From NCBI GenBank assembly GCA_017410375.1, contig JAFQQW010000059.1, positions 62,001 to 126,000 of the forward strand: a stretch of 64,000 nt of DNA, in the 5' to 3' direction. The position numbers and the translations under genes were made by a program. The notes beneath the pieces were generated by a model. It had not been told where the DNA came from, made no database searches, and saw only the letters and a program-made list of their open reading frames with translations. Shown here piece after piece: positions 1 to 64,000 of the stretch. Origin of the DNA: Clostridia bacterium. GTDB taxonomy: Bacteria; Bacillota; Clostridia; RGIG6154. Within the stretch, counting starts at the first letter, position 1. Each line of letters begins with the position of its first letter.

Positions 1-63
1 ACCGTTCCGCCTAAGTTCTTAGATTTAAATAAAAAAGCCTTTGAGCTTGGCTACAACGGCTAA
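1..63 (+). CDS. C-terminal end of a protein, possibly a 2-oxoacid:acceptor oxidoreductase gamma subunit
   Basis: The first 63 bases read as an open frame of 20 residues ending in TAA, with the tail VPPKFLDLNKKAFELGYNG. The pattern PPKF-x-x-LN-x-KAFELG resembles the extreme C-terminus of gamma subunits of 2-oxoacid:ferredoxin oxidoreductases. A strong terminator follows within 20 bases, so this is the last gene of its transcription unit. The family call rests on 20 residues only and is tentative. Confidence 0.35.
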   Translation, partial: TVPPKFLDLNKKAFELGYNG

Positions 64-80
64 TTCATAAACCATTCAGT

Positions 81-114
81 CTGCTGAAACAAAATGTTTC
101 AGCAGGCTTTTTTT
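81..114 (+). terminator. Rho-independent terminator
   Basis: A perfect 10-bp stem (CTGCTGAAAC / GTTTCAGCAG) with a 5-base loop is followed by GC and a run of seven T. It closes the transcription unit of the partial gene at the window start and separates it from the BofC-like gene and the eut operon. Confidence 0.93.
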
Positions 115-161
115 ATGCATATTTTTCTAAAAGTGGGCTAAACTACTCGCAGGTGAAAACA

Positions 162-659
162 ATGAAATCCAAAAATCCACGCATTCTGTACCTGTCTTTT
201 CTCCTGCTCTGTCTGCTGGTTTGTGGCATATTTTTAGCAAGGACAGTTGTACAATTTAAGAATCAAAGTGCAAAGCTTTTGGCAGAACGAAAGCCCTACA
301 CCTTTGAATTTAACACCCTTTATTCCCTTTGCGGACATACCGACACCCATACTTACCCGAACAAGCAGGCAGTTACCGACCTTACAGAGGTTAAAAATCA
401 CTTTCCCGACTGGCGCGTAAGTCAGGGAACAGATAAAATCATATTAAACCGAACGGTTAAAAGCTACTGCAATCTGCACTATTTTGCCGTTTTATCGGAG
501 GACACCATTCGCATCACCTATCGGGACGGCACCTTAAAAGAAGAAATTGACGCCCGTTCCCTTTCCCTTTCCGAGGAAGAAACAGCATGGCTGAAAAACG
601 GTGTCTATTTAGACGGCAAAGAAGCACTAAACGCATTTATCGAAGACTTTAACAGCTAA
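162..659 (+). CDS. Membrane-anchored protein with a BofC C-terminal-like domain
   Basis: A protein of about 165 residues. A basic N-terminus is followed by one hydrophobic segment (about residues 8-28, LYLSFLLLCLLVCGIFLA), so it is probably anchored with its bulk outside the membrane. The C-terminal third (a strand, then RDGTLKEEIDARSLSLSEEE, then a short helix) resembles the C-terminal domain of BofC, known from forespore signalling, but also present in other Clostridia proteins. I chose ATG 162 over GTG 153 because AGGTGA at 151-156 lies 5 bases upstream of it. The gene sits just before eutG with a 17-base gap, so it may be co-transcribed with the eut genes. No link to ethanolamine is visible and the role is unknown. 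Confidence 0.6.
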   Translation: MKSKNPRILYLSFLLLCLLVCGIFLARTVVQFKNQSAKLLAERKPYTFEFNTLYSLCGHTDTHTYPNKQAVTDLTEVKNHFPDWRVSQGTDKIILNRTVKSYCNLHYFAVLSEDTIRITYRDGTLKEEIDARSLSLSEEETAWLKNGVYLDGKEALNAFIEDFNS

Positions 660-676
660 AGGAGATTGATCAAATC

Positions 677-1735
677 ATGCATTTTTCTGTTCCTACCTCC
701 ATTCACTTCGGCAACAAATCAGAAACCGCGCTTCAAAGCTACGAAAATCCTTTCGTGGTGGCAGATGCTTTTTTTAAAGACACACCCATGTTAAATGCAT
801 TACTGCAAAACTTTAAAAGCTACACGCTGTTTACCGATTTTACCCCCGACCCTACTTTGGAATCGGTGGCAAAGGGTGTACACGCATTTCAGAACGCAAA
901 TTGTAAAAGCTTGCTCGCAATCGGCGGCGGTTCTGCCATTGACACCGCCAAAGCCATTTTGTTTTTTTCCGAATCGGATGCAAAGCTTGCAGTCATTCCC
1001 ACCACCAGCGGTACAGGCTCTGAAGTGACCGCCTTTTCGGTGGTTACCGACACAAACACACGCACCAAATACCCTTTAATTTCCGACCGCATGCTTCCCC
1101 ATACCGCCATTTTGGATTTTGATTTTATTCGCTCTCTCCCCCCTGCCATCACCGCAGACACGGGTGCAGATGCCCTTTGTCACGCTTTGGAAAGCTATGT
1201 TTCTTTAAATCACAATCCCTTTTCGGACGCGTTGGCAGAAAAGGCTGTTTTAATGATTATGCAGTCCCTTTTTAAGGCGTTTAACGGTGACCAAGAAGCG
1301 AAAGAAGCCATGCACTATGCCTCCACCATGGCAGGCATTGCCTTTAACAGCGCAGGCCTCGGGCTTTGTCACGGGCTTGCCCACGCCTTAGGCGCCCGTT
1401 TTAAAATTCCTCACGGCAGAGCCAATGCCCTTTTAATCCTGCCCACCATTGCCTTTAACACCCGGGACGCAAAAACCGAGGCAAGGTATGCAACCCTTTC
1501 CCGCCTTTTGGGCAACGAGGGCGGTCAGGCAATCCTGGTCCGAAAGCTGATTGCAGACATCCGCCGACTGTTTTTAAAAATCGGCATTCCTCAGCATCTT
1601 GACATAGACAAAACCGCCTTTGAAAAAGAGCAAAACACCATTGCATCGGCAGTTTTGCAGGATGCCTGTACTCAATCCAATCCGCACCCCGTAACCGAAC
1701 GGGACATCTTAAATCTTTACATGGAAGTGATGTAA
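677..1735 (+). CDS. eutG: Iron-containing alcohol dehydrogenase EutG
   Basis: Group III Fe-dependent alcohol dehydrogenase of 352 residues, a little short for EutG/PduQ (about 370-395). The NAD-binding motif GGGSAIDTAKAI is at residues 83-94 and PTTSGTGSEVT at 108-118. The four expected metal ligands are D165, H169, H232 and H246, with spacing 4/63/14 as in FucO-type enzymes. In the microcompartment it would reduce acetaldehyde to ethanol and recycle NAD+ for EutE. The GGAG upstream lies 12 bases from the ATG, farther than usual. It is the first recognisable gene of the eut operon, and its stop codon abuts the eutS start. Confidence 0.93.
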   Translation: MHFSVPTSIHFGNKSETALQSYENPFVVADAFFKDTPMLNALLQNFKSYTLFTDFTPDPTLESVAKGVHAFQNANCKSLLAIGGGSAIDTAKAILFFSESDAKLAVIPTTSGTGSEVTAFSVVTDTNTRTKYPLISDRMLPHTAILDFDFIRSLPPAITADTGADALCHALESYVSLNHNPFSDALAEKAVLMIMQSLFKAFNGDQEAKEAMHYASTMAGIAFNSAGLGLCHGLAHALGARFKIPHGRANALLILPTIAFNTRDAKTEARYATLSRLLGNEGGQAILVRKLIADIRRLFLKIGIPQHLDIDKTAFEKEQNTIASAVLQDACTQSNPHPVTERDILNLYMEVM

Positions 1736-2080
1736 ATGGAAGACAAGCAAAGAATCATTCAGGAATTTGTACCCGGCAAGCAAATCACTCTTGCCCACCT
1801 GATTGCAAGCCCCACAGACGAAATTTTTCAAAAGCTGGGCTTGGATGCAGACAGCTTTAATGCCATCGGTGTTTTAACCATCACCCCATCTGAGGGCGCA
1901 ATCATCGCTGCAGATGTTGCCACCAAAGCATCAGACGTACACATCGGCTTTATTGACCGCTTTAACGGTGCACTGGTTTTAACGGGAGATGTCAGTTCGG
2001 TGGAATCGGCACTTAACGATATTATGTCTGTCATGGAAAATCAGATGGCATTCACCCCTGCCCGTATTACCCGCACATGA
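1736..2080 (+). CDS. eutS: Microcompartment shell protein EutS (circularly permuted BMC-H)
   Basis: The 114-residue protein has the EutS layout: a short N-terminal strand ([19 protein letters not shown]) before the single BMC fold, then a core containing [20 protein letters not shown] and the end of the fold ([19 protein letters not shown]). EutS forms bent hexamers in the ethanolamine microcompartment shell. The start ATG follows the eutG stop directly and the stop overlaps the eutP start as ATGA, so these genes are translationally coupled. Length matches the family (111-116). Confidence 0.94.
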
Positions 2081-2508
2081 AGAAAATTATTTTTATGGGC
2101 AAAAGCCAAAGCGGAAAGACAACCCTTTGCCAAAAGCTGCATAAACTCGCAGTACAATATCGCAAAACCCAGGCAATCGAGCAATACGCAAACGCCATTG
2201 ACACCCCCGGAGAATATCTGGAAAACCGCCACTATTATTCGGCACTCATTGTGTCTGCGGCAGATGCAAAGGTGATTGCGGTGGTTGCAGACCCCTTAGC
2301 CCCCGAAAACTACATTCCGCCTGCCTTTGCCATGACCTTTTCCCGTCCCGTAATCGGCATTGTCACAAAGATTGGCGTGGCAACTAAACTGCAGATTCAA
2401 AAAGCGGAAACTGCCTTGAAAAACGGTGGTATTACAAAAATTTTTAAGCTGGACAGCATAGAAGAAATCGGCTTAATCCCCTTATTTTCTTACTTAGAGG
2501 AGGTGTAG
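2077..2508 (+). CDS. eutP: EutP/PduV-type small GTPase-like protein
   Basis: The 143-residue protein opens with a P-loop, GKSQSGKTT at residues 8-16, followed by a DTPGE motif that corresponds to the G3 region of Ras-like GTPases. Members of the EutP/PduV family accompany ethanolamine and propanediol loci; acetate kinase activity has been reported for EutP, while PduV is tied to microcompartment positioning. It overlaps eutS by four bases (ATGA) and is followed one base later by eutA. Length is normal for the family (about 140-150). Confidence 0.9.
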
Positions 2509-2509
2509 C

Positions 2510-3865
2510 ATGGAAGAAAGCTTGCTTAGTGTGGGAGTGGATTTAGGCACCAGCACCACCCAGATTATTTTTTCGCGTCTGCACCTTAAAAACAAGGCAA
2601 GCGGCGCAAATGTACCGCGCATGGAGATTGTGCAAAAGGAAATCCTTTATAAAAGCGATATCCATTTTACGCCCCTTTTATCCCCCACAACCATAGATAC
2701 TGAAAAAGTGCTTAACATCTTAAAAGCCGAGTACCAAAAAGCAGGCTTTTTACCTGCAGATACCGACACAGGTGCAGTGATTATCACCGGTGAAACGGCA
2801 CGCAAAGAAAATGCCTCCGCCGTTTTAAATATACTTTCTGAATTTTCAGGCGACTTTGTGGTAGCAACCGCAGGCGCGGATTTAGAAAGCATTCTCTCTG
2901 CCAAAGGCGCAGGCATTGATGCTTTGTCCAAGGAACACCGTCTTTTTATCGCTAACGCAGACATCGGTGGCGGTACCACAAACATCGCGGTATATAAAAA
3001 CGGCGTTTTGCAGAACACTGCCTGCTATGACATTGGCGGAAGGCTCATCCGCTACGACCAAAACCGCACGGTTACCTACATTGCACCCAAGCTCAAGGAA
3101 ATCATACGTCAGGAAAACCTTTCTTTAAAAGAAGGAGTTCCCTTAAACATGACAGACCTTTCCAAACTGCTCGACCTGATTGTTTCCGCCCTGGAAAATG
3201 CCTTTGGCATAAAGCAAAGTAAATATCATGACCTGCTTGTCACCCACAAAGGGTTAACCGCTCCGGATAAACTTACGCATATTTCTTTTTCGGGCGGTGT
3301 GGCAGAGGGCATTTACAACCACCTTGAAAATCCCTTTGCCTTTGGAGATATTGGCGTATTTTTGGCAGAAAAAATCAAAAATTCTGCCCTTTTTCCCCGA
3401 TATACCTTGCAAAAAGGTACAGAAACCATTCGGGCAACGGTAGTGGGTGCAGGCAGTCATGCCGTTTCCTTAAGCGGAAGTACCGTCTTTTTTGACCCAA
3501 AAGTACTCCCTCTTAAAAACCTGCCCGTCACCATCCTTTCTTCTAAAACCCTGCCCGAAAGAACAGAGGACACAATGACTCTTTTTTCGGTTCGGGATGT
3601 GGAGGATTTAAGCTTTGCAGGACTGAGTAGCCTGGCAGACCATCTGCAGAAAATCCTGCACCCTGCCCTAAACCCTGTTGTTTTGAATTTTGAAAAAGAC
3701 ATCGGCAAAACCTTAGGCTACATGTTAAAAAGCCGAATGCCCGATAAAACAATTCTCAGCATGGACAGCTTAAAAGTCTCGGAAAGTGACTATGTAGATA
3801 TCGGTAAACCCGCCCCCGGAGGCTCTGTGCTGCCGGTGGTCATCAAAACATTACTTTTTCAATAA
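2510..3865 (+). CDS. eutA: Ethanolamine ammonia-lyase reactivating factor EutA
   Basis: A 451-residue member of the actin-like ATPase EutA family. The N-terminal phosphate-binding loop GVDLGTSTTQIIFSRL is at residues 9-24 and a second phosphate loop, ADIGGGTTNIAVYKNG, is near residue 150. EutA exchanges damaged cobalamin out of the EutBC lyase using ATP. It lies directly upstream of eutB with a 14-base gap holding AAAGGAGAG as ribosome site. It is slightly shorter than the E. coli protein (467). The placement next to eutBC and the paired ATPase motifs make the call secure. Confidence 0.93.
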   Translation: MEESLLSVGVDLGTSTTQIIFSRLHLKNKASGANVPRMEIVQKEILYKSDIHFTPLLSPTTIDTEKVLNILKAEYQKAGFLPADTDTGAVIITGETARKENASAVLNILSEFSGDFVVATAGADLESILSAKGAGIDALSKEHRLFIANADIGGGTTNIAVYKNGVLQNTACYDIGGRLIRYDQNRTVTYIAPKLKEIIRQENLSLKEGVPLNMTDLSKLLDLIVSALENAFGIKQSKYHDLLVTHKGLTAPDKLTHISFSGGVAEGIYNHLENPFAFGDIGVFLAEKIKNSALFPRYTLQKGTETIRATVVGAGSHAVSLSGSTVFFDPKVLPLKNLPVTILSSKTLPERTEDTMTLFSVRDVEDLSFAGLSSLADHLQKILHPALNPVVLNFEKDIGKTLGYMLKSRMPDKTILSMDSLKVSESDYVDIGKPAPGGSVLPVVIKTLLFQ

Positions 3866-3879
3866 AAGGAGAGAACCAA

Positions 3880-5244
3880 ATGCTTTTAAAAACCGTACTG
3901 TTTGGCGAAACCTACGCCTTTAAAGATGTTAAGGAAGTGTTAGCCAAAGCCAACGAAGAAAAATCAGGGGATATTTTAGCGGGTCTTGCCGCCAAAAGCG
4001 CTGAAGAGCGGGTTGCAGCAAAAATTGTTTTAAGCAACTTAACCTTAAGGGATCTGCGGAACAACCCCGTCGTCCCCTATGAATTGGATGAGGTCACCCG
4101 TATCATTCAGGATGATTTAAACATCCCCATTTACAACGCCATTCAAAACTGGACGGTCGCCGAGCTTCGGGAGTGGATTTTAAGTGAAAGCACCACCGAA
4201 GCAGACATCAAAAAGGTGTCCCGGGGCTTAACCTCTGAAATGGTGGCAGCGGTAACCAAGCTGATGAGCAATTTAGATTTGGTGTATGCCGCCTCCAAAA
4301 TCCGCATCACCGCCCATTGCAACACCACCATCGGAAAGCGTGGCACCCTCTCCTGCCGACTTCAACCCAACCACCCCACCGATAACCCCGACGGTATTAT
4401 GGCATCGGTTTTAGAGGGGTTAAGCTACGGTGCAGGGGATGCGCTGATTGGTTTAAATCCCGTGGACGATTCTGTACAAAGCGTGTCCGAGGTGTTAAAG
4501 CGGTTTGACGACATTAAAAACCGCCTTGCCATTCCCACCCAGATTTGTGTGCTCGCCCATGTAACCACCCAAATGGAAGCCATTCGGCAGGGCGCACCCA
4601 CCGACCTGATTTTCCAGTCCATTGCAGGTAGTGAAAAAGGAAACTCCGCATTCGGCTTTAACGCCAAAACCATAGAAGAGGCGCGTCAATTAGCGCTTTC
4701 CCACGGCACAGCTGAAGGACCGAATGTCATGTATTTTGAAACAGGTCAGGGCTCGGAGCTTTCCTCCGAAGCACACCACGATGCCGACCAGGTGACCATG
4801 GAGGCGCGTTGCTATGGCTTTGCCAAGCATTTTTCGCCTTTTTTGGTCAACACAGTGGTGGGCTTTATCGGACCTGAGTACCTTTATGACGGCAGACAGG
4901 TCAACCGTGCAGGTCTTGAGGACCATTTTATGGGCAAGCTCACCGGCATCTCCATGGGCTGCGATGCCTGCTATACCAACCACATGAAGGCAGACCAGAA
5001 TACAATAGAGGACTTGTCCGTTCTTTTAACCGCTGCAGGCTGTAACTATTTCATGGGCATTCCCCACGGGGATGACGTAATGCTCAATTACCAGACCACA
5101 GGCTTCCACGAAACCGCGGCATTGCGCGAAATTTTCGGTTTAAAGGCAATCGAACCGTTTCATAACTGGTTGCTTAAACACGAATTTATAACCCCCAACG
5201 GCAAGCTCACCGCAAAAGCAGGTGACGCTTCTGCCTTATTGTAA
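3880..5244 (+). CDS. eutB: Ethanolamine ammonia-lyase large subunit EutB
   Basis: The 454-residue catalytic subunit of the coenzyme B12-dependent lyase that turns ethanolamine into acetaldehyde and ammonia. It aligns without gaps to E. coli numbering over the active site: R160 and Q162 (in SCRLQPNHP), N193 (GLNPVDD), E287 (MYFETGQG) and D362 (MGCDACYTNH) are all present at the same positions, so the substrate pocket is intact. It precedes eutC by 15 bases containing AAGAGGTG. Together with EutC it forms the lumenal core of the compartment. Confidence 0.97.
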   Translation: MLLKTVLFGETYAFKDVKEVLAKANEEKSGDILAGLAAKSAEERVAAKIVLSNLTLRDLRNNPVVPYELDEVTRIIQDDLNIPIYNAIQNWTVAELREWILSESTTEADIKKVSRGLTSEMVAAVTKLMSNLDLVYAASKIRITAHCNTTIGKRGTLSCRLQPNHPTDNPDGIMASVLEGLSYGAGDALIGLNPVDDSVQSVSEVLKRFDDIKNRLAIPTQICVLAHVTTQMEAIRQGAPTDLIFQSIAGSEKGNSAFGFNAKTIEEARQLALSHGTAEGPNVMYFETGQGSELSSEAHHDADQVTMEARCYGFAKHFSPFLVNTVVGFIGPEYLYDGRQVNRAGLEDHFMGKLTGISMGCDACYTNHMKADQNTIEDLSVLLTAAGCNYFMGIPHGDDVMLNYQTTGFHETAALREIFGLKAIEPFHNWLLKHEFITPNGKLTAKAGDASALL

Positions 5245-5259
5245 GAAAGAGGTGAACTT

Positions 5260-6159
5260 ATGCAGGAAACAGAGCTTAAAGCATTGGTAGAAGAAATGGT
5301 ACGCAAAATGACCAATCCCAACCACCATGACAGCTTAACGGTAGAAAAAAGTGTGGTGCACACCACCGACCCGACCACCAACCCCTCGGTGGTGGAGGAC
5401 GGAATACTTCCCGACATTTCAAAGATAGATTTAAAAACGCAATATTTAGTAGACAACCCAAAAGACAAAGAGGCATTTATGGAATTTAAGTCCAAAACCC
5501 CTGCCCGTATCGGCATCGGCAAAGCTGGCGCGCGGTATAAGACCGAAACCATGCTTCGGGTGCGTGCAGACCATGCGGCAGCGCAGGATTCGGTGTTTTC
5601 GGATGTATCAGAGGATTTTGTAAAGGCGCAAAACTATGTGGCAGTACAAACCCTTTGTGAAAGCAAAGACGAATATATCACCCGTCCCGACAAGGGCAGA
5701 CGGTTTTCGGGCAATCAGTTAGACATTATCCGAAAAACCATTCCAAACGGCACAAAGGTTGCCATTGTCATCGGTGACGGTTTGTCCTCTGCCGCGATTG
5801 AAGCCAACGCCAAAGAAACCGTTCCTGCCATCCGTCAGGTTTTAAGCGCCCACGGTATGACCATCGGCGACATTTTGTTTGTAAAATACTGTCGGGTAGG
5901 TGCAATGGATGCCATCGGTGAGGTTACGGGCTGTGAAGTAATTTGTCTGCTTGTGGGAGAACGTCCCGGTCTGGTTACTGCCGAATCCATGTCCGCCTAT
6001 GTTGCCTACAAGCCCTGTCACGGGCTTTCAGAATCCAAGCGCACCGTGATTTCCAACATCCACAAAGGCGGTACACCACCCGTAGAAGCAGGCGCGCATA
6101 TTGGTGAACTGATTTTAAAAATGCTGGAGAAAAAAGCTTCAGGCATTGATTTAAAGTGA
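5260..6159 (+). CDS. eutC: Ethanolamine ammonia-lyase small subunit EutC
   Basis: A 299-residue protein whose C-terminal two thirds match EutC, including [20 protein letters not shown] at about residues 86-105, DYV-type [18 protein letters not shown], and LLVGERPGL in the cobalamin-binding domain. The first 18 residues, [18 protein letters not shown], form a short amphipathic helix followed by a polar linker rich in T, S and P. This matches the encapsulation peptide known on EutC, which targets the lyase to the shell. It is co-transcribed with eutB and eutL. Confidence 0.96.
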
Positions 6160-6167
6160 GGTAAGCC

Positions 6168-6821
6168 ATGAAAAACGATAAATTATACCCCACCGTTCTG
6201 TCGGTTAAAATCATTTCCAATGTGAATCCCGATTTGTTGCAGAATTTAAATATCCCTGCAGACCACCGAAGCATCGGTATTTTAACCTGCGACATGGATG
6301 ACCCCACCTATGTGGCTCTGGATGCCGCCACAAAAGCGGCAGAGGTGCAGGTGGTGTATGCAAAATCCATGTACGCAGGCTCGGCAAACGCCTCTACAAA
6401 GCTTCAGGGCGAGGTTATCGGGATTTTAAGCGGTAAAACGCCCGATGCGGTAAAAAGCGGTATGGACGCCGCCCTTACCCACTTAAAGCAGGACGTTTAT
6501 TTTGTAAGCGCAAATGAAGAAGATTCCATTCCCTACTTTGCCCACACCATATCCCGTACGGGAAGCTATCTGTCTAAAGTAGCAGGCATAAAAGAGGGCG
6601 AGCCGCTTGCCTACCTCATTGCACCGCCGTTAGAAGCAATCTACGGTTTAGATGCCGCCCTGAAAGCGGCAGATGTCAAACTGGTTGCCTTTTACGGACC
6701 GCCCTCTGAGACCAACTTCGGCGGAGGCCTTTTAACCGGCACCCAATCGGCATGCAAAGCAGCGGCAACCGCCTTTGCGGATGCCGTTACGCAAATCGCG
6801 ATTACCCCAAAGGAGATGTAA
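6168..6821 (+). CDS. eutL: Microcompartment shell protein EutL (tandem BMC-T)
   Basis: A 217-residue protein with two circularly permuted BMC domains in tandem. The first is visible as GILTCDMDDPTYVALDAATKA through EVIGILSGKTPDAVKSGMDAA, the second from AYLIAPPLEAIYGLDAALKAADV to the end. EutL forms trimers with a large gated central pore in the ethanolamine shell. A gap of 8 bases with GAGGTAAG separates it from eutC and 3 bases separate it from the next BMC gene. Length is typical (217-219). Confidence 0.95.
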   Translation: MKNDKLYPTVLSVKIISNVNPDLLQNLNIPADHRSIGILTCDMDDPTYVALDAATKAAEVQVVYAKSMYAGSANASTKLQGEVIGILSGKTPDAVKSGMDAALTHLKQDVYFVSANEEDSIPYFAHTISRTGSYLSKVAGIKEGEPLAYLIAPPLEAIYGLDAALKAADVKLVAFYGPPSETNFGGGLLTGTQSACKAAATAFADAVTQIAITPKEM

Positions 6822-6824
6822 ACT

Positions 6825-7169
6825 ATGAATGCATTAGGCTTAATTGAAGTCATCGGATACCCTTGCGCAATCGATGCGGCAGATGCCGCCGCAAAATCCG
6901 CAAGCGTTAAAATACTCGGCATCAGCAAAATCGGAAGCGGTATGCTCACCGTCCAGCTTTCAGGCGATGTGGGTGCGGTGCAGTCTGCCGTTTCCGCAGG
7001 TGCGCTTTCGGCACAAAAGGTGGGAAAAGTACTGTATACCCATGTAATCCCCAGAGCAGACAGCCAGCTGACCGAAAAGAACATTGTTCCGTCTCACGAG
7101 GCTGTAAAGCAACCTGCAAAGCCTGCTGTAAAGGGAAAGGAGGAGCAAGGTGATCAACGTAAAGGATAA
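6825..7169 (+). CDS. BMC-H shell protein with extended tail (EutM/EutK-like)
   Basis: A 114-residue protein with one canonical BMC domain (GLIEVIGYPCAIDAADAAAKSASVKIL..., then GKVLYTHVIPRADSQL). About 25 residues of charged, Ala/Pro/Lys-rich tail follow, longer than a plain EutM. In Clostridia and Enterococcus this slot between eutL and eutE is named eutM or eutK in different genomes; the tail shows no helix-turn-helix like that of E. coli EutK. Its 3' end overlaps the eutE start by 20 bases. It is a paralogue of the BMC-H gene at 8600. Confidence 0.93.
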   Translation: MNALGLIEVIGYPCAIDAADAAAKSASVKILGISKIGSGMLTVQLSGDVGAVQSAVSAGALSAQKVGKVLYTHVIPRADSQLTEKNIVPSHEAVKQPAKPAVKGKEEQGDQRKG

Positions 7170-8586
7170 GGATTTAATGTCGGTGCAGGAGGCACGCGAG
7201 CTTTTAAAAAATGCCAAATGTGCGCACGATACGCTGTCCTCTTTTTCGCAGGAGCAGTTAAACACCATTATAAAAGCCGTTTCCGAGGCAGGCATGCAAT
7301 ACAAAGCCCACCTTGCCAAAATGGCAGTAGAGGAAACGGGCTTTGGCAACGCAAAGGACAAGGAACTTAAAAACCAATTTGCGGCGCAGGATATTTATAA
7401 TGCCATCAAAGACACCCCTGCCGTCGGCATTTTGCGGGATGACACCCAAAACAAGGTTTTGGATATTGGTGTCAGTGTAGGGGTAATTTGCGGTATTGTA
7501 CCGTCGACAAACCCCACCTCCACCGTCATTTTCAAAACACTGATTGCGTTAAAGAGCGGAAACTGCATTGTTTTTTCACCCCATCCGGGTGCTAAAAACT
7601 GCATTTTGGAAACGGTAAAAATCCTATCGCAGGCGGCAGAAGATGCAGGCTGTCCAAAGGGTGCGGTCTCCTGCCTTTCCATCCCCACTCCGGCAGGCAC
7701 AAACGAGCTGATGACCCACAAAACCACCGCGCTGATTTTAGCCACCGGCGGACCGGGCATGGTGCGGTCTGCCTACTCCTCGGGTAAACCTGCCATCGGC
7801 GTGGGTGCAGGCAACGGACCTGCCTTTATCGACAAAAGCGCCGATATTAAAACAGCAATAAAGCGGATTTTTACCTCCAAAACCTTTGACAACGGCACCA
7901 TTTGTGCGTCCGAGCAGTCTATCATCATTGAAAAAAGCATTCAATCGCAAGTAGAAGCGGAAATTTCAGCACAAGGCGGTTATATTTTAAACGAATCCGA
8001 AAAAGAAAAGCTAAGTGGATTTATTTTACGCCCCAACGGAAGTATGAATCCTGCAATTGTGGGTAAAACAGCATTGGAGATTGCACGACTTTCGGGGCTA
8101 AGTGTGCCTGAAAACACCGCTGTGCTTCTGGCGCGGGAAACCAAAGTAGGCTTTGGTGTACCCTTTTCCCAGGAAAAGCTTGCACCTGTCTTAGGCTTTT
8201 ATGTGGAAAACTCTGTAGAGGACATTCAAAAAAAGGTTATCGAAATCTTAAAATTTGAGGGTGCAGGACACACCTTTGCCATTCACGCAGAAAACAAAGA
8301 ACTGATTCGGCAATTTGCCCTGTCTGTCCCCGTTTCCCGTATTCTGGTCAACACCCCTGCCGCTTTGGGCGGTATCGGCAAAACCACCAATCTGTTTCCG
8401 TCTCTTACCTTAGGATGCGGTGCGGTGGGCGGAAGCTCTTCTTCCAACAACATCGGGCCTTTGGACATTATAAACATCCGTCGCGTGGCATACGGCGTGC
8501 GGGAAGCAGAAAACCCCTCTTCCCTTTCCGAAAATCAAATGATCGAAACCGTTATCCGTCAGGTAATGGAAAAACTCATGCAATAA
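7150..8586 (+). CDS. eutE: CoA-acylating acetaldehyde dehydrogenase EutE
   Basis: A 478-residue aldehyde dehydrogenase that converts acetaldehyde and CoA to acetyl-CoA with NAD+. The catalytic cysteine is C252 in [12 protein letters not shown], and the cofactor region includes [20 protein letters not shown] and [12 protein letters not shown]. The start is GTG 7150, preceded by AAAGGAGG at 7137-7144 and overlapping the upstream BMC gene by 20 bases. An amphipathic helix (about the last 20 residues, [18 protein letters not shown]) ends the protein after a serine-rich linker. It resembles an encapsulation peptide, here at the C-terminus rather than the N-terminal place usual for EutE-like enzymes. 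Confidence 0.95.
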
Positions 8587-8599
8587 AGGAGAAACTGTT

Positions 8600-8881
8600 A
8601 TGGCAAACACAAATTCATTGGGTATGATTGAAACAAAAGGCTTAATTGGCGCAATTGAGGCGGCAGATGCTATGGTCAAGGCAGCAAATGTACTTTTAGT
8701 GGGCAAAGAGCAAATCGGCTCGGGGCTGGTTACCGTTATGGTGCGCGGTGATGTAGGCGCAGTAAAAGCCGCAACCGATGCAGGTGCCGCGGCGGCTGAA
8801 CGGGTTGGCGAGCTGATTTCGGTGCACGTCATCCCACGTCCGCACACAGAGGTAGACGCCATCCTGCCCCACGGTAACTGA
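8600..8881 (+). CDS. eutM: Microcompartment shell protein EutM (BMC-H)
   Basis: A 93-residue single BMC-domain protein: [20 protein letters not shown], then [20 protein letters not shown] with the GSG-type pore loop, ending with [15 protein letters not shown], the usual EutM/PduA tail. This is the major hexameric shell tile. AAAGGAG lies 8 bases upstream of the ATG. It is shorter than, and clearly a paralogue of, the BMC gene at 6825. Confidence 0.95.
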
Positions 8882-8882
8882 T

Positions 8883-9521
8883 ATGCGCGTAATTACAGAG
8901 CAATGGCTAAAAGAACAGGGCAACCTCGAAAAAAACTTTACCGTTCCGTCCAACTGCATCCTGACTCCCTCTGCCAAAGAATTTCTTGAACAAAACGGCA
9001 CAAACGTACTTTTAAACCAAAAGGACGAATCCACAACCCATTTAAACGCTGAAACGCTGGTTCCAAAAACCCATCCGCGCATCGCTCTGCGCGGTGAAAA
9101 CGATGCATTGCAGGCACAAATCATCTATACGCAACTCATTCTGCAAAAAACAGGTTTTACGCGTTTAGCAGAGGATTTGGACGAAGTGATGCGCTTTTTG
9201 CAGTTACTCATCCGTCACGAGGTGAAGGATGAACCGCTTAGAAACTGGACTTTACTGAATCTTTCGCCTGCCGAAATACGGGAGCATTCGCACCATCCGA
9301 GCAAGCATTACGGGCAAAAGCATTTTATTCCCGACCGCAGTCAAGGGGAAACAGTTGCCCTTTTAAACATCCTGCGCACCAGGGTACGGCAAACCGAATT
9401 AAAGGCACTTTCTGCCTTTCCAAACGGTGAACGGGAGGATTTGATTACCGCCTATAACCGTCTTTCTTCGGTATTTTTTATTTTAATGATTCGGGTAAAG
9501 GCAGGCCACTATAAGGAGTGA
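8883..9521 (+). CDS. eutT: Ethanolamine-operon cobalamin adenosyltransferase (EutT family)
   Basis: A 212-residue protein. The N-terminal about 40 residues carry the microcompartment-associated module VITEQWLKEQ ... FTVPSNCILTPSAKEFLEQNG. The rest is a helical adenosyltransferase domain with RLAEDLDEVMRFLQLLIRHEV, HHPSKHYGQKHFIP and ETVALLNILRTRVRQTEL. The cysteine cluster of E. coli EutT (CCxxC) is not present, as in other Clostridia members. It makes adenosylcobalamin for EutBC. It starts one base after the eutM stop and ends overlapping the region just before the acyltransferase gene. Confidence 0.88.
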   Translation: MRVITEQWLKEQGNLEKNFTVPSNCILTPSAKEFLEQNGTNVLLNQKDESTTHLNAETLVPKTHPRIALRGENDALQAQIIYTQLILQKTGFTRLAEDLDEVMRFLQLLIRHEVKDEPLRNWTLLNLSPAEIREHSHHPSKHYGQKHFIPDRSQGETVALLNILRTRVRQTELKALSAFPNGEREDLITAYNRLSSVFFILMIRVKAGHYKE

Positions 9522-9526
9522 ACCAA

Positions 9527-10144
9527 ATGGAACCTAACATCAACACACTTGTTTCGGTTATTAAGGCGCAGTTTCTGCTCAAAACCGAGGCATCGGGACG
9601 GCATATACATCTTTCCAAAACAGATGCCGAGTATCTGTTTGGTAAGGATTATCGGTTTTCCTATATCAAGGAGCTGTCACAGCCGGGACAGTTTGCCTGC
9701 ACCGAACGGGTCACTTTAAAAACCCCAAAAGGTGAACTGAAAAATGTCGCCATCCTGATGCCTTTCCGCAACCGCACGCAGGTGGAAATTTCCATGACCG
9801 ATGCAAAGCTTTTAGGCCTGAATCCACCCGTGCGTTTAAGCGGTGATATTGCCGATTCTCCCGGGCTTACCCTTTGTGTAAACGGCAAAGAACTAACCAT
9901 TCCCGAGGGGGTCATTGTGGCAAAACGGCACATTCACTTAACGCCCGAAACCGCAAACCGTCTACATGTTTCGGACAACGAAGCGGTACGCCTGAAAGTG
10001 TTCGGCTCGCGTCCCTTGCTTTTTGACGATACGGTGGTGCGTATAAGCAACGATTTTGCTGACCGGGTACATCTGGATTTTGACGAAGCCAATGCCTGCG
10101 GTTTGCATCCGGAAAGCTGTGCGGTTATTGTAAAAAAACTATGA
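9527..10144 (+). CDS. pduL: PduL-type phosphate acyltransferase (EutD role)
   Basis: A protein of 205 residues with the duplicated barrel of PduL: first half EASGRHIHLSKTDAEYLFG, second half AKRHIHLTPETANRLHVSD, each HIH supplying zinc ligands. It converts acetyl-CoA and phosphate to acetyl-phosphate and CoA, recycling CoA inside the shell. I prefer ATG 9527 to the in-frame GTG 9518, because AAGGAG (9513-9518) is 8 bases upstream of the ATG and the GTG would lie inside that site. It fills the place of the unrelated Pta-type EutD seen in Proteobacteria. The stop overlaps the next ATG. Confidence 0.92.
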   Translation: MEPNINTLVSVIKAQFLLKTEASGRHIHLSKTDAEYLFGKDYRFSYIKELSQPGQFACTERVTLKTPKGELKNVAILMPFRNRTQVEISMTDAKLLGLNPPVRLSGDIADSPGLTLCVNGKELTIPEGVIVAKRHIHLTPETANRLHVSDNEAVRLKVFGSRPLLFDDTVVRISNDFADRVHLDFDEANACGLHPESCAVIVKKL

Positions 10145-10608
10145 TTCAGAAAATCCTGGACATTTTATCTCTTCCCAAAACCTTAGTTGTCGGGGCGCAG
10201 ACGCGTACTTTTAACCCGTACACGCTGTTTTTACCCTTTCGGGAGGGAATGGATTATATGTATATTTTAATCACGCACCTTTCACCCTTTGAAAAACGGC
10301 GGATTGAATTGCAAGTGCCCTTTTCGCCGCAGGAAGAGCTGGTTGCCACATGGCTTATAAAAGGCAAGCCGGTATATGCCTTAGAGCAAGTGGCACTTTC
10401 GGGCGCAATTCCCATCCCCGACTGCACCACAAAGCTGATTACCGCTGAAAAAGCAAGGCTGTACCCCTTTAAAAAAATGTTTGTCCCCAAGGGCACGTGC
10501 ATCACCCATGCCGCCCGGGAAGAATCCATAGAATTTGAGGAATTTAATGTATGCGAACGGGAAAAGTATGCGGAAGTATTTGGGCAACTAAGAAACACGA
10601 ACAGCTAA
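10141..10608 (+). CDS. Unknown eut-operon protein with an EutT-type C-terminal module
   Basis: The 155-residue protein is not a family I can name with certainty. Residues 40-85 (MYILITHLSPFEKRRIEL ... LVATWLIKGKPVYALEQ) resemble, weakly, the LI-x-AL-x-x-GKPV segment of flavoproteins carried by some microcompartment loci. Residues 100-135 (KLITAEKARLYPF ... FVPKGTCITHAARE) match the module at the N-terminus of EutT in this operon (VITEQW ... FTVPSNCILTPSAKE). It overlaps the pduL stop by 4 bases and runs 58 bases into eutN. It may be a degenerate flavoprotein relative or an assembly factor. The operon position implies a compartment role, but the function is unknown. Confidence 0.7.
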   Translation: MIQKILDILSLPKTLVVGAQTRTFNPYTLFLPFREGMDYMYILITHLSPFEKRRIELQVPFSPQEELVATWLIKGKPVYALEQVALSGAIPIPDCTTKLITAEKARLYPFKKMFVPKGTCITHAAREESIEFEEFNVCEREKYAEVFGQLRNTNS

Positions 10609-10781
10609 ACGGTGCTAAATTTTTAGAGGTGGAATTAAGTGACGGCACAACCGTCATCGCTACCGACACCATCGGTGCAGGCATAGGAGACACGGTGCTT
10701 TTAACCTTTGGCAGACCTGCCTCGGATTTAAGCCCGTTTCCCACCGATATCGCCGTTTGCGGTATTGTAGATAAAACATAA
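10551..10781 (+). CDS. eutN: Microcompartment vertex protein EutN (BMC-P)
   Basis: A 76-residue EutN/CcmL protein that forms pentamers at shell vertices. The start MRTGKVCGSIWATKKHEQLNG matches the family start G-K-V-x-G-x-x-W-A-T-x-K-x-x-x-L-x-G, and ATDTIGAGIGDTVLLTFG is the conserved middle. Because the first residues are conserved, the start at 10551 is real and the gene overlaps the preceding gene by 58 bases in another frame, an unusually long overlap. It is slightly shorter than typical (85-95), ending at GIVDKT. Confidence 0.93.
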   Translation: MRTGKVCGSIWATKKHEQLNGAKFLEVELSDGTTVIATDTIGAGIGDTVLLTFGRPASDLSPFPTDIAVCGIVDKT

Positions 10782-10794
10782 GGGAGGTTTTCCT

Positions 10795-11874
10795 TTGAGT
10801 ATCAACGAAATCATTATTTATATCATGGCTTTGTTTATGGCAATCGGTGCGATAGACCGCATTTTCGGAAACAAACTGGGTCTTGGCGCGCAGTTTGAAG
10901 AGGGCATTACCGCCATCGGCGCCCTTGCTCTTTCCATGGTGGGGATTATCACCCTCGCCCCGGTCATTGCAAAGGTGTTAGAGCCGGTTATTGTACCTGT
11001 CTTTGATATTTTCGGTGCAGACCCTGCCATGTTTGCAGGCTCTGTGCTTGCCAACGACATGGGCGGTGCGCCTTTAGCCGTTGAGCTTGCCCGCACCCCC
11101 GAGGCAGCACAGTTTGGCGGTCTAATTGTAGGGGCAATGCTTGGACCTACCATTGTGTTTACCATTCCGATTGCTTTAGGGCTTGTGGAAAGCAAAGACC
11201 GTAAATTCTTAGCAAAAGGGGTGCTTGCAGGGGTTATCACCATCCCCGTCGGTTCGTTTGTCGGCGGACTTGTTGCAGGGTTCCCTGTTATGATGATAAT
11301 CAGGAACCTCATTCCAATTGTACTGTTTGCCCTTCTGATTGCCTTAGGACTCTGGAAACTGGAACGATTTATGATTAAAGGTTTCTCGGTTTTCGGCAGG
11401 TTTGTGGTCATCGTCATCACCATTGGTCTTGCGGCAGGCATCATCGAATCCCTTACGGGTATTGTCCTGATTAAAGGCTTAAATCCGCTGTCCGAGGGCT
11501 TTGAAATTGTGGCAGACATTGCCATTGTTTTAGCAGGTGCCTTTCCCTTGGTTTACGCCATTACAAAAATTTTCCGCAAACCGCTTCTCGGCTTGGGAAA
11601 ACTTTTAAAAATGAATGATGTGGCGGCTGCAGGCATGGTTGCAAGTCTTGCCAACAGCATTCCGATGTTTAACATGGTTAAAGACATGGACAACCGCGGT
11701 AAGGTTTTAAATTTCGCCTTTGCCACCTCTGCCGCCTTTGTGTTCGGGGACCATTTAGGCTTTACCGCAGGGTTTGATTCTACCATGATTACCCCCATGA
11801 TTGTGGGCAAGCTCGTGGCAGGGATTACCGCTGTGCTTCTCGCCCATTTCATGACCCGAAAGGAGAATGCGTAA
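10795..11874 (+). CDS. eutH: Ethanolamine transporter EutH
   Basis: A 359-residue integral membrane protein with about ten hydrophobic segments, matching EutH. Conserved stretches include FGADPAMFAGSVLANDMGGA near residue 80 and FVFGDHLGFTAGFD near residue 315. It imports ethanolamine. The start is TTG 10795, supported by AGGGAGG at 10781-10787 seven bases upstream; there is no ATG in frame before the conserved first helix. Confidence 0.94.
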   Translation: MSINEIIIYIMALFMAIGAIDRIFGNKLGLGAQFEEGITAIGALALSMVGIITLAPVIAKVLEPVIVPVFDIFGADPAMFAGSVLANDMGGAPLAVELARTPEAAQFGGLIVGAMLGPTIVFTIPIALGLVESKDRKFLAKGVLAGVITIPVGSFVGGLVAGFPVMMIIRNLIPIVLFALLIALGLWKLERFMIKGFSVFGRFVVIVITIGLAAGIIESLTGIVLIKGLNPLSEGFEIVADIAIVLAGAFPLVYAITKIFRKPLLGLGKLLKMNDVAAAGMVASLANSIPMFNMVKDMDNRGKVLNFAFATSAAFVFGDHLGFTAGFDSTMITPMIVGKLVAGITAVLLAHFMTRKENA

Positions 11875-11875
11875 T

Positions 11876-12301
11876 ATGGAAATTGACAAAAGTATTATCG
11901 AAGCCATTATAAAGCAGGTGCTTAACGAGCAACAAAGCAAAGAGAGCGTTCTCGCCTTTTCTCCCCTTTCAGAACACATCACTGAAGCCCATCGCTTAGA
12001 TACGGGAAATCCGTCCCACAAAGTGTACACAAAGGATTTGCTCACCTTAGAACAAAGTCCGCATTTGGGCTTTGGCGTAATGGAAATGCATAAAACCACC
12101 TTTGACTGGACTTTAAACTATGCCGAAATCGACGTGGTTTTAGAAGGTACACTCTCCATCATCCAAAACGGATGCACCAAAACTGCAAAGCAAGGGGAAG
12201 CACTCTATATTCCAAAAGGCTCGACCATCCAATTCTCCGTCCCCGACCACGCAAAATTTCTCTACATCACCTATCCCGCCGACTGGCAAAATCAACCTTA
12301 A
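11876..12301 (+). CDS. eutQ: EutQ cupin protein
   Basis: A protein of 141 residues, the last gene of the operon. The first 18 residues (MEIDKSIIEAIIKQVLNE) form an amphipathic helix of encapsulation-peptide type, then a linker, then an EutQ cupin (YAEIDVVLEGTLSIIQNG ... QGEALYIPKGSTIQFSVPD). EutQ is reported to have acetate kinase activity and to help assembly of the shell. ATG 11876 is preferred over the upstream in-frame ATG 11867 because AAAGGAG (11859-11865) is spaced 10 bases from it but only 1 from 11867. Confidence 0.9.
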   Translation: MEIDKSIIEAIIKQVLNEQQSKESVLAFSPLSEHITEAHRLDTGNPSHKVYTKDLLTLEQSPHLGFGVMEMHKTTFDWTLNYAEIDVVLEGTLSIIQNGCTKTAKQGEALYIPKGSTIQFSVPDHAKFLYITYPADWQNQP

Positions 12302-12303
12302 AA

Positions 12304-12327
12304 AAAGACCGCTTCCGCGGTCTTTTT
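12304..12327. terminator. Bidirectional terminator between eutQ and the SLH gene
   Basis: AAAGACCGC and GCGGTCTTT pair around a TTCC loop, with A-runs on the left and T-runs on the right. The hairpin begins two bases after the eutQ stop and ends two bases before the convergent SLH gene stop, so one hairpin serves both. Confidence 0.93.
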
Positions 12328-12328
12328 C

Positions 12329-12958
12329 TTATTGGAATTGCATGCGCAATGTCTTATGCTCTGCACCGTTTCCGTCCAGTATCACATAAAGCTGAGAGCC
12401 GTCTGCTTCGGTTTTTTCCTCCATAATCGGAACATCCAAAGCATTGGCAAAAAGCTCTGCCGCATCCTGCCTTACCGCAGGCGTTTGGATTGCAAACTGC
12501 ATGTCTTTTGTTAATCCGAACTGTGCCGCAGCCGCAGTAAAGCCTGCAGGATATCCGCCGCGCCCCATTGCCAGCGGTTCATACCCCAACAGACAAACCA
12601 ACATTTTCACCAACTCTTCGTTGGTGATATTCGCTTCGGGATTGAAATTACCGTTCTCGTCGCCCACAATAATACCTGCCCGGCTTGCCGCACCGATATA
12701 CCCGTATGCCCAATGCGAGGGTTGTACATCCGGGAACACATCCGTTTCAACCTGCTCCAGATTCCCCAGAACACAAAGCATTTTTGCCGCTTCTGCACGG
12801 GTAATGGTATCAGAAAGACGCAAATTCCCATCCGGATCCCCACACATAATACCGTAATTTTTCAAATCCGTTAAATCTGTTTCGGTCGGCTCTGCCTGCA
12901 CTGCAATACATAAAAACAGCATCACCAAAACCAAAGCTAAACATAATTTTTTCATCAT
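12329..12958 (-). CDS. Secreted protein with S-layer homology (SLH) repeats
   Basis: A 209-residue protein with a signal peptide (KKLCLALVLVMLFLCIAVQA) and SLH repeats: YGIMCGDPDGNLRLSDTITRAEAAKMLC, then FPDVQPSHWAYGYIGAASRAGIIVGDENG...ITNEELVKMLVCLLGY, and a weaker third unit. SLH domains hold proteins to secondary cell-wall polymer. It is separated from the blaR1-like gene upstream by only 9 bases and is probably its operon partner, so an antirepressor-controlled surface function is likely. No catalytic domain is visible. Confidence 0.85.
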   Translation of the reverse strand: MMKKLCLALVLVMLFLCIAVQAEPTETDLTDLKNYGIMCGDPDGNLRLSDTITRAEAAKMLCVLGNLEQVETDVFPDVQPSHWAYGYIGAASRAGIIVGDENGNFNPEANITNEELVKMLVCLLGYEPLAMGRGGYPAGFTAAAAQFGLTKDMQFAIQTPAVRQDAAELFANALDVPIMEEKTEADGSQLYVILDGNGAEHKTLRMQFQ

Positions 12959-12967
12959 TTATCCTCC

Positions 12968-14368
12968 TTAATAAACCGTATACGTTCCCTCAACCATCCA
13001 GGTAGCATCGGTATATCCGTCTACCGCTACATCATATACCTTATCCGCTTCAAAGCCCGAGAACACATACTCCGTTCCTTCCTTTGCCACAACGCTCATG
13101 CCTTCCACCTCTGCACCGGTCTCGCTTTCATAAAAACGAATATGCACCAACTGCTCTGCGTTCAGTGAAAACTGCATGGCAATTTCTCCGCTTTCACTTG
13201 GCTGAATTTCTTCCATCACACTTTCACAGTTGTCTTTGTAGCTGAGTGTCGCTGTGCGTCCAACCGGCTCAGATACAATTTCATTTTCTTGCGGTAACGG
13301 ATTAACAGCTTGAGTCGTTTCTGTCGGCAAAGCAATCGTCTCTTCTTCTGAAACCTGTGCCGATTCTGTTTCCGCCGGCTCCGGATAAGCAAGACTTTCT
13401 ACCGACTCTTCTGTTTTGGCATTTGACACCTTGCTTTTTTTGTCTTGCTGTAAATTCTTTTCAATTTCCGGTATCTGTGTTTTGGCGGGCAATGCATTGG
13501 TACCCAGCACAACACATATTAACAGCACCGACACAACACCCGATGCCGTTAGAAACTTTCCCGCTCTTTGTTTTTTCAGCAAAGCCTGAACCCTCTTTTT
13601 AACAGAACAGCTTCCAAAGCATATAGGCGTTGCCTTTACAGAACGCTTTTTATCCGCTCCCGATACCAATGCCAGCAAATAGGATTTCGTTTCCCCATCC
13701 GAAAGTGAATCGGTTACACAGGCATCGCACACTTGCTCCATATCCGTTTCATACAGATAGTAAAAAATCCAGACCGCAGGGTTGAACCAATGCACCGAAA
13801 GTATAAAATACGCCAAAAGCTTAAACAGATAGTCTCTGCGCCGAATATGCATCTGCTCATGACGCAATATATGCGGAATAAACACCTCGTCCTCGCCATG
13901 CGGTATGTAGATTTTAGGTTTTATAACGCCTATCACAAAGGATATTGGCATTTCGGATACATAATACCCGTCTTTTTTCACAGCAAACCGTAGCTTTCTC
14001 TTTAAATTGAAATAGTCCCAAACACCTTTCCCCAGCATCAGGAGTACACCGCTTCCCCAAAGCAATGTCAACACATCCGCTTTTGCCGCTTTGTTTTCTG
14101 TTTCTGTTGCAAGTGCAATGCTCTTTTCTGTCGGTTGCATAACAAGCGTAATGGCAGCCTGTTTCTCAACCGCATTAAACAGGCTCAAAGGACTGTCCGC
14201 ACTTACAGGACACAGCAAGCGAAATGCCACCACAAGCCAAAGCCAGATTAAAACAGTCCGCGGTATGCCTGCCTTTTGCAGAAGTGCTTTCAACAAAAGC
14301 ATCAAAATCCCTACCACAGTACCGACTAAGGACATCCGGAACAATGCTTCAAATACACCGTTTACCAT
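12968..14368 (-). CDS. BlaR1/MecR1-family M56 membrane metallopeptidase, no penicillin-binding sensor
   Basis: A 466-residue protein. Transmembrane segments lie at about residues 8-30, 38-53 and 97-118, then the zinc site H170-E-Q-M-H174 with ILRHEQMHIRRRDYL, then NPAVWIFYYLYETDMEQVCDACV, all typical of the M56 domain. A further membrane segment (about 277-297) leads into an extracellular part rich in E, T and P. The last about 75 residues look like a small beta domain. The penicillin-binding domain of true BlaR1 is absent, so the inducer is unknown. The start follows the BlaI gene stop with no gap. Confidence 0.88.
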   Translation of the reverse strand: MVNGVFEALFRMSLVGTVVGILMLLLKALLQKAGIPRTVLIWLWLVVAFRLLCPVSADSPLSLFNAVEKQAAITLVMQPTEKSIALATETENKAAKADVLTLLWGSGVLLMLGKGVWDYFNLKRKLRFAVKKDGYYVSEMPISFVIGVIKPKIYIPHGEDEVFIPHILRHEQMHIRRRDYLFKLLAYFILSVHWFNPAVWIFYYLYETDMEQVCDACVTDSLSDGETKSYLLALVSGADKKRSVKATPICFGSCSVKKRVQALLKKQRAGKFLTASGVVSVLLICVVLGTNALPAKTQIPEIEKNLQQDKKSKVSNAKTEESVESLAYPEPAETESAQVSEEETIALPTETTQAVNPLPQENEIVSEPVGRTATLSYKDNCESVMEEIQPSESGEIAMQFSLNAEQLVHIRFYESETGAEVEGMSVVAKEGTEYVFSGFEADKVYDVAVDGYTDATWMVEGTYTVY

Positions 14369-14734
14369 TTATTTGTCCCCCATTTTGCGGTCAATCAGCT
14401 TTCGGATTTCCTCTGCCTCTTCAGCGGTTAAGCTTCTGTCTCGCATAAAAGCGGCAACAAACGCAGGCAAAGACCCCTCAAAGGTGTTTTCCACCACAAA
14501 GGTGCTTTCAAAGGACTCTGCCTCTGCCCGCGGTATACAGGACGAAACCACACTGTTTTCGTTTTTCAGATATCCCTTTTCTGCCATTTTTTTAACCATT
14601 GTGTAGGTGGTAGACTTTTTCCAGCCCAGTGTTTCCAGACAGATTTTCACCAGATCCCCCGACTGCACCGGCTCGTTATCCCATACCACCGACATAAATT
14701 TAAAATCACTCACACAAAGCTTTGTTTGCTCCAT
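14369..14734 (-). CDS. BlaI/MecI/CopY-family transcriptional repressor
   Basis: A 121-residue winged-helix repressor: LCVSDFKFMSVVWDNEPVQ, WKKSTTYTMVKKMAEKGYL (recognition helix and wing) and a C-terminal dimerisation helix ending LTAEEAEEIRKLIDRKMGDK. It is the first gene of a blaI-blaR1-SLH operon. Two perfect palindromes in its own promoter (14757-14770 and 14780-14795) point to autorepression relieved by cleavage through the M56 protease. Confidence 0.93.
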   Translation of the reverse strand: MEQTKLCVSDFKFMSVVWDNEPVQSGDLVKICLETLGWKKSTTYTMVKKMAEKGYLKNENSVVSSCIPRAEAESFESTFVVENTFEGSLPAFVAAFMRDRSLTAEEAEEIRKLIDRKMGDK

Positions 14735-14756
14735 TTTTACCTCCCCTTTTTGTTGG

Positions 14757-14807
14757 TCTATAGCTATAGATTGATTTTAGTCTATCACAATAGACCGATT
14801 TTGTCAA
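14757..14807 (-). promoter_or_regulatory. blaI-blaR1-SLH promoter with two palindromic operators
   Basis: On the - strand, TTGACA (14802-14807) and TAGACT (14779-14784) are separated by 17 bases. One palindrome, GTCTAT-4-ATAGAC at 14780-14795, lies between the boxes and covers most of the -10. A second, the perfect 14-mer TCTATAGCTATAGA at 14757-14770, lies downstream. Centres are 24 bases apart, close to two helical turns plus, as expected for cooperative repressor dimers. The half-site TCTAT differs from the TACA-type half-sites of staphylococcal BlaI. Confidence 0.85.
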
Positions 14808-14814
14808 CCCCAAA

Positions 14815-14841
14815 ATAAAAAAATCCCCAAAAAAGGGATTT
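14815..14841 (-). terminator. Terminator of the AraC gene at 14842
   Basis: On the - strand, AAATCCC and GGGATTT pair around a 7-base loop and are followed by a T-rich stretch, immediately after the stop codon of the AraC-family gene. Confidence 0.85.
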
Positions 14842-15588
14842 TTAAATATTGCGTATTCTGTTTTGTTTCATATATTCGGTAGGGGTCATTCCCGTTTTTT
14901 GCTTGAATGCACGGCAGAAGTGATACGGACTTGCAAATCCGCACTTTTGCGCTATGGCTGTGTTTTTGAGTGTGCCTTCACTTAAAAGCTGTTTGGCATG
15001 ACTTAAACGCAAATCCAATATAAACTGCTTTGGAGTTACACCAAACTTTTTCACAAAAAGCTTTCTGAAATACACCTCGCTGATATAACACTTGCTTGCA
15101 AGCTCCCCATTGGAAAGCCCCGGATTCATAAAATTCTGTTCAATATACCGTATCGCAGGGGTCAGTATGCTGTTTTCACTTTGTCCGAACAGCTCGTGTA
15201 GCATCCGATAGAAAATATGCATAACCTCAAAGCTGTTTCCCTCTACCAATGACAATGCCCGTATTTTATCAAACTGGCGCAAAAACCATTCTTCATTCTG
15301 AATGGGAATCACCATAAATTCATCGGTAAATTCTTCGGTACAGGAAAAGTTAATAAGCTGAAAAACGCCTGTTTTGTTGCCGTATAAACTATAGCTCTGC
15401 CCTTTTGGCAGAATGACTGCAACGCCCTGCTCCTGTACATAATTTTTGCCGTTATGCGTATAAGTAATCTGTCCGCCCGTACAAAAGCTTAAGCCGTAAC
15501 ACTTACGGTTGACCATTTTGTCAACTCTTCCTTTTGCCGACGGAACAAGCATCGCCACCGGCATATCGCTCACAAAAATAGGTTTCAT
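14842..15588 (-). CDS. AraC-family transcriptional regulator
   Basis: A 248-residue regulator. The N-terminal half is a cupin-like sensor (GGQITYTHNGKNYVQEQGVAVILPKG). The C-terminal about 100 residues carry two helix-turn-helix units ending in the AraC signature TAIAQKCGFASPYHFCRAFKQKTGMTPTEY. It is divergent from the SDR/AroD-like operon at 15746 with a 157-base shared region, so it is the likely local regulator of that operon; the signal is unknown. Confidence 0.92.
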   Translation of the reverse strand: MKPIFVSDMPVAMLVPSAKGRVDKMVNRKCYGLSFCTGGQITYTHNGKNYVQEQGVAVILPKGQSYSLYGNKTGVFQLINFSCTEEFTDEFMVIPIQNEEWFLRQFDKIRALSLVEGNSFEVMHIFYRMLHELFGQSENSILTPAIRYIEQNFMNPGLSNGELASKCYISEVYFRKLFVKKFGVTPKQFILDLRLSHAKQLLSEGTLKNTAIAQKCGFASPYHFCRAFKQKTGMTPTEYMKQNRIRNI

Positions 15589-15605
15589 ACTTTCACCTCA
15601 AGCCC

Positions 15606-15633
15606 ATTATATCATTTCCTGCAAAAAAATCAA
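15606..15633 (-). promoter_or_regulatory. Promoter of the AraC gene at 14842-15588
   Basis: TTGATT (15628-15633) and TATAAT (15606-15611) on the - strand with a 16-base spacer, about 20 bases before the start codon and its GAGGTGAAAG ribosome site. Confidence 0.7.
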
Positions 15634-15686
15634 TATTTTTCTTACAAAGAAGTATCGAAAATGTTAATTTTGTATCATATTTAGCA

Positions 15687-15715
15687 TTGCTGTCCTAAAA
15701 AAACAGTTTTATAAT
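15687..15715 (+). promoter_or_regulatory. Promoter of the SDR/AroD-like operon
   Basis: TTGCTG (15687-15692), a 17-base spacer, then a perfect TATAAT (15710-15715). A strong ribosome site AAGGAGGGG (15731-15739) lies before the ATG at 15746. Confidence 0.85.
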
Positions 15716-15745
15716 GAAAGTATAAAATTTAAGGAGGGGTTTAAA

Positions 15746-16507
15746 ATGGATTTTACAGGTAAAACAGCAATATCTACAGGTGCCGCTTCAGGCATGGGTT
15801 TACTTTTCGCACAAAACTTTGCTTCTTTAGGCGGCAACGTAGTGCTTTGCGATGTAAACACCGAGGTTTTAGAACAGGAAGTTGAAAAAATCAATCAGCA
15901 GGGCAAAGGCAAAGCTATTGGTTTGTATTGTGATGTGCGTGACTATCAGAATGTATGTCAGGCGCGTGACAAAGCGGTAGAGGCTTTTGGCTCTATTGAT
16001 GTAATGGCAAACTTTGCAGGCGGTACTGCAGTGCGTATGCAAAAAGTAGACCGTACCCAATATCCTGAATTTCCCGATGTGCCCATTGACGTATACGACT
16101 GGGGCATTGATGTAAATTTAAAAGGACCTTTTTATTTTGCCCATGCGGTATTAAAACAGATGCGCACGCAAAAAAGCGGTCTGATTATTAACATCGGCTC
16201 AATCACAGGTCAGGAAGGTGACGGCTACGGTATGGACTACCCCACCTCCAAAGCAGGTCTTATGTTTGGTCTGACCAAATCCATCGCCCAATTCGGCGCA
16301 AAACATAACATCCGTTGTGTTTGCGTATCCCCCGGTCCCGTACTTACAAGAGCTGCCATGGCAAGTATGCCCACCCTTTTGGGCAGAGCGGCAGAACCAC
16401 AGGAAATTATTGATTTGGTTTTGTTTATTGCGTCTGAAAAAGGACAATTTATCAACGGCGAAAACATTATGATTGACGGCGGCAGAAACGCGATGAAAAG
16501 AGGATAA
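15746..16507 (+). CDS. Short-chain dehydrogenase/reductase (SDR)
   Basis: A 253-residue classical SDR: cofactor motif TGAASGMG at residues 11-18, D38 of VLCDVN suggesting NAD(H) preference, catalytic YPTSK, and the SPGPV loop. It opens an operon with the AroD-like gene (7-base gap) and a second SDR. Its substrate is unknown; with the neighbours it may oxidise a polyol, quinate-like or sugar-acid substrate. It is not closely similar to the second SDR, since this one has a long insert between the NAG-like motif (NFAGG) and the catalytic region. Confidence 0.9.
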   Translation: MDFTGKTAISTGAASGMGLLFAQNFASLGGNVVLCDVNTEVLEQEVEKINQQGKGKAIGLYCDVRDYQNVCQARDKAVEAFGSIDVMANFAGGTAVRMQKVDRTQYPEFPDVPIDVYDWGIDVNLKGPFYFAHAVLKQMRTQKSGLIINIGSITGQEGDGYGMDYPTSKAGLMFGLTKSIAQFGAKHNIRCVCVSPGPVLTRAAMASMPTLLGRAAEPQEIIDLVLFIASEKGQFINGENIMIDGGRNAMKRG

Positions 16508-16514
16508 AGAAAAT

Positions 16515-17285
16515 ATGAAAGCTACATTTTTAAATTATGAAAAACCGCTTCTTTGTGCTATGATACAGGCGACGACACCCGAGAAAGCCATTAAAAAAAT
16601 AAAAGATTCATTGGCTGACGGTGCTGAAGCATTGGGCATTCAGCTTTGCAAGTTCAAAAAAGAATACCGCACCAAAGAAATTTTAAAAGAAATTTTTGAT
16701 GCCTGCGAAGGCAAACCCATTTATGTAACAAGCTACCGCCACAGCGAAAGTGAAGGCTATACCGACGACGAGTGTGCCGCTCTTTTGCTCCTGGCAGTAG
16801 ATGCAGGCGCTACCCTTTGTGATGTGATGGGCGACATGTATGCCCGGGACACCTACTACGAGCTTACCCGAAACGAAGAAGCTATCCAAAAGCAGAAAGC
16901 TTTGATTGACGAAATTCATAAGCGTGGCGGTGAAGTTTTAATGTCCAGCCACACCATGAAAAACATTTCTACGGGCGAGTGCGAAATGATTGCAAAGGCA
17001 CATTATGAACGCGGTGCGGATATCAGTAAAATTGTAAACACCGCCAACACCAAATCGGAAATACCTCAATACATACAGGCAATCCAGAATATCATCACCC
17101 AAAACCCGGACAAAAAACTTTTGTTACTCGTATCGGGCGAAGGACAGATTATCCGCTATATCGGACCAAACTTTGGTGTTTGCATGTATCTTTGCGTTGC
17201 ATATCACGGCGAACTGGATACACCGCAACAGCCTGTCCTTAAATCATTAAAGCAAATCCGCGATAACATCCGATTTGATATTTAA
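16515..17285 (+). CDS. Divergent type I 3-dehydroquinate dehydratase-like protein (AroD fold)
   Basis: A 256-residue TIM-barrel protein with AroD hallmarks: VLMSSHTMKN with H146 and GADISKIVNTANT with the Schiff-base lysine K172 (H143 and K170 in enteric AroD), and a C-terminal LLLLVSGEGQIIRYIGPNFG like the phosphate/substrate loop region. The usual E-x-R-x-D substrate signature of strand 2 is replaced by GIQLCKF, so the substrate may differ from 3-dehydroquinate. It lies between two SDR genes and downstream of an AraC regulator, which suggests a catabolic role, not aromatic biosynthesis. Confidence 0.75.
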   Translation: MKATFLNYEKPLLCAMIQATTPEKAIKKIKDSLADGAEALGIQLCKFKKEYRTKEILKEIFDACEGKPIYVTSYRHSESEGYTDDECAALLLLAVDAGATLCDVMGDMYARDTYYELTRNEEAIQKQKALIDEIHKRGGEVLMSSHTMKNISTGECEMIAKAHYERGADISKIVNTANTKSEIPQYIQAIQNIITQNPDKKLLLLVSGEGQIIRYIGPNFGVCMYLCVAYHGELDTPQQPVLKSLKQIRDNIRFDI

Positions 17286-17297
17286 GGAGGAAATATT

Positions 17298-18035
17298 ATG
17301 AGATTTACAGGAAAAACTGCACTTGTTACAGGTGCTGCAAAAGGTGTAGGCAGAGCGACTGCCACTAAATTTGCCAAGGAAGGTGCAAATGTTGTTATTT
17401 TAGACATAAATGCAGAAAATCTTTCTGCAACCGAAGCTGAAATTCGCGAAATCACCCCCAATGTTTTAAGCATTGTGTGTGATATCAGCGACGAAAAGGC
17501 AGTAAACGATGCTTTTTCAAAGGCAAAGGAAAAATTCGGCAATGTGGATATATTGGTAAATAATGCCGCCGTTTTCCGTCAGCACAAGCCTTTTCTCGAG
17601 CTTACCACAGAGGATTGGAAAACCTATTTTGATATCAATGTAATGGGCACTATGTTCTGCACCAAAGCCGCTCTTCCCGATATGCTGGAAAGACATTACG
17701 GCAGAATTATCAATGTTTCGTCTGTTGCAGGGGTATACGGTATTGCAAGTATGTCCCACTACTCTGCAACCAAAGGCGCGGTAAATTCCATGACACGCGC
17801 AATTGCCAAGGAGGTAACCGAGCAGGGTGTTCTGGTAAATGCCGTTTGCCCGGGCAGTATCAGTACCTCCGATGTAGCCGATATGGATTATACACAGCCC
17901 ACCCCCCTTTCCTTTATGGGACGCACAGGCTCCGACAATGAAAACGCCAACCTCATCTGCTTTTTAGCAAGCGATGAAGCAAGCTACATTGCAGGACAAT
18001 GCATCCAAATCGACGGTTGCCGCAAAAAACAATAA
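17298..18035 (+). CDS. Short-chain dehydrogenase/reductase (SDR)
   Basis: A 245-residue classical SDR: TGAAKGVG at residues 11-18, D35 in VVILDIN, VNNAAVF, catalytic S in INVSSVAGVYG and YSATK. A KEGG-type ribosome site (AAGGAGG) precedes the start, 12 bases after the AroD-like gene. It is third and last gene of the operon, closed by a terminator. It likely catalyses a second oxidation or reduction step of the same pathway; substrate unknown. Confidence 0.92.
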   Translation: MRFTGKTALVTGAAKGVGRATATKFAKEGANVVILDINAENLSATEAEIREITPNVLSIVCDISDEKAVNDAFSKAKEKFGNVDILVNNAAVFRQHKPFLELTTEDWKTYFDINVMGTMFCTKAALPDMLERHYGRIINVSSVAGVYGIASMSHYSATKGAVNSMTRAIAKEVTEQGVLVNAVCPGSISTSDVADMDYTQPTPLSFMGRTGSDNENANLICFLASDEASYIAGQCIQIDGCRKKQ

Positions 18036-18041
18036 AAATAA

Positions 18042-18067
18042 AAATCCACCAATGGTGGATTTTTTAT
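18042..18067. terminator. Bidirectional terminator
   Basis: AAATCCACC and GGTGGATTT pair around an AAT loop, with A-rich left and T-rich right flanks. It lies between the convergent SDR gene and the AraC gene at 18075. Confidence 0.92.
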
Positions 18068-18074
18068 TTTTCCT

Positions 18075-18866
18075 TCATATTTTTTTGGGAGCCTTCCCTG
18101 TCTGTTTTTTGTAAAATCTGCTAAAATACAGGCTGTCCTCAAATCCAAGCACCTCTGCCACATCCGCCACACGCATGTGCGTATCTCTTAAAATATCGGT
18201 AGCCTTTTCCGCCAGGAGCTTTGCCTTGTATTGGTGCGGTGTAAAATGGGTTACCTGCTTGAATTTGCGGATAAAATGGTATTCGCTGAGTCCTGCAAGT
18301 AAAGCATATTCTTTGCACGTTTTGCCCTTAAAATTCTCGGACTTCATTTCACGGATAACGCGTAAAATGCCTGCATCCGTCGCATTCTGCCTTGCACAAA
18401 GCTTTGAGAGCATGGAAATTAAAAGTCCGCAAAGCACATCCTCGGCAGTGCCGTTTTCCTCCGCAACACAATCAAGCATCTTGTCAAATATGCCCTGCAC
18501 CGTCGCCATATTTTCTATTCTGTACACCGTATCGGTCAGCTTAAACCGTTTCAGAAGCTCCCCGATTTCAGTTCCCGAAAAATGAATCCAGAAATTGTCT
18601 GTTTTCGGCGCTAAACGGTAGCATTGCACCTCCCCCGGTCGGTACAAAACCGCTTGGGCTTCTTTCAGCACCGTCTCTTTCCCGTCAAAGGTAAAGACAC
18701 CCTCTCCCTTGGTAATGCAAAGAAGCTGATAATCAGCTCTCCCTTGCAGGCGTTCTACATCCACCGCCTGCCTGATATCCTCATAAAAGCCGAAATTGTT
18801 GATTTGCATATATCGGTCAGATTCTCTGTCGGTGCTTTGTGTTCCTTTCCAGAAATAGCAATTCAT
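18075..18866 (-). CDS. AraC-family transcriptional regulator
   Basis: A 263-residue regulator with an N-terminal cupin sensor (LLCITKGEGVFTFDGKETVLKE) and a C-terminal double helix-turn-helix ending in DVAEVLGFEDSLYFSRFYKKQTGKAP. The frame is open for 61 more codons upstream, but ATG 18866 is preceded by GAGGTGAG and lies just inside a good promoter, so the longer frame is rejected. It diverges from the family 2 glycoside hydrolase gene at 19008 and probably controls it. Confidence 0.9.
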   Translation of the reverse strand: MNCYFWKGTQSTDRESDRYMQINNFGFYEDIRQAVDVERLQGRADYQLLCITKGEGVFTFDGKETVLKEAQAVLYRPGEVQCYRLAPKTDNFWIHFSGTEIGELLKRFKLTDTVYRIENMATVQGIFDKMLDCVAEENGTAEDVLCGLLISMLSKLCARQNATDAGILRVIREMKSENFKGKTCKEYALLAGLSEYHFIRKFKQVTHFTPHQYKAKLLAEKATDILRDTHMRVADVAEVLGFEDSLYFSRFYKKQTGKAPKKI

Positions 18867-18884
18867 TCTGCTCACCTCAACGGA

Positions 18885-18913
18885 ATCATACCATATTTTT
18901 TCAAAAAAGTCAA
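18885..18913 (-). promoter_or_regulatory. Promoter of the AraC gene at 18075-18866
   Basis: TTGACT (18908-18913) and TATGAT (18885-18890) on the - strand, spacer 17. It ends about 20 bases before the chosen start and so supports that start. Confidence 0.82.
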
Positions 18914-18954
18914 TCAAAACCGCAATTTTGTCCATAAAACAGCAACTTTCATCC

Positions 18955-18983
18955 TTGCGCATTTCTTTCTGATTCTTTATAAT
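18955..18983 (+). promoter_or_regulatory. Promoter of the GH2 gene
   Basis: TTGCGC (18955-18960), a 17-base spacer and a perfect TATAAT (18978-18983), followed by AAAGGAT and ATG 19008. Confidence 0.8.
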
Positions 18984-19007
18984 AAAAACAAAGAAAGGAT
19001 GATAAAA

Positions 19008-21332
19008 ATGCGCGAAAAAATTCTTTTTAATGACGACTGGCTTTTTCATCTCGGAGACATTGCTTTACCGCTTCCGAAAGACAAGGGTCCGCTTTACATG
19101 CAATCCAAAACCGAAACCATGCTGTGGGGACCTGCTTCAAGGCACTATAATGGCAGGTTTGACAGCTATGACACCACCGTCGAAATGGAAACCGAGCCTT
19201 GGGATGCAGTAACGCTTCCCCACGACTATATTATCTCTCAAGCGCCCGACAAAAAACAAAACAACACATTGGGCTATTTCAAATACGAAAACGCCTGGTA
19301 CAGAAAGAAATTTTTCTTAGGCGAGGAAGATAAAGAAAAGCGCCTTACCCTTTATTTCGAGGGTGTTGCCACCCATGCCACCGTATATGTAAACGGCTGT
19401 ATTTTAAAGCGCAATTTCTGTGGCTACAACAGCTTCGAGGTGGACATTACCGATGTGGCAAAATTCGGTACAGAAAAAAATATCCTTGCCGTGTATGTGG
19501 AAACCAACCATCACGAGGGCTGGTGGTACGAGGGTGCAGGCATTTACCGCCATGTATGGCTCTGTAAAACCAACCCCGTTGCCATCGATTTATACGGCGT
19601 ATTTGTTGCCCCTTATAAAAAAGAGGATGATTCCTGGGACATTCAGGTGGAAACCACCGTCCGAAACGACAGCTACCAAAACGTGATTGTACGGGCAGAA
19701 AGCACAGTACTTGACAAGGATGGCAACCCAATCGCTACCCTTTCGGGCAACACAGATATTCCGCTTCGGGAAAAGAGTGTTGCCAAATACAGCGCCAATG
19801 TTAAAAATCCCGTTCTCTGGGATGTGGACAACCCGTATCAGTACACTTTAAAGACAGACATTTATGTAAACGAAATCCTTACAGACAGTATACATACGCG
19901 CTTTGGCTTCCGTTATTTTGAAACGGATGCCGATAAAGGCTTTTTCCTAAACGGCAGACCCCTTAAAATCAAAGGCTTGTGCGCCCATCAGGATTTTGGA
20001 CTTACCGGTAAGGCAGTTGCAGACAATGTGCACCGCTACAAGGCAAAGCTGATGAAAGAAATGGGTGCAAACGGCTTCCGCACAAGCCACTACCCCCATT
20101 CCGAAGCCTTTATGGATGCGCTGGATGACTTAGGCTTTATTGTGATGAACGAAGCCAGATGGTTCTCTTCTGCCGAGGACAGCTTGAACCAGTTAGAAAT
20201 GCTCATTAAGCGGGACAGAAACCGTCCTTCGGTGTTTTTCTGGTCATTGGGCAACGAAGAACCGCACCACATTACCGAAGAAGGCAGACGCATCTGCAAA
20301 GCCATGATGGCACTTACCCGAAAATCAGACCCCACAAGACCGGTCATAACCGCCGTTTCCAATGACCCGGACATTGCAACGGTGTATGATGATTTGGATG
20401 TCATCGGCATCAACTATAACCTGGAAAAATACGATAAAATTCACAGCACCTATCCTCAAAAAGCCATTTTGTCCTCTGAATGCTGTGCCACCGGCACAAC
20501 CAGAGGCTGGTATGACGAAAGCTCTCCCGAAAAGGGATATATTGATGCCTACGACAAGGACACCAACAACTGGTTCAGAGGCAGAGAAAACACCTGGAAA
20601 TTCATTATGGAACGCCCCTGGGTTATGGGCGCTTATCAATGGACAGCCTTTGAGCATCGGGGCGAAACGGTATGGCCGCGCCTTTGCTCGCAATCGGGGG
20701 CAATTGATTTGTATCTGCAGAAAAAAGATGCGTTCTATCAGAATCAGTCCCATTGGCTGACCACCCCCATGGTACATCTCCTGCCCCATTGGAATTTTAA
20801 GGGCAGAGAGGGTGAGCCTATTAAAGTTTTTGCATACACCAACTGCGAGGAATTAGAGCTTTTCCTAAACGGCAAAAGCTTAGGGGTGCAAAAAATAGAG
20901 CCTTTCGGTCACGGCGAATGGATTGTAAACTATGTGCCGGGCAAAATAGAGGTTGTTGCAAAAAACAACGGCGAAACGGTTGCAAAGGACTGCAAAGAAA
21001 CCACCTCTCAACCGGTTGCCTTAAAATTAAAGCTTGAAAACGAAGTCACTGCAAACGGCAGAGATGTTGCAATTATCAGCTGCTACTGTGTGGACAGCAA
21101 CGGCCTCGAAGTGCCCACCGCCTGCCCCTTTGTGCGTTTCCACACAAATAGTGCAGGCAAAATCATCGGCACAGGCTCGGACATTTCGGATCACACACCC
21201 GTAACCGAAACCGACCGTAAGATGCGCGCAGGCAGAATCACGGTTGCCGTTGCAGTCGGCAAAGAGGGACCCTTAAAAGTCTACGCCACCTCCGAAAACC
21301 TGATTGATGCAGTCCTGACAATCAAATTTTAA
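19008..21332 (+). CDS. Glycoside hydrolase family 2 protein (beta-galactosidase/beta-glucuronidase-like)
   Basis: A 774-residue protein with the GH2 order: sugar-binding jelly roll (about 1-210, with LPHDYIISQ and WWYEGAGIYRHVWL), immunoglobulin-like domain, TIM barrel, and C-terminal beta domains. The acid/base is Glu417 in WSLGNEEPH and the nucleophile Glu491 in ILSSECC, 74 residues apart as in LacZ. There is no signal peptide, so it acts in the cytoplasm on imported oligosaccharides. The frame is open upstream to 18624, but the promoter and ribosome site fix the start at 19008. Exact sugar specificity cannot be read from sequence. Confidence 0.92.
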   Translation: MREKILFNDDWLFHLGDIALPLPKDKGPLYMQSKTETMLWGPASRHYNGRFDSYDTTVEMETEPWDAVTLPHDYIISQAPDKKQNNTLGYFKYENAWYRKKFFLGEEDKEKRLTLYFEGVATHATVYVNGCILKRNFCGYNSFEVDITDVAKFGTEKNILAVYVETNHHEGWWYEGAGIYRHVWLCKTNPVAIDLYGVFVAPYKKEDDSWDIQVETTVRNDSYQNVIVRAESTVLDKDGNPIATLSGNTDIPLREKSVAKYSANVKNPVLWDVDNPYQYTLKTDIYVNEILTDSIHTRFGFRYFETDADKGFFLNGRPLKIKGLCAHQDFGLTGKAVADNVHRYKAKLMKEMGANGFRTSHYPHSEAFMDALDDLGFIVMNEARWFSSAEDSLNQLEMLIKRDRNRPSVFFWSLGNEEPHHITEEGRRICKAMMALTRKSDPTRPVITAVSNDPDIATVYDDLDVIGINYNLEKYDKIHSTYPQKAILSSECCATGTTRGWYDESSPEKGYIDAYDKDTNNWFRGRENTWKFIMERPWVMGAYQWTAFEHRGETVWPRLCSQSGAIDLYLQKKDAFYQNQSHWLTTPMVHLLPHWNFKGREGEPIKVFAYTNCEELELFLNGKSLGVQKIEPFGHGEWIVNYVPGKIEVVAKNNGETVAKDCKETTSQPVALKLKLENEVTANGRDVAIISCYCVDSNGLEVPTACPFVRFHTNSAGKIIGTGSDISDHTPVTETDRKMRAGRITVAVAVGKEGPLKVYATSENLIDAVLTIKF

Positions 21333-21364
21333 CAGTAGCCGAAGTTTTTCGCCGATAGATATGT

Positions 21365-22435
21365 TCATCTTGCCCACTTATTAAGCATTTCCATATATTT
21401 CGGATTTTCCCTCAACTTAGCAAACATAGGATGCGGCGAGCTTAAAAGGCGATTTAATATCCAACCAAGCAGATCATTCGTTTTATAAGTGGTTTCAATC
21501 AACTCGGCAAGAATTTCGTCCGTTTCAGCAAGTCCCATCATTCTTTTCATTGATATAAACTGCTTTTGTCTTATACGAATCACATCATCTACAGAAGCAT
21601 TTTCCGTTGTAAGCATATCCGCCAAAACAGAATAGAGTGATTGTTCGGCAATGCAAAAAAACGCAATCTCTTTCTTCTGCTGCATTTTTGCAAAGGCTTC
21701 TGCTATGGATTCAAGACGTTCTGTCTTTTCTTCGACTGAAAGTGCAGGCTCAAAACGAATCATGCGTGCCAACTTTATAGACATTACATCCATAAGACTG
21801 TAGCAATTCTTTCTGTTCCAATAACGGTACTCCGAAGTATTCTTGCTAAAGAGCTGTTCTTTAACGATTGGAGCGTGCCACGCAGGGAGTTTGGATAAAA
21901 ATTCAAGTGCTGCTTCGGTATTCCCTGACGCATGGAGAAGCTTTGCTTTCATATTGATTGCTTCAGCACGAAGGTCATCCTGGGTCGCACCTTTCAAGAT
22001 GCAATCACAAAGCTGTGTCAATTCTTCTTTATTTTTCAGCAAGGCTTCACAATCGGTTGCAACGCATCCACCTGCTATATCCCACATGTACTTACTCATT
22101 ATGCGATAGTCATGCGGATATTTCTTGCGAGCGTTGCAAATCAATTCTCTGCCTTCCAAGAATCTACCTTCTACGCACAAGCGCTGATATTCGGCGAGAA
22201 TTTGCTTCACATCTGCGTTGGCTTTTGCTTCGTCATATCCCATCAGTTCATCAACCGTAACGCCAAATATCTCTGCCAACGGAAACAGCATTGTGATATC
22301 GGGATAAGTGTTTTGCGTCTCCCATTTGCTTACTGCCGCAGTTGAAATATTCAAAAGCACTGCAAGTTGTTCTTGTGTCAATCCTTTGGCAAGGCGTAAG
22401 CGTTTGATGTTCATTCCAATATTCAGTTTCATCAT
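21365..22435 (-). CDS. XRE-family helix-turn-helix regulator with a long C-terminal helical domain
   Basis: A protein of about 355 residues. The N-terminal HTH is clear (IKRLRLAKGLTQEQLAVLLN, then STAAVSKWETQNTYPDITML). About 280 residues of helical repeats follow, which look TPR-like (RFLEGRELICNARKKYPHDYR, then AINMKAKLLHASGNTEAALEFL). Such proteins are common in Clostridia as orphan regulators. Two ATG codons stand in tandem at the start; AAGGAG is 4 and 7 bases away, so the second one (22432) may be the true start. It has no obvious operon partner. Confidence 0.88.
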   Translation of the reverse strand: MMKLNIGMNIKRLRLAKGLTQEQLAVLLNISTAAVSKWETQNTYPDITMLFPLAEIFGVTVDELMGYDEAKANADVKQILAEYQRLCVEGRFLEGRELICNARKKYPHDYRIMSKYMWDIAGGCVATDCEALLKNKEELTQLCDCILKGATQDDLRAEAINMKAKLLHASGNTEAALEFLSKLPAWHAPIVKEQLFSKNTSEYRYWNRKNCYSLMDVMSIKLARMIRFEPALSVEEKTERLESIAEAFAKMQQKKEIAFFCIAEQSLYSVLADMLTTENASVDDVIRIRQKQFISMKRMMGLAETDEILAELIETTYKTNDLLGWILNRLLSSPHPMFAKLRENPKYMEMLNKWAR

Positions 22436-22774
22436 AATTCTCCTTATAAATAAAGTAACAGACCTATTTGTAAATATTATATCACAAATTATCCTGTTTA
22501 CAAGCGAAGTATCGGCAACAAGAATTTAACCAACAGTTAATTATTTTAAGTGAATGAAAAAAATCATTGCAATCACGATGCTTTCAAGCTGTCGAAAAAG
22601 TCGTTTTACCGCAAGAAAAAACCAAAAACCTTCCTCTGACGAGGAAGGTGTCACGCGCAAGCGTGACGGAAGGAGAGAATATTAAACGGAGCGGAATCCA
22701 TCGAGGATTCCGCTCCGTTACTTGCTTTTTCACACGCTGAGAGACTGTAAATTTATTACAATCTCTTTTGAATA
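22436..22774. repeat. Gene-free stretch with three strong hairpins
   Basis: No gene is seen here. It holds ACCTTCCTC / GAGGAAGGT (22628-22649), GTCACGC / GCGTGAC with a GCAA loop (22650-22667), and a perfect 15-bp stem AACGGAGCGGAATCC with its complement around ATCGA (22685-22719). A fourth imperfect hairpin with the core TAAATTTATTACA (22742-22770) lies next to the stop codon of the neighbouring gene. The clustered hairpins resemble the hairpin arrays at 59.8 and 62.1-62.5 kb. The 15-bp stem may also end transcription from the gene at 22775. Confidence 0.75.
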
Positions 22775-24658
22775 TCATAATAAAGGAATAAACAAGCCAC
22801 CCACAACGGTTCTGCCCTGGAACGCCTGTTCATAGGCAGTTGAGGTGTAGTACCAGTCGGTCATGGGCACGCGGTTTGGCGTATCCTGCATCATACGCAC
22901 CATCGCCTTGCACACCGCTTCAAAGTATTCCTTATCCTCAGAAATACAGGTAGACCACATCAGCCAGTCGATTTTGGTGTAATCGGCTCTGCAGTCAAGC
23001 GGTACACCATAAGGGTTCATTTTGGTCTTATAAAGCTCAATTTCCGCTTTTTTCACGTCCTCCGAGAACAGATTAAAGCCAAGCAGATTGTCCCATACTA
23101 TGTTGTATTTTAAGCTCCAGCCGTCCGCATCGTCAAAGGTCAGACGGGTCGCGCCTGTTGCATTTTGGGCATCCTTTTCCCATTCCTTTGCGTATTTTTG
23201 CGCAACATCCAAGTATTTCTGTTCGCCCGACAGCATACCAAAGCACGCAATCCCTAAAATCGCTTTTAAGCTTAAGTTACAGTTATGGCTCAAATGACCT
23301 GCAAAATCGTCGGTACAAAGCTGATTTGCCGGGTCATAGCCAAATTCTACCAAATAATCTGCCCAGGTACGCATCAATTCTAAATTTTCTTCAAATAGCT
23401 TTTTGTCGCCACCGGAATATTTGTAAACCGCACCTAAGCAAAGGAGCATATTGCCCGACTCTTCCACAGGCATCTGGTATTTTTCCTGATTGCCACCGTA
23501 CACCTGCCCATTGGCAAGGGGGTATTGTCCCACATCATGCGGTGCAAAGTTAAAGGTCCAGGCATCCGTCTTTGCGTAGCGGATAATGGGACGGAGCATA
23601 CCCAGAACAAACTCGGGATTGTACTTTAAGAACAGCGGAATGGACGGATAGGTTACATCCAGCGTACCGATACAGCCATTGGAATCACATTCTTTGGAAA
23701 GGAACAAAATGTCCCCGTTTTCGTCTGCCACCATTTTGTGTCCTGCAATCGCCTGACGGTATGCAAAGCACAAAACCGTATTAAAATCCTCGCCTTTTGC
23801 AAGGGCTTCTGCCATAAGCTCTTCATCAAACGCATCACACTCTGCCTTGATGGCATCATACTCAGCTATTGCCTTTTCTAACATTTGCGCAAAGGTTGTG
23901 CCGTCTTTTGCAAAGTATTCCTTTAAGGGCTTGCCGAAATATTCAATGGGATACACTTCATCATACGCCACCGTCACAACTCCCGAAAGTTCTTTGCGGA
24001 CAGTTGTTAAATAGGGCATATCGGAATAGGCGTTATACACCTGATTTAAGGGTGTAAAATTCAAAACTCCTGAGCTGTTTTCTATAATCAGGGGCTTTGC
24101 ATTTGTGTCACAGACATGCACATAACCCCAGTCAATCATCACTCTGTCGCCCGACTGTGAAAGCGGATTCTGCACTGTATTTCCCATAGAAACCGAAACG
24201 GGCGTCTTTTTAAAGGACACATCCTGCTTGCGGTTATCCACGCAGGCTCTTGCGTTGATACCAAAGAAAAACTTCACCCAATTGTGCACATTCGTTTTGC
24301 GTTCTATTTCATAGCGGATGTAGCTTGCAGGGCGTGCCAGAATTTCGGGCTTGCGCAAAAGGAGCGGTGTGGTAAAGCAAAGCTTTAATTTCACATGCTC
24401 GTTTTCAAAGGTGTAGTAGGTGCTAAGAGGTGTAACTCTGCATTCGGTTTGTCTTAAAACGCGCTTAAAGGGCGTAAAATCACAGCTTGTTCCGCATGCA
24501 TAAAAAGGCAAATCATCTAACATCACACCTGCTAAGATTGGGCACTCTTTAGAACTCCAATGCTTTGTAACGCCTGTTTCCAGGGTATCTGCACAGTCCC
24601 ATACTGAAAAGAACGGGTCTACAGTAATAAGCGGTATTGCCGCTGCTTTGCGTTTCAT
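22775..24658 (-). CDS. DUF5127/DUF4965/DUF1793 (glutaminase GtaA-like) family protein
   Basis: A 627-residue protein matching the GtaA-like family: an N-terminal beta domain (AAIPLITVDPFFSVWDCADT through the DUF5127 region), then the helical domain seen in GADENGDILFLSKECDSNGCIGTLD-type segments, YPSIPLFLKYNPEFVLGMLRP and HDVGQYPLANGQVYGG. The six-hairpin fold is that of many glycoside hydrolases, and these proteins are often found in carbohydrate loci. There is no signal peptide. ATG 24658 is chosen because GGGAGGA is 7 bases upstream. It is divergent from an AraC gene with a 97-base shared promoter region. Confidence 0.85.
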   Translation of the reverse strand: MKRKAAAIPLITVDPFFSVWDCADTLETGVTKHWSSKECPILAGVMLDDLPFYACGTSCDFTPFKRVLRQTECRVTPLSTYYTFENEHVKLKLCFTTPLLLRKPEILARPASYIRYEIERKTNVHNWVKFFFGINARACVDNRKQDVSFKKTPVSVSMGNTVQNPLSQSGDRVMIDWGYVHVCDTNAKPLIIENSSGVLNFTPLNQVYNAYSDMPYLTTVRKELSGVVTVAYDEVYPIEYFGKPLKEYFAKDGTTFAQMLEKAIAEYDAIKAECDAFDEELMAEALAKGEDFNTVLCFAYRQAIAGHKMVADENGDILFLSKECDSNGCIGTLDVTYPSIPLFLKYNPEFVLGMLRPIIRYAKTDAWTFNFAPHDVGQYPLANGQVYGGNQEKYQMPVEESGNMLLCLGAVYKYSGGDKKLFEENLELMRTWADYLVEFGYDPANQLCTDDFAGHLSHNCNLSLKAILGIACFGMLSGEQKYLDVAQKYAKEWEKDAQNATGATRLTFDDADGWSLKYNIVWDNLLGFNLFSEDVKKAEIELYKTKMNPYGVPLDCRADYTKIDWLMWSTCISEDKEYFEAVCKAMVRMMQDTPNRVPMTDWYYTSTAYEQAFQGRTVVGGLFIPLL

Positions 24659-24678
24659 ATATATTCCTCCCAAATTAT

Positions 24679-24707
24679 TTGACTTTCTTATATTATACTG
24701 CTATAAT
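24679..24707 (+). promoter_or_regulatory. Promoter of the AraC gene at 24756
   Basis: TTGACT (24679-24684), a 17-base spacer and TATAAT (24702-24707). It is interleaved with the divergent promoter of the gene at 22775: each -10 lies inside the other's spacer region. Confidence 0.88.
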
Positions 24708-24720
24708 ACAGGTATAACAA
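24692..24720 (-). promoter_or_regulatory. Promoter of the GtaA-like gene
   Basis: On the - strand, TTGTTA (24715-24720), a 17-base spacer and TATAAT (24692-24697). It overlaps the divergent AraC promoter almost fully, so polymerase or a regulator at one would block the other. Confidence 0.85.
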
Positions 24721-24755
24721 TGCTAAAAACAGTTGAAAAAATGAGGAAAACAATT

Positions 24756-25562
24756 ATGAAAGAAGAAATTTATTCTATTTTTCAAGGCTCGGAGAACCGT
24801 AAGCTGATTACCCTTGAAATCTGCGGTATTACCAATCCTGCCAAAAACTATTGGATTCGCCGTGAAAAATCCCGAACCTGCTGCATTGAGTATATCGAAT
24901 CGGGTACAGGCACAGTGCATTTAGACGACAAAACCTTTCACCCGATAGGCGGAGACAGTTATATGCTCCAGCCTGAACGTGACCAGTACTATTACAGCGA
25001 TAAAGCAGACCCCTGGAAAAAATATTTTATCAACATTCGAAACGGCATGTTGTTTTCTGGGATGCTTTCGGCATACGGCTTGGAAAAACATTCCCACTTT
25101 ATAAATCTGAACATTAAAGCCGAGCTTTTGGAAATTATACACCTTGCCAAGCAGGAAAGCACCGACAACACCGAACAAATCATCGGCATTTTAAACCGCA
25201 TTTTCTTTAAAATGCACGCCTCTCTGCAAAATGAAGCAAATGTACCTGATATTGCTGTGCAAATGAAAGACTTTTTAAACACAAAGCTACACAGTGCCTT
25301 TAAAATTGAGGCGTTATGTGCCTCATTTTCTCTCTCGGAATCCCGAACCATCCGCATTTTTAAAGAAGCCTTTGGCGTAACCCCTTATGCCTATGTTTTA
25401 AGCAAAAAAATGAGCCTTGCCAAGCAAATGCTTAAAGACACCAATCTACCCGTAAAAGAAATCGCAAAGCAGTTAAGCTTTGCGGATGAATACTATTTTT
25501 CCAACATCTTTAAATCAAAAGTCGGTATCTCCCCCACCGCATTCCGAAAAGCAAAAGACTAA
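24756..25562 (+). CDS. AraC-family transcriptional regulator
   Basis: A 268-residue AraC protein: cupin sensor (CIEYIESGTGTVHLDDKTFHPIG in two pieces around the beta barrel) and the C-terminal HTH pair ending EIAKQLSFADEYYFSNIFKSKVGISPTAF. ATG 24756 is preferred over upstream ATGs because GAGGA (24743-24747) is 8 bases before it. It probably regulates the divergent GtaA-like gene. Its stop codon is part of a terminator stem shared with the next gene. Confidence 0.9.
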   Translation: MKEEIYSIFQGSENRKLITLEICGITNPAKNYWIRREKSRTCCIEYIESGTGTVHLDDKTFHPIGGDSYMLQPERDQYYYSDKADPWKKYFINIRNGMLFSGMLSAYGLEKHSHFINLNIKAELLEIIHLAKQESTDNTEQIIGILNRIFFKMHASLQNEANVPDIAVQMKDFLNTKLHSAFKIEALCASFSLSESRTIRIFKEAFGVTPYAYVLSKKMSLAKQMLKDTNLPVKEIAKQLSFADEYYFSNIFKSKVGISPTAFRKAKD

Positions 25563-25580
25563 GCTTACGCTTAGTCTTTT
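25557..25580. terminator. Bidirectional terminator overlapping two stop codons
   Basis: GACTAAGC and GCTTAGTC pair around TTAC, with TTTT on the right and AAAA on the left. The TAA of the AraC gene (25560-25562) and the stop of the HAD gene (25571-25573) are both inside the stem. Confidence 0.92.
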
Positions 25581-26323
25581 AAAAATTCCTCTAAATGATA
25601 TATAATGTGTGCAATGGCATGCTGTTCCATGGGAACGGTCACAAAATCTGCAACCTCTTTAAGTTCAGGCATAGCATTCCCCACCGCAATACCGATGTCC
25701 GCATCAGAAAGCAGACTGAAATCGTTGCCGTAATCCCCTACGCCGATAACCGTTTTTGCCCCGGTCAACTGCTTCACAAACTGTACTGCTCTCCCTTTTC
25801 CTGCCGCAGAGCTATTAAGCTCCAGCGACACATTCCAGCTGTGTCCCATCTCAAATTCCGGGAATAAAGGCTCTAACGTTTTCTTTAATTGCTTTGCTTT
25901 ATCTTCACTGTCTGCCACGAACACAATTTTTAAGAAAACGCCCTCTGCATAATCCGAAGGGTCAAAGCTCGTCACCGTCTCCCCGGTTGGGGTATGTACA
26001 TACACACTTAAATCAGGGTATGCTTCTTTTGCCACGCGAAGTGCTTCTTTAAAGCTTTCGGTCATTTCGCCCTGCCACAAAATTTCGCCTGTTTTATGGT
26101 CTGCAATCTGTGTACCGTTTACCACAATAAGCGGTGCATTAAAGGGAATCAGCCGGCTGAAATGCTCCATAACATAGCGGTAAGCCCGACCTGTGGACAG
26201 GGTAAATAAACCGCCGTTTTCGGTAAAATAGCGGATTGCTTCTAAATTTTCTTTTGAAATGTCGGTACCGCGAGCCAATGTGCCGTCCACATCGCTGGCA
26301 ATTAAAATTCCGTCATACTTCAT
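25571..26323 (-). CDS. Cof-type HAD-superfamily phosphatase
   Basis: A 250-residue HAD hydrolase with motif I DVDGTLA near residue 9, motif II STGR, and motif III/IV GVGDYGNDFSLLSDADIGIAVGNA. The class IIB cap between motifs II and III identifies the Cof/YidA group, which removes phosphate from sugar phosphates or flavin and vitamin phosphates. GGAGGG is the ribosome site. It is convergent with the AraC gene; no operon partner is seen. Confidence 0.92.
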   Translation of the reverse strand: MKYDGILIASDVDGTLARGTDISKENLEAIRYFTENGGLFTLSTGRAYRYVMEHFSRLIPFNAPLIVVNGTQIADHKTGEILWQGEMTESFKEALRVAKEAYPDLSVYVHTPTGETVTSFDPSDYAEGVFLKIVFVADSEDKAKQLKKTLEPLFPEFEMGHSWNVSLELNSSAAGKGRAVQFVKQLTGAKTVIGVGDYGNDFSLLSDADIGIAVGNAMPELKEVADFVTVPMEQHAIAHIIYHLEEFLKD

Positions 26324-26377
26324 TTATAACCCTCCGAAATCAAGGTTCCCGCAAGGGGATGGAAAAATGCGTACAGA

Positions 26378-26457
26378 ATAAACGAATCGAATCCCGAACA
26401 TCGTGAGGGGCAAGCCCGCAATTATATATAGATATATTGCGGGTGAGATTCGTTTAT
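26378..26457. repeat. Nested inverted repeat of unknown role
   Basis: An outer pair, ATAAACGAATC (26378-26388) and GATTCGTTTAT (26447-26457), encloses an inner hairpin, CCCGCAAT (26415-26422) and ATTGCGGG (26436-26443), with an AT-only loop. The element lies between the HAD start and the rplT terminator and does not look like a normal terminator. It could be a small palindromic mobile element or a structured RNA. Confidence 0.6.
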
Positions 26458-26479
26458 AGTTTAAGGGCATATATAAAAG

Positions 26480-26512
26480 AGAAATCTGCTTTTTTAAAAG
26501 CAGATTTCTTTC
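26480..26512 (-). terminator. Terminator of the infC-rpmI-rplT operon
   Basis: A long stem AGAAATCTGCTTTT with its complement AAAAGCAGATTTCT and a 2-4 base loop, followed by a T-rich tail on the - strand, about 90 bases after the rplT stop. Confidence 0.85.
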
Positions 26513-26600
26513 ATTTCGTTTTCATTTAATGTTAATGCTAACTTTAAAAACTGCTTTTATCTCCATTAAACGATCGGTGCGTATTTTTACGCCCCGTCTA

Positions 26601-26954
26601 TTAAAGAGCAGCTTTTGCTTTAGCTACGAGTTCTGTAAATGCAGCCGGATCGGAAACAGCAATATCAGCCAAAACCTTTCTGTTCAAGTTGATATCAGCC
26701 TTCTTCAAACCGTTCATCAGTACGGAGTAAGAAATGCCGTTCATTCTTGCAGCAGCGTTGATTCTGGTAATCCAGAGCTGTCTGAAGTTTCTCTTCTTCT
26801 GCTTTCTGCCGATGTATGCATATACCAAGGACTTCATTACCGCTTCGTTGGCAGTTCTGAATTGCTTGGATTTCGCACCTCTGTAACCCTTAGCGAGTTT
26901 TAATATTTTCTTATGTCTTTTTCTGGTTGTAACAGCACCTTTAATACGAGCCAT
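26601..26954 (-). CDS. rplT: 50S ribosomal protein L20
   Basis: A 117-residue protein with the L20 signature: [23 protein letters not shown] and [24 protein letters not shown]. It binds 23S rRNA early in 50S assembly and, in Firmicutes, represses this operon by binding the infC leader. It is third gene of infC-rpmI-rplT. Length is normal (117-119). Confidence 0.98.
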
Positions 26955-26981
26955 CTATATTACCTCCTTCGTACTCTTAAA

Positions 26982-27179
26982 TTATTTGAACGGAATAAGC
27001 TTCTTGATAACTGCAACGTTTGCAGGAGAAGCATAAGCTAATTTTCTTAAGTTTCTCTTTCTCTTGGTGGTCTTCTTGTTTAAGATGTGGCTTCTGTAAG
27101 CACAGCCTCTTTTAACCTTACCGTTTTTAGTAAAGCTGAATCTCTTTGCAGCAGCTCTGCGGGTTTTTAACTTTGGCAT
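26982..27179 (-). CDS. rpmI: 50S ribosomal protein L35
   Basis: A 65-residue basic protein: [20 protein letters not shown] and [21 protein letters not shown] match L35. It lies between infC (21-base gap) and rplT (27-base gap). Confidence 0.98.
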
Positions 27180-27200
27180 AGTAGTAATCTCCTTCCAATT

Positions 27201-27719
27201 TTAGTTTGTTTTCGGGGAAATAAACATAAACATATTTTTTCCCTCTAATTTAGGTTTTTTATCAATGATACCGATATCTTCTACGGCAGCAGCGAACTTG
27301 TTGAGCATTTCCTCGCCGGCTGCAGCATAAGCCACTTCACGACCACGGAAACGAATGGTAACCTTGACCTTATCCTTCTTTTCCAAGAATTTCTTGGCTT
27401 GATTTACTTTTGTATTCAAGTCATGCAAGTCGGTTGACGGAGAAAGACGAATTTCCTTAATGCTTACCACATTCTGGTTTTTCTTTGCTTCCTTTTCCTT
27501 CTTTGCAGCTTCGAAACGGAATTTACCGTAGTCCATAATCTTGCATACGGGCGGTTTTGCATTGGGCGCAATCTTAACCAAATCCAGGTTTTCACGGATT
27601 GCCATATCCAAAGCCTCACGACCGGACATGATACCCAGCTGTTCGCCGGTGTTGCTGATGACACGAACTTCCTTATCACGAATCTGCTCGTTCAACATAT
27701 GTTCCTGTTTGCCGCTAAT
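27201..27719 (-). CDS. infC: Translation initiation factor IF-3, with ATT start
   Basis: A 172-residue IF-3: MLNEQIRDKEVRVISNTGEQLG in the N-domain and the C-domain KVKVTIRFRGREVAYAAAGEE. The open frame reaches 27785, but the only good ribosome site, GGAGGTGT (27726-27733 on the - strand), lies 9 bases before an ATT codon at 27717-27719. ATT or AUU starts are a known autoregulatory feature of infC, and the resulting length (172) is the family norm. An alternative is the internal ATG of MLNEQIRD, seven codons later. Confidence 0.93.
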   Translation of the reverse strand: MSGKQEHMLNEQIRDKEVRVISNTGEQLGIMSGREALDMAIRENLDLVKIAPNAKPPVCKIMDYGKFRFEAAKKEKEAKKNQNVVSIKEIRLSPSTDLHDLNTKVNQAKKFLEKKDKVKVTIRFRGREVAYAAAGEEMLNKFAAAVEDIGIIDKKPKLEGKNMFMFISPKTN

Positions 27720-27880
27720 AACGATACACCTCCAAAAAATTTTAGGACAAATTTGTCCGATATACAAAAAAAGAGAACACGCCAATAAAGCAGTCCTCTT
27801 TCATTGAATCAAGAAAAACGATTGACCCCTTCATACGTGAACTTGGGGTGAGAAGTCACCTTCTGCTTTATTGCTTAAAT
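27720..27880 (-). promoter_or_regulatory. infC leader with L20-type attenuator
   Basis: This 160-base leader has the features of the Firmicutes L20 leader. Early on, CAATAAAGCAG is followed by GGTGACTTCTCACCCC and GAAGGGGTCAATCG. Eleven bases at 27863-27873 are the exact inverted complement of 27783-27793, giving a long-range pairing. The downstream copy overlaps a terminator hairpin (AAAGAGGAC with GUUCUCUUU, 27770-27801) that ends in seven U. The two structures exclude each other, as expected for a terminator controlled by L20 binding. A perfect GGACAAATTTGTCC palindrome (27744-27757) sits just before the ribosome site. Confidence 0.8.
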
Positions 27881-27909
27881 AGTATAACACATAAATTTTT
27901 ACTTGTCAA
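27881..27909 (-). promoter_or_regulatory. Promoter of infC-rpmI-rplT
   Basis: A near-consensus promoter on the - strand: TTGACA (27904-27909), 17 bases, TATACT (27881-27886), with the leader starting a few bases downstream. Confidence 0.92.
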
Positions 27910-27937
27910 CACTTTTTTTATTTTTCTTGCTTTTTAT

Positions 27938-29896
27938 TTAAAAATCATTATATTTTATGGTTTCGGGAAGCCCGAGCTTTCTCCGCATACGGACAACCGT
28001 TATCCGCACAATTCTGTAGTTGAGCAGGAAAACATCAAAATGACGTCCCAAAAATTCCTCATTCTCAAACAGCCATTTCATCAGGCTTTCCCCTATCTCG
28101 TATGCCGCTTCAACATCTTTTTTCGAAAGCGCAAGAAAATAGTCCGCATACCGCTTGCAGTACTCCCCGTGATATTTAAGATAGCTCCAGGAAAGCTTGT
28201 GGCAGGGATTTTCAATATCCATATTCTGCGCAATAGTGCTTGCAAAGGAATCAACAAAAGCCGGAATTTCCGAAAGTTTTTCCTGAACAGCAAGGTTTCC
28301 GATAAAGCCTTGAACCATTTCCGCAACGGCTTCAGAATCTGTATCCTGAATAACCACATCCTCGCTCACTCTTAAATTGCAGGGACAGAACAAGTCTGTA
28401 ATTTTTTCAAGATAGTCTCTTGCTTTGCTCCAGTCTTTTCCGTAGGTGCCTTTAAAATAATCGTCTGCGTATTTTTCAAACTCAAAGGATGTATCAAAGG
28501 AAAAATCGCCCATTACCGCGCCAAGAAGCGAATGCGGGAAACCGTAGCGCATGGTCTGACAATCCATCATCCCCATGCAATTAAACTCGGCATAGCGTTT
28601 TAAATCATCTGCCGTTCGACGTGATACCTGAAAATAACCCGGATCATAAAAATGATCAGCATACATATTATATGACATTGGAATAAAAGGCTTATCCAGA
28701 TGCGGTTTCCAGGCTTCCACATAATCCAATGAAGTTTCTGCCTCGCCTCTAAACGGATTATAGTCGTTTAATACGTATTCAGGAATTTTTCTTATCTTTT
28801 TTTCGGGAAGAGGCAAGCTGTAATCTCTTGTAAGTGCCGCACACAAAATAAATCTGTCGGGATTTTTGATTTTCTCCTGAACAGGCGGCCATAAAAGGTC
28901 TACATAAAGCGGAAAAAGCACTTTAACATCTATTCCGTTTTCGGTTAAAGCCTCGTCCAGCTCGTTTAAAATCCGGATAAAATGATCGGTAGGGATCATC
29001 TTTCTGCATTCGTCACACTCACAGTGATTGTTGGCACCATCTGCATAGTATACGTGCAAAATGTCGGTCAGCGGTCGTTCCTTCATGTATTGCACGAGAT
29101 AGTCAACAAGCATTTTACGAACCTTCGGATTGGAATAACAAAGCTGTGTATAGTTTATTGAACCACCGTTAACCTCACGTTTTCCGTTAACCATTGCAAT
29201 ATAAGGCTTTACCTCGTCGGGGACAGTGTCTACATGGTCATAATAACGGATACCGAAAGGCTCAAAGAAAAATCCATGTCCCAAATTATGTAAGAGAAGT
29301 CCGCGTTTTTTGATTGCTCTTTCTATCTCATACGTAAATTCTTCCATCTGTTCATGAGAAATATTTTCTTTTTCCTTTAAGCGATTAAAATAGTGATGAT
29401 ACCATCTTTTATAAAATACATAGGGGTGAACAAACTGTATAAAGAAAGAATTGTAACCAAGCTTTGCCATCCACTCAACAGAATCGAGTGTGTGTTCAAG
29501 CGAGCTTGCCCCCTCAAACATTTGACCGCGGAATTTCATGTCCGCAAGCTTTCTTTTTACAAAGCTGTGATTTGAAATGTCATATTCGGGAACAAAATCG
29601 CCGTCTTTTCCGGGACGCACCCATTCACAGCCTGCGGATTTAAAGAATGCATACACACCGAAGAGAATACTTCTTGCGTTGCTGCCTGCAATGTATCCTT
29701 TTCCCTTTTCGATTCTGATGTCATATAAATCATCGCTCCACGCATCTTCGATTCCGTCCTCCGACAAACCGAAATCAGAAAGCAAACCAAGAGAAATTTC
29801 CAAATCCGCATTTTTGTCCATCATACGCGCATACTTTAAAAACTCTTCTTTTGCATACAAAGTTGTTTCATTTTCAAAAATAACATTTACGACCAT
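27938..29896 (-). CDS. DUF4838 domain protein, probable glycoside hydrolase relative
   Basis: A 652-residue protein with an N-terminal alpha/beta domain like that preceding GH20/GH67 barrels (SNARSILFGVYAFFKSAGCEWVRPG, residues about 75-100) and a TIM barrel with the DUF4838 signature YADGANNHCECDECRK. Some DUF4838 relatives are endo-acting hexosaminidases, but specificity here is unknown. There is no signal peptide. ATG 29896 is preferred because GAGGTG lies 6 bases upstream; two other start codons stand 6 and 9 bases earlier. It is monocistronic, with two direct repeats at its promoter. Confidence 0.82.
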   Translation of the reverse strand: MVVNVIFENETTLYAKEEFLKYARMMDKNADLEISLGLLSDFGLSEDGIEDAWSDDLYDIRIEKGKGYIAGSNARSILFGVYAFFKSAGCEWVRPGKDGDFVPEYDISNHSFVKRKLADMKFRGQMFEGASSLEHTLDSVEWMAKLGYNSFFIQFVHPYVFYKRWYHHYFNRLKEKENISHEQMEEFTYEIERAIKKRGLLLHNLGHGFFFEPFGIRYYDHVDTVPDEVKPYIAMVNGKREVNGGSINYTQLCYSNPKVRKMLVDYLVQYMKERPLTDILHVYYADGANNHCECDECRKMIPTDHFIRILNELDEALTENGIDVKVLFPLYVDLLWPPVQEKIKNPDRFILCAALTRDYSLPLPEKKIRKIPEYVLNDYNPFRGEAETSLDYVEAWKPHLDKPFIPMSYNMYADHFYDPGYFQVSRRTADDLKRYAEFNCMGMMDCQTMRYGFPHSLLGAVMGDFSFDTSFEFEKYADDYFKGTYGKDWSKARDYLEKITDLFCPCNLRVSEDVVIQDTDSEAVAEMVQGFIGNLAVQEKLSEIPAFVDSFASTIAQNMDIENPCHKLSWSYLKYHGEYCKRYADYFLALSKKDVEAAYEIGESLMKWLFENEEFLGRHFDVFLLNYRIVRITVVRMRRKLGLPETIKYNDF

Positions 29897-29914
29897 TTTC
29901 ATCACCTCAAAGCA

Positions 29915-30002
29915 AGTATATCACACAAAAAAAGGTTTGTCTTTAGCAAATCGTTCGCATTTTGTATCATTTTGTTCGCAAAACGTATCGTTTTGCTCGC
30001 AA
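29915..30002 (-). promoter_or_regulatory. Promoter with two and a half 21-bp direct repeats
   Basis: TATACT (29915-29920) lies 17 bases from a weak AAGACA -35 (29938-29943). Just upstream are the repeats TTCGCA-x-TTTG at 29954-29974 and 29975-29995 (15 or so of 21 positions identical, with GTATC in the middle of each) and a partial third unit, CTCGCAA (29996-30002). The 21-base period, two helical turns, puts the units on one face of DNA, as expected for an activator binding site. Confidence 0.6.
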
Positions 30003-30011
30003 CGCCCCTTT

Positions 30012-30203
30012 TCAGCACCCTGTTTGAATTTTTTCTGCCGTTTCCAGTAAAATACGGCGCACTTCCAGAAAATGCTTTTCGTCTGCATTAAAATCTCTGT
30101 AGCCTTCCGCCACACGCTTTGAAAGTGCCAATGCCTTTTCCTTGTTTGTCTTTTCAATGTCAAAGAAAACTGTTCTCCCACCCAATACAGCATAAAAAAA
30201 CAA
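30012..30203 (-). pseudogene. Fragment of an unrecognised gene, cut at its 5' side by an IS element
   Basis: An open frame of 63 codons reads VFFDIEKTNKEKALALSKRV and then AEGYRDFNADEKHFLEVRR, a helical sequence with good codon texture, but its first residues run into the hairpin end of the IS200-like element. It appears to be the 3' remnant of a gene whose 5' part was lost. I do not recognise the family. Confidence 0.45.
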
Positions 30204-30690
30204 TAAAAATCCACCGGCATAGCCGGTGGTATTTCATTTCAGGGCTACGCCCTACCCGATACTGGCTGCGCACAAGTGCGCTTTTACCCATCTGCCAGCC
30301 ATGCATCTCTTACTTACCACCCATAAATGGGTCACGTGGGTCAAAAAAACTTAATTGGTCTGTCTCTTCATCCCTTTTTAGCTGTTCTGCTATATATGTT
30401 TTTATCGCTTTTGTGTTTTTGCCCACGGTATCTACGTAATATCTCTCGTATTTCTAACCTTTTTTCTTCATAGAAAACCTTTCGTCTATATTTTGGTGCA
30501 AACACTATGTGATACTTGCAATTCCATTTCGTATGTGCTAAACTATTTGTGTCTATGTTTTCTTTTTTCATGGATAAATCCTCCTTTATGTTTTGAATTC
30601 GACTGGCAGGTCTTCTTCATTATAACATATTGGAGGATTTTTGTTTATCGATTAACCTCTTTTGAACCACGCGACTATCGCGTGGTTTTC
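30204..30690 (-). mobile_element. Degenerate IS200/IS605-type element
   Basis: The element is bounded by subterminal hairpins typical of this family: CCACCGGC with its complement around ATA (30211-30229) and AACCACGCGA / TCGCGTGGTT around CTA (30665-30687). Between them lies a transposase gene with a large internal deletion. The limits are estimates, since these elements have no inverted-repeat ends or target duplication. It has no tnpB. It sits between a gene fragment and the terminator of the 1584-residue protein gene. Confidence 0.8.
30310..30571 (-). pseudogene. tnpA: IS200/IS605 transposase TnpA, internally deleted
   Basis: The first about 47 codons are a normal TnpA start (HTKWNCKYHIVFAPKYRRKV). 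In another frame the final about 40 codons are a normal end (DTVGKNTKAIKTYIAEQLKR, then SFFDPRDPFMGGK and TAA at 30310-30312). The two parts meet at about 30430, so some 60-70 codons with the HUH catalytic histidines are missing, as is the residue context of the catalytic tyrosine. The deletion also shifts the frame, so the gene is dead. Confidence 0.88.
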
Positions 30691-30701
30691 GTTGCACAAG
30701 A

Positions 30702-30732
30702 AATAAAACCCACATATTTGTGGGTTTTATTT
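30702..30732 (-). terminator. Terminator of the 1584-residue protein gene
   Basis: AAAACCCACA pairs with TGTGGGTTTT around a short AT loop, with a T-rich tail on both strands. It begins directly after the stop codon at 30733. Confidence 0.9.
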
Positions 30733-33700
30733 TTAATTTATAGGTTGTACCAAAATGTCCCATCTGTGGGCGCCGTCCTCGGCAGTACTGCTGTAGCGGT
30801 TATTATTGATACCTGCAAAAGCAGTAATAATAGTGCACATTCCATTACCTCTGTCCTCGTAACCGATAATCACAGAGTTGTAATCCTGCTCACTCTCTTT
30901 ATCAATCAGTTTACCGTTTACAGGCAACCCAATCACCTTTTCAGCGGTTGGCTCAAAGGGAAAATCCGATTTACTTACTACAAATCGGAAACCGTTATTA
31001 TCGCCACCCTGTACGGTGTATTTAAGTTTAAAAGGTTCAAAGGCCAATTTTTTCGCCACATCACTTACCACAAGACCGGGCACAGAAATCGAAACCGCAG
31101 GTTTCTTGTAAACAATCCCTTCTTGTTTGGATTTGGCATTTGTCATTAATGTGCCGCCGCCGTAATCCGATACATTACCGTTTACATCCGTCACCGAAAG
31201 GGTGTATGTAAATACCGCATCCGCGTCATCCACCTGCACAACAAATTCAAAAGGATATACCGTTTCCGTTACCGTTTTGGTCTGTCCGTCTACAGTATAG
31301 GTCATACTTAATTCTTTTGTTGTAGCGGGCAAATCTGCAATATAAATGTATGCAAAATAATTTTCGGGTGTCATTTGCAACACATACCCTTTACCGTTTG
31401 TGTGATGGCTCATTGTCGCACCGATTTCGGCTGACATTTCACCATACTGCATTTTGGAAAAGGCAGGTGCATAAATTCCATCTGTTTTCAACACAACACC
31501 AACCAAAGATTTTGCAGGAATATTTAACGAAAATACACCGTTTTGCACATCAACCGTGCCGATTTTTCCGTTTTTATCATAAAGCTCCGCCACACCGTTG
31601 AAAATCGGTACTTTCTCGCCTAAAGTAAGCGTTGTATCTATTGCCTCGCCCGATTCATTCATAAGCGCAATACCTAAAACACCGTCTTTTTTGGCGGCAA
31701 TATAGTCAATCTGAATATTGTCGGGATTTACAATACCTTCATCTAACCAGAGCCACATCTCTTTTTCGCTAAAGAATGTGCCCGCTGCATGACCGTACTG
31801 ATTGGAATTAAAATACGCATATCCTTGTTGACGCAATGACGGAAAAGATATTTTCATATCCGACCACGCCATACTCTGCCCAATCAGAAAATCCTCAAGC
31901 ATCGCCAGATACGGAGGCAGATGGTGCCAGTAAATACCTGTGTAATCGGGACCGACTCTCGGATAATCCTGCTCTAACTGATAGGTCATTCCGTTATCAC
32001 GGTAATAGCCGTCATAGCTTCTGAATCTGCCGATGATTGCATTTCGTGCCGCCGTTGCAAAATAATCATCCCCTGTATATGCCGAAAGCTTCATAAAATC
32101 ACCTGCAAAGCATTGCATAATGATATTTGCACTATCGGTAAAAGTTGATGCCTGCTCAACACCAAGTCCTACACGTGAAGGAATCCACCCTGCAACGTTC
32201 TGCTTGAATTTGGTGATATTTTCCAAACCTGCCGTGGTGTCCTTTAAATTTTCTGTTCTGCCGATTCGGAATTGTTTATCCCCAGCCCACCAGAAAATAG
32301 AAGATGTTTCTTCTGCATAATGCAGATGATTCAATACATTTTCTCCGTTGGTTTCCACAAGGTTGGTTTTCTTTTCGCCATCCACCCCGGGCACCCACAA
32401 ACCGGTTGACATCCAACGAGCGGTTTCTGCCGCCGCATCCAAATATTTTTTATCGCCCGTTACCTCATAAATATCAATCAAAGACGCAAGACTCGGATAA
32501 TAGGAAATGTAAATAAACGAACCGAAAAGGGGTTGTTCCGTACTGTCTGCATAAACAATTTCCTCAAGATATGCATCCGCTTTTTGGATTGCGCTATCCA
32601 GATATTTTTTATCGCCTGTATATTTGTATAAATTTATATCGTTTGAAAAAGATGCCACAGAGCCGTAACCGTTTTTAATTTCCTGTTCACCTTTTTCTGT
32701 CGCATACTGCAAAAGATACGGCACAGAGCCTTGTGTCATTTCATACATTCCGCCCCAAACATTAGCATTAAACGACTCTATCGGCTCACCGATTTTATTG
32801 GGTTCTTTTAACTTTTCCCAATAAGACGCACCGCCCGTTTCGCCCACACGATTAAAGTGTAATGTGCCTCTGGTTAATGCGTTGGCAAGGGTCGGAATGG
32901 CACGTCTTACAAGCACATCTTCATTTTCGGTCAACAAATACATTTGCATCGCCTGCATGGAGTTGGCCGTTGAAGTTATGTTCATACCCTCCATATTGTA
33001 ATGCGCCATATCCTTTTTATCCCAACCGCCGTAAACATCATCCATCATCAGTTCACGCGTGTTGTAAATAACCTGATTTAAAGAATATTTGTAATTTTCT
33101 CTGTAATCGGTCACATCAAAAAGGTTTTGAGAAATATCTCTGTATGTATCAAACCAATCACCCACTTGGCTTACCACACGGTATTCCAGTTTAAAAGTTT
33201 CGCCTACCGTCATTTTGGACGCATCTGTACCCATAACAGGTGCAAACACATTACCCTGACACAGATTCTCTTTGCTTTTCACCGCAATACCAAACAAATT
33301 GTTATCGGGATACACCCATCTTTGCGGGATAGCCGAAGGCTCAACTGCAATGCCTTTGGTAACAGGCAACGCACTATATTCATTGTTTTCGGGCAAAGTA
33401 TAAGTACCCATAGGCGTAAACAAATACTGTTCACTGATCAACTGTTGTCTTTCGGGAATACGTTTATACTGCACTCTGAAGGGTGCAAGTACATATTTCA
33501 CTTCTTCTGAAGAAAAGGCTTTACCTTCCCAAGCCGCAACCGAATAAAAACCATCCTTATGGAACATTGTGTCCACCGCAACATACGGCATTGTGTTGTC
33601 ATCCAACGTCCATGTTGCGGTCATATTTCCCACTTCGTTTTGCGGAAAATACAAAGTGATTTTATTACCGTCTGCAATATAATCGTCCGGCACAAACCAG

Positions 33701-35487
33701 GTACCAAGTCCTGCATCAAAGGGATTTTCGGTTAATCCGCCCAGTTTCTTTCCGTCCGATGTGTATTCGGTTTCCATACTGAAATATTCCTGCACGCTAT
33801 CCACAATCGCGTTATCGGCACGCATAACCAAATAACCTAAATTTTCACTTCTGTCCTTGGTTTTTATCCACGCACCGTTATGTTTGGAATAAATTTCATT
33901 TTGCACAACCTGACCTTTTGAGGTGGGCACTTTATAAAATACAACTTTGGTTGTTTCGTTTTCTATTGCAAAACTTTCGGTCGGCTGATTTTGTTCAGTT
34001 GCATAGTACGGAAAAGCAGGTGTGTTTTCCACACCGTCCGAACAAGGATATACTGTCGAAATTAAGCTTTCATACTGTTCAGACGGAACATACTTTTCAT
34101 CCTTGGTAAGCAAAACACCATCAAAACGTGCATAAAAACCCGAAGTATCGTGTACATACAACGTATTTACACCACTATCCAATGTAACGGTATCGCCTTT
34201 TGCCCAATAATAGCCGGTTTTACCGTGTGTACCGAATTTGTGCGGTAAAATTTCGCCATCATTAAAGGAAAGCTGAAAATAACGGTCGCCCTGCTGATTG
34301 GATGCGTAATCTTTTGAACGGCACCACACATAATATGTACCGCCTTCTTTGATTTCAAATTCGGCAACGGCAGGCTTTGCAGAAGTGGAATCCGCATCCT
34401 CAACCGTAGCACCGATACCCGAGGGCGTAAGACCTTTCAGCGCCTGCTTATTAAATGCACCGTCGGCATTTTCTTCAAATACCCAACTGCCCGCCTCACG
34501 AAAAGAAGATGGTGTGAACAAAACGGTTTCTTCGGGCACTTGTGCTAAAATGAGCACCGTTTGGCTCTCGTCCAACCATTTAACCTTTGCACCAAGTGCT
34601 TCGGACACAAAGCGAAGCGGTACCATTGTTCTGCCGTTTACCAGCGTTGCAGGTTGGTCCAACACCACTGTTTTGTCCGCAACTTTTACCGCTTTCTGAT
34701 TGATAGGAAGTTCAATTTTAACACCATTTCTCTGCCCGATTGCCGTCTGTGTTTCATCTTCCCACGACACGGAACATCCAAGGGCTTCAAATATCGCACG
34801 GAAAGGCACCATAGTGCGGTCGTTTATCAGCATAGGGTCAACATCAAAGGAAAGCCACGCACCGTTCAATTTTACCGCAATTTCTTTATCGGGACGTCCG
34901 TCTGTATCATCAGAAGTTGCTTTGAAATTTTCAGGTTTGTATTGCAACTTTGTAAGCTCTGCAACCGTTTCTTTATCGGCATTTGGTGCAAAGTTTAAAT
35001 CATTGGTCAAAACAAGCACTGCATTTCTTGCGTGATTGCCCACACAGTCAATTACATTGATTTCAATTTCACCCGAAAAAAGCAAAAGTGCTTCACTTTC
35101 CTGCCAACAAAAACCATTGTTACCGTGGTTGCCTGTTTTGATGCGAACATCTCCAACCGTTACATCAAAAGAACGGGTACCGGGCGCAGATGTGTTGTCT
35201 TTGGACAACGCATAAAGCTTATACACCCCTTCTTGCGGAATATTAACCACAATTTTTGCAGGCTTATCCTCACTCAGTTTACCGCCCGTGCCGCCAATCA
35301 TAAAAGGAATTCCCGTTGCAGAATCCGTTTCTGTTGTCCATATACCGTTATCGGTATATTGTCCGGGTGCAAGCAAAATATATGTAAATCCGTCTTTTGT
35401 GTCTGTTTTGGGCGCAGTTTCCGCCATAACGGACAACTGGGTAAAAAACATGCACAAAAGCAAAAAATATGCAATCCATTTTTTCAA
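30733..35487 (-). CDS. Large secreted protein: duplicated carbohydrate-binding-like modules, copper-amine-oxidase-N domain, six-hairpin-like domain
   Basis: A 1584-residue exported protein. Signal peptide: about residues 1-22. A beta module (about 33-170) recurs at about 325-475: both contain a GNHGNNG/GTHGKTG-type loop, an aromatic pair, D-x-x-G-x-x-AR and a final LT-x-D. Between them is a copper-amine-oxidase N-terminal domain in two halves (INDRTMVPFRAIFEALGCSV, VNGRTMVPLRFVSEALGAKV). The centre (about 780-1200) is helical with repeated GDKKYLD-x-A units, as in alpha/alpha-barrel polysaccharide enzymes; the end is beta-rich. TTG 35487 is the start, 7 bases after AGGGAGAG. Probably a cell-surface polysaccharide-active protein; enzyme class unknown. 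Confidence 0.8.
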   Translation of the reverse strand: MKKWIAYFLLLCMFFTQLSVMAETAPKTDTKDGFTYILLAPGQYTDNGIWTTETDSATGIPFMIGGTGGKLSEDKPAKIVVNIPQEGVYKLYALSKDNTSAPGTRSFDVTVGDVRIKTGNHGNNGFCWQESEALLLFSGEIEINVIDCVGNHARNAVLVLTNDLNFAPNADKETVAELTKLQYKPENFKATSDDTDGRPDKEIAVKLNGAWLSFDVDPMLINDRTMVPFRAIFEALGCSVSWEDETQTAIGQRNGVKIELPINQKAVKVADKTVVLDQPATLVNGRTMVPLRFVSEALGAKVKWLDESQTVLILAQVPEETVLFTPSSFREAGSWVFEENADGAFNKQALKGLTPSGIGATVEDADSTSAKPAVAEFEIKEGGTYYVWCRSKDYASNQQGDRYFQLSFNDGEILPHKFGTHGKTGYYWAKGDTVTLDSGVNTLYVHDTSGFYARFDGVLLTKDEKYVPSEQYESLISTVYPCSDGVENTPAFPYYATEQNQPTESFAIENETTKVVFYKVPTSKGQVVQNEIYSKHNGAWIKTKDRSENLGYLVMRADNAIVDSVQEYFSMETEYTSDGKKLGGLTENPFDAGLGTWFVPDDYIADGNKITLYFPQNEVGNMTATWTLDDNTMPYVAVDTMFHKDGFYSVAAWEGKAFSSEEVKYVLAPFRVQYKRIPERQQLISEQYLFTPMGTYTLPENNEYSALPVTKGIAVEPSAIPQRWVYPDNNLFGIAVKSKENLCQGNVFAPVMGTDASKMTVGETFKLEYRVVSQVGDWFDTYRDISQNLFDVTDYRENYKYSLNQVIYNTRELMMDDVYGGWDKKDMAHYNMEGMNITSTANSMQAMQMYLLTENEDVLVRRAIPTLANALTRGTLHFNRVGETGGASYWEKLKEPNKIGEPIESFNANVWGGMYEMTQGSVPYLLQYATEKGEQEIKNGYGSVASFSNDINLYKYTGDKKYLDSAIQKADAYLEEIVYADSTEQPLFGSFIYISYYPSLASLIDIYEVTGDKKYLDAAAETARWMSTGLWVPGVDGEKKTNLVETNGENVLNHLHYAEETSSIFWWAGDKQFRIGRTENLKDTTAGLENITKFKQNVAGWIPSRVGLGVEQASTFTDSANIIMQCFAGDFMKLSAYTGDDYFATAARNAIIGRFRSYDGYYRDNGMTYQLEQDYPRVGPDYTGIYWHHLPPYLAMLEDFLIGQSMAWSDMKISFPSLRQQGYAYFNSNQYGHAAGTFFSEKEMWLWLDEGIVNPDNIQIDYIAAKKDGVLGIALMNESGEAIDTTLTLGEKVPIFNGVAELYDKNGKIGTVDVQNGVFSLNIPAKSLVGVVLKTDGIYAPAFSKMQYGEMSAEIGATMSHHTNGKGYVLQMTPENYFAYIYIADLPATTKELSMTYTVDGQTKTVTETVYPFEFVVQVDDADAVFTYTLSVTDVNGNVSDYGGGTLMTNAKSKQEGIVYKKPAVSISVPGLVVSDVAKKLAFEPFKLKYTVQGGDNNGFRFVVSKSDFPFEPTAEKVIGLPVNGKLIDKESEQDYNSVIIGYEDRGNGMCTIITAFAGINNNRYSSTAEDGAHRWDILVQPIN

Positions 35488-35519
35488 AATTCATCTCTCC
35501 CTATACATCGCTTTATTAC

Positions 35520-35549
35520 AGTATATCTCATATCCTCTACCCATTGCAA
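35520..35549 (-). promoter_or_regulatory. Promoter of the 1584-residue protein gene
   Basis: On the - strand, TTGCAA (35544-35549) and TATACT (35520-35525) with an 18-base spacer, about 30 bases before the TTG start. Confidence 0.7.
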
Positions 35550-35590
35550 TCCTTAAAATTATCTATTTGTTGTTTAAAGTTGACTTTTTA

Positions 35591-35627
35591 AAAAAAGAAC
35601 TCTGTTTATCAAACAGAATTCTTTTTT
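35591..35627. terminator. Terminator after dapB
   Basis: AAAGAACTCTGTTT pairs with AAACAGAATTCTTT around ATC, with one wobble on the - strand RNA, flanked by A-runs and T-runs on both sides. Confidence 0.88.
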
Positions 35628-35649
35628 ATAGTAAATTCTATAGTAAATT

Positions 35650-36408
35650 TTACATTTCAGCAACTAAGTCTTGCATATTATACATTTTAGCAGGTTTGCC
35701 GGTCACGAATTTTGCGGCAGCAACAGCACCGACTGCAAAGATTTCTTTGGAGTGGGCTTCGTGCTTTAATTCGACAACCTCGTCTTTTCCGGCAAAGATA
35801 ACCGAATGCTCACCCACGATGGTACCACCGCGGATGGCATGGATACCAATTTCTTTTTGCGTTCTCTTTTTACGCACCGCATGACGGTCGTACACATATT
35901 CCTTGCGCTCAGAAAGCACATCGTTGATGCCGTCGGCAATGGCAAGTGCTGTTCCGCTGGGCGCATCAATTTTCTGATTGTGATGCTTTTCGATGATTTC
36001 AATATCAAAGGCATCTGCCAGAAGCTTTGTGGCACGCTGTGCCAGTTCAATCAGAAGATTTACACCCAAAGACATGTTTGCAGAGAAGAACACCGGCACT
36101 TTTGAAGATGCTTCAAGCATCTTTTCTTTTTGCGCATCTGTAAGACCCGTGGTGCATTCTACCAGCGGTGTGCCGGTTGAAACTGCATAATCCAAAAGGG
36201 ATTCAAGCAGGTCAGGATGGGAAAAATCAATAATTACATCTGCCTTTTCAGGACATTCTGCAGGTGTTTTGTATACGGGATAGCCAAATGCGGTTTCGGT
36301 ATTGATGTCAAAGCCTGCCACCACTTCAATGTCGGGCTGATTGAGCACAATAGAAGAAACTACCTTGCCCATTTTGCCGTTGCATCCCGATATAATCAGT
36401 TTAATCAT
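35650..36408 (-). CDS. dapB: 4-hydroxy-tetrahydrodipicolinate reductase DapB
   Basis: A 252-residue enzyme of the diaminopimelate/lysine pathway. The nucleotide-binding motif is GCNGKMGK near residue 8; the catalytic segment is EIIEKHHNQKIDAPSGTA near residues 138-155; and HAIRGGTIVGEHSV follows. It is the last gene of asd-dapA-dapB, 15 bases after dapA. It reduces the dapA product to tetrahydrodipicolinate with NAD(P)H. Confidence 0.97.
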   Translation of the reverse strand: MIKLIISGCNGKMGKVVSSIVLNQPDIEVVAGFDINTETAFGYPVYKTPAECPEKADVIIDFSHPDLLESLLDYAVSTGTPLVECTTGLTDAQKEKMLEASSKVPVFFSANMSLGVNLLIELAQRATKLLADAFDIEIIEKHHNQKIDAPSGTALAIADGINDVLSERKEYVYDRHAVRKKRTQKEIGIHAIRGGTIVGEHSVIFAGKDEVVELKHEAHSKEIFAVGAVAAAKFVTGKPAKMYNMQDLVAEM

Positions 36409-36423
36409 CTGTAATTCATTCCT

Positions 36424-37308
36424 TTAAATCAAGTTATGGCGCTTCATTTCAGCCTTTAAGACCTCTAAATTTTTGTCTTCCATTTCGCAAAGAGGCATTC
36501 TCATTTCAATATCGCACATGCCCATAAGATGTGCCGCAGTCTTTACAGGGATGGGGTTTACTTCGATAAACAATGCGTTTACTAAGTCAACCGTTTCCAC
36601 CTGAATTTTAGAAGCTGTCTTATAATCGTTGTTTAATGCTGCAACGCACATATCATGCGTTTCTTTCGGCATAATATTGGACAAAACCGAAATGACGCCC
36701 AACCCGCCCATAGACATAATCGGAACGGTAATGTCATCGTTGCCGGAATAAATGGCAAAATCATCACCGCAAAGATTACGGATTGCAGTTACCGCCTCTA
36801 ATTTACCGCTGGCTTCCTTGATACCTACAATGTTCTCAATTTCAGAAAGGGTCTTTACAGTAGAGGGTGCGATATCCACACCGGTTCTGCCGGGCACATT
36901 ATACAAAATGCAAGGAAGCGAAACCGCTTCTGCCATTTTTTTGTAATGAGCAATCAAGCCCTTCTGCGTGCATTTGTTATAGTAAGGTGTAACCAAAAGT
37001 AATGCATCTGCGCCAACCCGTTCCATTTCCTTACAAAGGTTTACGCCATGCTCGGTATCGTTACTGCCTGCCCCTGCGATAACCGGAACTCTGCCGTTTA
37101 CATATTTTACAGCATGTTCAACGGTCGCAACATGCTCTGCGTCGGGCATGGTTGCCGCTTCACCGGTTGTACCGCAAATAACAAGCGCGTCTGTCTTGTT
37201 TTCAATCTGAAAATCAATAATCTTTTCAAAAGCATCAAAATCCACTTTTCCGTTTTTAAAAGGTGTAATCAGCGCAACCGCTGCGCCTGTGAAAACAGTC
37301 TTTTTCAT
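36424..37308 (-). CDS. dapA: 4-hydroxy-tetrahydrodipicolinate synthase DapA
   Basis: A 294-residue class I aldolase-type barrel: GTTGEAATM (substrate threonines), YNVPGRTGVD with the catalytic tyrosine, and GIKEASGK with the Schiff-base lysine. It condenses pyruvate and aspartate semialdehyde. The frame opens with an in-frame TTG at 37314, but AAGGAAG lies 8 bases before ATG 37308, which I take as start. It lies between asd and dapB in one operon. Confidence 0.97.
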   Translation of the reverse strand: MKKTVFTGAAVALITPFKNGKVDFDAFEKIIDFQIENKTDALVICGTTGEAATMPDAEHVATVEHAVKYVNGRVPVIAGAGSNDTEHGVNLCKEMERVGADALLLVTPYYNKCTQKGLIAHYKKMAEAVSLPCILYNVPGRTGVDIAPSTVKTLSEIENIVGIKEASGKLEAVTAIRNLCGDDFAIYSGNDDITVPIMSMGGLGVISVLSNIMPKETHDMCVAALNNDYKTASKIQVETVDLVNALFIEVNPIPVKTAAHLMGMCDIEMRMPLCEMEDKNLEVLKAEMKRHNLI

Positions 37309-37327
37309 GTTCAACGCTTCCTTTCAA

Positions 37328-38425
37328 TTAGTCCATATAGCCTTTAGCTGCCAGGAGCTCTGCCAGAAGAACAGCGCCACCTGCGGCACCTCTTAAGGTA
37401 TTGTGGCTCATGGAAACCATCTTGTAATCGTACTGGGTAGATTCTCTCAAACGACCGCAGGAGATTGCCATACCGCCGTCAATTTCTCTTGCAATTTTAA
37501 TCTGAGGCATGGTGGGTTCTTCTGCTTCTGTATGTACATGGATAAACTGCTTCGGTGCGTGCGGAAGCTCTAATTCCTGCGGAACCCCCTTAAAGCTTCT
37601 CCACATATCTTCGATTTCTTCTACAGACGGTTTTTTTACGCCATCCTTAAAGGAGAAGAAGATTGCCGCGGTGTGACCGTCGGACACGGGCACTCTGTAA
37701 GTCTGGCATTCGATGGAAAGCTCGGTGGAAGGTACAATTTCCTTACCTTCGATTTTACCCAGGATTTTATTGGGTTCTACTTCCGACTTCATTTCTTCGC
37801 CGCCAATGTACGGAATTAAGTTATCCACCATTTCGGGCCATCTTTCAAAGGTTTTACCTGCGCCCGAGATTGCCTGGTATGTAGTTACCAAAGCATGGTC
37901 GATGGGATATTTTTCATTGATAATTGCCATAGCAGGCAGGTAGGACTGCAAAGAGCAGTTGGATTTAACCGCAACAAAGCCTTTTTTGGTGCCAAGTCTT
38001 TCTCTCTGCTTTTCAATTATTTCGATATGATGCGGATTGATTTCCGGAATAATCATAGGTACGTCGGGGGTATGACGGTGTGCCGAGTTGTTGGAAACAA
38101 CAGGGCATTCCTTTTTCGCATAAGCTTCTTCCAACGCCTTGATTTCGTCTTTTTTCATGTCTACTGCGCAGAATACGAAGTCTACCATACCAACAATTTT
38201 ATCCATATCGGCGGTTGCATCGTAAACGGGCATTTCGCCAACCCATTCCGGCATAGGTGTAGACAGTGCCCAACGGGAACCGATTGCTTCTTTATATGTT
38301 TTACCTGCACTTCTTGCAGAAGCCGCAAGGGCTGTAATCTTAAACCAGGGGTGGTCTGCGAGTAATGTGATGAAGCGCTGACCAACCATACCGGTTGCAC
38401 CAACAATACCTACTTTAAATTCCAT
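37328..38425 (-). CDS. asd: Aspartate-semialdehyde dehydrogenase
   Basis: A 365-residue protein with [14 protein letters not shown] at the start and the catalytic cysteine in [13 protein letters not shown]. Length and the segments [20 protein letters not shown] place it in the archaeal/fungal-like type of Asd, not the enteric one. It makes aspartate semialdehyde for lysine and peptidoglycan and heads the asd-dapA-dapB operon under a near-consensus promoter. Confidence 0.96.
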
Positions 38426-38458
38426 GTCTCATTACCTCCAAAATATATCAATGTAAAA

Positions 38459-38487
38459 ATAATACCACAAATATCAAAAAAAGTCAA
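38459..38487 (-). promoter_or_regulatory. Promoter of asd-dapA-dapB
   Basis: TTGACT (38482-38487), 17 bases, TATTAT (38459-38464) on the - strand. It fits in the 66 bases between the tgt stop and the asd start, so the dap operon has its own promoter. No lysine riboswitch fits in this short leader. Confidence 0.88.
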
Positions 38488-38491
38488 TTAT

Positions 38492-39664
<1,173 letters not shown>

Positions 39665-39674
39665 TTACTTTATG

Positions 39675-41435
39675 TTAAAATAATTCTACAGCAAATACAT
39701 GTGCTTTTTCTGCACCCCAGGTTTCTTTAAAGGTAACCTTCACTTCGGTAACATCTTTACCTACCGGAACTTTCACGAGTCTCTGGTAGTTGTTTTCCAC
39801 TTTAATGGTTTCTTCTGTGCCATCAGCCAGCTTATAGGTTACATCAAATTCCTTTACCAGGGTATAAGGCGGAACGATGGGTTCTCTGTTCAGCAGAACA
39901 TTTGAATCCATGTTGTGGTGATAGTTACCCACAGGCTTTCTGTTTAAGAAGCTGTCAAATACAAAACGTACATGGTCAACCGGTTTTGCCGCATCCAAAG
40001 TAAAGGTTACAGAACCACCCTTGTCACCGATCCAGCCGTTTTCGGTTTCACCAAAGTTTCTTTCGTGACCGTTAAAGAGATTTTCGGTATATTCACCGTC
40101 AGAGGAAACCTTTGCAGACTTGGTCAGCTCGTTGATTTCCTTTGCATGCCAGGGCAGATAGCAGTCATCATTCATCAAATCATTCTGCAATTCTCTGATG
40201 TGGTTTTCGTATACACCTCTGGGTGTTGTATCTTTCTTCACCGCAATTGCAGCAGCAGTACCCACTGCCTGACCCATAGTACCGCAGGTCGCCATAACAC
40301 GGGTTGCACTCATACCCATATGGGTTGCGGAAATGTTTCTGCCTGCAAACATTAAGTTGTCAATGTTTTTGGAGTAGAGGCAACGGTACGGAATGCCGAA
40401 CGGGTCGGGAGCCGGATGGTGGATGTTGGGTGCACCGGGATAACGGAAGCCCATGGGATGATGGTCATCCATAGTCCAGCCACCGAAGGCTACCATATCG
40501 TCAAATCTGCCTTCTGCTTCAATATCGTTCTGCGAAAGCATGTGGTCACCCACATAACGACGGGATTCGCGCTTGCCGGGAATCATACCGACCCAGTCTA
40601 AATCCCAGTTTTCGGTATCTTCACATTCACCGCTGTTCTTTACATAATCCCACATACCGAATGCAATTTCCTGCAATTCGTCACGCAAAACTTCGGAATC
40701 GGCAATGGTATTACCCATACCGCCAAGCTCTATGTACCAGAAGTTTTCGCTCCAAGACTTCATGTTCGGTTTTCTGCCGTACAGCTTTTCACCGGTAAAC
40801 TTTTCTGCCCAGAACGGCGGAATGTATTTTCTTTCTTCGGTATATTCTCTGCCCTGAATCATACAGCTTAAGCCCATGGTATGGCCGTCTGCTTCGTCGG
40901 GCGCGATGGATTCGTTAAATTCACTTTTTGCTTCTCTGCCCCAACGGAATTCTGCACCGGTAAGAGGCGCTAAAATAGAGTCACCCGAGCAGTCCGCAAA
41001 AATCTTTGCGGTTACTTCATGGTACTGCTGCGTAGTAAGCTGCCAGCCTGTGATATTTTTGATGGTCTTGTCATCTGCCATTTCTGCATCTAAGCAGGAG
41101 CAATTTAAAATCATGGTAATGTTGTCCTGGAAACGAACAATCTGATACATTACACTATCCCAGATAGAATAGTTTTTGTAAGGGTTACGATAGCAGTTTT
41201 CAAGTTCCAGTTCTTCTACGATACCGGTTTCACGGGTATCCATTGCACCGTTTGCCGCACCGCAAACCCACATTCTGATTTCGGACGAACAGTTACCGCC
41301 AAACATTGGTCTGTCATGCATGATAGCAACCTTTGCACCGTGTCTTGCTGCCGCAACTGCCGCACAGATACCGGCAAGACCGCCACCAACTACGCACAAA
41401 TCTACATCGTGCTTAATGGTTTCAAACTTTTTCAT
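39675..41435 (-). CDS. FAD-dependent oxidoreductase
   Basis: A 586-residue protein of the FAD_oxidored family (PF12831-like): dinucleotide motif VVGGGLAGICAAVAAARHG at residues 15-33, then MFGGNCSSEIRMWVCG, the ADCSGDSILAPLTGAEFRWGR segment, and NLMFAGRNISATHMGMSATRV near the C-terminal part of the FAD fold. The last about 140 residues look like an added beta-sandwich. Relatives are found in carbohydrate-utilisation loci and may oxidise sugars; the substrate is unknown. It follows rluD by 15 bases. Confidence 0.88.
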   Translation of the reverse strand: MKKFETIKHDVDLCVVGGGLAGICAAVAAARHGAKVAIMHDRPMFGGNCSSEIRMWVCGAANGAMDTRETGIVEELELENCYRNPYKNYSIWDSVMYQIVRFQDNITMILNCSCLDAEMADDKTIKNITGWQLTTQQYHEVTAKIFADCSGDSILAPLTGAEFRWGREAKSEFNESIAPDEADGHTMGLSCMIQGREYTEERKYIPPFWAEKFTGEKLYGRKPNMKSWSENFWYIELGGMGNTIADSEVLRDELQEIAFGMWDYVKNSGECEDTENWDLDWVGMIPGKRESRRYVGDHMLSQNDIEAEGRFDDMVAFGGWTMDDHHPMGFRYPGAPNIHHPAPDPFGIPYRCLYSKNIDNLMFAGRNISATHMGMSATRVMATCGTMGQAVGTAAAIAVKKDTTPRGVYENHIRELQNDLMNDDCYLPWHAKEINELTKSAKVSSDGEYTENLFNGHERNFGETENGWIGDKGGSVTFTLDAAKPVDHVRFVFDSFLNRKPVGNYHHNMDSNVLLNREPIVPPYTLVKEFDVTYKLADGTEETIKVENNYQRLVKVPVGKDVTEVKVTFKETWGAEKAHVFAVELF

Positions 41436-41450
41436 AAAAAACTCTCCTTT

Positions 41451-42344
41451 TTATCCTTTGAGTTGATTGACTATATTTTTAAACGTTTCGGGCAACTCCG
41501 ACCGAAACATTAATCTCTCTTTCGTTATCGGGTGTTCAAACCCCAGTACCGCTGCGTGAAGCACCTGACCTTCAATACCAAGCTTGTTCTTATCTCCATA
41601 CAACGTATCTCCTAAAAGGGTGTGTCCGATATACTGCATGTGCACGCGAATCTGATGGGTTCTTCCGGTCTCTAAGCGACATTCAATCAGCGTATAACCC
41701 GAAAGCTCCTCCACCACCTTAAAATGCGTTACCGCATGCTTTGCATTTTTATCGGTGACTGTCATTTTTTTGCGCTGTGTCGGATGTCTGCCGATCGGTG
41801 CATCAATTTTACCCGTCTTTTCCCGGAAAGTTCCTTTGACCACCGCATAATACACACGGTCAATGGAATGCACCTTAAACTGTTCTGCCAGACCGTTGTG
41901 TGCCGTATCATTTTTTGCAACCACCAGCAAACCCGAGGTATCCTTATCAATCCGATGCACAATGCCGGGACGCACCACCGTGTTGATGGTAGAAAGTCTG
42001 TCTCCGCAATGGTTCATAATGGCATTTACAAGGGTGTTATCAGGATTGCCCGGTGCCGGATGCACCACCATGCCCTTTGGCTTGTTAATCACAAGCACAT
42101 CCTCGTCCTCATATACAATGTCCAGCGGAATATCCTGCGGTACAATTTCAGCAAGCGTTTCTTCCGGTTCCTCATACTGTATCACATCGCCGATTTTCAA
42201 TTTTAATTTTGCCTTTGCAGGAGTACCGTTTACAAAAACACAGCCCTCCTCAATGGCTTTTTGTATAAACGAACGGGTTTTGTCTGTTTTTTCGGGTAAG
42301 AATTTATCCAGACGCTCCCCCGCCACATCACAAATGATTTCCAT
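41451..42344 (-). CDS. rluD: RluA/RluD-family 23S rRNA pseudouridine synthase
   Basis: A 297-residue enzyme with an N-terminal S4 RNA-binding domain (GERLDKFLPEKTDKTRSF) and the synthase domain: VVHPAPGNPDNTLVNA, HRIDKDTSGLLVVAKN with the catalytic aspartate, and GRTHQIRVHM. It lies after lspA with a 17-base overlap, the usual Firmicutes order. The exact target uridines (RluD versus RluA/C sites) cannot be told from sequence alone. Confidence 0.93.
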   Translation of the reverse strand: MEIICDVAGERLDKFLPEKTDKTRSFIQKAIEEGCVFVNGTPAKAKLKLKIGDVIQYEEPEETLAEIVPQDIPLDIVYEDEDVLVINKPKGMVVHPAPGNPDNTLVNAIMNHCGDRLSTINTVVRPGIVHRIDKDTSGLLVVAKNDTAHNGLAEQFKVHSIDRVYYAVVKGTFREKTGKIDAPIGRHPTQRKKMTVTDKNAKHAVTHFKVVEELSGYTLIECRLETGRTHQIRVHMQYIGHTLLGDTLYGDKNKLGIEGQVLHAAVLGFEHPITKERLMFRSELPETFKNIVNQLKG

Positions 42345-42795
42345 CTTTTTCCTCTTTATCTAAAAACAATACATAAATAACAAGCAACGCCGCACCGCAG
42401 CAAATAAGGATGTCTGCCACGTTAAACACGGGAAACTCTATAAAAACGGTTTCGATGAAATCCACCACATAGCCTTTGAAAATTTTGTCCAACAGATTTC
42501 CCATAGCCCCCGCCACAATCATGCAAAGGGATAAGGTTGCGACATTTGCCTTTCGTTTTGCATAGCCGTGTGCCATAAAAATACAAATTGCCATAATCAG
42601 TATATTCATCGGAATCACAAGCCCATGCATGTTTTTTAGCAAGCCAAACGCAATACCCGTGTTTTCCACATAGGAAAACTGCAAAACCTTCGGGATAAAC
42701 GTAAGCGCTTCCTTCCCTTTTAATGCCGAAACCGCCCACAGCTTGCTAAGCTGGTCTGCTGCAACAAGAACCGCACTCAACAGAATCCAACTCAT
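42328..42795 (-). CDS. lspA: Lipoprotein signal peptidase
   Basis: A 155-residue protein with four membrane helices and the catalytic aspartate motifs: GAMGNLLDKIFKGYVVDFIE and FPVFNVADILI. It removes the signal peptide of prolipoproteins. Four-base overlap with divIVA and 17-base overlap with rluD indicate coupled translation. Confidence 0.96.
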   Translation of the reverse strand: MSWILLSAVLVAADQLSKLWAVSALKGKEALTFIPKVLQFSYVENTGIAFGLLKNMHGLVIPMNILIMAICIFMAHGYAKRKANVATLSLCMIVAGAMGNLLDKIFKGYVVDFIETVFIEFPVFNVADILICCGAALLVIYVLFLDKEEKDGNHL

Positions 42796-43235
42796 TCGTC
42801 AAAATCTCCGAGAAGCTGTAATTCCGCCTGCAACAAGGACTCATATTTCGCCTTGAACATTTTATAGTGATTTTCAATTTCCTTTGTTTTGCTGTCTGCG
42901 TCTGTTTTTTTCTTGTTTGCGTCATCAATGATTCCCGAAGCAGTCACTCTCGCCTCTTCCAGAATGGTTTCTGCTTTTTGCTTTGCATTTTTTGTAATGT
43001 CATCTGCAGTATTTTGTGCAAACAACAATGTGTTCTGCAATGACTCTTCCATTTTTTTAAAGGTTTTTAAGGATTCGTTTAAAACGGTTATCCTGTCCTT
43101 AAGCTCCAGGTTTTCCCGGTAATAGACCTCAAACTCCTTCAAAGCAAGTGCAACAAAATCATCCACCTGCTGCTTGTTGTATCCACCGAATTTCTGGGTG
43201 GTGAACTCATAATTCTGCAATTCAATCGGGGTCAT
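42792..43235 (-). CDS. divIVA: DivIVA-domain cell division/septum placement protein
   Basis: A 147-residue protein with the conserved N-terminal DivIVA membrane-binding region (TPIELQNYEFTTQKFGGYNK, followed by QQVDDFVALA) and a long coiled coil to about residue 130. It is shorter than the Bacillus protein. It binds curved membrane at poles and septa. Located downstream of yggT and sepF, the standard Firmicutes division cluster. Confidence 0.93.
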   Translation of the reverse strand: MTPIELQNYEFTTQKFGGYNKQQVDDFVALALKEFEVYYRENLELKDRITVLNESLKTFKKMEESLQNTLLFAQNTADDITKNAKQKAETILEEARVTASGIIDDANKKKTDADSKTKEIENHYKMFKAKYESLLQAELQLLGDFDE

Positions 43236-43246
43236 ATAAACGCCTC

Positions 43247-43531
43247 CTAAATAAATAAATTCAAAACAAAAGCCTGCAAAAGATTTACAATCAACGGGAT
43301 AACGAGCATTGCCAAAAGCGGTGCAAAATCAATCATCATCGGTCTTCTGATGATTTTATTTAAGAGCATCCGAAAAGGTGCCACAACCGGTTCAATAAAA
43401 GCATCCATCACACGCATAATTGCACTGTCCCGCGGTACAAACCAGGTTAAAAGTGCATGCACCACAATCGCCCAGGTCAGTACCTCTCCCATAATTTCCA
43501 ACGCCACTGAAATGATAATGCCCATATGCAA
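43247..43531 (-). CDS. YggT-family membrane protein
   Basis: A 94-residue protein with two hydrophobic segments separated by FVPRDSAIMRVMDAFIEPVVAPFR, the YggT family motif. Family members lie between sepF and divIVA in many Gram-positive bacteria; a role in division or ion homeostasis is suspected. Confidence 0.92.
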   Translation of the reverse strand: MHMGIIISVALEIMGEVLTWAIVVHALLTWFVPRDSAIMRVMDAFIEPVVAPFRMLLNKIIRRPMMIDFAPLLAMLVIPLIVNLLQAFVLNLFI

Positions 43532-43540
43532 AAAATCTCC

Positions 43541-44002
43541 TTACTCTTCCCAGGGAAACAAGCCTTTAGACAAAAGCTCATCCTGGAAATCACCCATAAT
43601 TTCAACGGTATAGGGGGTTACCAACATAATTTCTTTGGAAATTTTCTGAATTCCCCCGTCCGAAGCATATACAACACCGCTTAAGAAATCAATCATGCGC
43701 CGTGCCAGCCGTTCTTCCACACCGCTCATATTAATTACCACCGGTTTTTTGGCTTTGAGGTGGTCGGCAATATCTAACACATCCTCAAACTTCTTTGCGA
43801 TCAAAACAACCACTTTAAGCTTTGTGGTTGTATGAATATCTACAATTTTTCCTTTTTTTGTATCCGAAATCACGCTGACATTGTTTTTCACTCTGTCCGG
43901 CCGCTTTGGTTCTTCCGGAACCAAAAATTCTTCAATATCTTCATCCTGTTCAGGATAGCCGATAAAATTCATCATCTTGTTCCAGACCTTATTCTTCGAC
44001 AT
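43541..44002 (-). CDS. sepF: Cell division protein SepF
   Basis: A 153-residue SepF: an N-terminal amphipathic segment (VWNKMMNFIGYPEQDED), an acidic linker, and the C-domain KVVVLIAKKFEDVLDIADHL ... KKPVVINMSGVEERLARRMIDFLSG. SepF tethers FtsZ to the membrane. It is followed by yggT after 9 bases. Confidence 0.95.
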   Translation of the reverse strand: MSKNKVWNKMMNFIGYPEQDEDIEEFLVPEEPKRPDRVKNNVSVISDTKKGKIVDIHTTTKLKVVVLIAKKFEDVLDIADHLKAKKPVVINMSGVEERLARRMIDFLSGVVYASDGGIQKISKEIMLVTPYTVEIMGDFQDELLSKGLFPWEE

Positions 44003-44040
44003 AATAGTATCAAGCTCCTTTCTCTTTTTTTGTAATGTCT

Positions 44041-45234
44041 TTAACCGGAAATCGCACTCCCATCCTGAATGGGCGTGTCGGTCATGATTACTTCATCATA
44101 AATCTTTAAATCCTCACCGTCTCTTACAACCGTGTAGCCGTCATCCGAAGCAAGCACCTCCACCGGCTTGAATTTTGCCGTGCCGTCACTCTGCATCACA
44201 TATACGCCCGGTTGCTTGTCCTGCATCTTAACTGCTTCTTTAAAGAATTTCAGACCGTTATAGGAATTCAAAATCAGCTCTGCTTCCATAAAGCGGTTAT
44301 AATAAACCGGCTCGGTATAGGTTGTGCCGCGGCAGATAACCAGCGCACTGTCCTTTTCGGTGTCGGAAATATGCAACACCTCAACCGGATACGCATCCTC
44401 TGCATACCGCGGAAAACGAACAGCCAGATCCGCACCCTTCCTGACAGACGGCAATTTGTCTGCGTGTACAGGAATTGCCACATACCACATATATCCGTCT
44501 GCAATCTTCATGGTTGCATCATAGGCGTTATTTTCGCCCTTTTCTTTTTTAATCTGCTCCACCGATGAGGGCAGAAGCTTTTCAAAATCTTCCACCGACA
44601 CTTTTTCTTCGTAACCGTCAAAGCTTGTGAAATACACCCCTGCCGAATCGGCATACAGTTCCTTTTTATCACCCTGGATATTCTTTTCCAGCTCTGCCTG
44701 TCTGCTTCTTAAATCGGACAGCACCGACTCAGCACTTGTCGCATCCGAAGCAATCTTACGGATGACCGCATCTTCAATACTGCCTCTGATTTTAAAAAGC
44801 TCGTCGGCATCCTGTTTATGTGCTGCTTTCAAAACATCCTCTGCATAACCGCGCATAATGGTATCAGGCGAGCTGCCTGTGTTTTCCGAACGGGCGGCAA
44901 GTGCTTCAATGCTTAATATTTTCTCGCTGACCGAACGAAGCTCCGCCTGCACAGCAGGAGAAACCTCTCCGTAATATAAATCTGCTACCTTTTCACCCTT
45001 TGCAACCCGTTCTCCGTCTACCAGTCCCGAGCTTGCAATCACATCCGATTCTTTTAAAAGTACAGACTCCTCACGGATAATCATAACCTCTGCAGTTATT
45101 TTTTCCTCAATGGTTCCTTTAGATACAATCTGCGTTTTTATCTCCGGATTGAACAACACATATACATTGTAAAAAAGAATCGCCAGCACGGTTAGAAGTG
45201 CAAGCAGAATGATAATCTTTAAAATCTTTTTCAT
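44041..45234 (-). CDS. HlyD-like membrane-fusion (adaptor) protein
   Basis: A 397-residue protein with one N-terminal membrane helix ([23 protein letters not shown]) and a barrel-sandwich/coiled-coil layout ([20 protein letters not shown] ... [15 protein letters not shown]; then a helical hairpin at about 90-190). No transporter partner is next to it. This gene is commonly found just before sepF in Clostridia, where its role is not established. Four-base overlap with hfq. Confidence 0.85.
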
Positions 45235-45473
45235 TCTGCTGACCCTTCAATCAGTTTCTTAATGTCAATGTTTTTCGCAGGACAAACGGTAGAAACCGCA
45301 TGCTTGTAAACCACCTGCTGTTTGCCTTCACAGTCGATTAAAATCACAAAGCTGTCAAAGCCGCAAACATGTCCCTTAAACTGAAAGCCGTTGGTTAAGA
45401 AAATTGTTACCGGAATTTTTTCTTTAATCATCTGTCTTAATAATGCATCCTGTAAATTAATCGGTTTTCCCAT
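45231..45473 (-). CDS. hfq: RNA chaperone Hfq
   Basis: An 80-residue Sm-like protein: [22 protein letters not shown], Sm1 with [15 protein letters not shown], and Sm2 KHAVSTV (the more common YKHAIST). It binds small RNAs and mRNAs. It follows miaA with a 60-base gap, the conserved miaA-hfq order. Confidence 0.96.
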
Positions 45474-45533
45474 TTTTGTTCCTCCTTATCCTTTGTACAA
45501 ACTGTCTCTGATTTTATTATACTACAAAATTTC

Positions 45534-46457
45534 TTACATTTCCATAGATTTTTGAAAGATTTCCAAGTTTTTTTCGTATTCCATAGGCAAAATAATCGTA
45601 TTTTCCTCTCTCTTGAACCATGAAACCTGCCGTTTGGCATACCGACGGGTGCTTTGTTTAATATTTTCCTTTGCACATTCCAAATCGCAGTTTCCCCGGA
45701 AATACTCCAAAACCTCTTTATAGCCAATCCCTTGCATGGAGGTGAATCTTTCATCAATCCCTCTGTCATAAAGAGCTTTAACCTCATCTAAAAGCCCTGC
45801 TTCAAACATCAGGTCTACCCGAAGGTTAATACGCTCATAAAGCTTTTCCCTGTTTGATGGCATGATACAGAATTTATGTGCATCATATGGACTTTCCTTA
45901 TCTTTTGAGCGTCGGATGTGTTCCGATTGCGGAATCCCCGTCGCCTTAAACACTTCTAAGGCACGCACAATGCGTTTGATGTCATTTAGATGCAGTCGCT
46001 CTGCACTTTCCGCATCCACTTTTCGAAGCTGTTCCATCAGCTTTTCGTTGCCGTTTTTTTCAGAAAAGGCAAGCAATTCCTTACGGTAGGTTTCATCCCG
46101 CACCTCCTCGGACAAGGAAATGTTTTGCACCACCGTGTCGATGTAAAGCCCTGTACCGCCTGCCAAAATGGGCGTTTTCCCCCGGGACACCACCTCCCGG
46201 ATGCACTTGTGTGCCGCCTCCGCGTATTGGGAAAGGCTGTAGTTTTCATCCGGCTCCACAATATCAATCAGATGATGCGGAACACCTTCCATTTCGTCAA
46301 TCGTGGGCTTGGCAGTGCCGATATTCATATGTTTATACACTTGCATGGAGTCTGCCGTGACCACCTCGCCGTCAATCCGCTTTGCCATTTGCACAGCTAA
46401 GCTTGTTTTACCCGACGCCGTAGGTCCGAACAGAACCACTAAAGGCATTTTTTCCAT
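45534..46457 (-). CDS. miaA: tRNA dimethylallyltransferase MiaA
   Basis: A 307-residue enzyme with P-loop GPTASGKTSLA at residues 11-21, DSMQVYKHMNIGTAKPT, and ILAGGTGLYID. It adds dimethylallyl to A37 of UNN tRNAs; the product is then methylthiolated by MiaB, encoded in the same operon. Starts 3 bases after the mutL stop. Confidence 0.97.
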   Translation of the reverse strand: MEKMPLVVLFGPTASGKTSLAVQMAKRIDGEVVTADSMQVYKHMNIGTAKPTIDEMEGVPHHLIDIVEPDENYSLSQYAEAAHKCIREVVSRGKTPILAGGTGLYIDTVVQNISLSEEVRDETYRKELLAFSEKNGNEKLMEQLRKVDAESAERLHLNDIKRIVRALEVFKATGIPQSEHIRRSKDKESPYDAHKFCIMPSNREKLYERINLRVDLMFEAGLLDEVKALYDRGIDERFTSMQGIGYKEVLEYFRGNCDLECAKENIKQSTRRYAKRQVSWFKREENTIILPMEYEKNLEIFQKSMEM

Positions 46458-46460
46458 AAA

Positions 46461-48308
46461 TCACACAATCCGTTTAAATTCTTTTTCGATATAGTTTTTG
46501 GTGAACGAAATCATCAGCGGACGTCCGTGGGGACAGGTGCGGATTCTGTCGTTTTCCAGCACCAGACGCACCAGAAGCTCCATTTCCTCTTTTTGCATGG
46601 CATGGTTGGCTTTGATGGCACCTTTGCAGGCAATCATAAAGAATGCCTTGTCCAAAATGTCCTCTGCTTTTTTATTGTGACGAATCAGCTCAATGATTTC
46701 GGTGACGGTTTCTTCCACATGGTCTGTGGTAATATCCTCCGGAATCTGACGCACCGCATACTGTCCTGCTCCGAATGCATCAATATCAAACCCAAGCTTT
46801 TCGAAAGCTTCTTTGTTTTCCAGAAGCAACGCACCGTCGGTGGCAGAAAGGGTAATCATCTCGGGAAGCATTAAAAGCTGACCCGGGATTGCCATATCCT
46901 TTACCATTTCCTCATAGCGCAGTCGCTCATGTGCGGCGTGCTGATCCATCATCAGCATTTCGCCGTCCTTTTCAAAAATGATATAGGTGTTAAACACCTG
47001 CCCGCAGATTTTAAAATCCAATACGTCAGATGGTGCTTCCACCATTTCAGGCTGTGCTTCGGGCTGCATTTCGGCAAATTTCGGTTCAGGTTCTTCTAAA
47101 GTGCCGAAAAAATCCTCCTGTACCTCTGCCTTGGGTTCTACCGTGAACAGCGCCTTGTTTTCTTCTGCAAAAAAGTCAAAGGATTTTTCTTCCTTTTCGT
47201 ACCGCTCTGCAGGTGTCTCCTTTTTGTGTATCACATTGAAAGAAACAGGCTCGGGCTTTTTATCAGGCTGTGGCATGGTACTTTTCACTTCCGCCACGCT
47301 TTCCACCTGACGGGCTTTGGGGCCTCTTAAAAGTGCCTCCTGCACCGCCCAGAACACCGCACTTGTAATCAGCTTTTCATTGGCAAACTTAATTTCTAAT
47401 TTCTGGGGATGCACATTTACATCAGTCAGCATCGGAAGCACCGACACAGACAGCACCAGAATGGGACGCTTGCCCGTCATCAGCATGGTTTTATACCCTG
47501 CCTCTGCACTAAACTGCATTTCTTTGGATTTTACCCATCTGCCGTTTACAAAAAAGTTCTGCATGGTGCGGTTATTGCGCGCCACTTCGGGCAAACCGAT
47601 ATAACCCTTTACCGTAACCCCGTCCCGCTCCAAATCCACTTCCACCATTTTAGAAGCAATTTCGTTACCGAAAATCACAGGAAGCACATCTTTTAAATCG
47701 CCCGTACCCGGGGTTAAGAATACCTCTCTGCCATTGCTTAAAAGGCGGAACGAAATCTGCGGATAGCCCAGTGCCATTTTCTGCAACACGTCGGTTACAT
47801 GTGCCGCTTCGGCACTGTCTTTTTTTAAGAAGTGCATTCTGGCAGGGGTGTTAAAAAACAGATTCTCCACCACAATGGTTGTGCCGTCGGGACAGCCTGC
47901 CTCCGACTTGGAAAGAATCTGACCGCCCTCTATTTCGAGTGCCGTGCCAAAGGTTGCATCTTTGGTTTTGGTTAAAACCTGCACCTTGGATACCGCTGCG
48001 ATAGATGCGAGTGCCTCACCGCGAAAGCCCATGGTGTAAAGCTCATTCAAATCGTCAATTGAACGGATTTTACTGGTAGCATGCGGTAAGAAAGCGGTCT
48101 CCACATCCTCGGGCGCAATACCGCCACCGTTGTCTGTGACGCGGATGAACGAAATACCGCCGTTTTTAATTTCCACCGTGATTTTGTTCGCCCCTGCATC
48201 AATGGCGTTTTCTACCATTTCCTTTACCGCAGAAGCCGGTCGCTCCACCACCTCGCCTGCGGCGATTTTATTTACGGTTGTAACGTCTAAAACTTGTATT
48301 TTTCCCAT
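46461..48308 (-). CDS. mutL: DNA mismatch repair protein MutL (endonuclease type)
   Basis: A 615-residue MutL. The GHKL ATPase domain shows NKIAAGEVVERPASAVKEM, DNGGGI and GFRGEALASI. The C-domain has the endonuclease motif DQHAAHERLRYE (DQHA-x2-E-x4-E) and CPHGRP, as expected where MutH is absent. ATG 48308 is chosen because GGAGA lies 7 bases upstream and the protein start (GKIQVLDVTTVNKIAAGEVV) matches the family. It follows mutS by 13 bases. Confidence 0.97.
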   Translation of the reverse strand: MGKIQVLDVTTVNKIAAGEVVERPASAVKEMVENAIDAGANKITVEIKNGGISFIRVTDNGGGIAPEDVETAFLPHATSKIRSIDDLNELYTMGFRGEALASIAAVSKVQVLTKTKDATFGTALEIEGGQILSKSEAGCPDGTTIVVENLFFNTPARMHFLKKDSAEAAHVTDVLQKMALGYPQISFRLLSNGREVFLTPGTGDLKDVLPVIFGNEIASKMVEVDLERDGVTVKGYIGLPEVARNNRTMQNFFVNGRWVKSKEMQFSAEAGYKTMLMTGKRPILVLSVSVLPMLTDVNVHPQKLEIKFANEKLITSAVFWAVQEALLRGPKARQVESVAEVKSTMPQPDKKPEPVSFNVIHKKETPAERYEKEEKSFDFFAEENKALFTVEPKAEVQEDFFGTLEEPEPKFAEMQPEAQPEMVEAPSDVLDFKICGQVFNTYIIFEKDGEMLMMDQHAAHERLRYEEMVKDMAIPGQLLMLPEMITLSATDGALLLENKEAFEKLGFDIDAFGAGQYAVRQIPEDITTDHVEETVTEIIELIRHNKKAEDILDKAFFMIACKGAIKANHAMQKEEMELLVRLVLENDRIRTCPHGRPLMISFTKNYIEKEFKRIV

Positions 48309-48321
48309 ACAATTCTCCGTT

Positions 48322-50937
48322 TTATAAGATTTCGTCTGCTTTTTTCTTAATTTCAAACAATTTGTTCATCGCCTCAATGGGAGACAACACATTAATATCA
48401 ATTTTTTTGATTTCTTCCAGCAACTCATCCTTGGGCGCCTGAGAAAAATCAAACTGTAGCCCTTGGGTTTCGGGTAGCTTGCTCACTTTTTCTTTTCCCT
48501 TAACCTGCACCGTGCCCTTTTCCTCCAAAGCCTTTAAAATGGTTTTGGCGCGTTTAATAACCGTGTCGGGGATGCCTGCAAGAGAGGCTACCTCAATACC
48601 GTAGCTCTCGTCTGCTCCGCCCCGTACAATTTTACGCAGGAACACAACGGTATCGTCCCTTTTTTTAGCAACCACCGAGTAGTTTTTCACGCCCGGGATT
48701 TTGTCCTCTAATTCGGTCAGCTCGTGGTAATGGGTTGCAAACAGCGTTCTTGCGCCGATTTTCTTGGCATCTGCAATATATTCCACCACCGCCCAGGCAA
48801 TGGAAAGCCCGTCAAAGGTAGAGGTACCGCGTCCGATTTCGTCCAAAATCAGCAGGCTGTTTTCGGTGGAATTTTCGATGATGTTCGCCACCTCGTTCAT
48901 TTCCACCATGAAAGTGCTCTGTCCCGAGGACAGGTCATCCGAAGCCCCGATACGGGTAAAGATTTTATCCACAATACCGATTCTTGCAGAGGACGCAGGC
49001 ACAAAGCTTCCCATCTGCGCCATAATGACAATAAGCGCTGTCTGACGCATGTAAGTAGACTTACCTGCCATGTTCGGTCCCGTGATGATGGAAAACGCAC
49101 TGTCCTTTTTGTCTAAGTATGTGTCATTCGGCACAAACAGAGAATCTGTCATCACCTTTTCCACCACCGGGTGTCTGCCGTCTTTAATATCAATCTCGCC
49201 CGACAAATCAATTTCAGGCTTTACATAGTTGTTTTTGTATGCGGTTTCTGCAAGAGATGCCAAAACATCCATGCTTGCAATCACCTTTGCGGTACGCTGA
49301 ATCCGCTCAATTTCGTCACGGATACGTTCGCGGATGGCACAGAATAATCTGTATTCCTTTGCCACAATTTTGTCGTCCGAGCGAAGCACCAAATCTTCAA
49401 TCACCTTCAGCTCGTCGGTTATGTACCGCTCACAGTTGGCTAAAGTCTGCTTGCGCACATAATGAGCAGGCACCAAATCAAAGTAAGACTTTGTAACCTC
49501 AATATAGTACCCGAACACCTTGTTGAAGTTAATTTTCAAATTCTTGATGCCGGTTTCTTCTCTTTCTTTTGCTTCTAAGGTTAAAAGTTGGCTTGCACCG
49601 TCCTCTTTGCCGCTTCTCCAGGTATCCAGCTCCTCATCATAGCCTTTTTTGATGATACCGCCTTCACGCACCGTAAAGGGCGCGTCATCATCAATTGCCG
49701 CGTGGATGACATTCCGGATATCCTCTAAATCGTCAAATTCGGTACAAAGCTCTTTGACCAGACTGCTGCTTAAATGGCGCATGCTCTGCAAAAGTGCAGG
49801 AAAGCTTTTGATGGACTCTTTTAAGCCCAGCATATCCTTCGGGTTTGCACTGCCGTAGTCAATTTTGGCAATCATGCGTTCCATATCGCGGATGCCTGAA
49901 AGGGCTGTACGAATTTCCGAACGCAAAGCATGCTTTTGTAAAAGCTCTTCTACCGCTTCGTGTCTTCTGCGAATCTGTGCGCAGGATACCAGCGGCTGCT
50001 GTACCCAGGTTGCCATCATTCTGCCGCCCATAGCGGTGCAGGTTTTATCCAATACCCAAAGCAGACTCCCCTTTTTCTCCTGCTCGCGCATGGTTTTAGT
50101 CAGTTCTAAATTATATCTTGCCACCGTGTCTAAGCCCAAATACTGCTCCGACTGGTAAAATTCCACAAAATTAAACTGGGATAAATCGGTCATTTGGGTT
50201 TCTTCTAAATATGCAATCAAAAGTCCCGTTGCTAAAATACCGAGTCTTTCCTGCTCCACAACCGCCTTGGTCAGCTTGTTGGAAAGGTGCTTTTTTAAAA
50301 GCTCCACCGTTTCAGGCTCGGGCAATTCCGCACGTTTTTGTGCCAAGCATTTAAACTTATGCCCGATAAAATTCAGCACCGCCTTGTCTGCAGCTAAAAA
50401 GTCGTTATATACCACCTCGGAGGGGGAATACTTGGAAAGCTCGTTGAGCAAATCCGTTTTTGCCGCCACACCGCCCAAAGAGGTTGCATACAGCTCGCCT
50501 GTAGAAACGTCCGCCGCCGCAATGCCATAACCAAGACCCGATTTATAGATCGCAATCAAAAAGTTGTTTTTGGTATCCTCCAAAACGTCCGGCAGGGTAA
50601 TGGTGCCGGGGGTGATGACCTTAATGACCTTGCGCTCTACAATCCCTGTTGCTTCGTTCGGGTCCTGGGTCTGTTCACAGATAGCTACCTTATAGCCTGC
50701 CTTTACAAGCTTTGCAATGTAGCCGTCACAGCTGTGAAAGGGTACGCCGCACATGGGTGCGCGTTCTTCCTGACCGCAGTCTCTGCCGGTTAAGGTTAAT
50801 CCCAGAACTTCGGATGCTACCTTCGCATCCCCGAAAAACATTTCATAAAAGTCCCCTAAACGGTAAAACACAATACAATCGGGATAATTGTCTTTAATTG
50901 CAAGATACTGCTTCATCATGGGGGTAAATTCCTTCAT
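48322..50937 (-). CDS. mutS: DNA mismatch repair protein MutS
   Basis: An 871-residue MutS with the mismatch-recognition motif LGDFYEMFF at residues 28-36, connector and lever domains, and the ATPase domain with ITGPNMAGKSTYMRQTAL, DEIGRGTSTFDG and FATHYHELTELE. Normal length. Second gene of miaB-mutS-mutL-miaA-hfq. Confidence 0.98.
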   Translation of the reverse strand: MKEFTPMMKQYLAIKDNYPDCIVFYRLGDFYEMFFGDAKVASEVLGLTLTGRDCGQEERAPMCGVPFHSCDGYIAKLVKAGYKVAICEQTQDPNEATGIVERKVIKVITPGTITLPDVLEDTKNNFLIAIYKSGLGYGIAAADVSTGELYATSLGGVAAKTDLLNELSKYSPSEVVYNDFLAADKAVLNFIGHKFKCLAQKRAELPEPETVELLKKHLSNKLTKAVVEQERLGILATGLLIAYLEETQMTDLSQFNFVEFYQSEQYLGLDTVARYNLELTKTMREQEKKGSLLWVLDKTCTAMGGRMMATWVQQPLVSCAQIRRRHEAVEELLQKHALRSEIRTALSGIRDMERMIAKIDYGSANPKDMLGLKESIKSFPALLQSMRHLSSSLVKELCTEFDDLEDIRNVIHAAIDDDAPFTVREGGIIKKGYDEELDTWRSGKEDGASQLLTLEAKEREETGIKNLKINFNKVFGYYIEVTKSYFDLVPAHYVRKQTLANCERYITDELKVIEDLVLRSDDKIVAKEYRLFCAIRERIRDEIERIQRTAKVIASMDVLASLAETAYKNNYVKPEIDLSGEIDIKDGRHPVVEKVMTDSLFVPNDTYLDKKDSAFSIITGPNMAGKSTYMRQTALIVIMAQMGSFVPASSARIGIVDKIFTRIGASDDLSSGQSTFMVEMNEVANIIENSTENSLLILDEIGRGTSTFDGLSIAWAVVEYIADAKKIGARTLFATHYHELTELEDKIPGVKNYSVVAKKRDDTVVFLRKIVRGGADESYGIEVASLAGIPDTVIKRAKTILKALEEKGTVQVKGKEKVSKLPETQGLQFDFSQAPKDELLEEIKKIDINVLSPIEAMNKLFEIKKKADEIL

Positions 50938-50955
50938 GTATTTCTCTCCCTTCTT

Positions 50956-52371
50956 TCAGACAATTTCGCCGTACAGAGACCAGGTTCTGATTTCTGTAAT
51001 TTTTGCCGAAACCGTCTTTCCGATAAAGCTTTTGTCCGCACGGATGTTTACAACCTTGTTGCTTTCTGTCCGTGCCTCTAAAACCTCTTTATCGGTTTTA
51101 CTTTCTCCCTCAACAAACACGAGAAGAATTTTATCCTGATAGGATTCATTAATTTCCCTGGAAATATCATTCTGAAGCTTTACGAGCCGTTCAAAATTAT
51201 GCTGAATTTGCTTGCCGTCCAAAACAGGCTCCATTTTTTCCGCTACAGTTCCTTTTCGCTTGGAATAGATAAACGTAAACAAGTTGTCAAACCGAACCTC
51301 TTTAACCAACGTCATGGTCTCTTCAAAATCCTCGTTGGTTTCGGTGGGAAAACCCACAATAACATCTGAGGTCAATGCAATATCAGGCATTTTCTCCCGA
51401 AGCTTTTTAACCGTTTCCAAGTATTTTTCCCGGGTATAGCTTCGATTCATCGCCTTTAAGGTTTTGTTACTGCCTGCCTGGAAGGGCAAATGCAATTGCT
51501 TACAAACCTTATCACACTCTGCCATGGCTAAGATAAGCTCGTCCGAAATATCTTTTGGATGACTGGTGGCAAAACGGATGCGTTCAATGCCGTCAATTTC
51601 GTTTACCGCTCTTAAAAGCTCCGCAAAGGTCATGCTTTCTTGCAAATCCTTGCCGTAGGAGTTTACATTCTGACCCAGTAACGTAATTTCCTTGCATCCG
51701 TCTTTGGCAAGACTTCTCACTTCGTTCAGTACATCTTCAGGCAAACGGCTTCGTTCTCTGCCACGCACATAGGGTACAATGCAATAAGAGCAGAAATTGT
51801 TACAGCCGTACATCACGCTGACCCATGCCTTGTATTTGTCATCTCTGAGCATCGGGATATCTTCGCAAATCTTACCGTCCGACTGAAATACATCAAACAC
51901 ACGGTTGCCCGACTTTGCCTTTTGCAAAAGCTCAGGAAATCTGTAAAGAGAATGGGTGCCGAACACCATACCCACATGACGGAAACGACGGAAGAAATCT
52001 TTGGCAATTTCCTCCTGCTGTACCATACATCCGCAAACGCCCACAATCAGCTTTTTGCGTTTGGCTTTCAAATGCTTTAACGCGCCCACATTGCCCTTTA
52101 ATTTTTTCTCGGCATTTTCACGCACGGCACAGGTGTTAAACAGAATCACTTCCGCTTCTTCCCGCACATCGGTCATTTCGTATCCCATGTTTGTGAGCAT
52201 GCCCTTGATGCGTTCCGAATCGTTTTCGTTCTGCTGACAGCCATAGGTAATTACGCAAGCCTTCGGTATATGCTTTCGCCGTTTGTTCTGTGCGGCGATT
52301 TTCTCTGTAATTTCTTTCTGACGCATCATTTCGGACACGTCAATCCGCTTTTCCTGAGCCATATTTTCCAT
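50956..52371 (-). CDS. miaB: tRNA-2-methylthio-N6-dimethylallyladenosine synthase MiaB
   Basis: A 471-residue methylthiotransferase. Auxiliary cluster cysteines lie in ITYGCQQNENDSERIKGML, FNTCAVRENAEKK and VGVCGCMVQQE. The radical SAM motif is CNNFCSYC, followed by IVPYVRGRERSR, and a TRAM domain ends the protein. It modifies A37 of tRNAs already carrying the MiaA product. First gene of the repair/tRNA operon, under a good promoter. Confidence 0.97.
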   Translation of the reverse strand: MENMAQEKRIDVSEMMRQKEITEKIAAQNKRRKHIPKACVITYGCQQNENDSERIKGMLTNMGYEMTDVREEAEVILFNTCAVRENAEKKLKGNVGALKHLKAKRKKLIVGVCGCMVQQEEIAKDFFRRFRHVGMVFGTHSLYRFPELLQKAKSGNRVFDVFQSDGKICEDIPMLRDDKYKAWVSVMYGCNNFCSYCIVPYVRGRERSRLPEDVLNEVRSLAKDGCKEITLLGQNVNSYGKDLQESMTFAELLRAVNEIDGIERIRFATSHPKDISDELILAMAECDKVCKQLHLPFQAGSNKTLKAMNRSYTREKYLETVKKLREKMPDIALTSDVIVGFPTETNEDFEETMTLVKEVRFDNLFTFIYSKRKGTVAEKMEPVLDGKQIQHNFERLVKLQNDISREINESYQDKILLVFVEGESKTDKEVLEARTESNKVVNIRADKSFIGKTVSAKITEIRTWSLYGEIV

Positions 52372-52401
52372 CCTTCAAATTCATAAATGCTTATTCATTT
52401 T

Positions 52402-52430
52402 ATTATACCAAAGAATCGCCTTTTTTGCAA
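52402..52430 (-). promoter_or_regulatory. Promoter of miaB-mutS-mutL-miaA-hfq
   Basis: TTGCAA (52425-52430), 17 bases, perfect TATAAT (52402-52407) on the - strand, about 30 bases before the miaB start. Tight gene spacing suggests transcription can continue from here through the division genes to rluD. Confidence 0.88.
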
Positions 52431-52455
52431 TAGAAAACAAAGATTTTTTACAAAA

Positions 52456-52484
52456 AAATTCTCCCTTTTTTGAAGGGAGAATTT
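52456..52484. terminator. Terminator after the GH3 gene
   Basis: AAATTCTCCCTT and AAGGGAGAATTT pair perfectly over 12 bp around a TTTTG loop, 10 bases past the GH3 stop, with an A/T-rich flank on both sides. Confidence 0.9.
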
Positions 52485-52493
52485 AAATACATT

Positions 52494-54125
52494 TTATACG
52501 CCTCTTTCAAAGAAGCCTTTCAATTCCACGGGACTTTTTCCCACCGCAGGCTTTTCGCCCAAAAGCACCTTTACAAATGCCGACATGGTTTCTGCCGCTG
52601 CACTGTATGCGTTTACATAGGTACGCAAAAACGGAAGCTCGTAAAGCTTATACGGGTCACCGAAGGAGGTGAAAATTACACAAGGATGGTCCACCGCAAC
52701 CCCACGCCAGAAGGGCATGATATTATCCCAGTTAATCCGGAGTGTTCCGCCTAAATAGTTGATCGGTTCCATACGGCAGTTGATTAAAATACAGTCATAG
52801 TCGTCCTTGATTCTGCCGAGCAGATAGTGGTCATTGTCACTTAATGTATCCGCCACATATCCCCGCTTTTCAAGTTCTTCCGAAAGCACTTTGATATCCT
52901 GCATAAAAGCAAGGTCTGTTTTTCCGACTTTTTGCAAATTCACCAGCAAAAATTTTGCACCTTTTTTAGGAGAGAGCGGAATGAGATTTTGCGTGTTGCG
53001 GATAACCGTAATGCTTTTTTCAGCAATTTCCCGGGACAAAGCCTCAATATTTTCGCTCAAAACGATTGCATTTTCAATTTTATCCTGATCCTCAAACAAT
53101 CGTGCCTTGGCTTTCAAACCAATTATTCGGATAAACGCATCCTTTAAACGTTCCTTGGTGATTTCGCCTGATTGAATCGCATCCACCAGATAATGAAAAT
53201 CCTTGGGCAACGGGAACAGAAGCATATCACCGCCCGATTTAATAAAGGTAACCGACAGCTTATCGGGCGGACACATTACGCTTGTGCCGACCATACTCAT
53301 GGCATCCGAAACCACGCAGCCTTCATAAGCCAGCTCCCCTTTCAAAAGGTCTGTGATGATTTTTTTGCTTAAGGTTGCAGGCTTTCCGCCAAGAACAGGG
53401 TCTACTTCGTCACCCACCCAGGGCAAATCAATATGCGCCACCATAACAGATGCCGTGCCCTGCTTAAACATTTCTTTATACACATACCCGAAGGTTTTCA
53501 TCCATTCTTCCTTGGACAGAGAATTCACCGAAGTACAGAAATGCTGATTTCTGTCATCCATGCCGTCTCCGGGGAAATGCTTGCTTGCCGCCATCAGCAT
53601 GCCGCTATTCTGCATACCTCTGATGTAAGCACCTGCAATTTTTGCCACCTGCTCAGGCTTATCGGACACTGCACGCACATTTACCACAGGGTTATCTTTG
53701 TTAAAATTGATATCTACAATAGGGGCAAAATTCCAATGCACACCGTTTTTTCTGCAAATTTCGCCCGTAACGCGACCGGCTCTTTCAATCAGCTTTTCAT
53801 CATCGCAAGCCCCCCAAGCCATAGGTCTCGGGAAATACGCCTCGTCCTTTAAAACACAACCCGGACCGTTTTCCACATCCCCTGCAACAATAACGGGGAT
53901 TTTTGTGTATTTGTTGGCAATATCGGTAAATTGCTTAATCTGTTCCTTTGTGCTGTTTCCGCCAAAGAAAAGACCGCCCGGACGGATTTCCTTTGCAATT
54001 TCTTCAAATTGCTCGGGAGTTGTGCCGTTGTTTAACTGTATACACATAAGCTGACCTGCAAGGTCCTCCACAGACAGCTCATCAAACAATTTTTCTGCAT
54101 ACGCCTTTGAATTTTCAATACCCAT
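52494..54125 (-). CDS. Glycoside hydrolase family 3 protein (NagZ-like)
   Basis: A 543-residue protein: GH3 N-terminal barrel with the NagZ-type motif K182-H-F-P-G-D187 and the nucleophile D274 in VVSDAMSM, then a C-terminal alpha/beta sandwich-like domain (about 370-543, starting ITVIRNTQNLIPL). The KH-x-PGDG loop with downstream D-x-x-x-H (DDRNQH) suggests beta-N-acetylhexosaminidase activity. No signal peptide. ATG 54125 has AAAGGAG 7 bases upstream, so the 13-codon longer frame is not used. It is next to a fucosidase and an SGNH esterase, fitting host- or mucin-type glycan use. Confidence 0.9.
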   Translation of the reverse strand: MGIENSKAYAEKLFDELSVEDLAGQLMCIQLNNGTTPEQFEEIAKEIRPGGLFFGGNSTKEQIKQFTDIANKYTKIPVIVAGDVENGPGCVLKDEAYFPRPMAWGACDDEKLIERAGRVTGEICRKNGVHWNFAPIVDINFNKDNPVVNVRAVSDKPEQVAKIAGAYIRGMQNSGMLMAASKHFPGDGMDDRNQHFCTSVNSLSKEEWMKTFGYVYKEMFKQGTASVMVAHIDLPWVGDEVDPVLGGKPATLSKKIITDLLKGELAYEGCVVSDAMSMVGTSVMCPPDKLSVTFIKSGGDMLLFPLPKDFHYLVDAIQSGEITKERLKDAFIRIIGLKAKARLFEDQDKIENAIVLSENIEALSREIAEKSITVIRNTQNLIPLSPKKGAKFLLVNLQKVGKTDLAFMQDIKVLSEELEKRGYVADTLSDNDHYLLGRIKDDYDCILINCRMEPINYLGGTLRINWDNIMPFWRGVAVDHPCVIFTSFGDPYKLYELPFLRTYVNAYSAAAETMSAFVKVLLGEKPAVGKSPVELKGFFERGV

Positions 54126-54152
54126 AGCAATGCTCCTTTGTTTTTTTATTTT

Positions 54153-54181
54153 ATTATAAATCAAGAAATCAAAAATTCAAT
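54153..54181 (-). promoter_or_regulatory. Probable promoter of the GH3 gene
   Basis: TATAAT (54153-54158) on the - strand with a weak -35 (TTGAAT or ATTGAA, 54175-54181), spacer 16-17. Confidence 0.55.
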
Positions 54182-54214
54182 ACAATAGTGGGTAAAAAAT
54201 ATGTATTTTTGCGT

Positions 54215-54246
54215 AGAAAAAAGAGCTATAAATTTATTACAGCCCC
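54215..54246 (-). terminator. Terminator after the HAD gene at 54254
   Basis: On the - strand, GGGCTGTAA pairs with TTATAGCTC (one or two wobbles) around an AAAT loop and is followed by TTTTTTC. The core TAAATTTATTACA also occurs next to the gene end at 22775. Confidence 0.75.
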
Positions 54247-54253
54247 TCAATCT

Positions 54254-54907
54254 TTAATTTAAAAGCAGTTTGCATAGCTCTTGCACCGATTGCACAATAT
54301 AATTTGCTCCTGCGTTCTGTAGCTCCTCCAAATCACCGTGTCCGTACAACACACCAACAGAGTCGATTTTATGGACTTTTGCACCTTCAATATCAAATTT
54401 ACGGTCACCAATCATAACCGCCTCTTCGGGGTTATATCCTGCAACGCGCGAGATAGCAAGACGCATCACATCCGGCTTTTCCACCACCGTTTCATTCAAA
54501 TCACTACCTGCAATCACATCAAAAAAGGGTGCAAGATTAAAGTGGCGCAGCACTTCTTTCGCCTGCGGCTCGGGCTTTGTGGTGGCTAAGCAAAGCACAC
54601 CCCCTGCTTCTTTTAATCTTTTTAAAAGTTCAGGTATGCCGTCATACACCTTATTTTCATAAATGCCTTTTACCAAAAAACGCTCACGATAATACAGCAG
54701 TGCCTGCCGCGCAGTAGGCTCGTCAAACCCGTAATGCTCCATAAATGCAGGCACAAGCGGAGGTCCTATAAACTTACAAAGCTTTTTTCTGTCCGGCTCG
54801 TCAATACCAAGCTTTGAGAGGGCATACTGAATGCATTTGGTGATGCCCTCCTCCGGCTCGGTGAGTGTACCGTCCAAGTCGAATAATATGTATTTGTATT
54901 TCATCAT
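54254..54907 (-). CDS. HAD-superfamily phosphatase (phosphoglycolate phosphatase-like)
   Basis: A 217-residue HAD hydrolase: motif I FDLDGTLTEPEEG at residues 8-20, LATTKPEP for motif II, and MIGDRKFDIEGAK for motif IV. Group Gph/PgmB-like with an alpha-helical cap. It overlaps the fucosidase gene by 4 bases, so it may dephosphorylate a sugar phosphate from that pathway; substrate not determinable. Confidence 0.9.
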   Translation of the reverse strand: MMKYKYILFDLDGTLTEPEEGITKCIQYALSKLGIDEPDRKKLCKFIGPPLVPAFMEHYGFDEPTARQALLYYRERFLVKGIYENKVYDGIPELLKRLKEAGGVLCLATTKPEPQAKEVLRHFNLAPFFDVIAGSDLNETVVEKPDVMRLAISRVAGYNPEEAVMIGDRKFDIEGAKVHKIDSVGVLYGHGDLEELQNAGANYIVQSVQELCKLLLN

Positions 54908-56139
54908 TCTTCAATATCTGCAACCGCTACACGAACCACATAATTGATGCCGTAAGCAAAGCCCGTAGCATGCATCAGGAAGGTGTCGCCCATCTGTGTA
55001 AAGGGTAATTCCTTATTATTATCCATCCAGCGCAGATTGCTGATTTTGCCTTTCACCCCTGCAAAGGTGCGTGCCGCATCGTTGGACATGGAAACGGTAA
55101 CGTCCTTGTCGCCGTCAATCTTTAAATCATGGATAAAGAAATACATTTTGTTGCCGTCACGGAGTGCAAAATCCTTGCCTCTGCCTTCCACACCGCAGGG
55201 CAATGCATTGCGGATGGCAGGCTCGAAAATCTTAACCCACTCGCCCACACATTCAAGCGTATATTTCTGAATGGGCAAAACACCGCCCTGGGCAGTAGGT
55301 CCGATGTTTAACAGATAGTTTGCACCGACTTTCCTGCAGGCACAGAGGGTTTCAATCAGCTGTGCGGTAGACTTGTTGTTAAAGTCACAAGAGCCAACAC
55401 CCCAGTGGTCGTTAATGGTTTCGCACATTTCTGCCGCTAAGTATTTGGGCATCCCTTCTCGGTTCATTGGCTCGGGTCTGCCCTGTTCAAAGGTAACAGA
55501 GTCCAGTTCAATGTTACCCAAAGCACCGCGGTCATGAATACCTGTGTTATTGATAATCATTGCCTCGGGCTGATATTTACGGATGGTGGCATATAACTCG
55601 TCTTCTTTCCAGTCCGCATCTTTTTTGGACCAGTTGCCGTCAAACCACAAGCCTCCGATTTTGCCGTAGTTTTTACAAAGGATTTCAACCGATTTTCTTA
55701 AGTATTCCAGGTACGCATCAAAATCGGTTTCGAATTCGTCTTTCCACCAGTCTAAGGTTGTATGATAGAAAAACGGAATGATATCATGCTTGTTGCAGGC
55801 ATCCACAAATTCGCGCACCAAATCACGCTTTGCAGGGCTGTGCGGTGCATCGTATTCATTCAAGCCACAAGTGTCATACAGCGAAAAGCCTTCGTGATGA
55901 CGGGTGGTTAAGGTGATATATTTCATACCTGCATTTTTGGCTGTCAGCACCAGTTCTTCCGCATTAAAATCCTCTGCAGTGAAGGTGTCAAACAGCTTCA
56001 TATATTCTTCCTTGGGCATTTTGTACATGTGCATTGCCCATTCGCCTTTGCCCATCTGAGAATAAAGTCCCCAGTGTACAAACATACCGAATCCTAATTT
56101 TTCAAATCTTGCAATATAAGGTAACGCCTTTGGTATCAT
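54904..56139 (-). CDS. Alpha-L-fucosidase (GH29)
   Basis: A 411-residue GH29 protein: FGMFVHWGLYSQMGKGEWAM near the start, TLTTRHHEGFSLYDT, GGLWFDGNW with the nucleophile aspartate at about residue 200, and NYLLNIGPTAQG near 295. A small C-terminal beta domain follows. There is no signal peptide, so it cleaves fucosides inside the cell. Part of an apparent operon SGNH-GH29-HAD. Confidence 0.92.
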   Translation of the reverse strand: MIPKALPYIARFEKLGFGMFVHWGLYSQMGKGEWAMHMYKMPKEEYMKLFDTFTAEDFNAEELVLTAKNAGMKYITLTTRHHEGFSLYDTCGLNEYDAPHSPAKRDLVREFVDACNKHDIIPFFYHTTLDWWKDEFETDFDAYLEYLRKSVEILCKNYGKIGGLWFDGNWSKKDADWKEDELYATIRKYQPEAMIINNTGIHDRGALGNIELDSVTFEQGRPEPMNREGMPKYLAAEMCETINDHWGVGSCDFNNKSTAQLIETLCACRKVGANYLLNIGPTAQGGVLPIQKYTLECVGEWVKIFEPAIRNALPCGVEGRGKDFALRDGNKMYFFIHDLKIDGDKDVTVSMSNDAARTFAGVKGKISNLRWMDNNKELPFTQMGDTFLMHATGFAYGINYVVRVAVADIEE

Positions 56140-56153
56140 AGCTAAAATCTCCT

Positions 56154-56963
56154 TTAATCTTTAAAATCCTTATTGTATAAATCTGTGCCGATAAAGCCCA
56201 CCTGATTGAAATCCTCCGGATATTTCCGAATGATAAAATCAATGTAGGAGGCAACCATTTTGGCGGTTAACACATACCCCATGGGATTCATGTGTCCCAT
56301 AAAGAAATGACGGTAAAACTCCGCATCATAAAGGGGTGCGTATTCTCTTAAATCCAGCACATAGGTGTGGTCAAACAGCTCTGCAATTTCGTGCAGAAGC
56401 TTCTGATGTGCATCCTCCAGCGCAACTCTTTTTTCATCCACGGGCTGTTTTTTCGGGATAGTCATTAAGAAAAACCGCGCACGGGGCTGAATTTCTCTGT
56501 ACCGCTGAATAATCTGTCCGTAATAGCCCGCAAAGGACTTTTTGTTGTTGTGCCAATCGTTTACGTCAATGTCCGAAGCTTCGCCCAAGCCCCCTTCATA
56601 TTCATCTATATGCGTTATATCATTTACCCCAAGTGCTAAAATATAGCACTGGCACTTTTTGTCGGGATTCCAGAAATCCTTTTCGTCCGCAAAGGTTTTG
56701 CAGTATGTATCTGCACGCATACCGCCCCTGGAAAAATTGTATACCTCAGAACCCATCATTCGTGCCATGAACTGCCCCCAGGAATACTCGTACATGTCAT
56801 GGTAACCGCGCTCGTTGTTTTCATTAAGCGATTCAAACTCACCCGACGACAAGCTGTCTCCCACGCAACCGATGGTGCGGAAAATACTGCAGAATCCGCC
56901 GTCGCTTACGATATTATCAAGAGGCTTTTCATTTTCGCCTGCATAAAATTTTGTGATATCCAT
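56154..56963 (-). CDS. SGNH/GDSL-family hydrolase
   Basis: A 269-residue SGNH hydrolase: block I CVGDSLSSGEFES with S37 as likely nucleophile, block II around SRGGMRADT, block III LALGVNDI, and a C-terminal GHMNPMGY that stands where block V (usually D-x-x-H) is found. Such enzymes often deacetylate carbohydrates. It lies 14 bases upstream of the fucosidase gene, so it may trim acyl groups from the same glycan; 2 bases separate it from folD. Confidence 0.82.
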   Translation of the reverse strand: MDITKFYAGENEKPLDNIVSDGGFCSIFRTIGCVGDSLSSGEFESLNENNERGYHDMYEYSWGQFMARMMGSEVYNFSRGGMRADTYCKTFADEKDFWNPDKKCQCYILALGVNDITHIDEYEGGLGEASDIDVNDWHNNKKSFAGYYGQIIQRYREIQPRARFFLMTIPKKQPVDEKRVALEDAHQKLLHEIAELFDHTYVLDLREYAPLYDAEFYRHFFMGHMNPMGYVLTAKMVASYIDFIIRKYPEDFNQVGFIGTDLYNKDFKD

Positions 56964-56965
56964 CT

Positions 56966-57826
56966 TTATTCCTCCACAAAGCCCTGTACCTTTGCAGCTT
57001 TTACGGTATTTTGCATCAGCATTGCAATGGTCATGGGTCCTACACCGCCGGGTACGGGTGTAATGGCACCTGCCACCTCTTTTACGGTCTCAAAATCCAC
57101 GTCGCCGCAAAGCTTGCCGTTTTCATCTCTGTCCATACCCACGTCAATGACAACCGCACCGGGTTTTACCATGTCAGCGGTCACAAACTTCGGAATACCC
57201 ACAGCCGCAACCAAAATATCTGCTTTTTTGGTCACTTCAGGCAGATTTTTGGTTCTGGAATGACAAATGGTTACCGTGCCGTTCTGGTGCAGCAAAAGCA
57301 TCGCCTGGGGCTTGCCCACAATGTTGCTTCTGCCGATAACCACACATTCTTTTCCGCAGATTTCAATGCCCGATTCCTTAATCAGCTCCATCACGCCTGC
57401 AGGAGTACAAGGCACAAAATCAAAGTCGCCAATCATAATTTTACCCACGTTTACGGGATGGAACGCATCCACGTCCTTTTTGGGGTCGATAGCATACAAA
57501 ACAGTCTTTTCGTCAATATGCTTCGGAAGCGGTAACTGTACCAAAATACCGTTTGTGGTCTTATCTTCGTTTAAGGTTTTTACCAATTCCAAAAGCTCTG
57601 CTTCAGTGGTTTCTGCAGGTAAAGCATATTTTACGGATTCAACACCGATTTCCGCACAAGCCTTTTCCTTGTTGCGCACATACACCTGAGAAGCTGGGTC
57701 TTCACCGACGATGACCACCGCGAGCTTTAGGCTGACGCCCTTTTCCTTTATCTTTTGTACCTTTTCTGCCAGTTCCGCCTTGATTCTTGCCGAAACCGCC
57801 TTGCCGTCCAGAATTTTTGCTGTCAT
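56966..57826 (-). CDS. folD: Bifunctional methylenetetrahydrofolate dehydrogenase/cyclohydrolase
   Basis: A 286-residue Fol[39 protein letters not shown] with the catalytic Yxxx[12 protein letters not shown], and [13 protein letters not shown]. It interconverts one-carbon folates. AAAGGAGG lies 8 bases before ATG 57826. Its first 125 bases are overlapped, in another frame, by the end of the upstream radical SAM gene. Confidence 0.97.
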
Positions 57827-59636
57827 TTTTGTTTCCTCCTTTAATGGGTCGGAACGGAATCAGACAATGCTTGTCAAACCCAATCAAATCTGTTCTGCCC
57901 GCCTTTATCAATGCTTTTTTTACAATTTCATAATTTTCGGGTCGTCTGTATTGCAAAAGCGCCCGTTGCATTTTCTTTTCTTCATAGGATTTGGGTACAT
58001 ACACCTTTTCCATGGTTCTCGGGTCAAGCCCCGTAAAGAACATACAAGTCGAAAGTGTACCGGGAGTGGGATAAAAATCCTGCACCTGCTCGGGTGTGTA
58101 CTTGATATCCCGTAAATACTCTGCCAGCTCAATGGCATCCGTAAGCTCTGAGCCGGGGTGACTTGACATTAAATACGGCACTACATACTGCTCTTTACCC
58201 AGCTGTTTATTGACTGCCCTGTACTTTTCACAGAAGGCATCAAACACCTTTCTGCCGGGCTTACCCATGTAGTAAAGCACCCTGTCCGACACATGCTCGG
58301 GCGCAACCTTTAACTGTCCCGACACATGGTTTTCACAAAGCTGATAGAAAAACGAATCATCTTTATCGTAAATCAGGTAATCGTACCGGATACCTGACCG
58401 AACAAACACTTTTTTCACCTTTGGAATGTCTGCAAGCTTTCGTAAAAGCTCTGCATATTCCTTGTGGTCCACCCGTAAATTTTCACATGGTACCGGGAAT
58501 AAGCATTGCCGTTTGGGACAATTCCCCTTTGTTCCCTGCTTTTCGCAGGACGGTGCTCTGAAATTCGCGGTTGGTCCGCCGACGTCATGGATATATCCTT
58601 TGAATTCAGGGTCCCAAACCATCTTTTCTGCCTCACGCAGAATAGATTGCTGACTGCGCGATGTGATAATTCTGCCCTGGTGAAAGGTCAGTGCGCAAAA
58701 AGAACAGTTGCCGTAACACCCTCTGGAAGAGGTTAAGCTGAACTTTACTTCCTTTATGGCAGGCACACCACCTGCTTCCTCGTACATGGGGTGATAGGTT
58801 CCCATATACGGCAAGCCGTACACCATGTCCATTTCTTTTCGGGAAAGGGGTTTGGCAGGCTTGTTCTGTACCAGATAATAATCCCCGTGGGGCTGAATCA
58901 CCGTGTTGCCCGTAAAGGGATCCTGATTCTGATACTGTATCATAAAGCTTTCGGCATATTTCCGTTTATCCTTGGAAACCTCGCTGAACGAGTGGCATGC
59001 AAAGCATTTTTCATGCGGAATGCTTTTGGTTAAATAGCAGGTGCCGGGAATGTCTGTAATTTCATGCACATCAGTACCCGAGGACAGTCGTTTTGCAATT
59101 TCGACCATCTGGGTTTCGCCCATACCGTATACCAGAAGGTCAGCACCCGAATCCACAAGCACCGAACGGCGCACCTTATCGTCCCAGTAATCGTAATGGG
59201 CAAATCGGCGGAGGGATGCTTCAATCCCGCCAATAACCACCGGCAAACCCGGGAACGCTTCCCTTGCCCGGTTGGCATATACAATTACCGCTCTGTCAGG
59301 GCGCTTGCCCGCCACACCGCCGGGGGTGTAGGCATCGTCACTTCTGCGTTTTTTAGAAGCGGTATAGTGGTTAACCATAGAGTCAATGTTTCCGCTTCCG
59401 ATGAACACGCCGTATTTCGGCACGCCCATCACTAAAAAATCCTCGGTAGAGCGCCAGCAAGGCTGTGCCACAATGCCCACCTTAAAGCCTGCATGCTCTA
59501 ACACTCTGCCGATAATAGCCGTACCAAAAGAAGAGTGATCCACATACGCATCACCCGTAACAAGCAGAAAATCCAGTTGTTCCCATCCCCTGTCCTCCAT
59601 ATCCTTACGGCAGACAGGTAAAAATGTATTTTTCAT
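57702..59636 (-). CDS. YgiQ-family radical SAM protein with a C-terminal extension over folD
   Basis: A 644-residue YgiQ-type protein: N-terminal B12-binding-like domain ([21 protein letters not shown]), [21 protein letters not shown], the radical SAM triad CYGNCSFC, and the family end KHCLIPFRP. About 43 extra residues, basic and Gly-rich ([27 protein letters not shown]), follow [13 protein letters not shown]; they are encoded by the folD ribosome site and the first 125 bases of folD. ATG 59636 follows GGAGG; a longer frame into the repeat at 59751 is rejected. The function of the family is not settled. Confidence 0.9.
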
Positions 59637-59750
59637 AATGCCTCCGAAATATTTTATGTCTGTTTTATCCTGACGGATATAATCAATTTTCAGACTTTTC
59701 CTTGAAGAAACGTTACCATGAATTGGCTTACACATTTCAGCAAATCCCCA

Positions 59751-60006
59751 TTGCGACACATAAGGTTTAGATGCAGTCTATTTTAAGGTATAAAGGCTGT
59801 ATAATTTAGATGCCTTTCCAAAGGCTTCTCCTTGAGGAGAGGCTCCGCCGTAGGCGGTGGTGAGGTGTAGATTGCGAAAGCAATCGTTATTTTTCCACCT
59901 CATCCGAGTTGCTTCGCAACCCACCTTCCCCTCAAGGGGAAGGCTTTTTTGAATTCGACTTTTTTCGACAATCTTTACAAATTCGTGTTAAGTTAGAACT
60001 AAAAAT
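59751..60006. repeat. Intergenic element 1: shared ends with a CACCT-word hairpin array
   Basis: The left motif (59751-59775, ending ACACATAAGGTTTAGATGCA) and right motif (59985-60005, GTTAAGTTAGAACTAAAAA) enclose hairpins GCCTTT/AAAGGC, TCTCC/GGAGA, CCGCC/GGCGG, GATTGC/GCAATC, GTTGC/GCAAC and CTTCCCC/GGGGAAG. Between them recur GGTGAGGTG and its complement-like CCACCTCATCC and CCCACCTTCC. The right motif ends one base from the stop codon of the gene at 60007. No gene is inside. Confidence 0.8.
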
Positions 60007-60768
60007 TCATTTTGATATAATATATACAGAGTTATTTTCCCACTTCACATCATATCCAAAAAATTCTGCAACCTTTCTAACTGGAATCATTGCCAATTCG
60101 TCAATAACCTGATATCCAACATCTATCGGAATAAAAGAATTATTTTCATATACACGATCATTATATATAACCAACGATTCATCTCCCTGTCTTAGAATAA
60201 CACGGTCACCACCCCAATTAACCTCTATTCCCAATGCCTCTCCTACAACTTTAGCAGGAACAAGTGTTCTGTCATTCGTAATAACAGGGCTGTTATAAAA
60301 TCTGATTTCTTCATCGTTCAAATACACTTTAGTATCATTTTTTGTTTTATATTTTAACACAATATCTTCTAAATTCCGGCATTCTTCTATTGAAAATTCA
60401 TAGGATTTATCTGGTGTTCTACACAAATATTTTTCTTTTGAGGATAAGTGAAAACTAATAACCATTTCACCATCAACATAAATATTCAACGATTCTCCAC
60501 CAGATGCAACCCATCCACCATTAAACGGAGTAAGATTCATGTTTGAAAGACCGTTAAGAATATCTTCTATCTCAGCAGAATCCGTGGTGACATATTTATA
60601 ATATCCAGCCATTAACGGATCAGAAAACTCTCCGCCATTATAATATGAAACCTTAATTTCATTACAGGATTCAATATCAACATTATAATATTCATAATTT
60701 TCTGCAAAAACCAATCGGATTGAAAAAACAACCGACAAACAGAGCATTAAACTAATAATCCTTTTCAT
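60007..60768 (-). CDS. Secreted protein with copper-amine-oxidase N-terminal-like domain
   Basis: A 253-residue AT-rich gene. Signal peptide: about residues 1-22 (SLMLCLSVVFSIRLVFAEN). A unique region (25-150) precedes a two-part copper-amine-oxidase-N/stalk domain: ITNDRTLVPAKVVGEALGIE at about 165-184 and DELAMIPVRKVAEFFGYDVKW near the end, which is the same module as in the 1584-residue protein at 30733. It has no catalytic domain. It stands between elements 1 and 2 and shares no spacing with neighbours, as a cassette would. Confidence 0.82.
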   Translation of the reverse strand: MKRIISLMLCLSVVFSIRLVFAENYEYYNVDIESCNEIKVSYYNGGEFSDPLMAGYYKYVTTDSAEIEDILNGLSNMNLTPFNGGWVASGGESLNIYVDGEMVISFHLSSKEKYLCRTPDKSYEFSIEECRNLEDIVLKYKTKNDTKVYLNDEEIRFYNSPVITNDRTLVPAKVVGEALGIEVNWGGDRVILRQGDESLVIYNDRVYENNSFIPIDVGYQVIDELAMIPVRKVAEFFGYDVKWENNSVYIISK

Positions 60769-60806
60769 TAAATCTCATCCTTTCGACAATATTCGACATA
60801 TCCATA

Positions 60807-60873
60807 TTTTGAGGCATAAGGTTTAGATGCAAACCTTTTTGGTGTCAAGTTTGTGTCGAGTTAGGAACAAAAA
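60807..60873. repeat. Intergenic element 2 (minimal, 67 bp)
   Basis: Left motif 60807-60831 (TTTTGAGG variant of the first bases, then CATAAGGTTTAGATGCA), right motif 60853-60873 (GTGTCGAGTTAGGAACAAAAA). The interior is 21 bases and includes AAGGTTT/AAACCTT (a hairpin with the left motif) and a partial repeat GTGTCAAGTT of the right motif. It ends one base from the stop of the gene at 60875 and starts 38 bases before the start of the gene at 60768. Confidence 0.82.
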
Positions 60874-60874
60874 A

Positions 60875-61330
60875 TTATTGATTTGAATTAAATTTATCTA
60901 TAATTCTATACCTAAAATAATTTGCTTGTCTTTCAGATGTTTTATCGTCTTGTTCGCCACCCAAAACCCATTGAAAATAATGTGATAATTCATGCACTAA
61001 TGAAGAAATAACTTGTTCATAAAGTTCTTCTCCATCATACTGTTGATATAATTCTGCATTTATTTTAGATGGAATACGAATATATGGCTCTTTATCTTCA
61101 AACCATCTGAAACTACCATATGCCCACTTACCATTTAGAAGTTTAACTTTTTCACAGTTTTTGATATAAACTGTTAGATGAACAGGAAAAACATATGTAT
61201 GCCTTAACCACTTTGCAAACATTTTATATTTTTGTTTTAAACTTTCATCTATACCTTTTTCATAACGAAATGAAATGCCATTATTGGAACATTTGGCTTT
61301 ATCTATTTCAAAGGTTTGCCACAAATTCAT
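60875..61330 (-). CDS. Small HExxH metallopeptidase-like protein
   Basis: A 151-residue AT-rich protein, not assignable to a named family. H113-E-L-S-H117 (SLVHELSHYFQWV) with E133 in TSERQANYF looks like a zincin site. No signal peptide. The N-terminal half has no obvious motif. It is bounded by elements 2 and 3. Proteins of this size and type are common as cargo in gene-cassette arrays and mobile islands; no function can be assigned beyond probable zinc binding. Confidence 0.72.
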   Translation of the reverse strand: MNLWQTFEIDKAKCSNNGISFRYEKGIDESLKQKYKMFAKWLRHTYVFPVHLTVYIKNCEKVKLLNGKWAYGSFRWFEDKEPYIRIPSKINAELYQQYDGEELYEQVISSLVHELSHYFQWVLGGEQDDKTSERQANYFRYRIIDKFNSNQ

Positions 61331-61376
61331 ATTCCCACCCCTCTTTCATATTTCGTCATTTTTCGACATATTTATA

Positions 61377-61445
61377 TTGCGATACATAAGGTTTAGATGC
61401 AAACCTTTTTGATATCTGTTCATATCAAATTATAACTAAAAACAT
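61377..61445. repeat. Intergenic element 3 (minimal, 66 bp)
   Basis: Left motif 61377-61401 (TTGCGATAC then ATAAGGTTTAGATGCA), right motif 61422-61442 (a degenerate ATATCAAATTATAACTAAAAA). The same AAGGTTT/AAACCTT hairpin as element 2 is present. It begins 46 bases from the start codon at 61330 and ends 19 bases from the GrpB stop at 61462. Confidence 0.78.
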
Positions 61446-61461
61446 ATAAATAAATTGGAAT

Positions 61462-61977
61462 TTATTTCAAACCGCATTCTTTATACAGTTCTTCAATGCA
61501 TGGTGATTTATACTCCATGTATCCGTCTATATCATTTAGAAATAGCTCGGCGGCTTTTTCTTTTATCAAACTGTATTTTCTAACCGCTTCGGGATTGCTT
61601 CGGAGAAAATCTCTGAATGCAATATGACGGTGCAATTCTTCCGAGTATTTCGGACATACATACAAGTGATGCATTTGCAGATGCTCTTTGCCTGAATACT
61701 TAAATGCCTCTCTATCCTTAATACCAAGATTACCCTCGTGGATATATCCGATTGCTTTCAAGCCGTCAACTAACGCAGCAAACACCGAGTAATCCCCAAT
61801 AATCACATCAATATCAATGCAAGGTTTAGCAGACATTCCTTCGACAGAGGTGCTTCCGACGTGTTCAACACCGATGATTAAATCGCCAATTGCTTCTTCA
61901 ATCTCACCCTTTATTTTTTCAAAAGCTGATTGCCATGCCGCATCGTATGGCAGTACAACAACCTTTCTTGTTCTCAT
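61462..61977 (-). CDS. GrpB-family nucleotidyltransferase-like protein
   Basis: A 171-residue GrpB/UPF0157 protein: VVVLPYDAAWQSAFEKIKGE at the start, VEHVGSTSVEGMSAKPCID with the nucleotidyltransferase GS and D-x-D (IDIDV), and HLYVCPKYSEELHRHIAFRDFL. ATG 61977 is used because AGGTGA lies 5 bases upstream; the longer frame begins inside the left motif of element 4. The family is frequent in mobile and cassette contexts; substrate unknown. Confidence 0.88.
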   Translation of the reverse strand: MRTRKVVVLPYDAAWQSAFEKIKGEIEEAIGDLIIGVEHVGSTSVEGMSAKPCIDIDVIIGDYSVFAALVDGLKAIGYIHEGNLGIKDREAFKYSGKEHLQMHHLYVCPKYSEELHRHIAFRDFLRSNPEAVRKYSLIKEKAAELFLNDIDGYMEYKSPCIEELYKECGLK

Positions 61978-62032
61978 ATAGTTCACCTGCAAATTCTTAT
62001 TTATCTGTTCGATATTTTTCGACATATCCATA

Positions 62033-62258
62033 TTGCGACACATAAGGTTTAGATGCAACTTGTTTTAGCTAAATTTTGCAACAAGTTGCAAAGCTAAATT
62101 ATTCCATCTTACTCCATAGCTAAATTACTCCTTTGGAGTAGCTAAATTAAATTCGCTTTAAGCGTGCAAAGCACATTTAGCTGCCGCAAGGCAATTTAGC
62201 TGAACTTGTTCAATTTAGCTCGCGATAGCGAATTTAGCTGCGTTGCTATGCAACGCAA
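62033..62258. repeat. Intergenic element 4: hairpin array with the word AGCTAAATT
   Basis: The left motif (62033-62057) is followed by four copies of AGCTAAATT (62067, 62092, 62118, 62140) and then four copies of its complement AATTTAGCT (about 62174, 62193, 62212, 62231). Short, mutually different hairpins fill the gaps: TTGCAAC/GTTGCAA, ACTCC/GGAGT, CGCTT/AAGCG with GTGC/GCAC, GCC/GGC, GAAC/GTTC, CGC/GCG, and GCGTTGC/GCAACGC. It ends at the next left motif (62259), so no gene and no right motif stand between. The word copies can pair across the centre into a branched stem. Confidence 0.88.
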
Positions 62259-62504
62259 TTGCGACACATAAGGTTTAGATGCAAACCAAGTTTAATGAAT
62301 TGACAACTGTTGTTGTCATGAATTGGCGTCCCACCATGAATTCTCGCTTTGCTCCATGAATTGAATCGCCTTTCATGCACTTTAGTGCAATTCATGAGCC
62401 GTCAGGCTCAATTCATGAAATCGTAAGATTTCAATTCATGCCGCAGGCAATTCATTGCGGTTGAGTATCAACCGCAATAATTCACATCAGGTCAGGAACA
62501 AAAA
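62259..62504. repeat. Intergenic element 5: hairpin array with the word ATGAATTG
   Basis: The left motif (62259-62283) is followed by ATGAATTG at 62295, 62318, 62336 and 62356. Then come CAATTCAT copies at 62388, 62409, 62432 and 62448 and a final AATTCA at 62479. Hairpins: GACAAC/GTTGTC, GCAC/GTGC, GAGCC/GGCTC, GAAATC/GATTTC, GCC/GGC, TGCGGTTGA/TCAACCGCA. Hairpins of the left half are more degenerate. The right motif (62483-62504) touches the stop codon of the gene at 62505. This array has the same architecture as element 4 but another word. Confidence 0.88.
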
Positions 62505-63281
62505 TTACAAATCAATTTCTGCACATATAGGATAGTGGTCGGAAAGGAAAATGCCGTTATGTTCATCTTCCCACAGGGTAACCGACCGCACTTTATCCTT
62601 CAATTCATCGGTCACGAAAATATAATCAATTTCATATTCCTGATCTACCGTACCGAAGTTGTGGAATGTTGCAGGATAAGGCCCTGTAATTTTGTTAAGC
62701 GGAAGTTCTTTTTGTTCTGCAAATTTTTTTACACACGCGGATTGTCCCCATTTTAAATTAAAATCACCCATTACAACGGCAGGAATATCATATTTATTTT
62801 GCTTATCCGCTTTCATTCTTTCAAGCATAAAGTTCAGCTCATCTTCCTGAGCCGAGCTTTCAATATGGTCAAGATGCACATTATACACATACATATTTTC
62901 ACCCGTGGGCTTATAACGAACAATCGCAGTGTTCAGCGTTCTGGGGCATTGGCTTTGGTTTTTATATCCGGTTTCAGGCACATAAGGCGTATCACTCATC
63001 CAGCACACATCCAGCCCGAGCAGCTCCACCGTTTCCTTACGAATGGCAGTAAATACACCTTCACCGCTAAAATCTTTCAGTCTGCCGTGTCCTAAAATCA
63101 AATACTCCGGAAGCACAACCTCCAAAAGCTCTTTCGTTTTCGGAATAACCTCCTGAAAAGCAATAATATCAGGCTTTTTTTCTGCAATAACATCATGCAC
63201 AAGCCCTGCACGGTGTATAAAGCTGTTTACACCATCCCATCCATCGTAGCAACTGCGAATATTAAAAGTTACAATTTTCAT
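62505..63281 (-). CDS. Endonuclease/exonuclease/phosphatase-family protein
   Basis: A 258-residue EEP-fold protein: N-terminal VTFNIRS, KPDIIAFQEV with the metal-binding glutamate, VYNVHLDH, VMGDFNLKWG, and C-terminal LSDHYPICAEID. Such proteins cleave phosphodiester or phosphomonoester bonds (sphingomyelinase, AP-endonuclease, inositol phosphatase types); the substrate is open. No signal peptide. GGGGGAG lies 6 bases before ATG 63281. There is no left motif upstream of it, so the array appears to end here. Confidence 0.88.
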   Translation of the reverse strand: MKIVTFNIRSCYDGWDGVNSFIHRAGLVHDVIAEKKPDIIAFQEVIPKTKELLEVVLPEYLILGHGRLKDFSGEGVFTAIRKETVELLGLDVCWMSDTPYVPETGYKNQSQCPRTLNTAIVRYKPTGENMYVYNVHLDHIESSAQEDELNFMLERMKADKQNKYDIPAVVMGDFNLKWGQSACVKKFAEQKELPLNKITGPYPATFHNFGTVDQEYEIDYIFVTDELKDKVRSVTLWEDEHNGIFLSDHYPICAEIDL

Positions 63282-63295
63282 TTAGGTCTCCCCCT

Positions 63296-64000
63296 TTATT
63301 TTTTGAAAAATTTCTGTTTCAGCCATGCATACAGCATGCATAGACCAAAGGTGATCAGAGTGGTTGCCGTAAACCGAAGGACAAACAATTCCAAGATGCC
63401 CAAAGACGGCAGAAATTCCAGTAAATCGTTTACACTAAACATAACCAAGAGGTGCAAGAGATACACCGAAAAGGTAGATGCGTTAATCATCCTGAACGTT
63501 TTGCTTTCAAAGGGCTTTTTGTGTTTTGCAAGCGACACCGCAACCACCGAAAGCAAGGGCAGAATGCCTACACAATACACCGTCTGTAACAGATAGGAAA
63601 AACCAAAATAAACGCCGTTTTTCCGCTCTGCATACGAAAAACCTATGTTCAGAAGCAACACAAACAATCCCAAAATTACAATCGGCTTTTTGTTCTCTTT
63701 CAAAAACGCCAGATACGCGTTGTATTTATGCCCGGCAAGCATCCCAAGCATATAGTAAAACAAATAGCTCGTAAACAGTCTGTCATTATACAAAAATTCG
63801 ATTTTTCCGCCCGAAACCGCTCGGAGCATATCCGGCAAAAACTGCCCGAACAGCACGGTTACAAGCAATGATGCCGTCAGTAACAGCAAGGGACTGTACT
63901 TTTCAATCCAACTCTTAAAAATCGGCATCAGTATAAAAAACTGCATTAAAATCACAACAAAATAAAAGTGCGCGGCAAGGTCACCGATGAAAATGTAGGA
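63296..64000 (-). CDS. Acyltransferase-3 family membrane protein, partial (N-terminus beyond the window)
   Basis: 235 codons are visible, open to the window end, ending in LFVLRFTATTLITFGLCMLYAWLKQKFFKK. The reading begins YIFIGDLAAHFYFVVILMQFF, an Acyl_transf_3 segment. At least five membrane helices follow (LLLTASLLVTVLFG, LFYYMLGMLAGHKY, PIVILGLFVLLLNIGF, VGILPLLSVVAVSLA and the last). These proteins O-acetylate surface polysaccharides or peptidoglycan. The gene precedes the EEP gene by 14 bases on the same strand. Confidence 0.85.
   Translation of the reverse strand, partial: SYIFIGDLAAHFYFVVILMQFFILMPIFKSWIEKYSPLLLLTASLLVTVLFGQFLPDMLRAVSGGKIEFLYNDRLFTSYLFYYMLGMLAGHKYNAYLAFLKENKKPIVILGLFVLLLNIGFSYAERKNGVYFGFSYLLQTVYCVGILPLLSVVAVSLAKHKKPFESKTFRMINASTFSVYLLHLLVMFSVNDLLEFLPSLGILELFVLRFTATTLITFGLCMLYAWLKQKFFKK

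Follow-up and report, generated by a model that had tools for sequence, protein, structure and literature searches.

The minus strand of positions 59750-62504 in the window, as we call the whole 64,000-nucleotide stretch of DNA that was analysed, carries an array of four genes that all run in one direction, with repeated elements in between. Read along the genes, an element begins right after the stop codon with a conserved 3' end named RIGHT (TTTTTAGTTCTAACTTGACACGAACT) and continues through a 26-base A core (TGCATCTAAACCTTATGTGTCGCAAT, gene strand) and a leader (ATATGGATATGTCGAATATTGTCGAAAGG) to the next start codon; all the features that follow lie on the minus strand. The first unit of the array has its RIGHT (62480..62504) past the stop codon of an exo/endonuclease-phosphatase gene, and is followed by an A core (62258..62283), a gene-less cassette of ATTTAGCT palindromic repeats (62058..62257), which is also present in two other genomes (G138 and G064) and in C13 of the source genome, and a further A core (62032..62057). 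Then come the leader (62007..62024), gene (GrpB family, PF04229; 61462..61977) and RIGHT (61419..61442) of the GrpB cassette, an A core (61376..61401), and the leader (61351..61368), gene (151 aa; 60875..61330) and RIGHT (60844..60874) of a cassette for a HExxH protein, the whole unit of which (60811..61368) has a counterpart at L157:5727-6262 that extends from TGTCGAA to inside the A core. The next A core (60806..60831) precedes the leader (60781..60798), gene (253 aa, Cu_amine_oxidN1, PF07833; 60007..60768) and RIGHT (59982..60006, immediately past the stop codon) of the Cu-amine-oxidase-N cassette. This RIGHT forms a core-less junction of type C (59953-60006) with a 5' leader repeat (TGTCGAAAAAAGTCGAA, 59953..59970), beyond which lie a gene-less palindromic repeat module (59815..59950, with a 95% match in L031 of genome G056), one core of a second site type, B (GGCATCTAAATTATACAGCCTTTATA, 59789..59814), and the final A core (59750..59775), the fifth in the window, upstream of YgiQ.

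The initial annotation had reported five left motifs, the A cores at 59750, 60806, 61376, 62032 and 62258, and four right motifs, and these are present as described, the right motifs lying 0-19 nt from stop codons and the leaders ahead of start codons; the B core, the C junction and the gene-less module flanked by the cores at 62032 and 62258 are additions to it. Its gene identities are confirmed by Pfam for the Cu-amine-oxidase-N and GrpB genes, while the HExxH protein belongs to no Pfam family. The AT-richness that it ascribed to the genes is clear for the first (32% GC) and for the HExxH gene (28% GC) against 44% for the window, and only slight for GrpB (40%).

The motif CATAAGGTTTAGATGCA occurs in five exact copies in the window, far above chance, since 0.22 matches would be expected even allowing three mismatches. 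The 17-base core, with five exact copies in the window, has 11 at six places in the source genome (2.77 Mb in 69 contigs). Searching the genome and its relatives for the end motifs with different genes between them, as had been proposed at the outset, was productive: The A core (23-mer, at most two mismatches) is carried by 31 of the 391 genomes of the class, in 22 of 222 genera and about 11 families, and the reversed-motif control retrieved no genome in the same class-wide search. Within a set of 60 relatives the A and B cores are present in the same 9, and a model of the core-less junction built from sequence alone matches, with E < 1e-8, at least seven further genomes of these families in which A is absent (G172, G181, G257, G287, G304, G305, and G379). 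The 26-mer retrieved 103 stretches from 84,980 named species genomes; the 80 titled loci listed are nearly all from Clostridia or Oscillospiraceae MAGs, with goat, sheep, deer, yak, and buffalo gut or rumen as hosts. One exception, titled Flavobacteriales, has its core 24 bases from the contig end and may be a misbinned contig. Five of six matches in viral contigs are chance occurrences inside genes, and the sixth is a real array beside phage genes; in that contig (L073:1-9853, IMGVR_UViG_3300029305_010879) the A core adjoins phage-like structural genes, identified by eye as terminase-like and others, with one secreted-type ORF between. The plasmid and phage records searched contained no match to the motif, Rfam recognized no relevant family in the array loci (its sole match being tmRNA, in four of them), and the literature searched by motif strings and by concept yielded no publication on the motif or the system. 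The assemblies compared are mostly fragmented MAGs with many arrays at contig ends, and cassettes were defined by fuzzy motif matching with set thresholds.

Junctions between cassettes fall into three classes, A, B and C, each with fixed spacing between the 3' end right past a stop codon and the leader pattern TGTCGAA N3 TGTCGAA ahead of the next start codon. The first TGTCGAA follows the A core by 16 nt in 66 of 86 cases and the B core by 7 nt in 30 of 33, and at C-type junctions it follows CTAAC by 26 nt in 34 of 56; since these class-specific distances are fixed, the A or B unit appears as a clean 40-nt addition to C. The junction of one and the same gene may be of type C in one genome and of type A or B in another, the difference being the 40-nt unit. 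CTAAC precedes the core by 32-34 nt in compact A elements. Positions 0-16 of the A core are 95-100% conserved, and the left arm AAAAAGGTTT is poorly conserved. The consensus is predicted to fold into a hairpin of approximately -9 to -11 kcal/mol that includes GACAC/GTGTC, with conservation on one side only. The complementarity of GCGACAC and GTGTCG, initially remarked upon for the two ends, does exist within the A core, but with a poorly conserved left arm its role in a hairpin is only putative. A is followed by B at about 40 nt 48 times and B by A twice, so that B is usually the final site of an array, on its 3' side. Element middles can contain palindromic modules of 180-240 nt bounded by A cores.

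The longest ORF between cores lies on the element strand in all 116 intervals considered, and the 135 distinct cassette ORFs form 94 clusters with a median length of 172 aa. Those matched by Pfam include metabolic, transport, methyltransferase, Fic, and other genes, and several sites have no gene at all (e.g., L014). Could such elements be non-autonomous transposons of the mobile insertion cassette or palindrome-associated type, the leader and 3' core being transposon ends that insert beside existing ends with a transposase acting in trans? Mobile insertion cassettes, that is, passenger genes flanked by IS ends, are similarly mobilized in trans between conserved ends, and their hallmarks, as those of MITEs, are terminal inverted repeats, target duplications, and an autonomous parent element. 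The asymmetry of the ends, their presence also around gene-less palindromic modules and the hairpin-capable nature of the A and B units, of about 40 nt, would fit this explanation; yet the arrays seem to lack IS-like terminal inverted repeats, their junctions are fixed head to tail with constant spacing between units, and single insertions scattered in random orientation are not seen. Moreover, the array ORFs include no recombinase or transposase, and no autonomous parent copy, among the matches listed (the 25 commonest Pfam families per table), and overall we regard the transposon explanation as unlikely. The initial preference for cassettes over random MITE insertion has in fact gained strong support, from the fixed orientation and junction spacing and from the same gene-plus-element units recurring beside other neighbours in other genera and families, with breaks at the elements.

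This recurrence is most evident for eight cassettes that are common to different genomes with 89-95% nucleotide identity, in different genera or families and with unrelated neighbours. For example, a cassette of 852 bp is 95% identical between a genome of the source genus (G002) and one of another family (G047), the upstream site being A in one case and B in the other. In 33 homologous cassette pairs, most of which have unrelated upstream contexts, homology starts mostly at the first TGTCGAA or within about 10 nt before it, whether A, B or C lies upstream. At the 3' boundary (31 pairs) it commonly continues across the 3' end as far as the CTTATG of the core and then breaks; in the closest pairs identity spans RIGHT and the arm up to CTTATG, and the two bases that follow (TG or CC) differ in five of seven pairs at 95% identity or more. 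Both boundaries are seen in the HExxH cassette of the window, the alignment of which with its counterpart in a rumen Oscillospiraceae MAG (83% identity, 89% for the protein, other neighbours) covers exactly positions 61368 to 60811. At one chromosomal locus conserved over 5 kb at 93% between two species, the array content differs and the common flank begins exactly where the A core does. Other cassettes have the same gene with a different A, B or C, or a break nearer the ribosome-binding site, and consequently exchange is not confined to one base. An empty site was sought in G001, of the same genus, where YgiQ stands without an array, but the flanks are rearranged and no clean empty site is found.

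These breakpoints bear on the possibility that no dedicated enzyme is involved, and that RecA-type homologous recombination between common ends of 25-70 bp shuffles genes that arrived by ordinary transfer. In its favour, the A cores of different families are nearly identical, and no recombinase, tyrosine recombinases included, adjoins the arrays at any locus examined. However, the breaks cluster in a narrow zone despite conserved sequence on both sides, C-type junctions have little exact sequence in common, and homologous recombination leaves unexplained how identical ends arose directly at the stop and start codons of new genes; we consider it improbable that this process suffices.

Integrons are the main known system for capturing and lining up unrelated single genes, and the likeness to their attC arrays and CALINs is extensive: small unrelated genes, many of them orphan small ORFs, lie head to tail in one orientation; a conserved, structured site with a variable or hairpin-capable middle follows every gene at its 3' end; inserts vary; and there are gene-less and toxin-antitoxin-like cassettes, with exchange at the cassette boundary, which is here documented by comparison. 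It could be argued that the arrays are remnants of a true integron, a cluster of divergent attC sites that has lost its integrase. Nevertheless, none of the 31 carrier genomes has an integron integrase (TIGR02249) above the cut-off, the best score being 81 of 265 bits, and GTTRRRY, the partner of RYYYAAC in integrons, is found in the exchange zone of 6 of 167 junctions, where shuffling predicts 10.5, leaving the YYYAAC-like TTCTAAC at the 3' end as the only attC-like remainder. Further differences from integrons are an internal core, A or B, that hardly varies, the position of B mostly at the 3' end of arrays and the host range, ruminant-gut-type Clostridia as far as searched. Because IntI was not found and GTTRRRY is not enriched at the junctions, we do not file the system under integrons, as the initial doubt about attC had rightly anticipated; the remnant explanation is already disfavoured and seems very improbable. 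Looking for a tyrosine recombinase next to an array, as proposed at the outset, gave none: PF00589 genes are present in all ten carriers tested and none is near an array.

A further comparison is with pdif/Xer modules, to which the system may be related. In these, too, genes are bounded by short recombination sites and the modules bring no recombinase along; the A core half TTATGTGTCGC resembles an Xer arm by eye. The 28-bp dif-like sites of pdif modules often alternate in orientation, whereas here the cores within an array are in direct orientation, between single genes on chromosomes, and, judged by eye, do not seem to follow the dif arm-centre-arm layout over their whole length.

The sequence comparisons directly show that the ends are conserved, that orientation and spacing are fixed, that the same cassettes recur beside different neighbours and that breakpoints fall in the exchange zone. 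The explanation that we favour, with a probability of about 0.7, is a site-specific system of gene cassettes that behaves as an integron array does but has its own sites and a recombinase encoded elsewhere. Judged on this evidence, it is a mobile gene-cassette system and not a known integron. A cassette would start with a 5' leader, carry a single gene (or, in its place, a gene-less palindromic insert) and close with a 3' end, in which the conserved stretch right past the stop codon is usually joined by the 40-base hairpin-capable unit with the A or B core. Cassettes would join head to tail, and exchange would take place in the short stretch that separates the 3' unit of one from the first TGTCGAA in the leader of the next, presumably through conservative recombination by a trans-acting site-specific recombinase and a circular intermediate. 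The site could have an attC-like layout, with RIGHT, a variable hairpin-capable middle and TGTCGAA repeats inverted to TTGACA; alternatively, the A and B cores may be double-strand sites of a tyrosine recombinase, with arms around GCATCT. We propose more tentatively, at somewhat less than even odds, that this cassette system evolved independently as a second means of gene capture, with its own recombination sites and a putative trans-acting recombinase, and transfers genes across family borders in ruminant-gut Clostridia, at least 11 families being involved. If true, a large microbial habitat would have an unrecognized route by which genes are exchanged, one common in the Firmicutes of the ruminant gut; the junctions provide a natural set of sites for hunting the recombinase, and the arrays a way to test by comparison how new cassettes gain their ends.

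Arrays of different families lie near identical chromosomal genes and may have preferred positions. YgiQ-FolD genes are near arrays in the window (57702-59639) and at L095:5291-7986, and H+-pyrophosphatase genes at L083:8012-10100 and L085:11564-13658. The commonest cassette gene encodes a DUF559-type nuclease (PF04480), with 18 ORFs at 13 loci (including L028, L036, L069, L094, L115, L121, L143, L153, and L163). The gene-less modules of 181-185 nt may be deletion derivatives of this nuclease cassette, since both have a CCTCCC...GGGAGG hairpin. Toxin-antitoxin pairs are found as cassettes in large integrons, and a Phd-like antitoxin with Fic/Doc likewise forms a cassette in several genomes, at L154, L211, and L248 (and L089).

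One family of tyrosine recombinases of about 280 aa is enriched in carriers (21 of 31 vs. 39 of 360 other genomes), but was rejected as the cassette enzyme: It has its own inverted site pair directly downstream, with reversed centres, and adjacent genes for secreted proteins, as befits a phase-variation invertase. Its members include G000:C28:23893-24729 (L112:4884-5732) and those at L275, L288-L299, L302, and L307-L314. The first site, CCACATAAT-CGAA-ATTATGTKG, follows the stop codon and the second, with its centre reversed, lies 230-270 bp further on, often preceding a TetR-like regulator and large secreted proteins. The arrangement suggests that the recombinase and its inverted sites form a promoter switch for phase variation that is widespread in Clostridia.

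Follow-up and report, generated by a model that had tools for sequence, protein, structure and literature searches.

Systems related to the array

The closest described relatives of the array analysed here include the intervening sequences (IVSs) of 23S rRNA and the S23 proteins associated with them. In the IVS of Coxiella burnetii, GACAGAT heptamers stand directly ahead of the S23 start codon, and the S23p protein of Xanthomonas is a homopentameric ring (PMC4990558). Homology of the S23 family (PF05635) to Avd has been stated as well (PMC10053308). Avd, a relative of S23, is essential for diversity-generating retroelements, although no reverse transcriptase and no template or variable repeat came to notice beside the arrays. 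The arrays share with the Coxiella IVS an S23/IVP gene, words of ~7 nt at the S23 start codon and inverted termini able to form a stem. Unlike the IVS, they lie outside 23S rRNA, have distinct hairpins between the words and abundant solo copies, and place both word sets 5' of the S23 gene, whereas the IVS has them on both sides.

REP/BIME/REPIN and BOX elements are scattered intergenic palindromic modules in inverted arrangement, as are the arrays described here, which differ from them in a constant layout of four direct and four inverted words (4+4), a clade-specific word and linkage to S23. A short constant repeat with variable inserts recalls CRISPR, but here the inserts are covarying hairpins common to several species, the repeat measures 7–9 nt, every second half of the array carries it inverted and the copy number is fixed; on this anatomy, together with hairpin covariation, a CRISPR array was rejected. 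Integron cassettes resemble the surroundings of the locus in their tandem single-gene units, in the direct copies of a conserved site between them and in the hairpin-rich DNA nearby, but differ in that here no IntI scores above the cut-off, the site is unlike RYYYAAC/GTTRRRY and the genes run against the GTT-like strand.

Anatomy, folding and boundaries of the array

The window, a stretch of 64,000 nucleotides, corresponds to contig C59:62001-126000 of a 2.77-Mb genome. Within it, the array proper (62067–62239) has four exact direct copies of the word AGCTAAATT on the plus strand (62067–62075, 62092–62100, 62118–62126 and 62140–62148), followed by four exact copies of the inverted word ATTTAGCT, placed on the minus strand (62175–62182, 62194–62201, 62213–62220 and 62232–62239). 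Each gap holds a distinct insert, mostly a hairpin. On the direct side these are hairpin 1 (TTTGCAACAAGTTGCAAA, 62075–62092, with covarying pairs), an imperfect hairpin 2 (62101–62117, C.T mismatches on the plus and G.A on the minus strand) and hairpin 3 (ACTCCTTTGGAGT, 62127–62139). The centre (62149–62174) holds a TAAATTCGC-type segment, the complement of the last hairpin and word, and after it two hairpins (62154–62164 and 62164–62174). On the inverted side follow hairpins 6 (GCCGCAAGGC, 62183–62192), 7 (GAACTTGTTC, 62202–62211) and 8 (CGCGATAGCG, 62221–62230); these three and hairpin 3 also draw on the covariation alignment. Directly past the last word lies the context-dependent hairpin 0 (GCGTTGCTATGCAACGC, 62240–62256), at whose base the array ends.

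The four-plus-four arrangement of a constant word with varying inserts proposed in the first-pass annotation is therefore confirmed. Its further claim of a hairpin in every gap holds for the six gaps with clear hairpins (62075–62092, 62127–62139, 62164–62174, 62183–62192, 62202–62211 and 62221–62230) and for the additional one at the centre; the gap at 62101–62117 holds an imperfect one. The predicted fold energy is well below that of shuffled sequences (z about −3 to −4.6). When the folds suggested by that annotation were computed, its branched tree emerged with DNA energies as the unconstrained minimum-energy structure of both strands, including all four word helices, and with RNA energies it lay at most 0.1 kcal/mol from the minimum; RNAalifold predicted the outer word helix. 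The direct and inverted word sets can thus close a stem, as the inverted terminal repeats of an IVS do, and the layout is that of the proposed family, in which one 7–9 nt word stands in 4+4 copies and every gap is filled by an insert of its own.

The stretch 62059–62258 is bounded by two identical 26-bp direct repeats on the plus strand, TTGCGACACATAAGGTTTAGATGCAA (site1; 62033–62058 and 62259–62284), delimited from the sequence and an alignment of 210 site copies. The array proper has no ORF inside, and a 97% identical copy in contig C13 of the same genome retains both boundary sites, which agrees with the earlier description of an empty cassette; a 94% identical copy with both boundaries was found in another family. 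The window contains no S23 ORF, and at this copy there is neither a recognisable sigma-A-like promoter nor a called terminator. The copy is intergenic between cassette genes and not in a 23S rRNA gene. A second array, of type B with the word ATGAATTG and again four direct and four inverted copies, occupies 62295–62477 and closes with a hairpin at 62455–62477.

The cassette system and its 26-bp sites

The minus strand of 59751–62284 carries tandem single-gene cassettes with a 26-bp site between each, encoding a copper amine oxidase N-like protein, a zincin-like ORF without a Pfam match and GrpB. The same cassettes recur beside different neighbours, and the zincin-like cassette (60875–61330) recurs in another organism at 89% amino-acid identity (L149 5764–6213). 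The whole block is missing in G001, a genome of the same genus in which ygiQ is followed directly by a uxaC-like gene, the acyltransferase gene and wecB, with no site. The consensus of 210 distinct site copies aligned from clostridial loci, ATTGCGAcaCATAAGGTTTAGATGCAA, contains GTTTAGA and does not follow the RYYYAAC ... GTTRRRY pattern, and searches with the integron integrase profile (TIGR02249) gave hits above the cut-off in 0/24 site-bearing genomes, on which ground an integron was rejected. Two loci (L070 and L072) have other site flavours, AAGACTGTATAATTTAGATGCC and AATCAGTGAACGATTTAGATGCC, which share TTTAGATGC; four more (L074, L084, L106 and L152) have another gene-less insert between sites, CCTTTCAAAGGCTTCTCC...AAGGGGAAGGCTTTTT, built of a different multi-hairpin repeat. 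A phage or plasmid origin was likewise discarded, as the array had no match in the phage and PLSDB collections; the site core was present in only three viral contigs.

An array family across Clostridia

BLAST with the window array recovered homologues in 26/196 relatives and 33/391 class genomes, at about 70–98% identity, so the prospect raised in the first-pass annotation of an array with no counterparts elsewhere is clearly false. The material is mostly metagenome-assembled. A word-blind detector, which asks for a 7-mer with three or more occurrences per orientation inside 260 bp, called 59 arrays in the long loci and 0 after first-order shuffling (3.08 Mb); on this result and the homologues, chance or an isolated inverted duplication was rejected. 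The family uses the words AGCTAAATT, ATGAATTG, GCGATATA, TCGATAT, TGAAATA and GTGAAGTT, with further words before S23 genes, and across several of them the layout is almost always four direct plus four inverted. At least four type A arrays occur in the genome of the window. At L070 (8300–9100), type A and type B arrays stand in tandem, each closing with a hairpin and AATCAGTGAACGATTTAGATGCC. The region 59600–62600 matched nothing in Rfam at E≤1, and we found no earlier description of such arrays in the literature.

Across 29 aligned type A copies, compensatory two-sided changes affect 18 of 38 predicted pairs, nearly all of them in local hairpins. Part of this covariation is the swapping of entire hairpin modules: the GTGC..GCAC hairpin is central in some type A copies and further right in others. 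The outcome that the earlier annotation had set against its own reading, a fixed RNA family with covarying helices, was encountered in part: the hairpins do covary within the family, but the family is absent from Rfam. Pairing of the words across the centre, as drawn in its tree, fared worse as a constraint on the words and has no support from covariation in type A: of the 57 deviating word cells, a few of them misaligned, 2 retain Watson–Crick pairing and 9 wobble pairing, whereas the pair is lost in 46. Since the words rarely keep pairing when they deviate, their constancy must have a cause other than pairing with the opposite word. In non-type-A arrays, only some copies have the tree as their minimum-energy fold. 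We also rejected an RNA on one fixed strand, as GT and AC mismatches favour neither strand overall, in counts that rest on type A, types B and D being poorly segmented.

Linkage to S23 genes

The flanks of several type A copies run into a gene for an S23/23S-rRNA-intervening-sequence protein (PF05635, 99 bits). Nine of the ten S23 ORFs in the first-gathered loci adjoin a called array, and the tenth (L038) lies beside a partial array match, through which its locus had entered the set. Such complete copies begin with a sigma-A promoter and a hairpin, followed by the array and then the S23 gene, with type A arrays preceding S23 in L133, L020, L021, L227, L331, L314 and others; the S23/IVP ORF lacking at the window and a homologous array directly 5' of it are thus both present in relatives. 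PF05635 was detected in 77/245 class genomes searched, often in multiple copies. A repeated-inverted-word score of at least 6 was reached upstream of 19/60 S23 loci, which were partly drawn from array-bearing genomes, compared with 1/59 downstream and 1/60 in shuffles. The genome of the window has a sole S23 gene (L293, C48:12100-13486), which is interrupted in frame by a TGA and stands behind a type B array; no type A S23 gene was found there, despite its type A arrays.

The word also follows the S23 phylogeny. Among 30 rows with a called word, 9 words required 9 changes, the minimum possible being 8, on a tree of 75 proteins with word labels from simple motif counts and so few alignment columns that many forks remain open. 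The sister words GCGATAT and TCGATAT occupy sister S23 clades. This pattern indicates that array and gene evolve as one unit; because they are neighbours, recognition would not follow by itself, and the co-segregation may be co-inheritance alone. That all eight words shift jointly between clades, while the hairpins are free to vary, hints more strongly at recognition. In G138, a 636-bp array-plus-S23 unit stands in two contexts at 98% identity.

Sigma-A-like promoters precede 10 of about 19 S23-linked arrays (21 rows scored, two of them not real arrays) versus 3/35 solo arrays. Nearly all of the S23-linked ones have a 17-nt spacer and lie 7–22 nt ahead of the first word, as in TTGATT-17-TATAAT (L332/L289) and TTGAAT-17-TATAAT (L331), and the S23 start codon follows at most about 35 nt past the array end in complete copies. 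With a promoter before it, the array of complete copies probably forms the 5' leader of the mRNA for S23, whose sense strand is equivalent to the window's minus strand.

In other clades, most S23 genes lack a hairpin array. A repeat with a 7-nt period was detected within 200 nt of 14/34 array-less S23 genes, compared with at most 1/34 at other lags and 1/400 at random; where both sides could be called, the heptamers are direct upstream and largely inverted downstream, L276 being an example. Degenerate heptamer repeats often flank array-less S23 genes in loci L263-L352, as they do in the IVS of Coxiella; among these genes is one (L276/L341) that appears to lie inside 23S rRNA, judging by eye from the sequence upstream of L276. 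A structure predicted for S23, with a mean pLDDT of 94.6, matches 2rld, 2gsc and Avd 4dwl, the last at TM 0.79–0.87. Its fold as modelled therefore resembles the ring-forming Xcc0516 protein and the Avd of diversity-generating retroelements, the latter likeness resting on TM-score and PMC10053308, as the Avd matches have weak E-values.

Insertion contexts and mobility

The arrays abut other hairpins: 35/40 reach another hairpin's base or stop only a few bases away from it, compared with 2/40 in shuffles. The abutted hairpin varies with context: it can belong to a cassette site, lie close to a promoter or be a tRNA terminator. At L093, a tmRNA-like gene has a terminator at its 3' end, and a type A array follows this terminator directly. 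Occupancy varies too: among congeneric genomes, the tRNA-Lys terminator is followed by a type A array in G064 and by no array in G115, and in G202 a different array and a broken S23 gene lie beside tRNA-Lys in rearranged surroundings. Synteny from the left-flank gene was absent at this locus, and in an array-by-array screen for empty sites by flank BLAST, neighbouring arrays dominated the matches. As the same arrays stand beside tRNA and operon terminators and before S23 genes, they are not specific to the cassette system in which the first-pass annotation had placed them. A role as terminator or insulator of convergent genes was rejected, the contexts being mostly tandem and similar to the intergenic-gap background, and the window having no called terminator.

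The search for an enzyme that moves arrays or cassettes yielded none, with no integron integrase above the cut-off in the 24 site-bearing genomes and recombinases being inconsistent companions. L093 has a nearby 285-aa tyrosine recombinase flanked by ACATAATACAAATTATGT palindromes, and similar large serine recombinases lie a few kb from arrays or sites in two genera (L070 12575–14146; L085/L181 5940–7493). Both the tyrosine recombinase beside the type A array of L093 and the large serine recombinase near L070 and L085 were dismissed as mobility genes, neither being a consistent companion.

Interpretation and alternative explanations

We lean, with slightly better than even confidence, towards reading the window feature as a solo copy of an S23-linked word–hairpin element, whose words we infer to be bound by S23, serving autoregulation or packaging, with movement in trans. 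That complete arrays stand directly ahead of an S23 gene suggests that the protein reads the words. Each word would then be a single recognition unit, bound by one protomer of an S23 ring, and the hairpins would act as interchangeable structured spacers presenting the words. Without S23, the inverted half could pair with the direct half and so fold the leader into a closed tree; pairing between the word sets would compete with S23 binding. Such a model would account for constant words, variable but maintained hairpins, a fixed count and clade-specific words. Copies without S23 would spread to other hairpins, such as terminators and cassette sites, settling at their 3' base and remaining there as orphans. 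Most likely the window copy is one of these, a gene-less cassette that the local cassette system carries, because it has no S23 gene and no promoter, and its genome has no intact type A S23.

The array could also be a recombination element that acts as folded single-stranded DNA, much like the variable terminal part of an integron attC; a recombinase would then recognise its hairpins next to the 26-bp site during cassette movement. The array does lie between identical sites, as do its 97% copy in the same genome and its 94% copy in another family, the full tree is the DNA-parameter fold on both strands, and several loci have arrays between a site and a cassette gene. But many arrays are found without a site, next to terminators or ahead of S23 genes, the majority of gene cassettes come with sites and no array, and none of the 24 site-bearing genomes has an integron integrase above cut-off, which makes this account improbable. 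We give about as little credence to an RNA regulator, an operator or riboregulator placing downstream genes under S23 control, with solo copies as working leaders. The promoter before the array and the close S23 start codon in complete copies fit such a role, as does the position of the window array upstream of the GrpB cassette gene on the minus strand; against this, solo copies mostly lack promoters (3/35 have one, and the window copy none) and often follow strong terminators, the host genome has no intact S23 gene, and mismatches show no preference for single-strand RNA.

It is similarly unlikely that the array is a passive REP/BIME/MITE-like repeat, derived from an inverted duplication, dependent on an unrelated transposase and functionally unlinked to S23. 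Loop ends of the G..A kind are found in 54/120 cases in the right half versus 1/120 in the left, as an inverted duplication predicts, and the arrays are multi-copy and intergenic; yet the 4+4 count is fixed across unrelated words, position and orientation before S23 genes are conserved, and the word is associated with the S23 clade. The reading as a solo copy of an S23-linked element draws on the architecture, the hairpin covariation, the S23 linkage, the word–clade association, the abutting of hairpins, the variable locus occupancy and the promoter-like sequence of complete copies. Against it count the possible co-inheritance of neighbouring array and gene, the lack of a type A S23 gene in a genome with at least four type A arrays, whose sole S23 is of type B, the array-less S23 genes of most other clades and the missing promoter at the window copy.

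Implications for the S23 family

A broader proposal, which we advance tentatively and regard as somewhat doubtful, is a new class of protein–nucleic acid system in which S23 rings read clade-specific words of 7–9 nt, with interchangeable hairpins as the scaffold that displays a fixed number of them. If that class is real, the same S23 family would use plain tandem heptamers elsewhere, including in true rRNA IVSs, and solo arrays would be parasites or regulatory targets of S23. S23/IVP proteins are widespread, yet without known function in the literature consulted for this question. If the words are binding sites, they would explain the multi-copy hairpin arrays of gut clostridia that are absent from Rfam, and would provide the S23 family with a concrete, testable ligand in several natural word–protein pairs.
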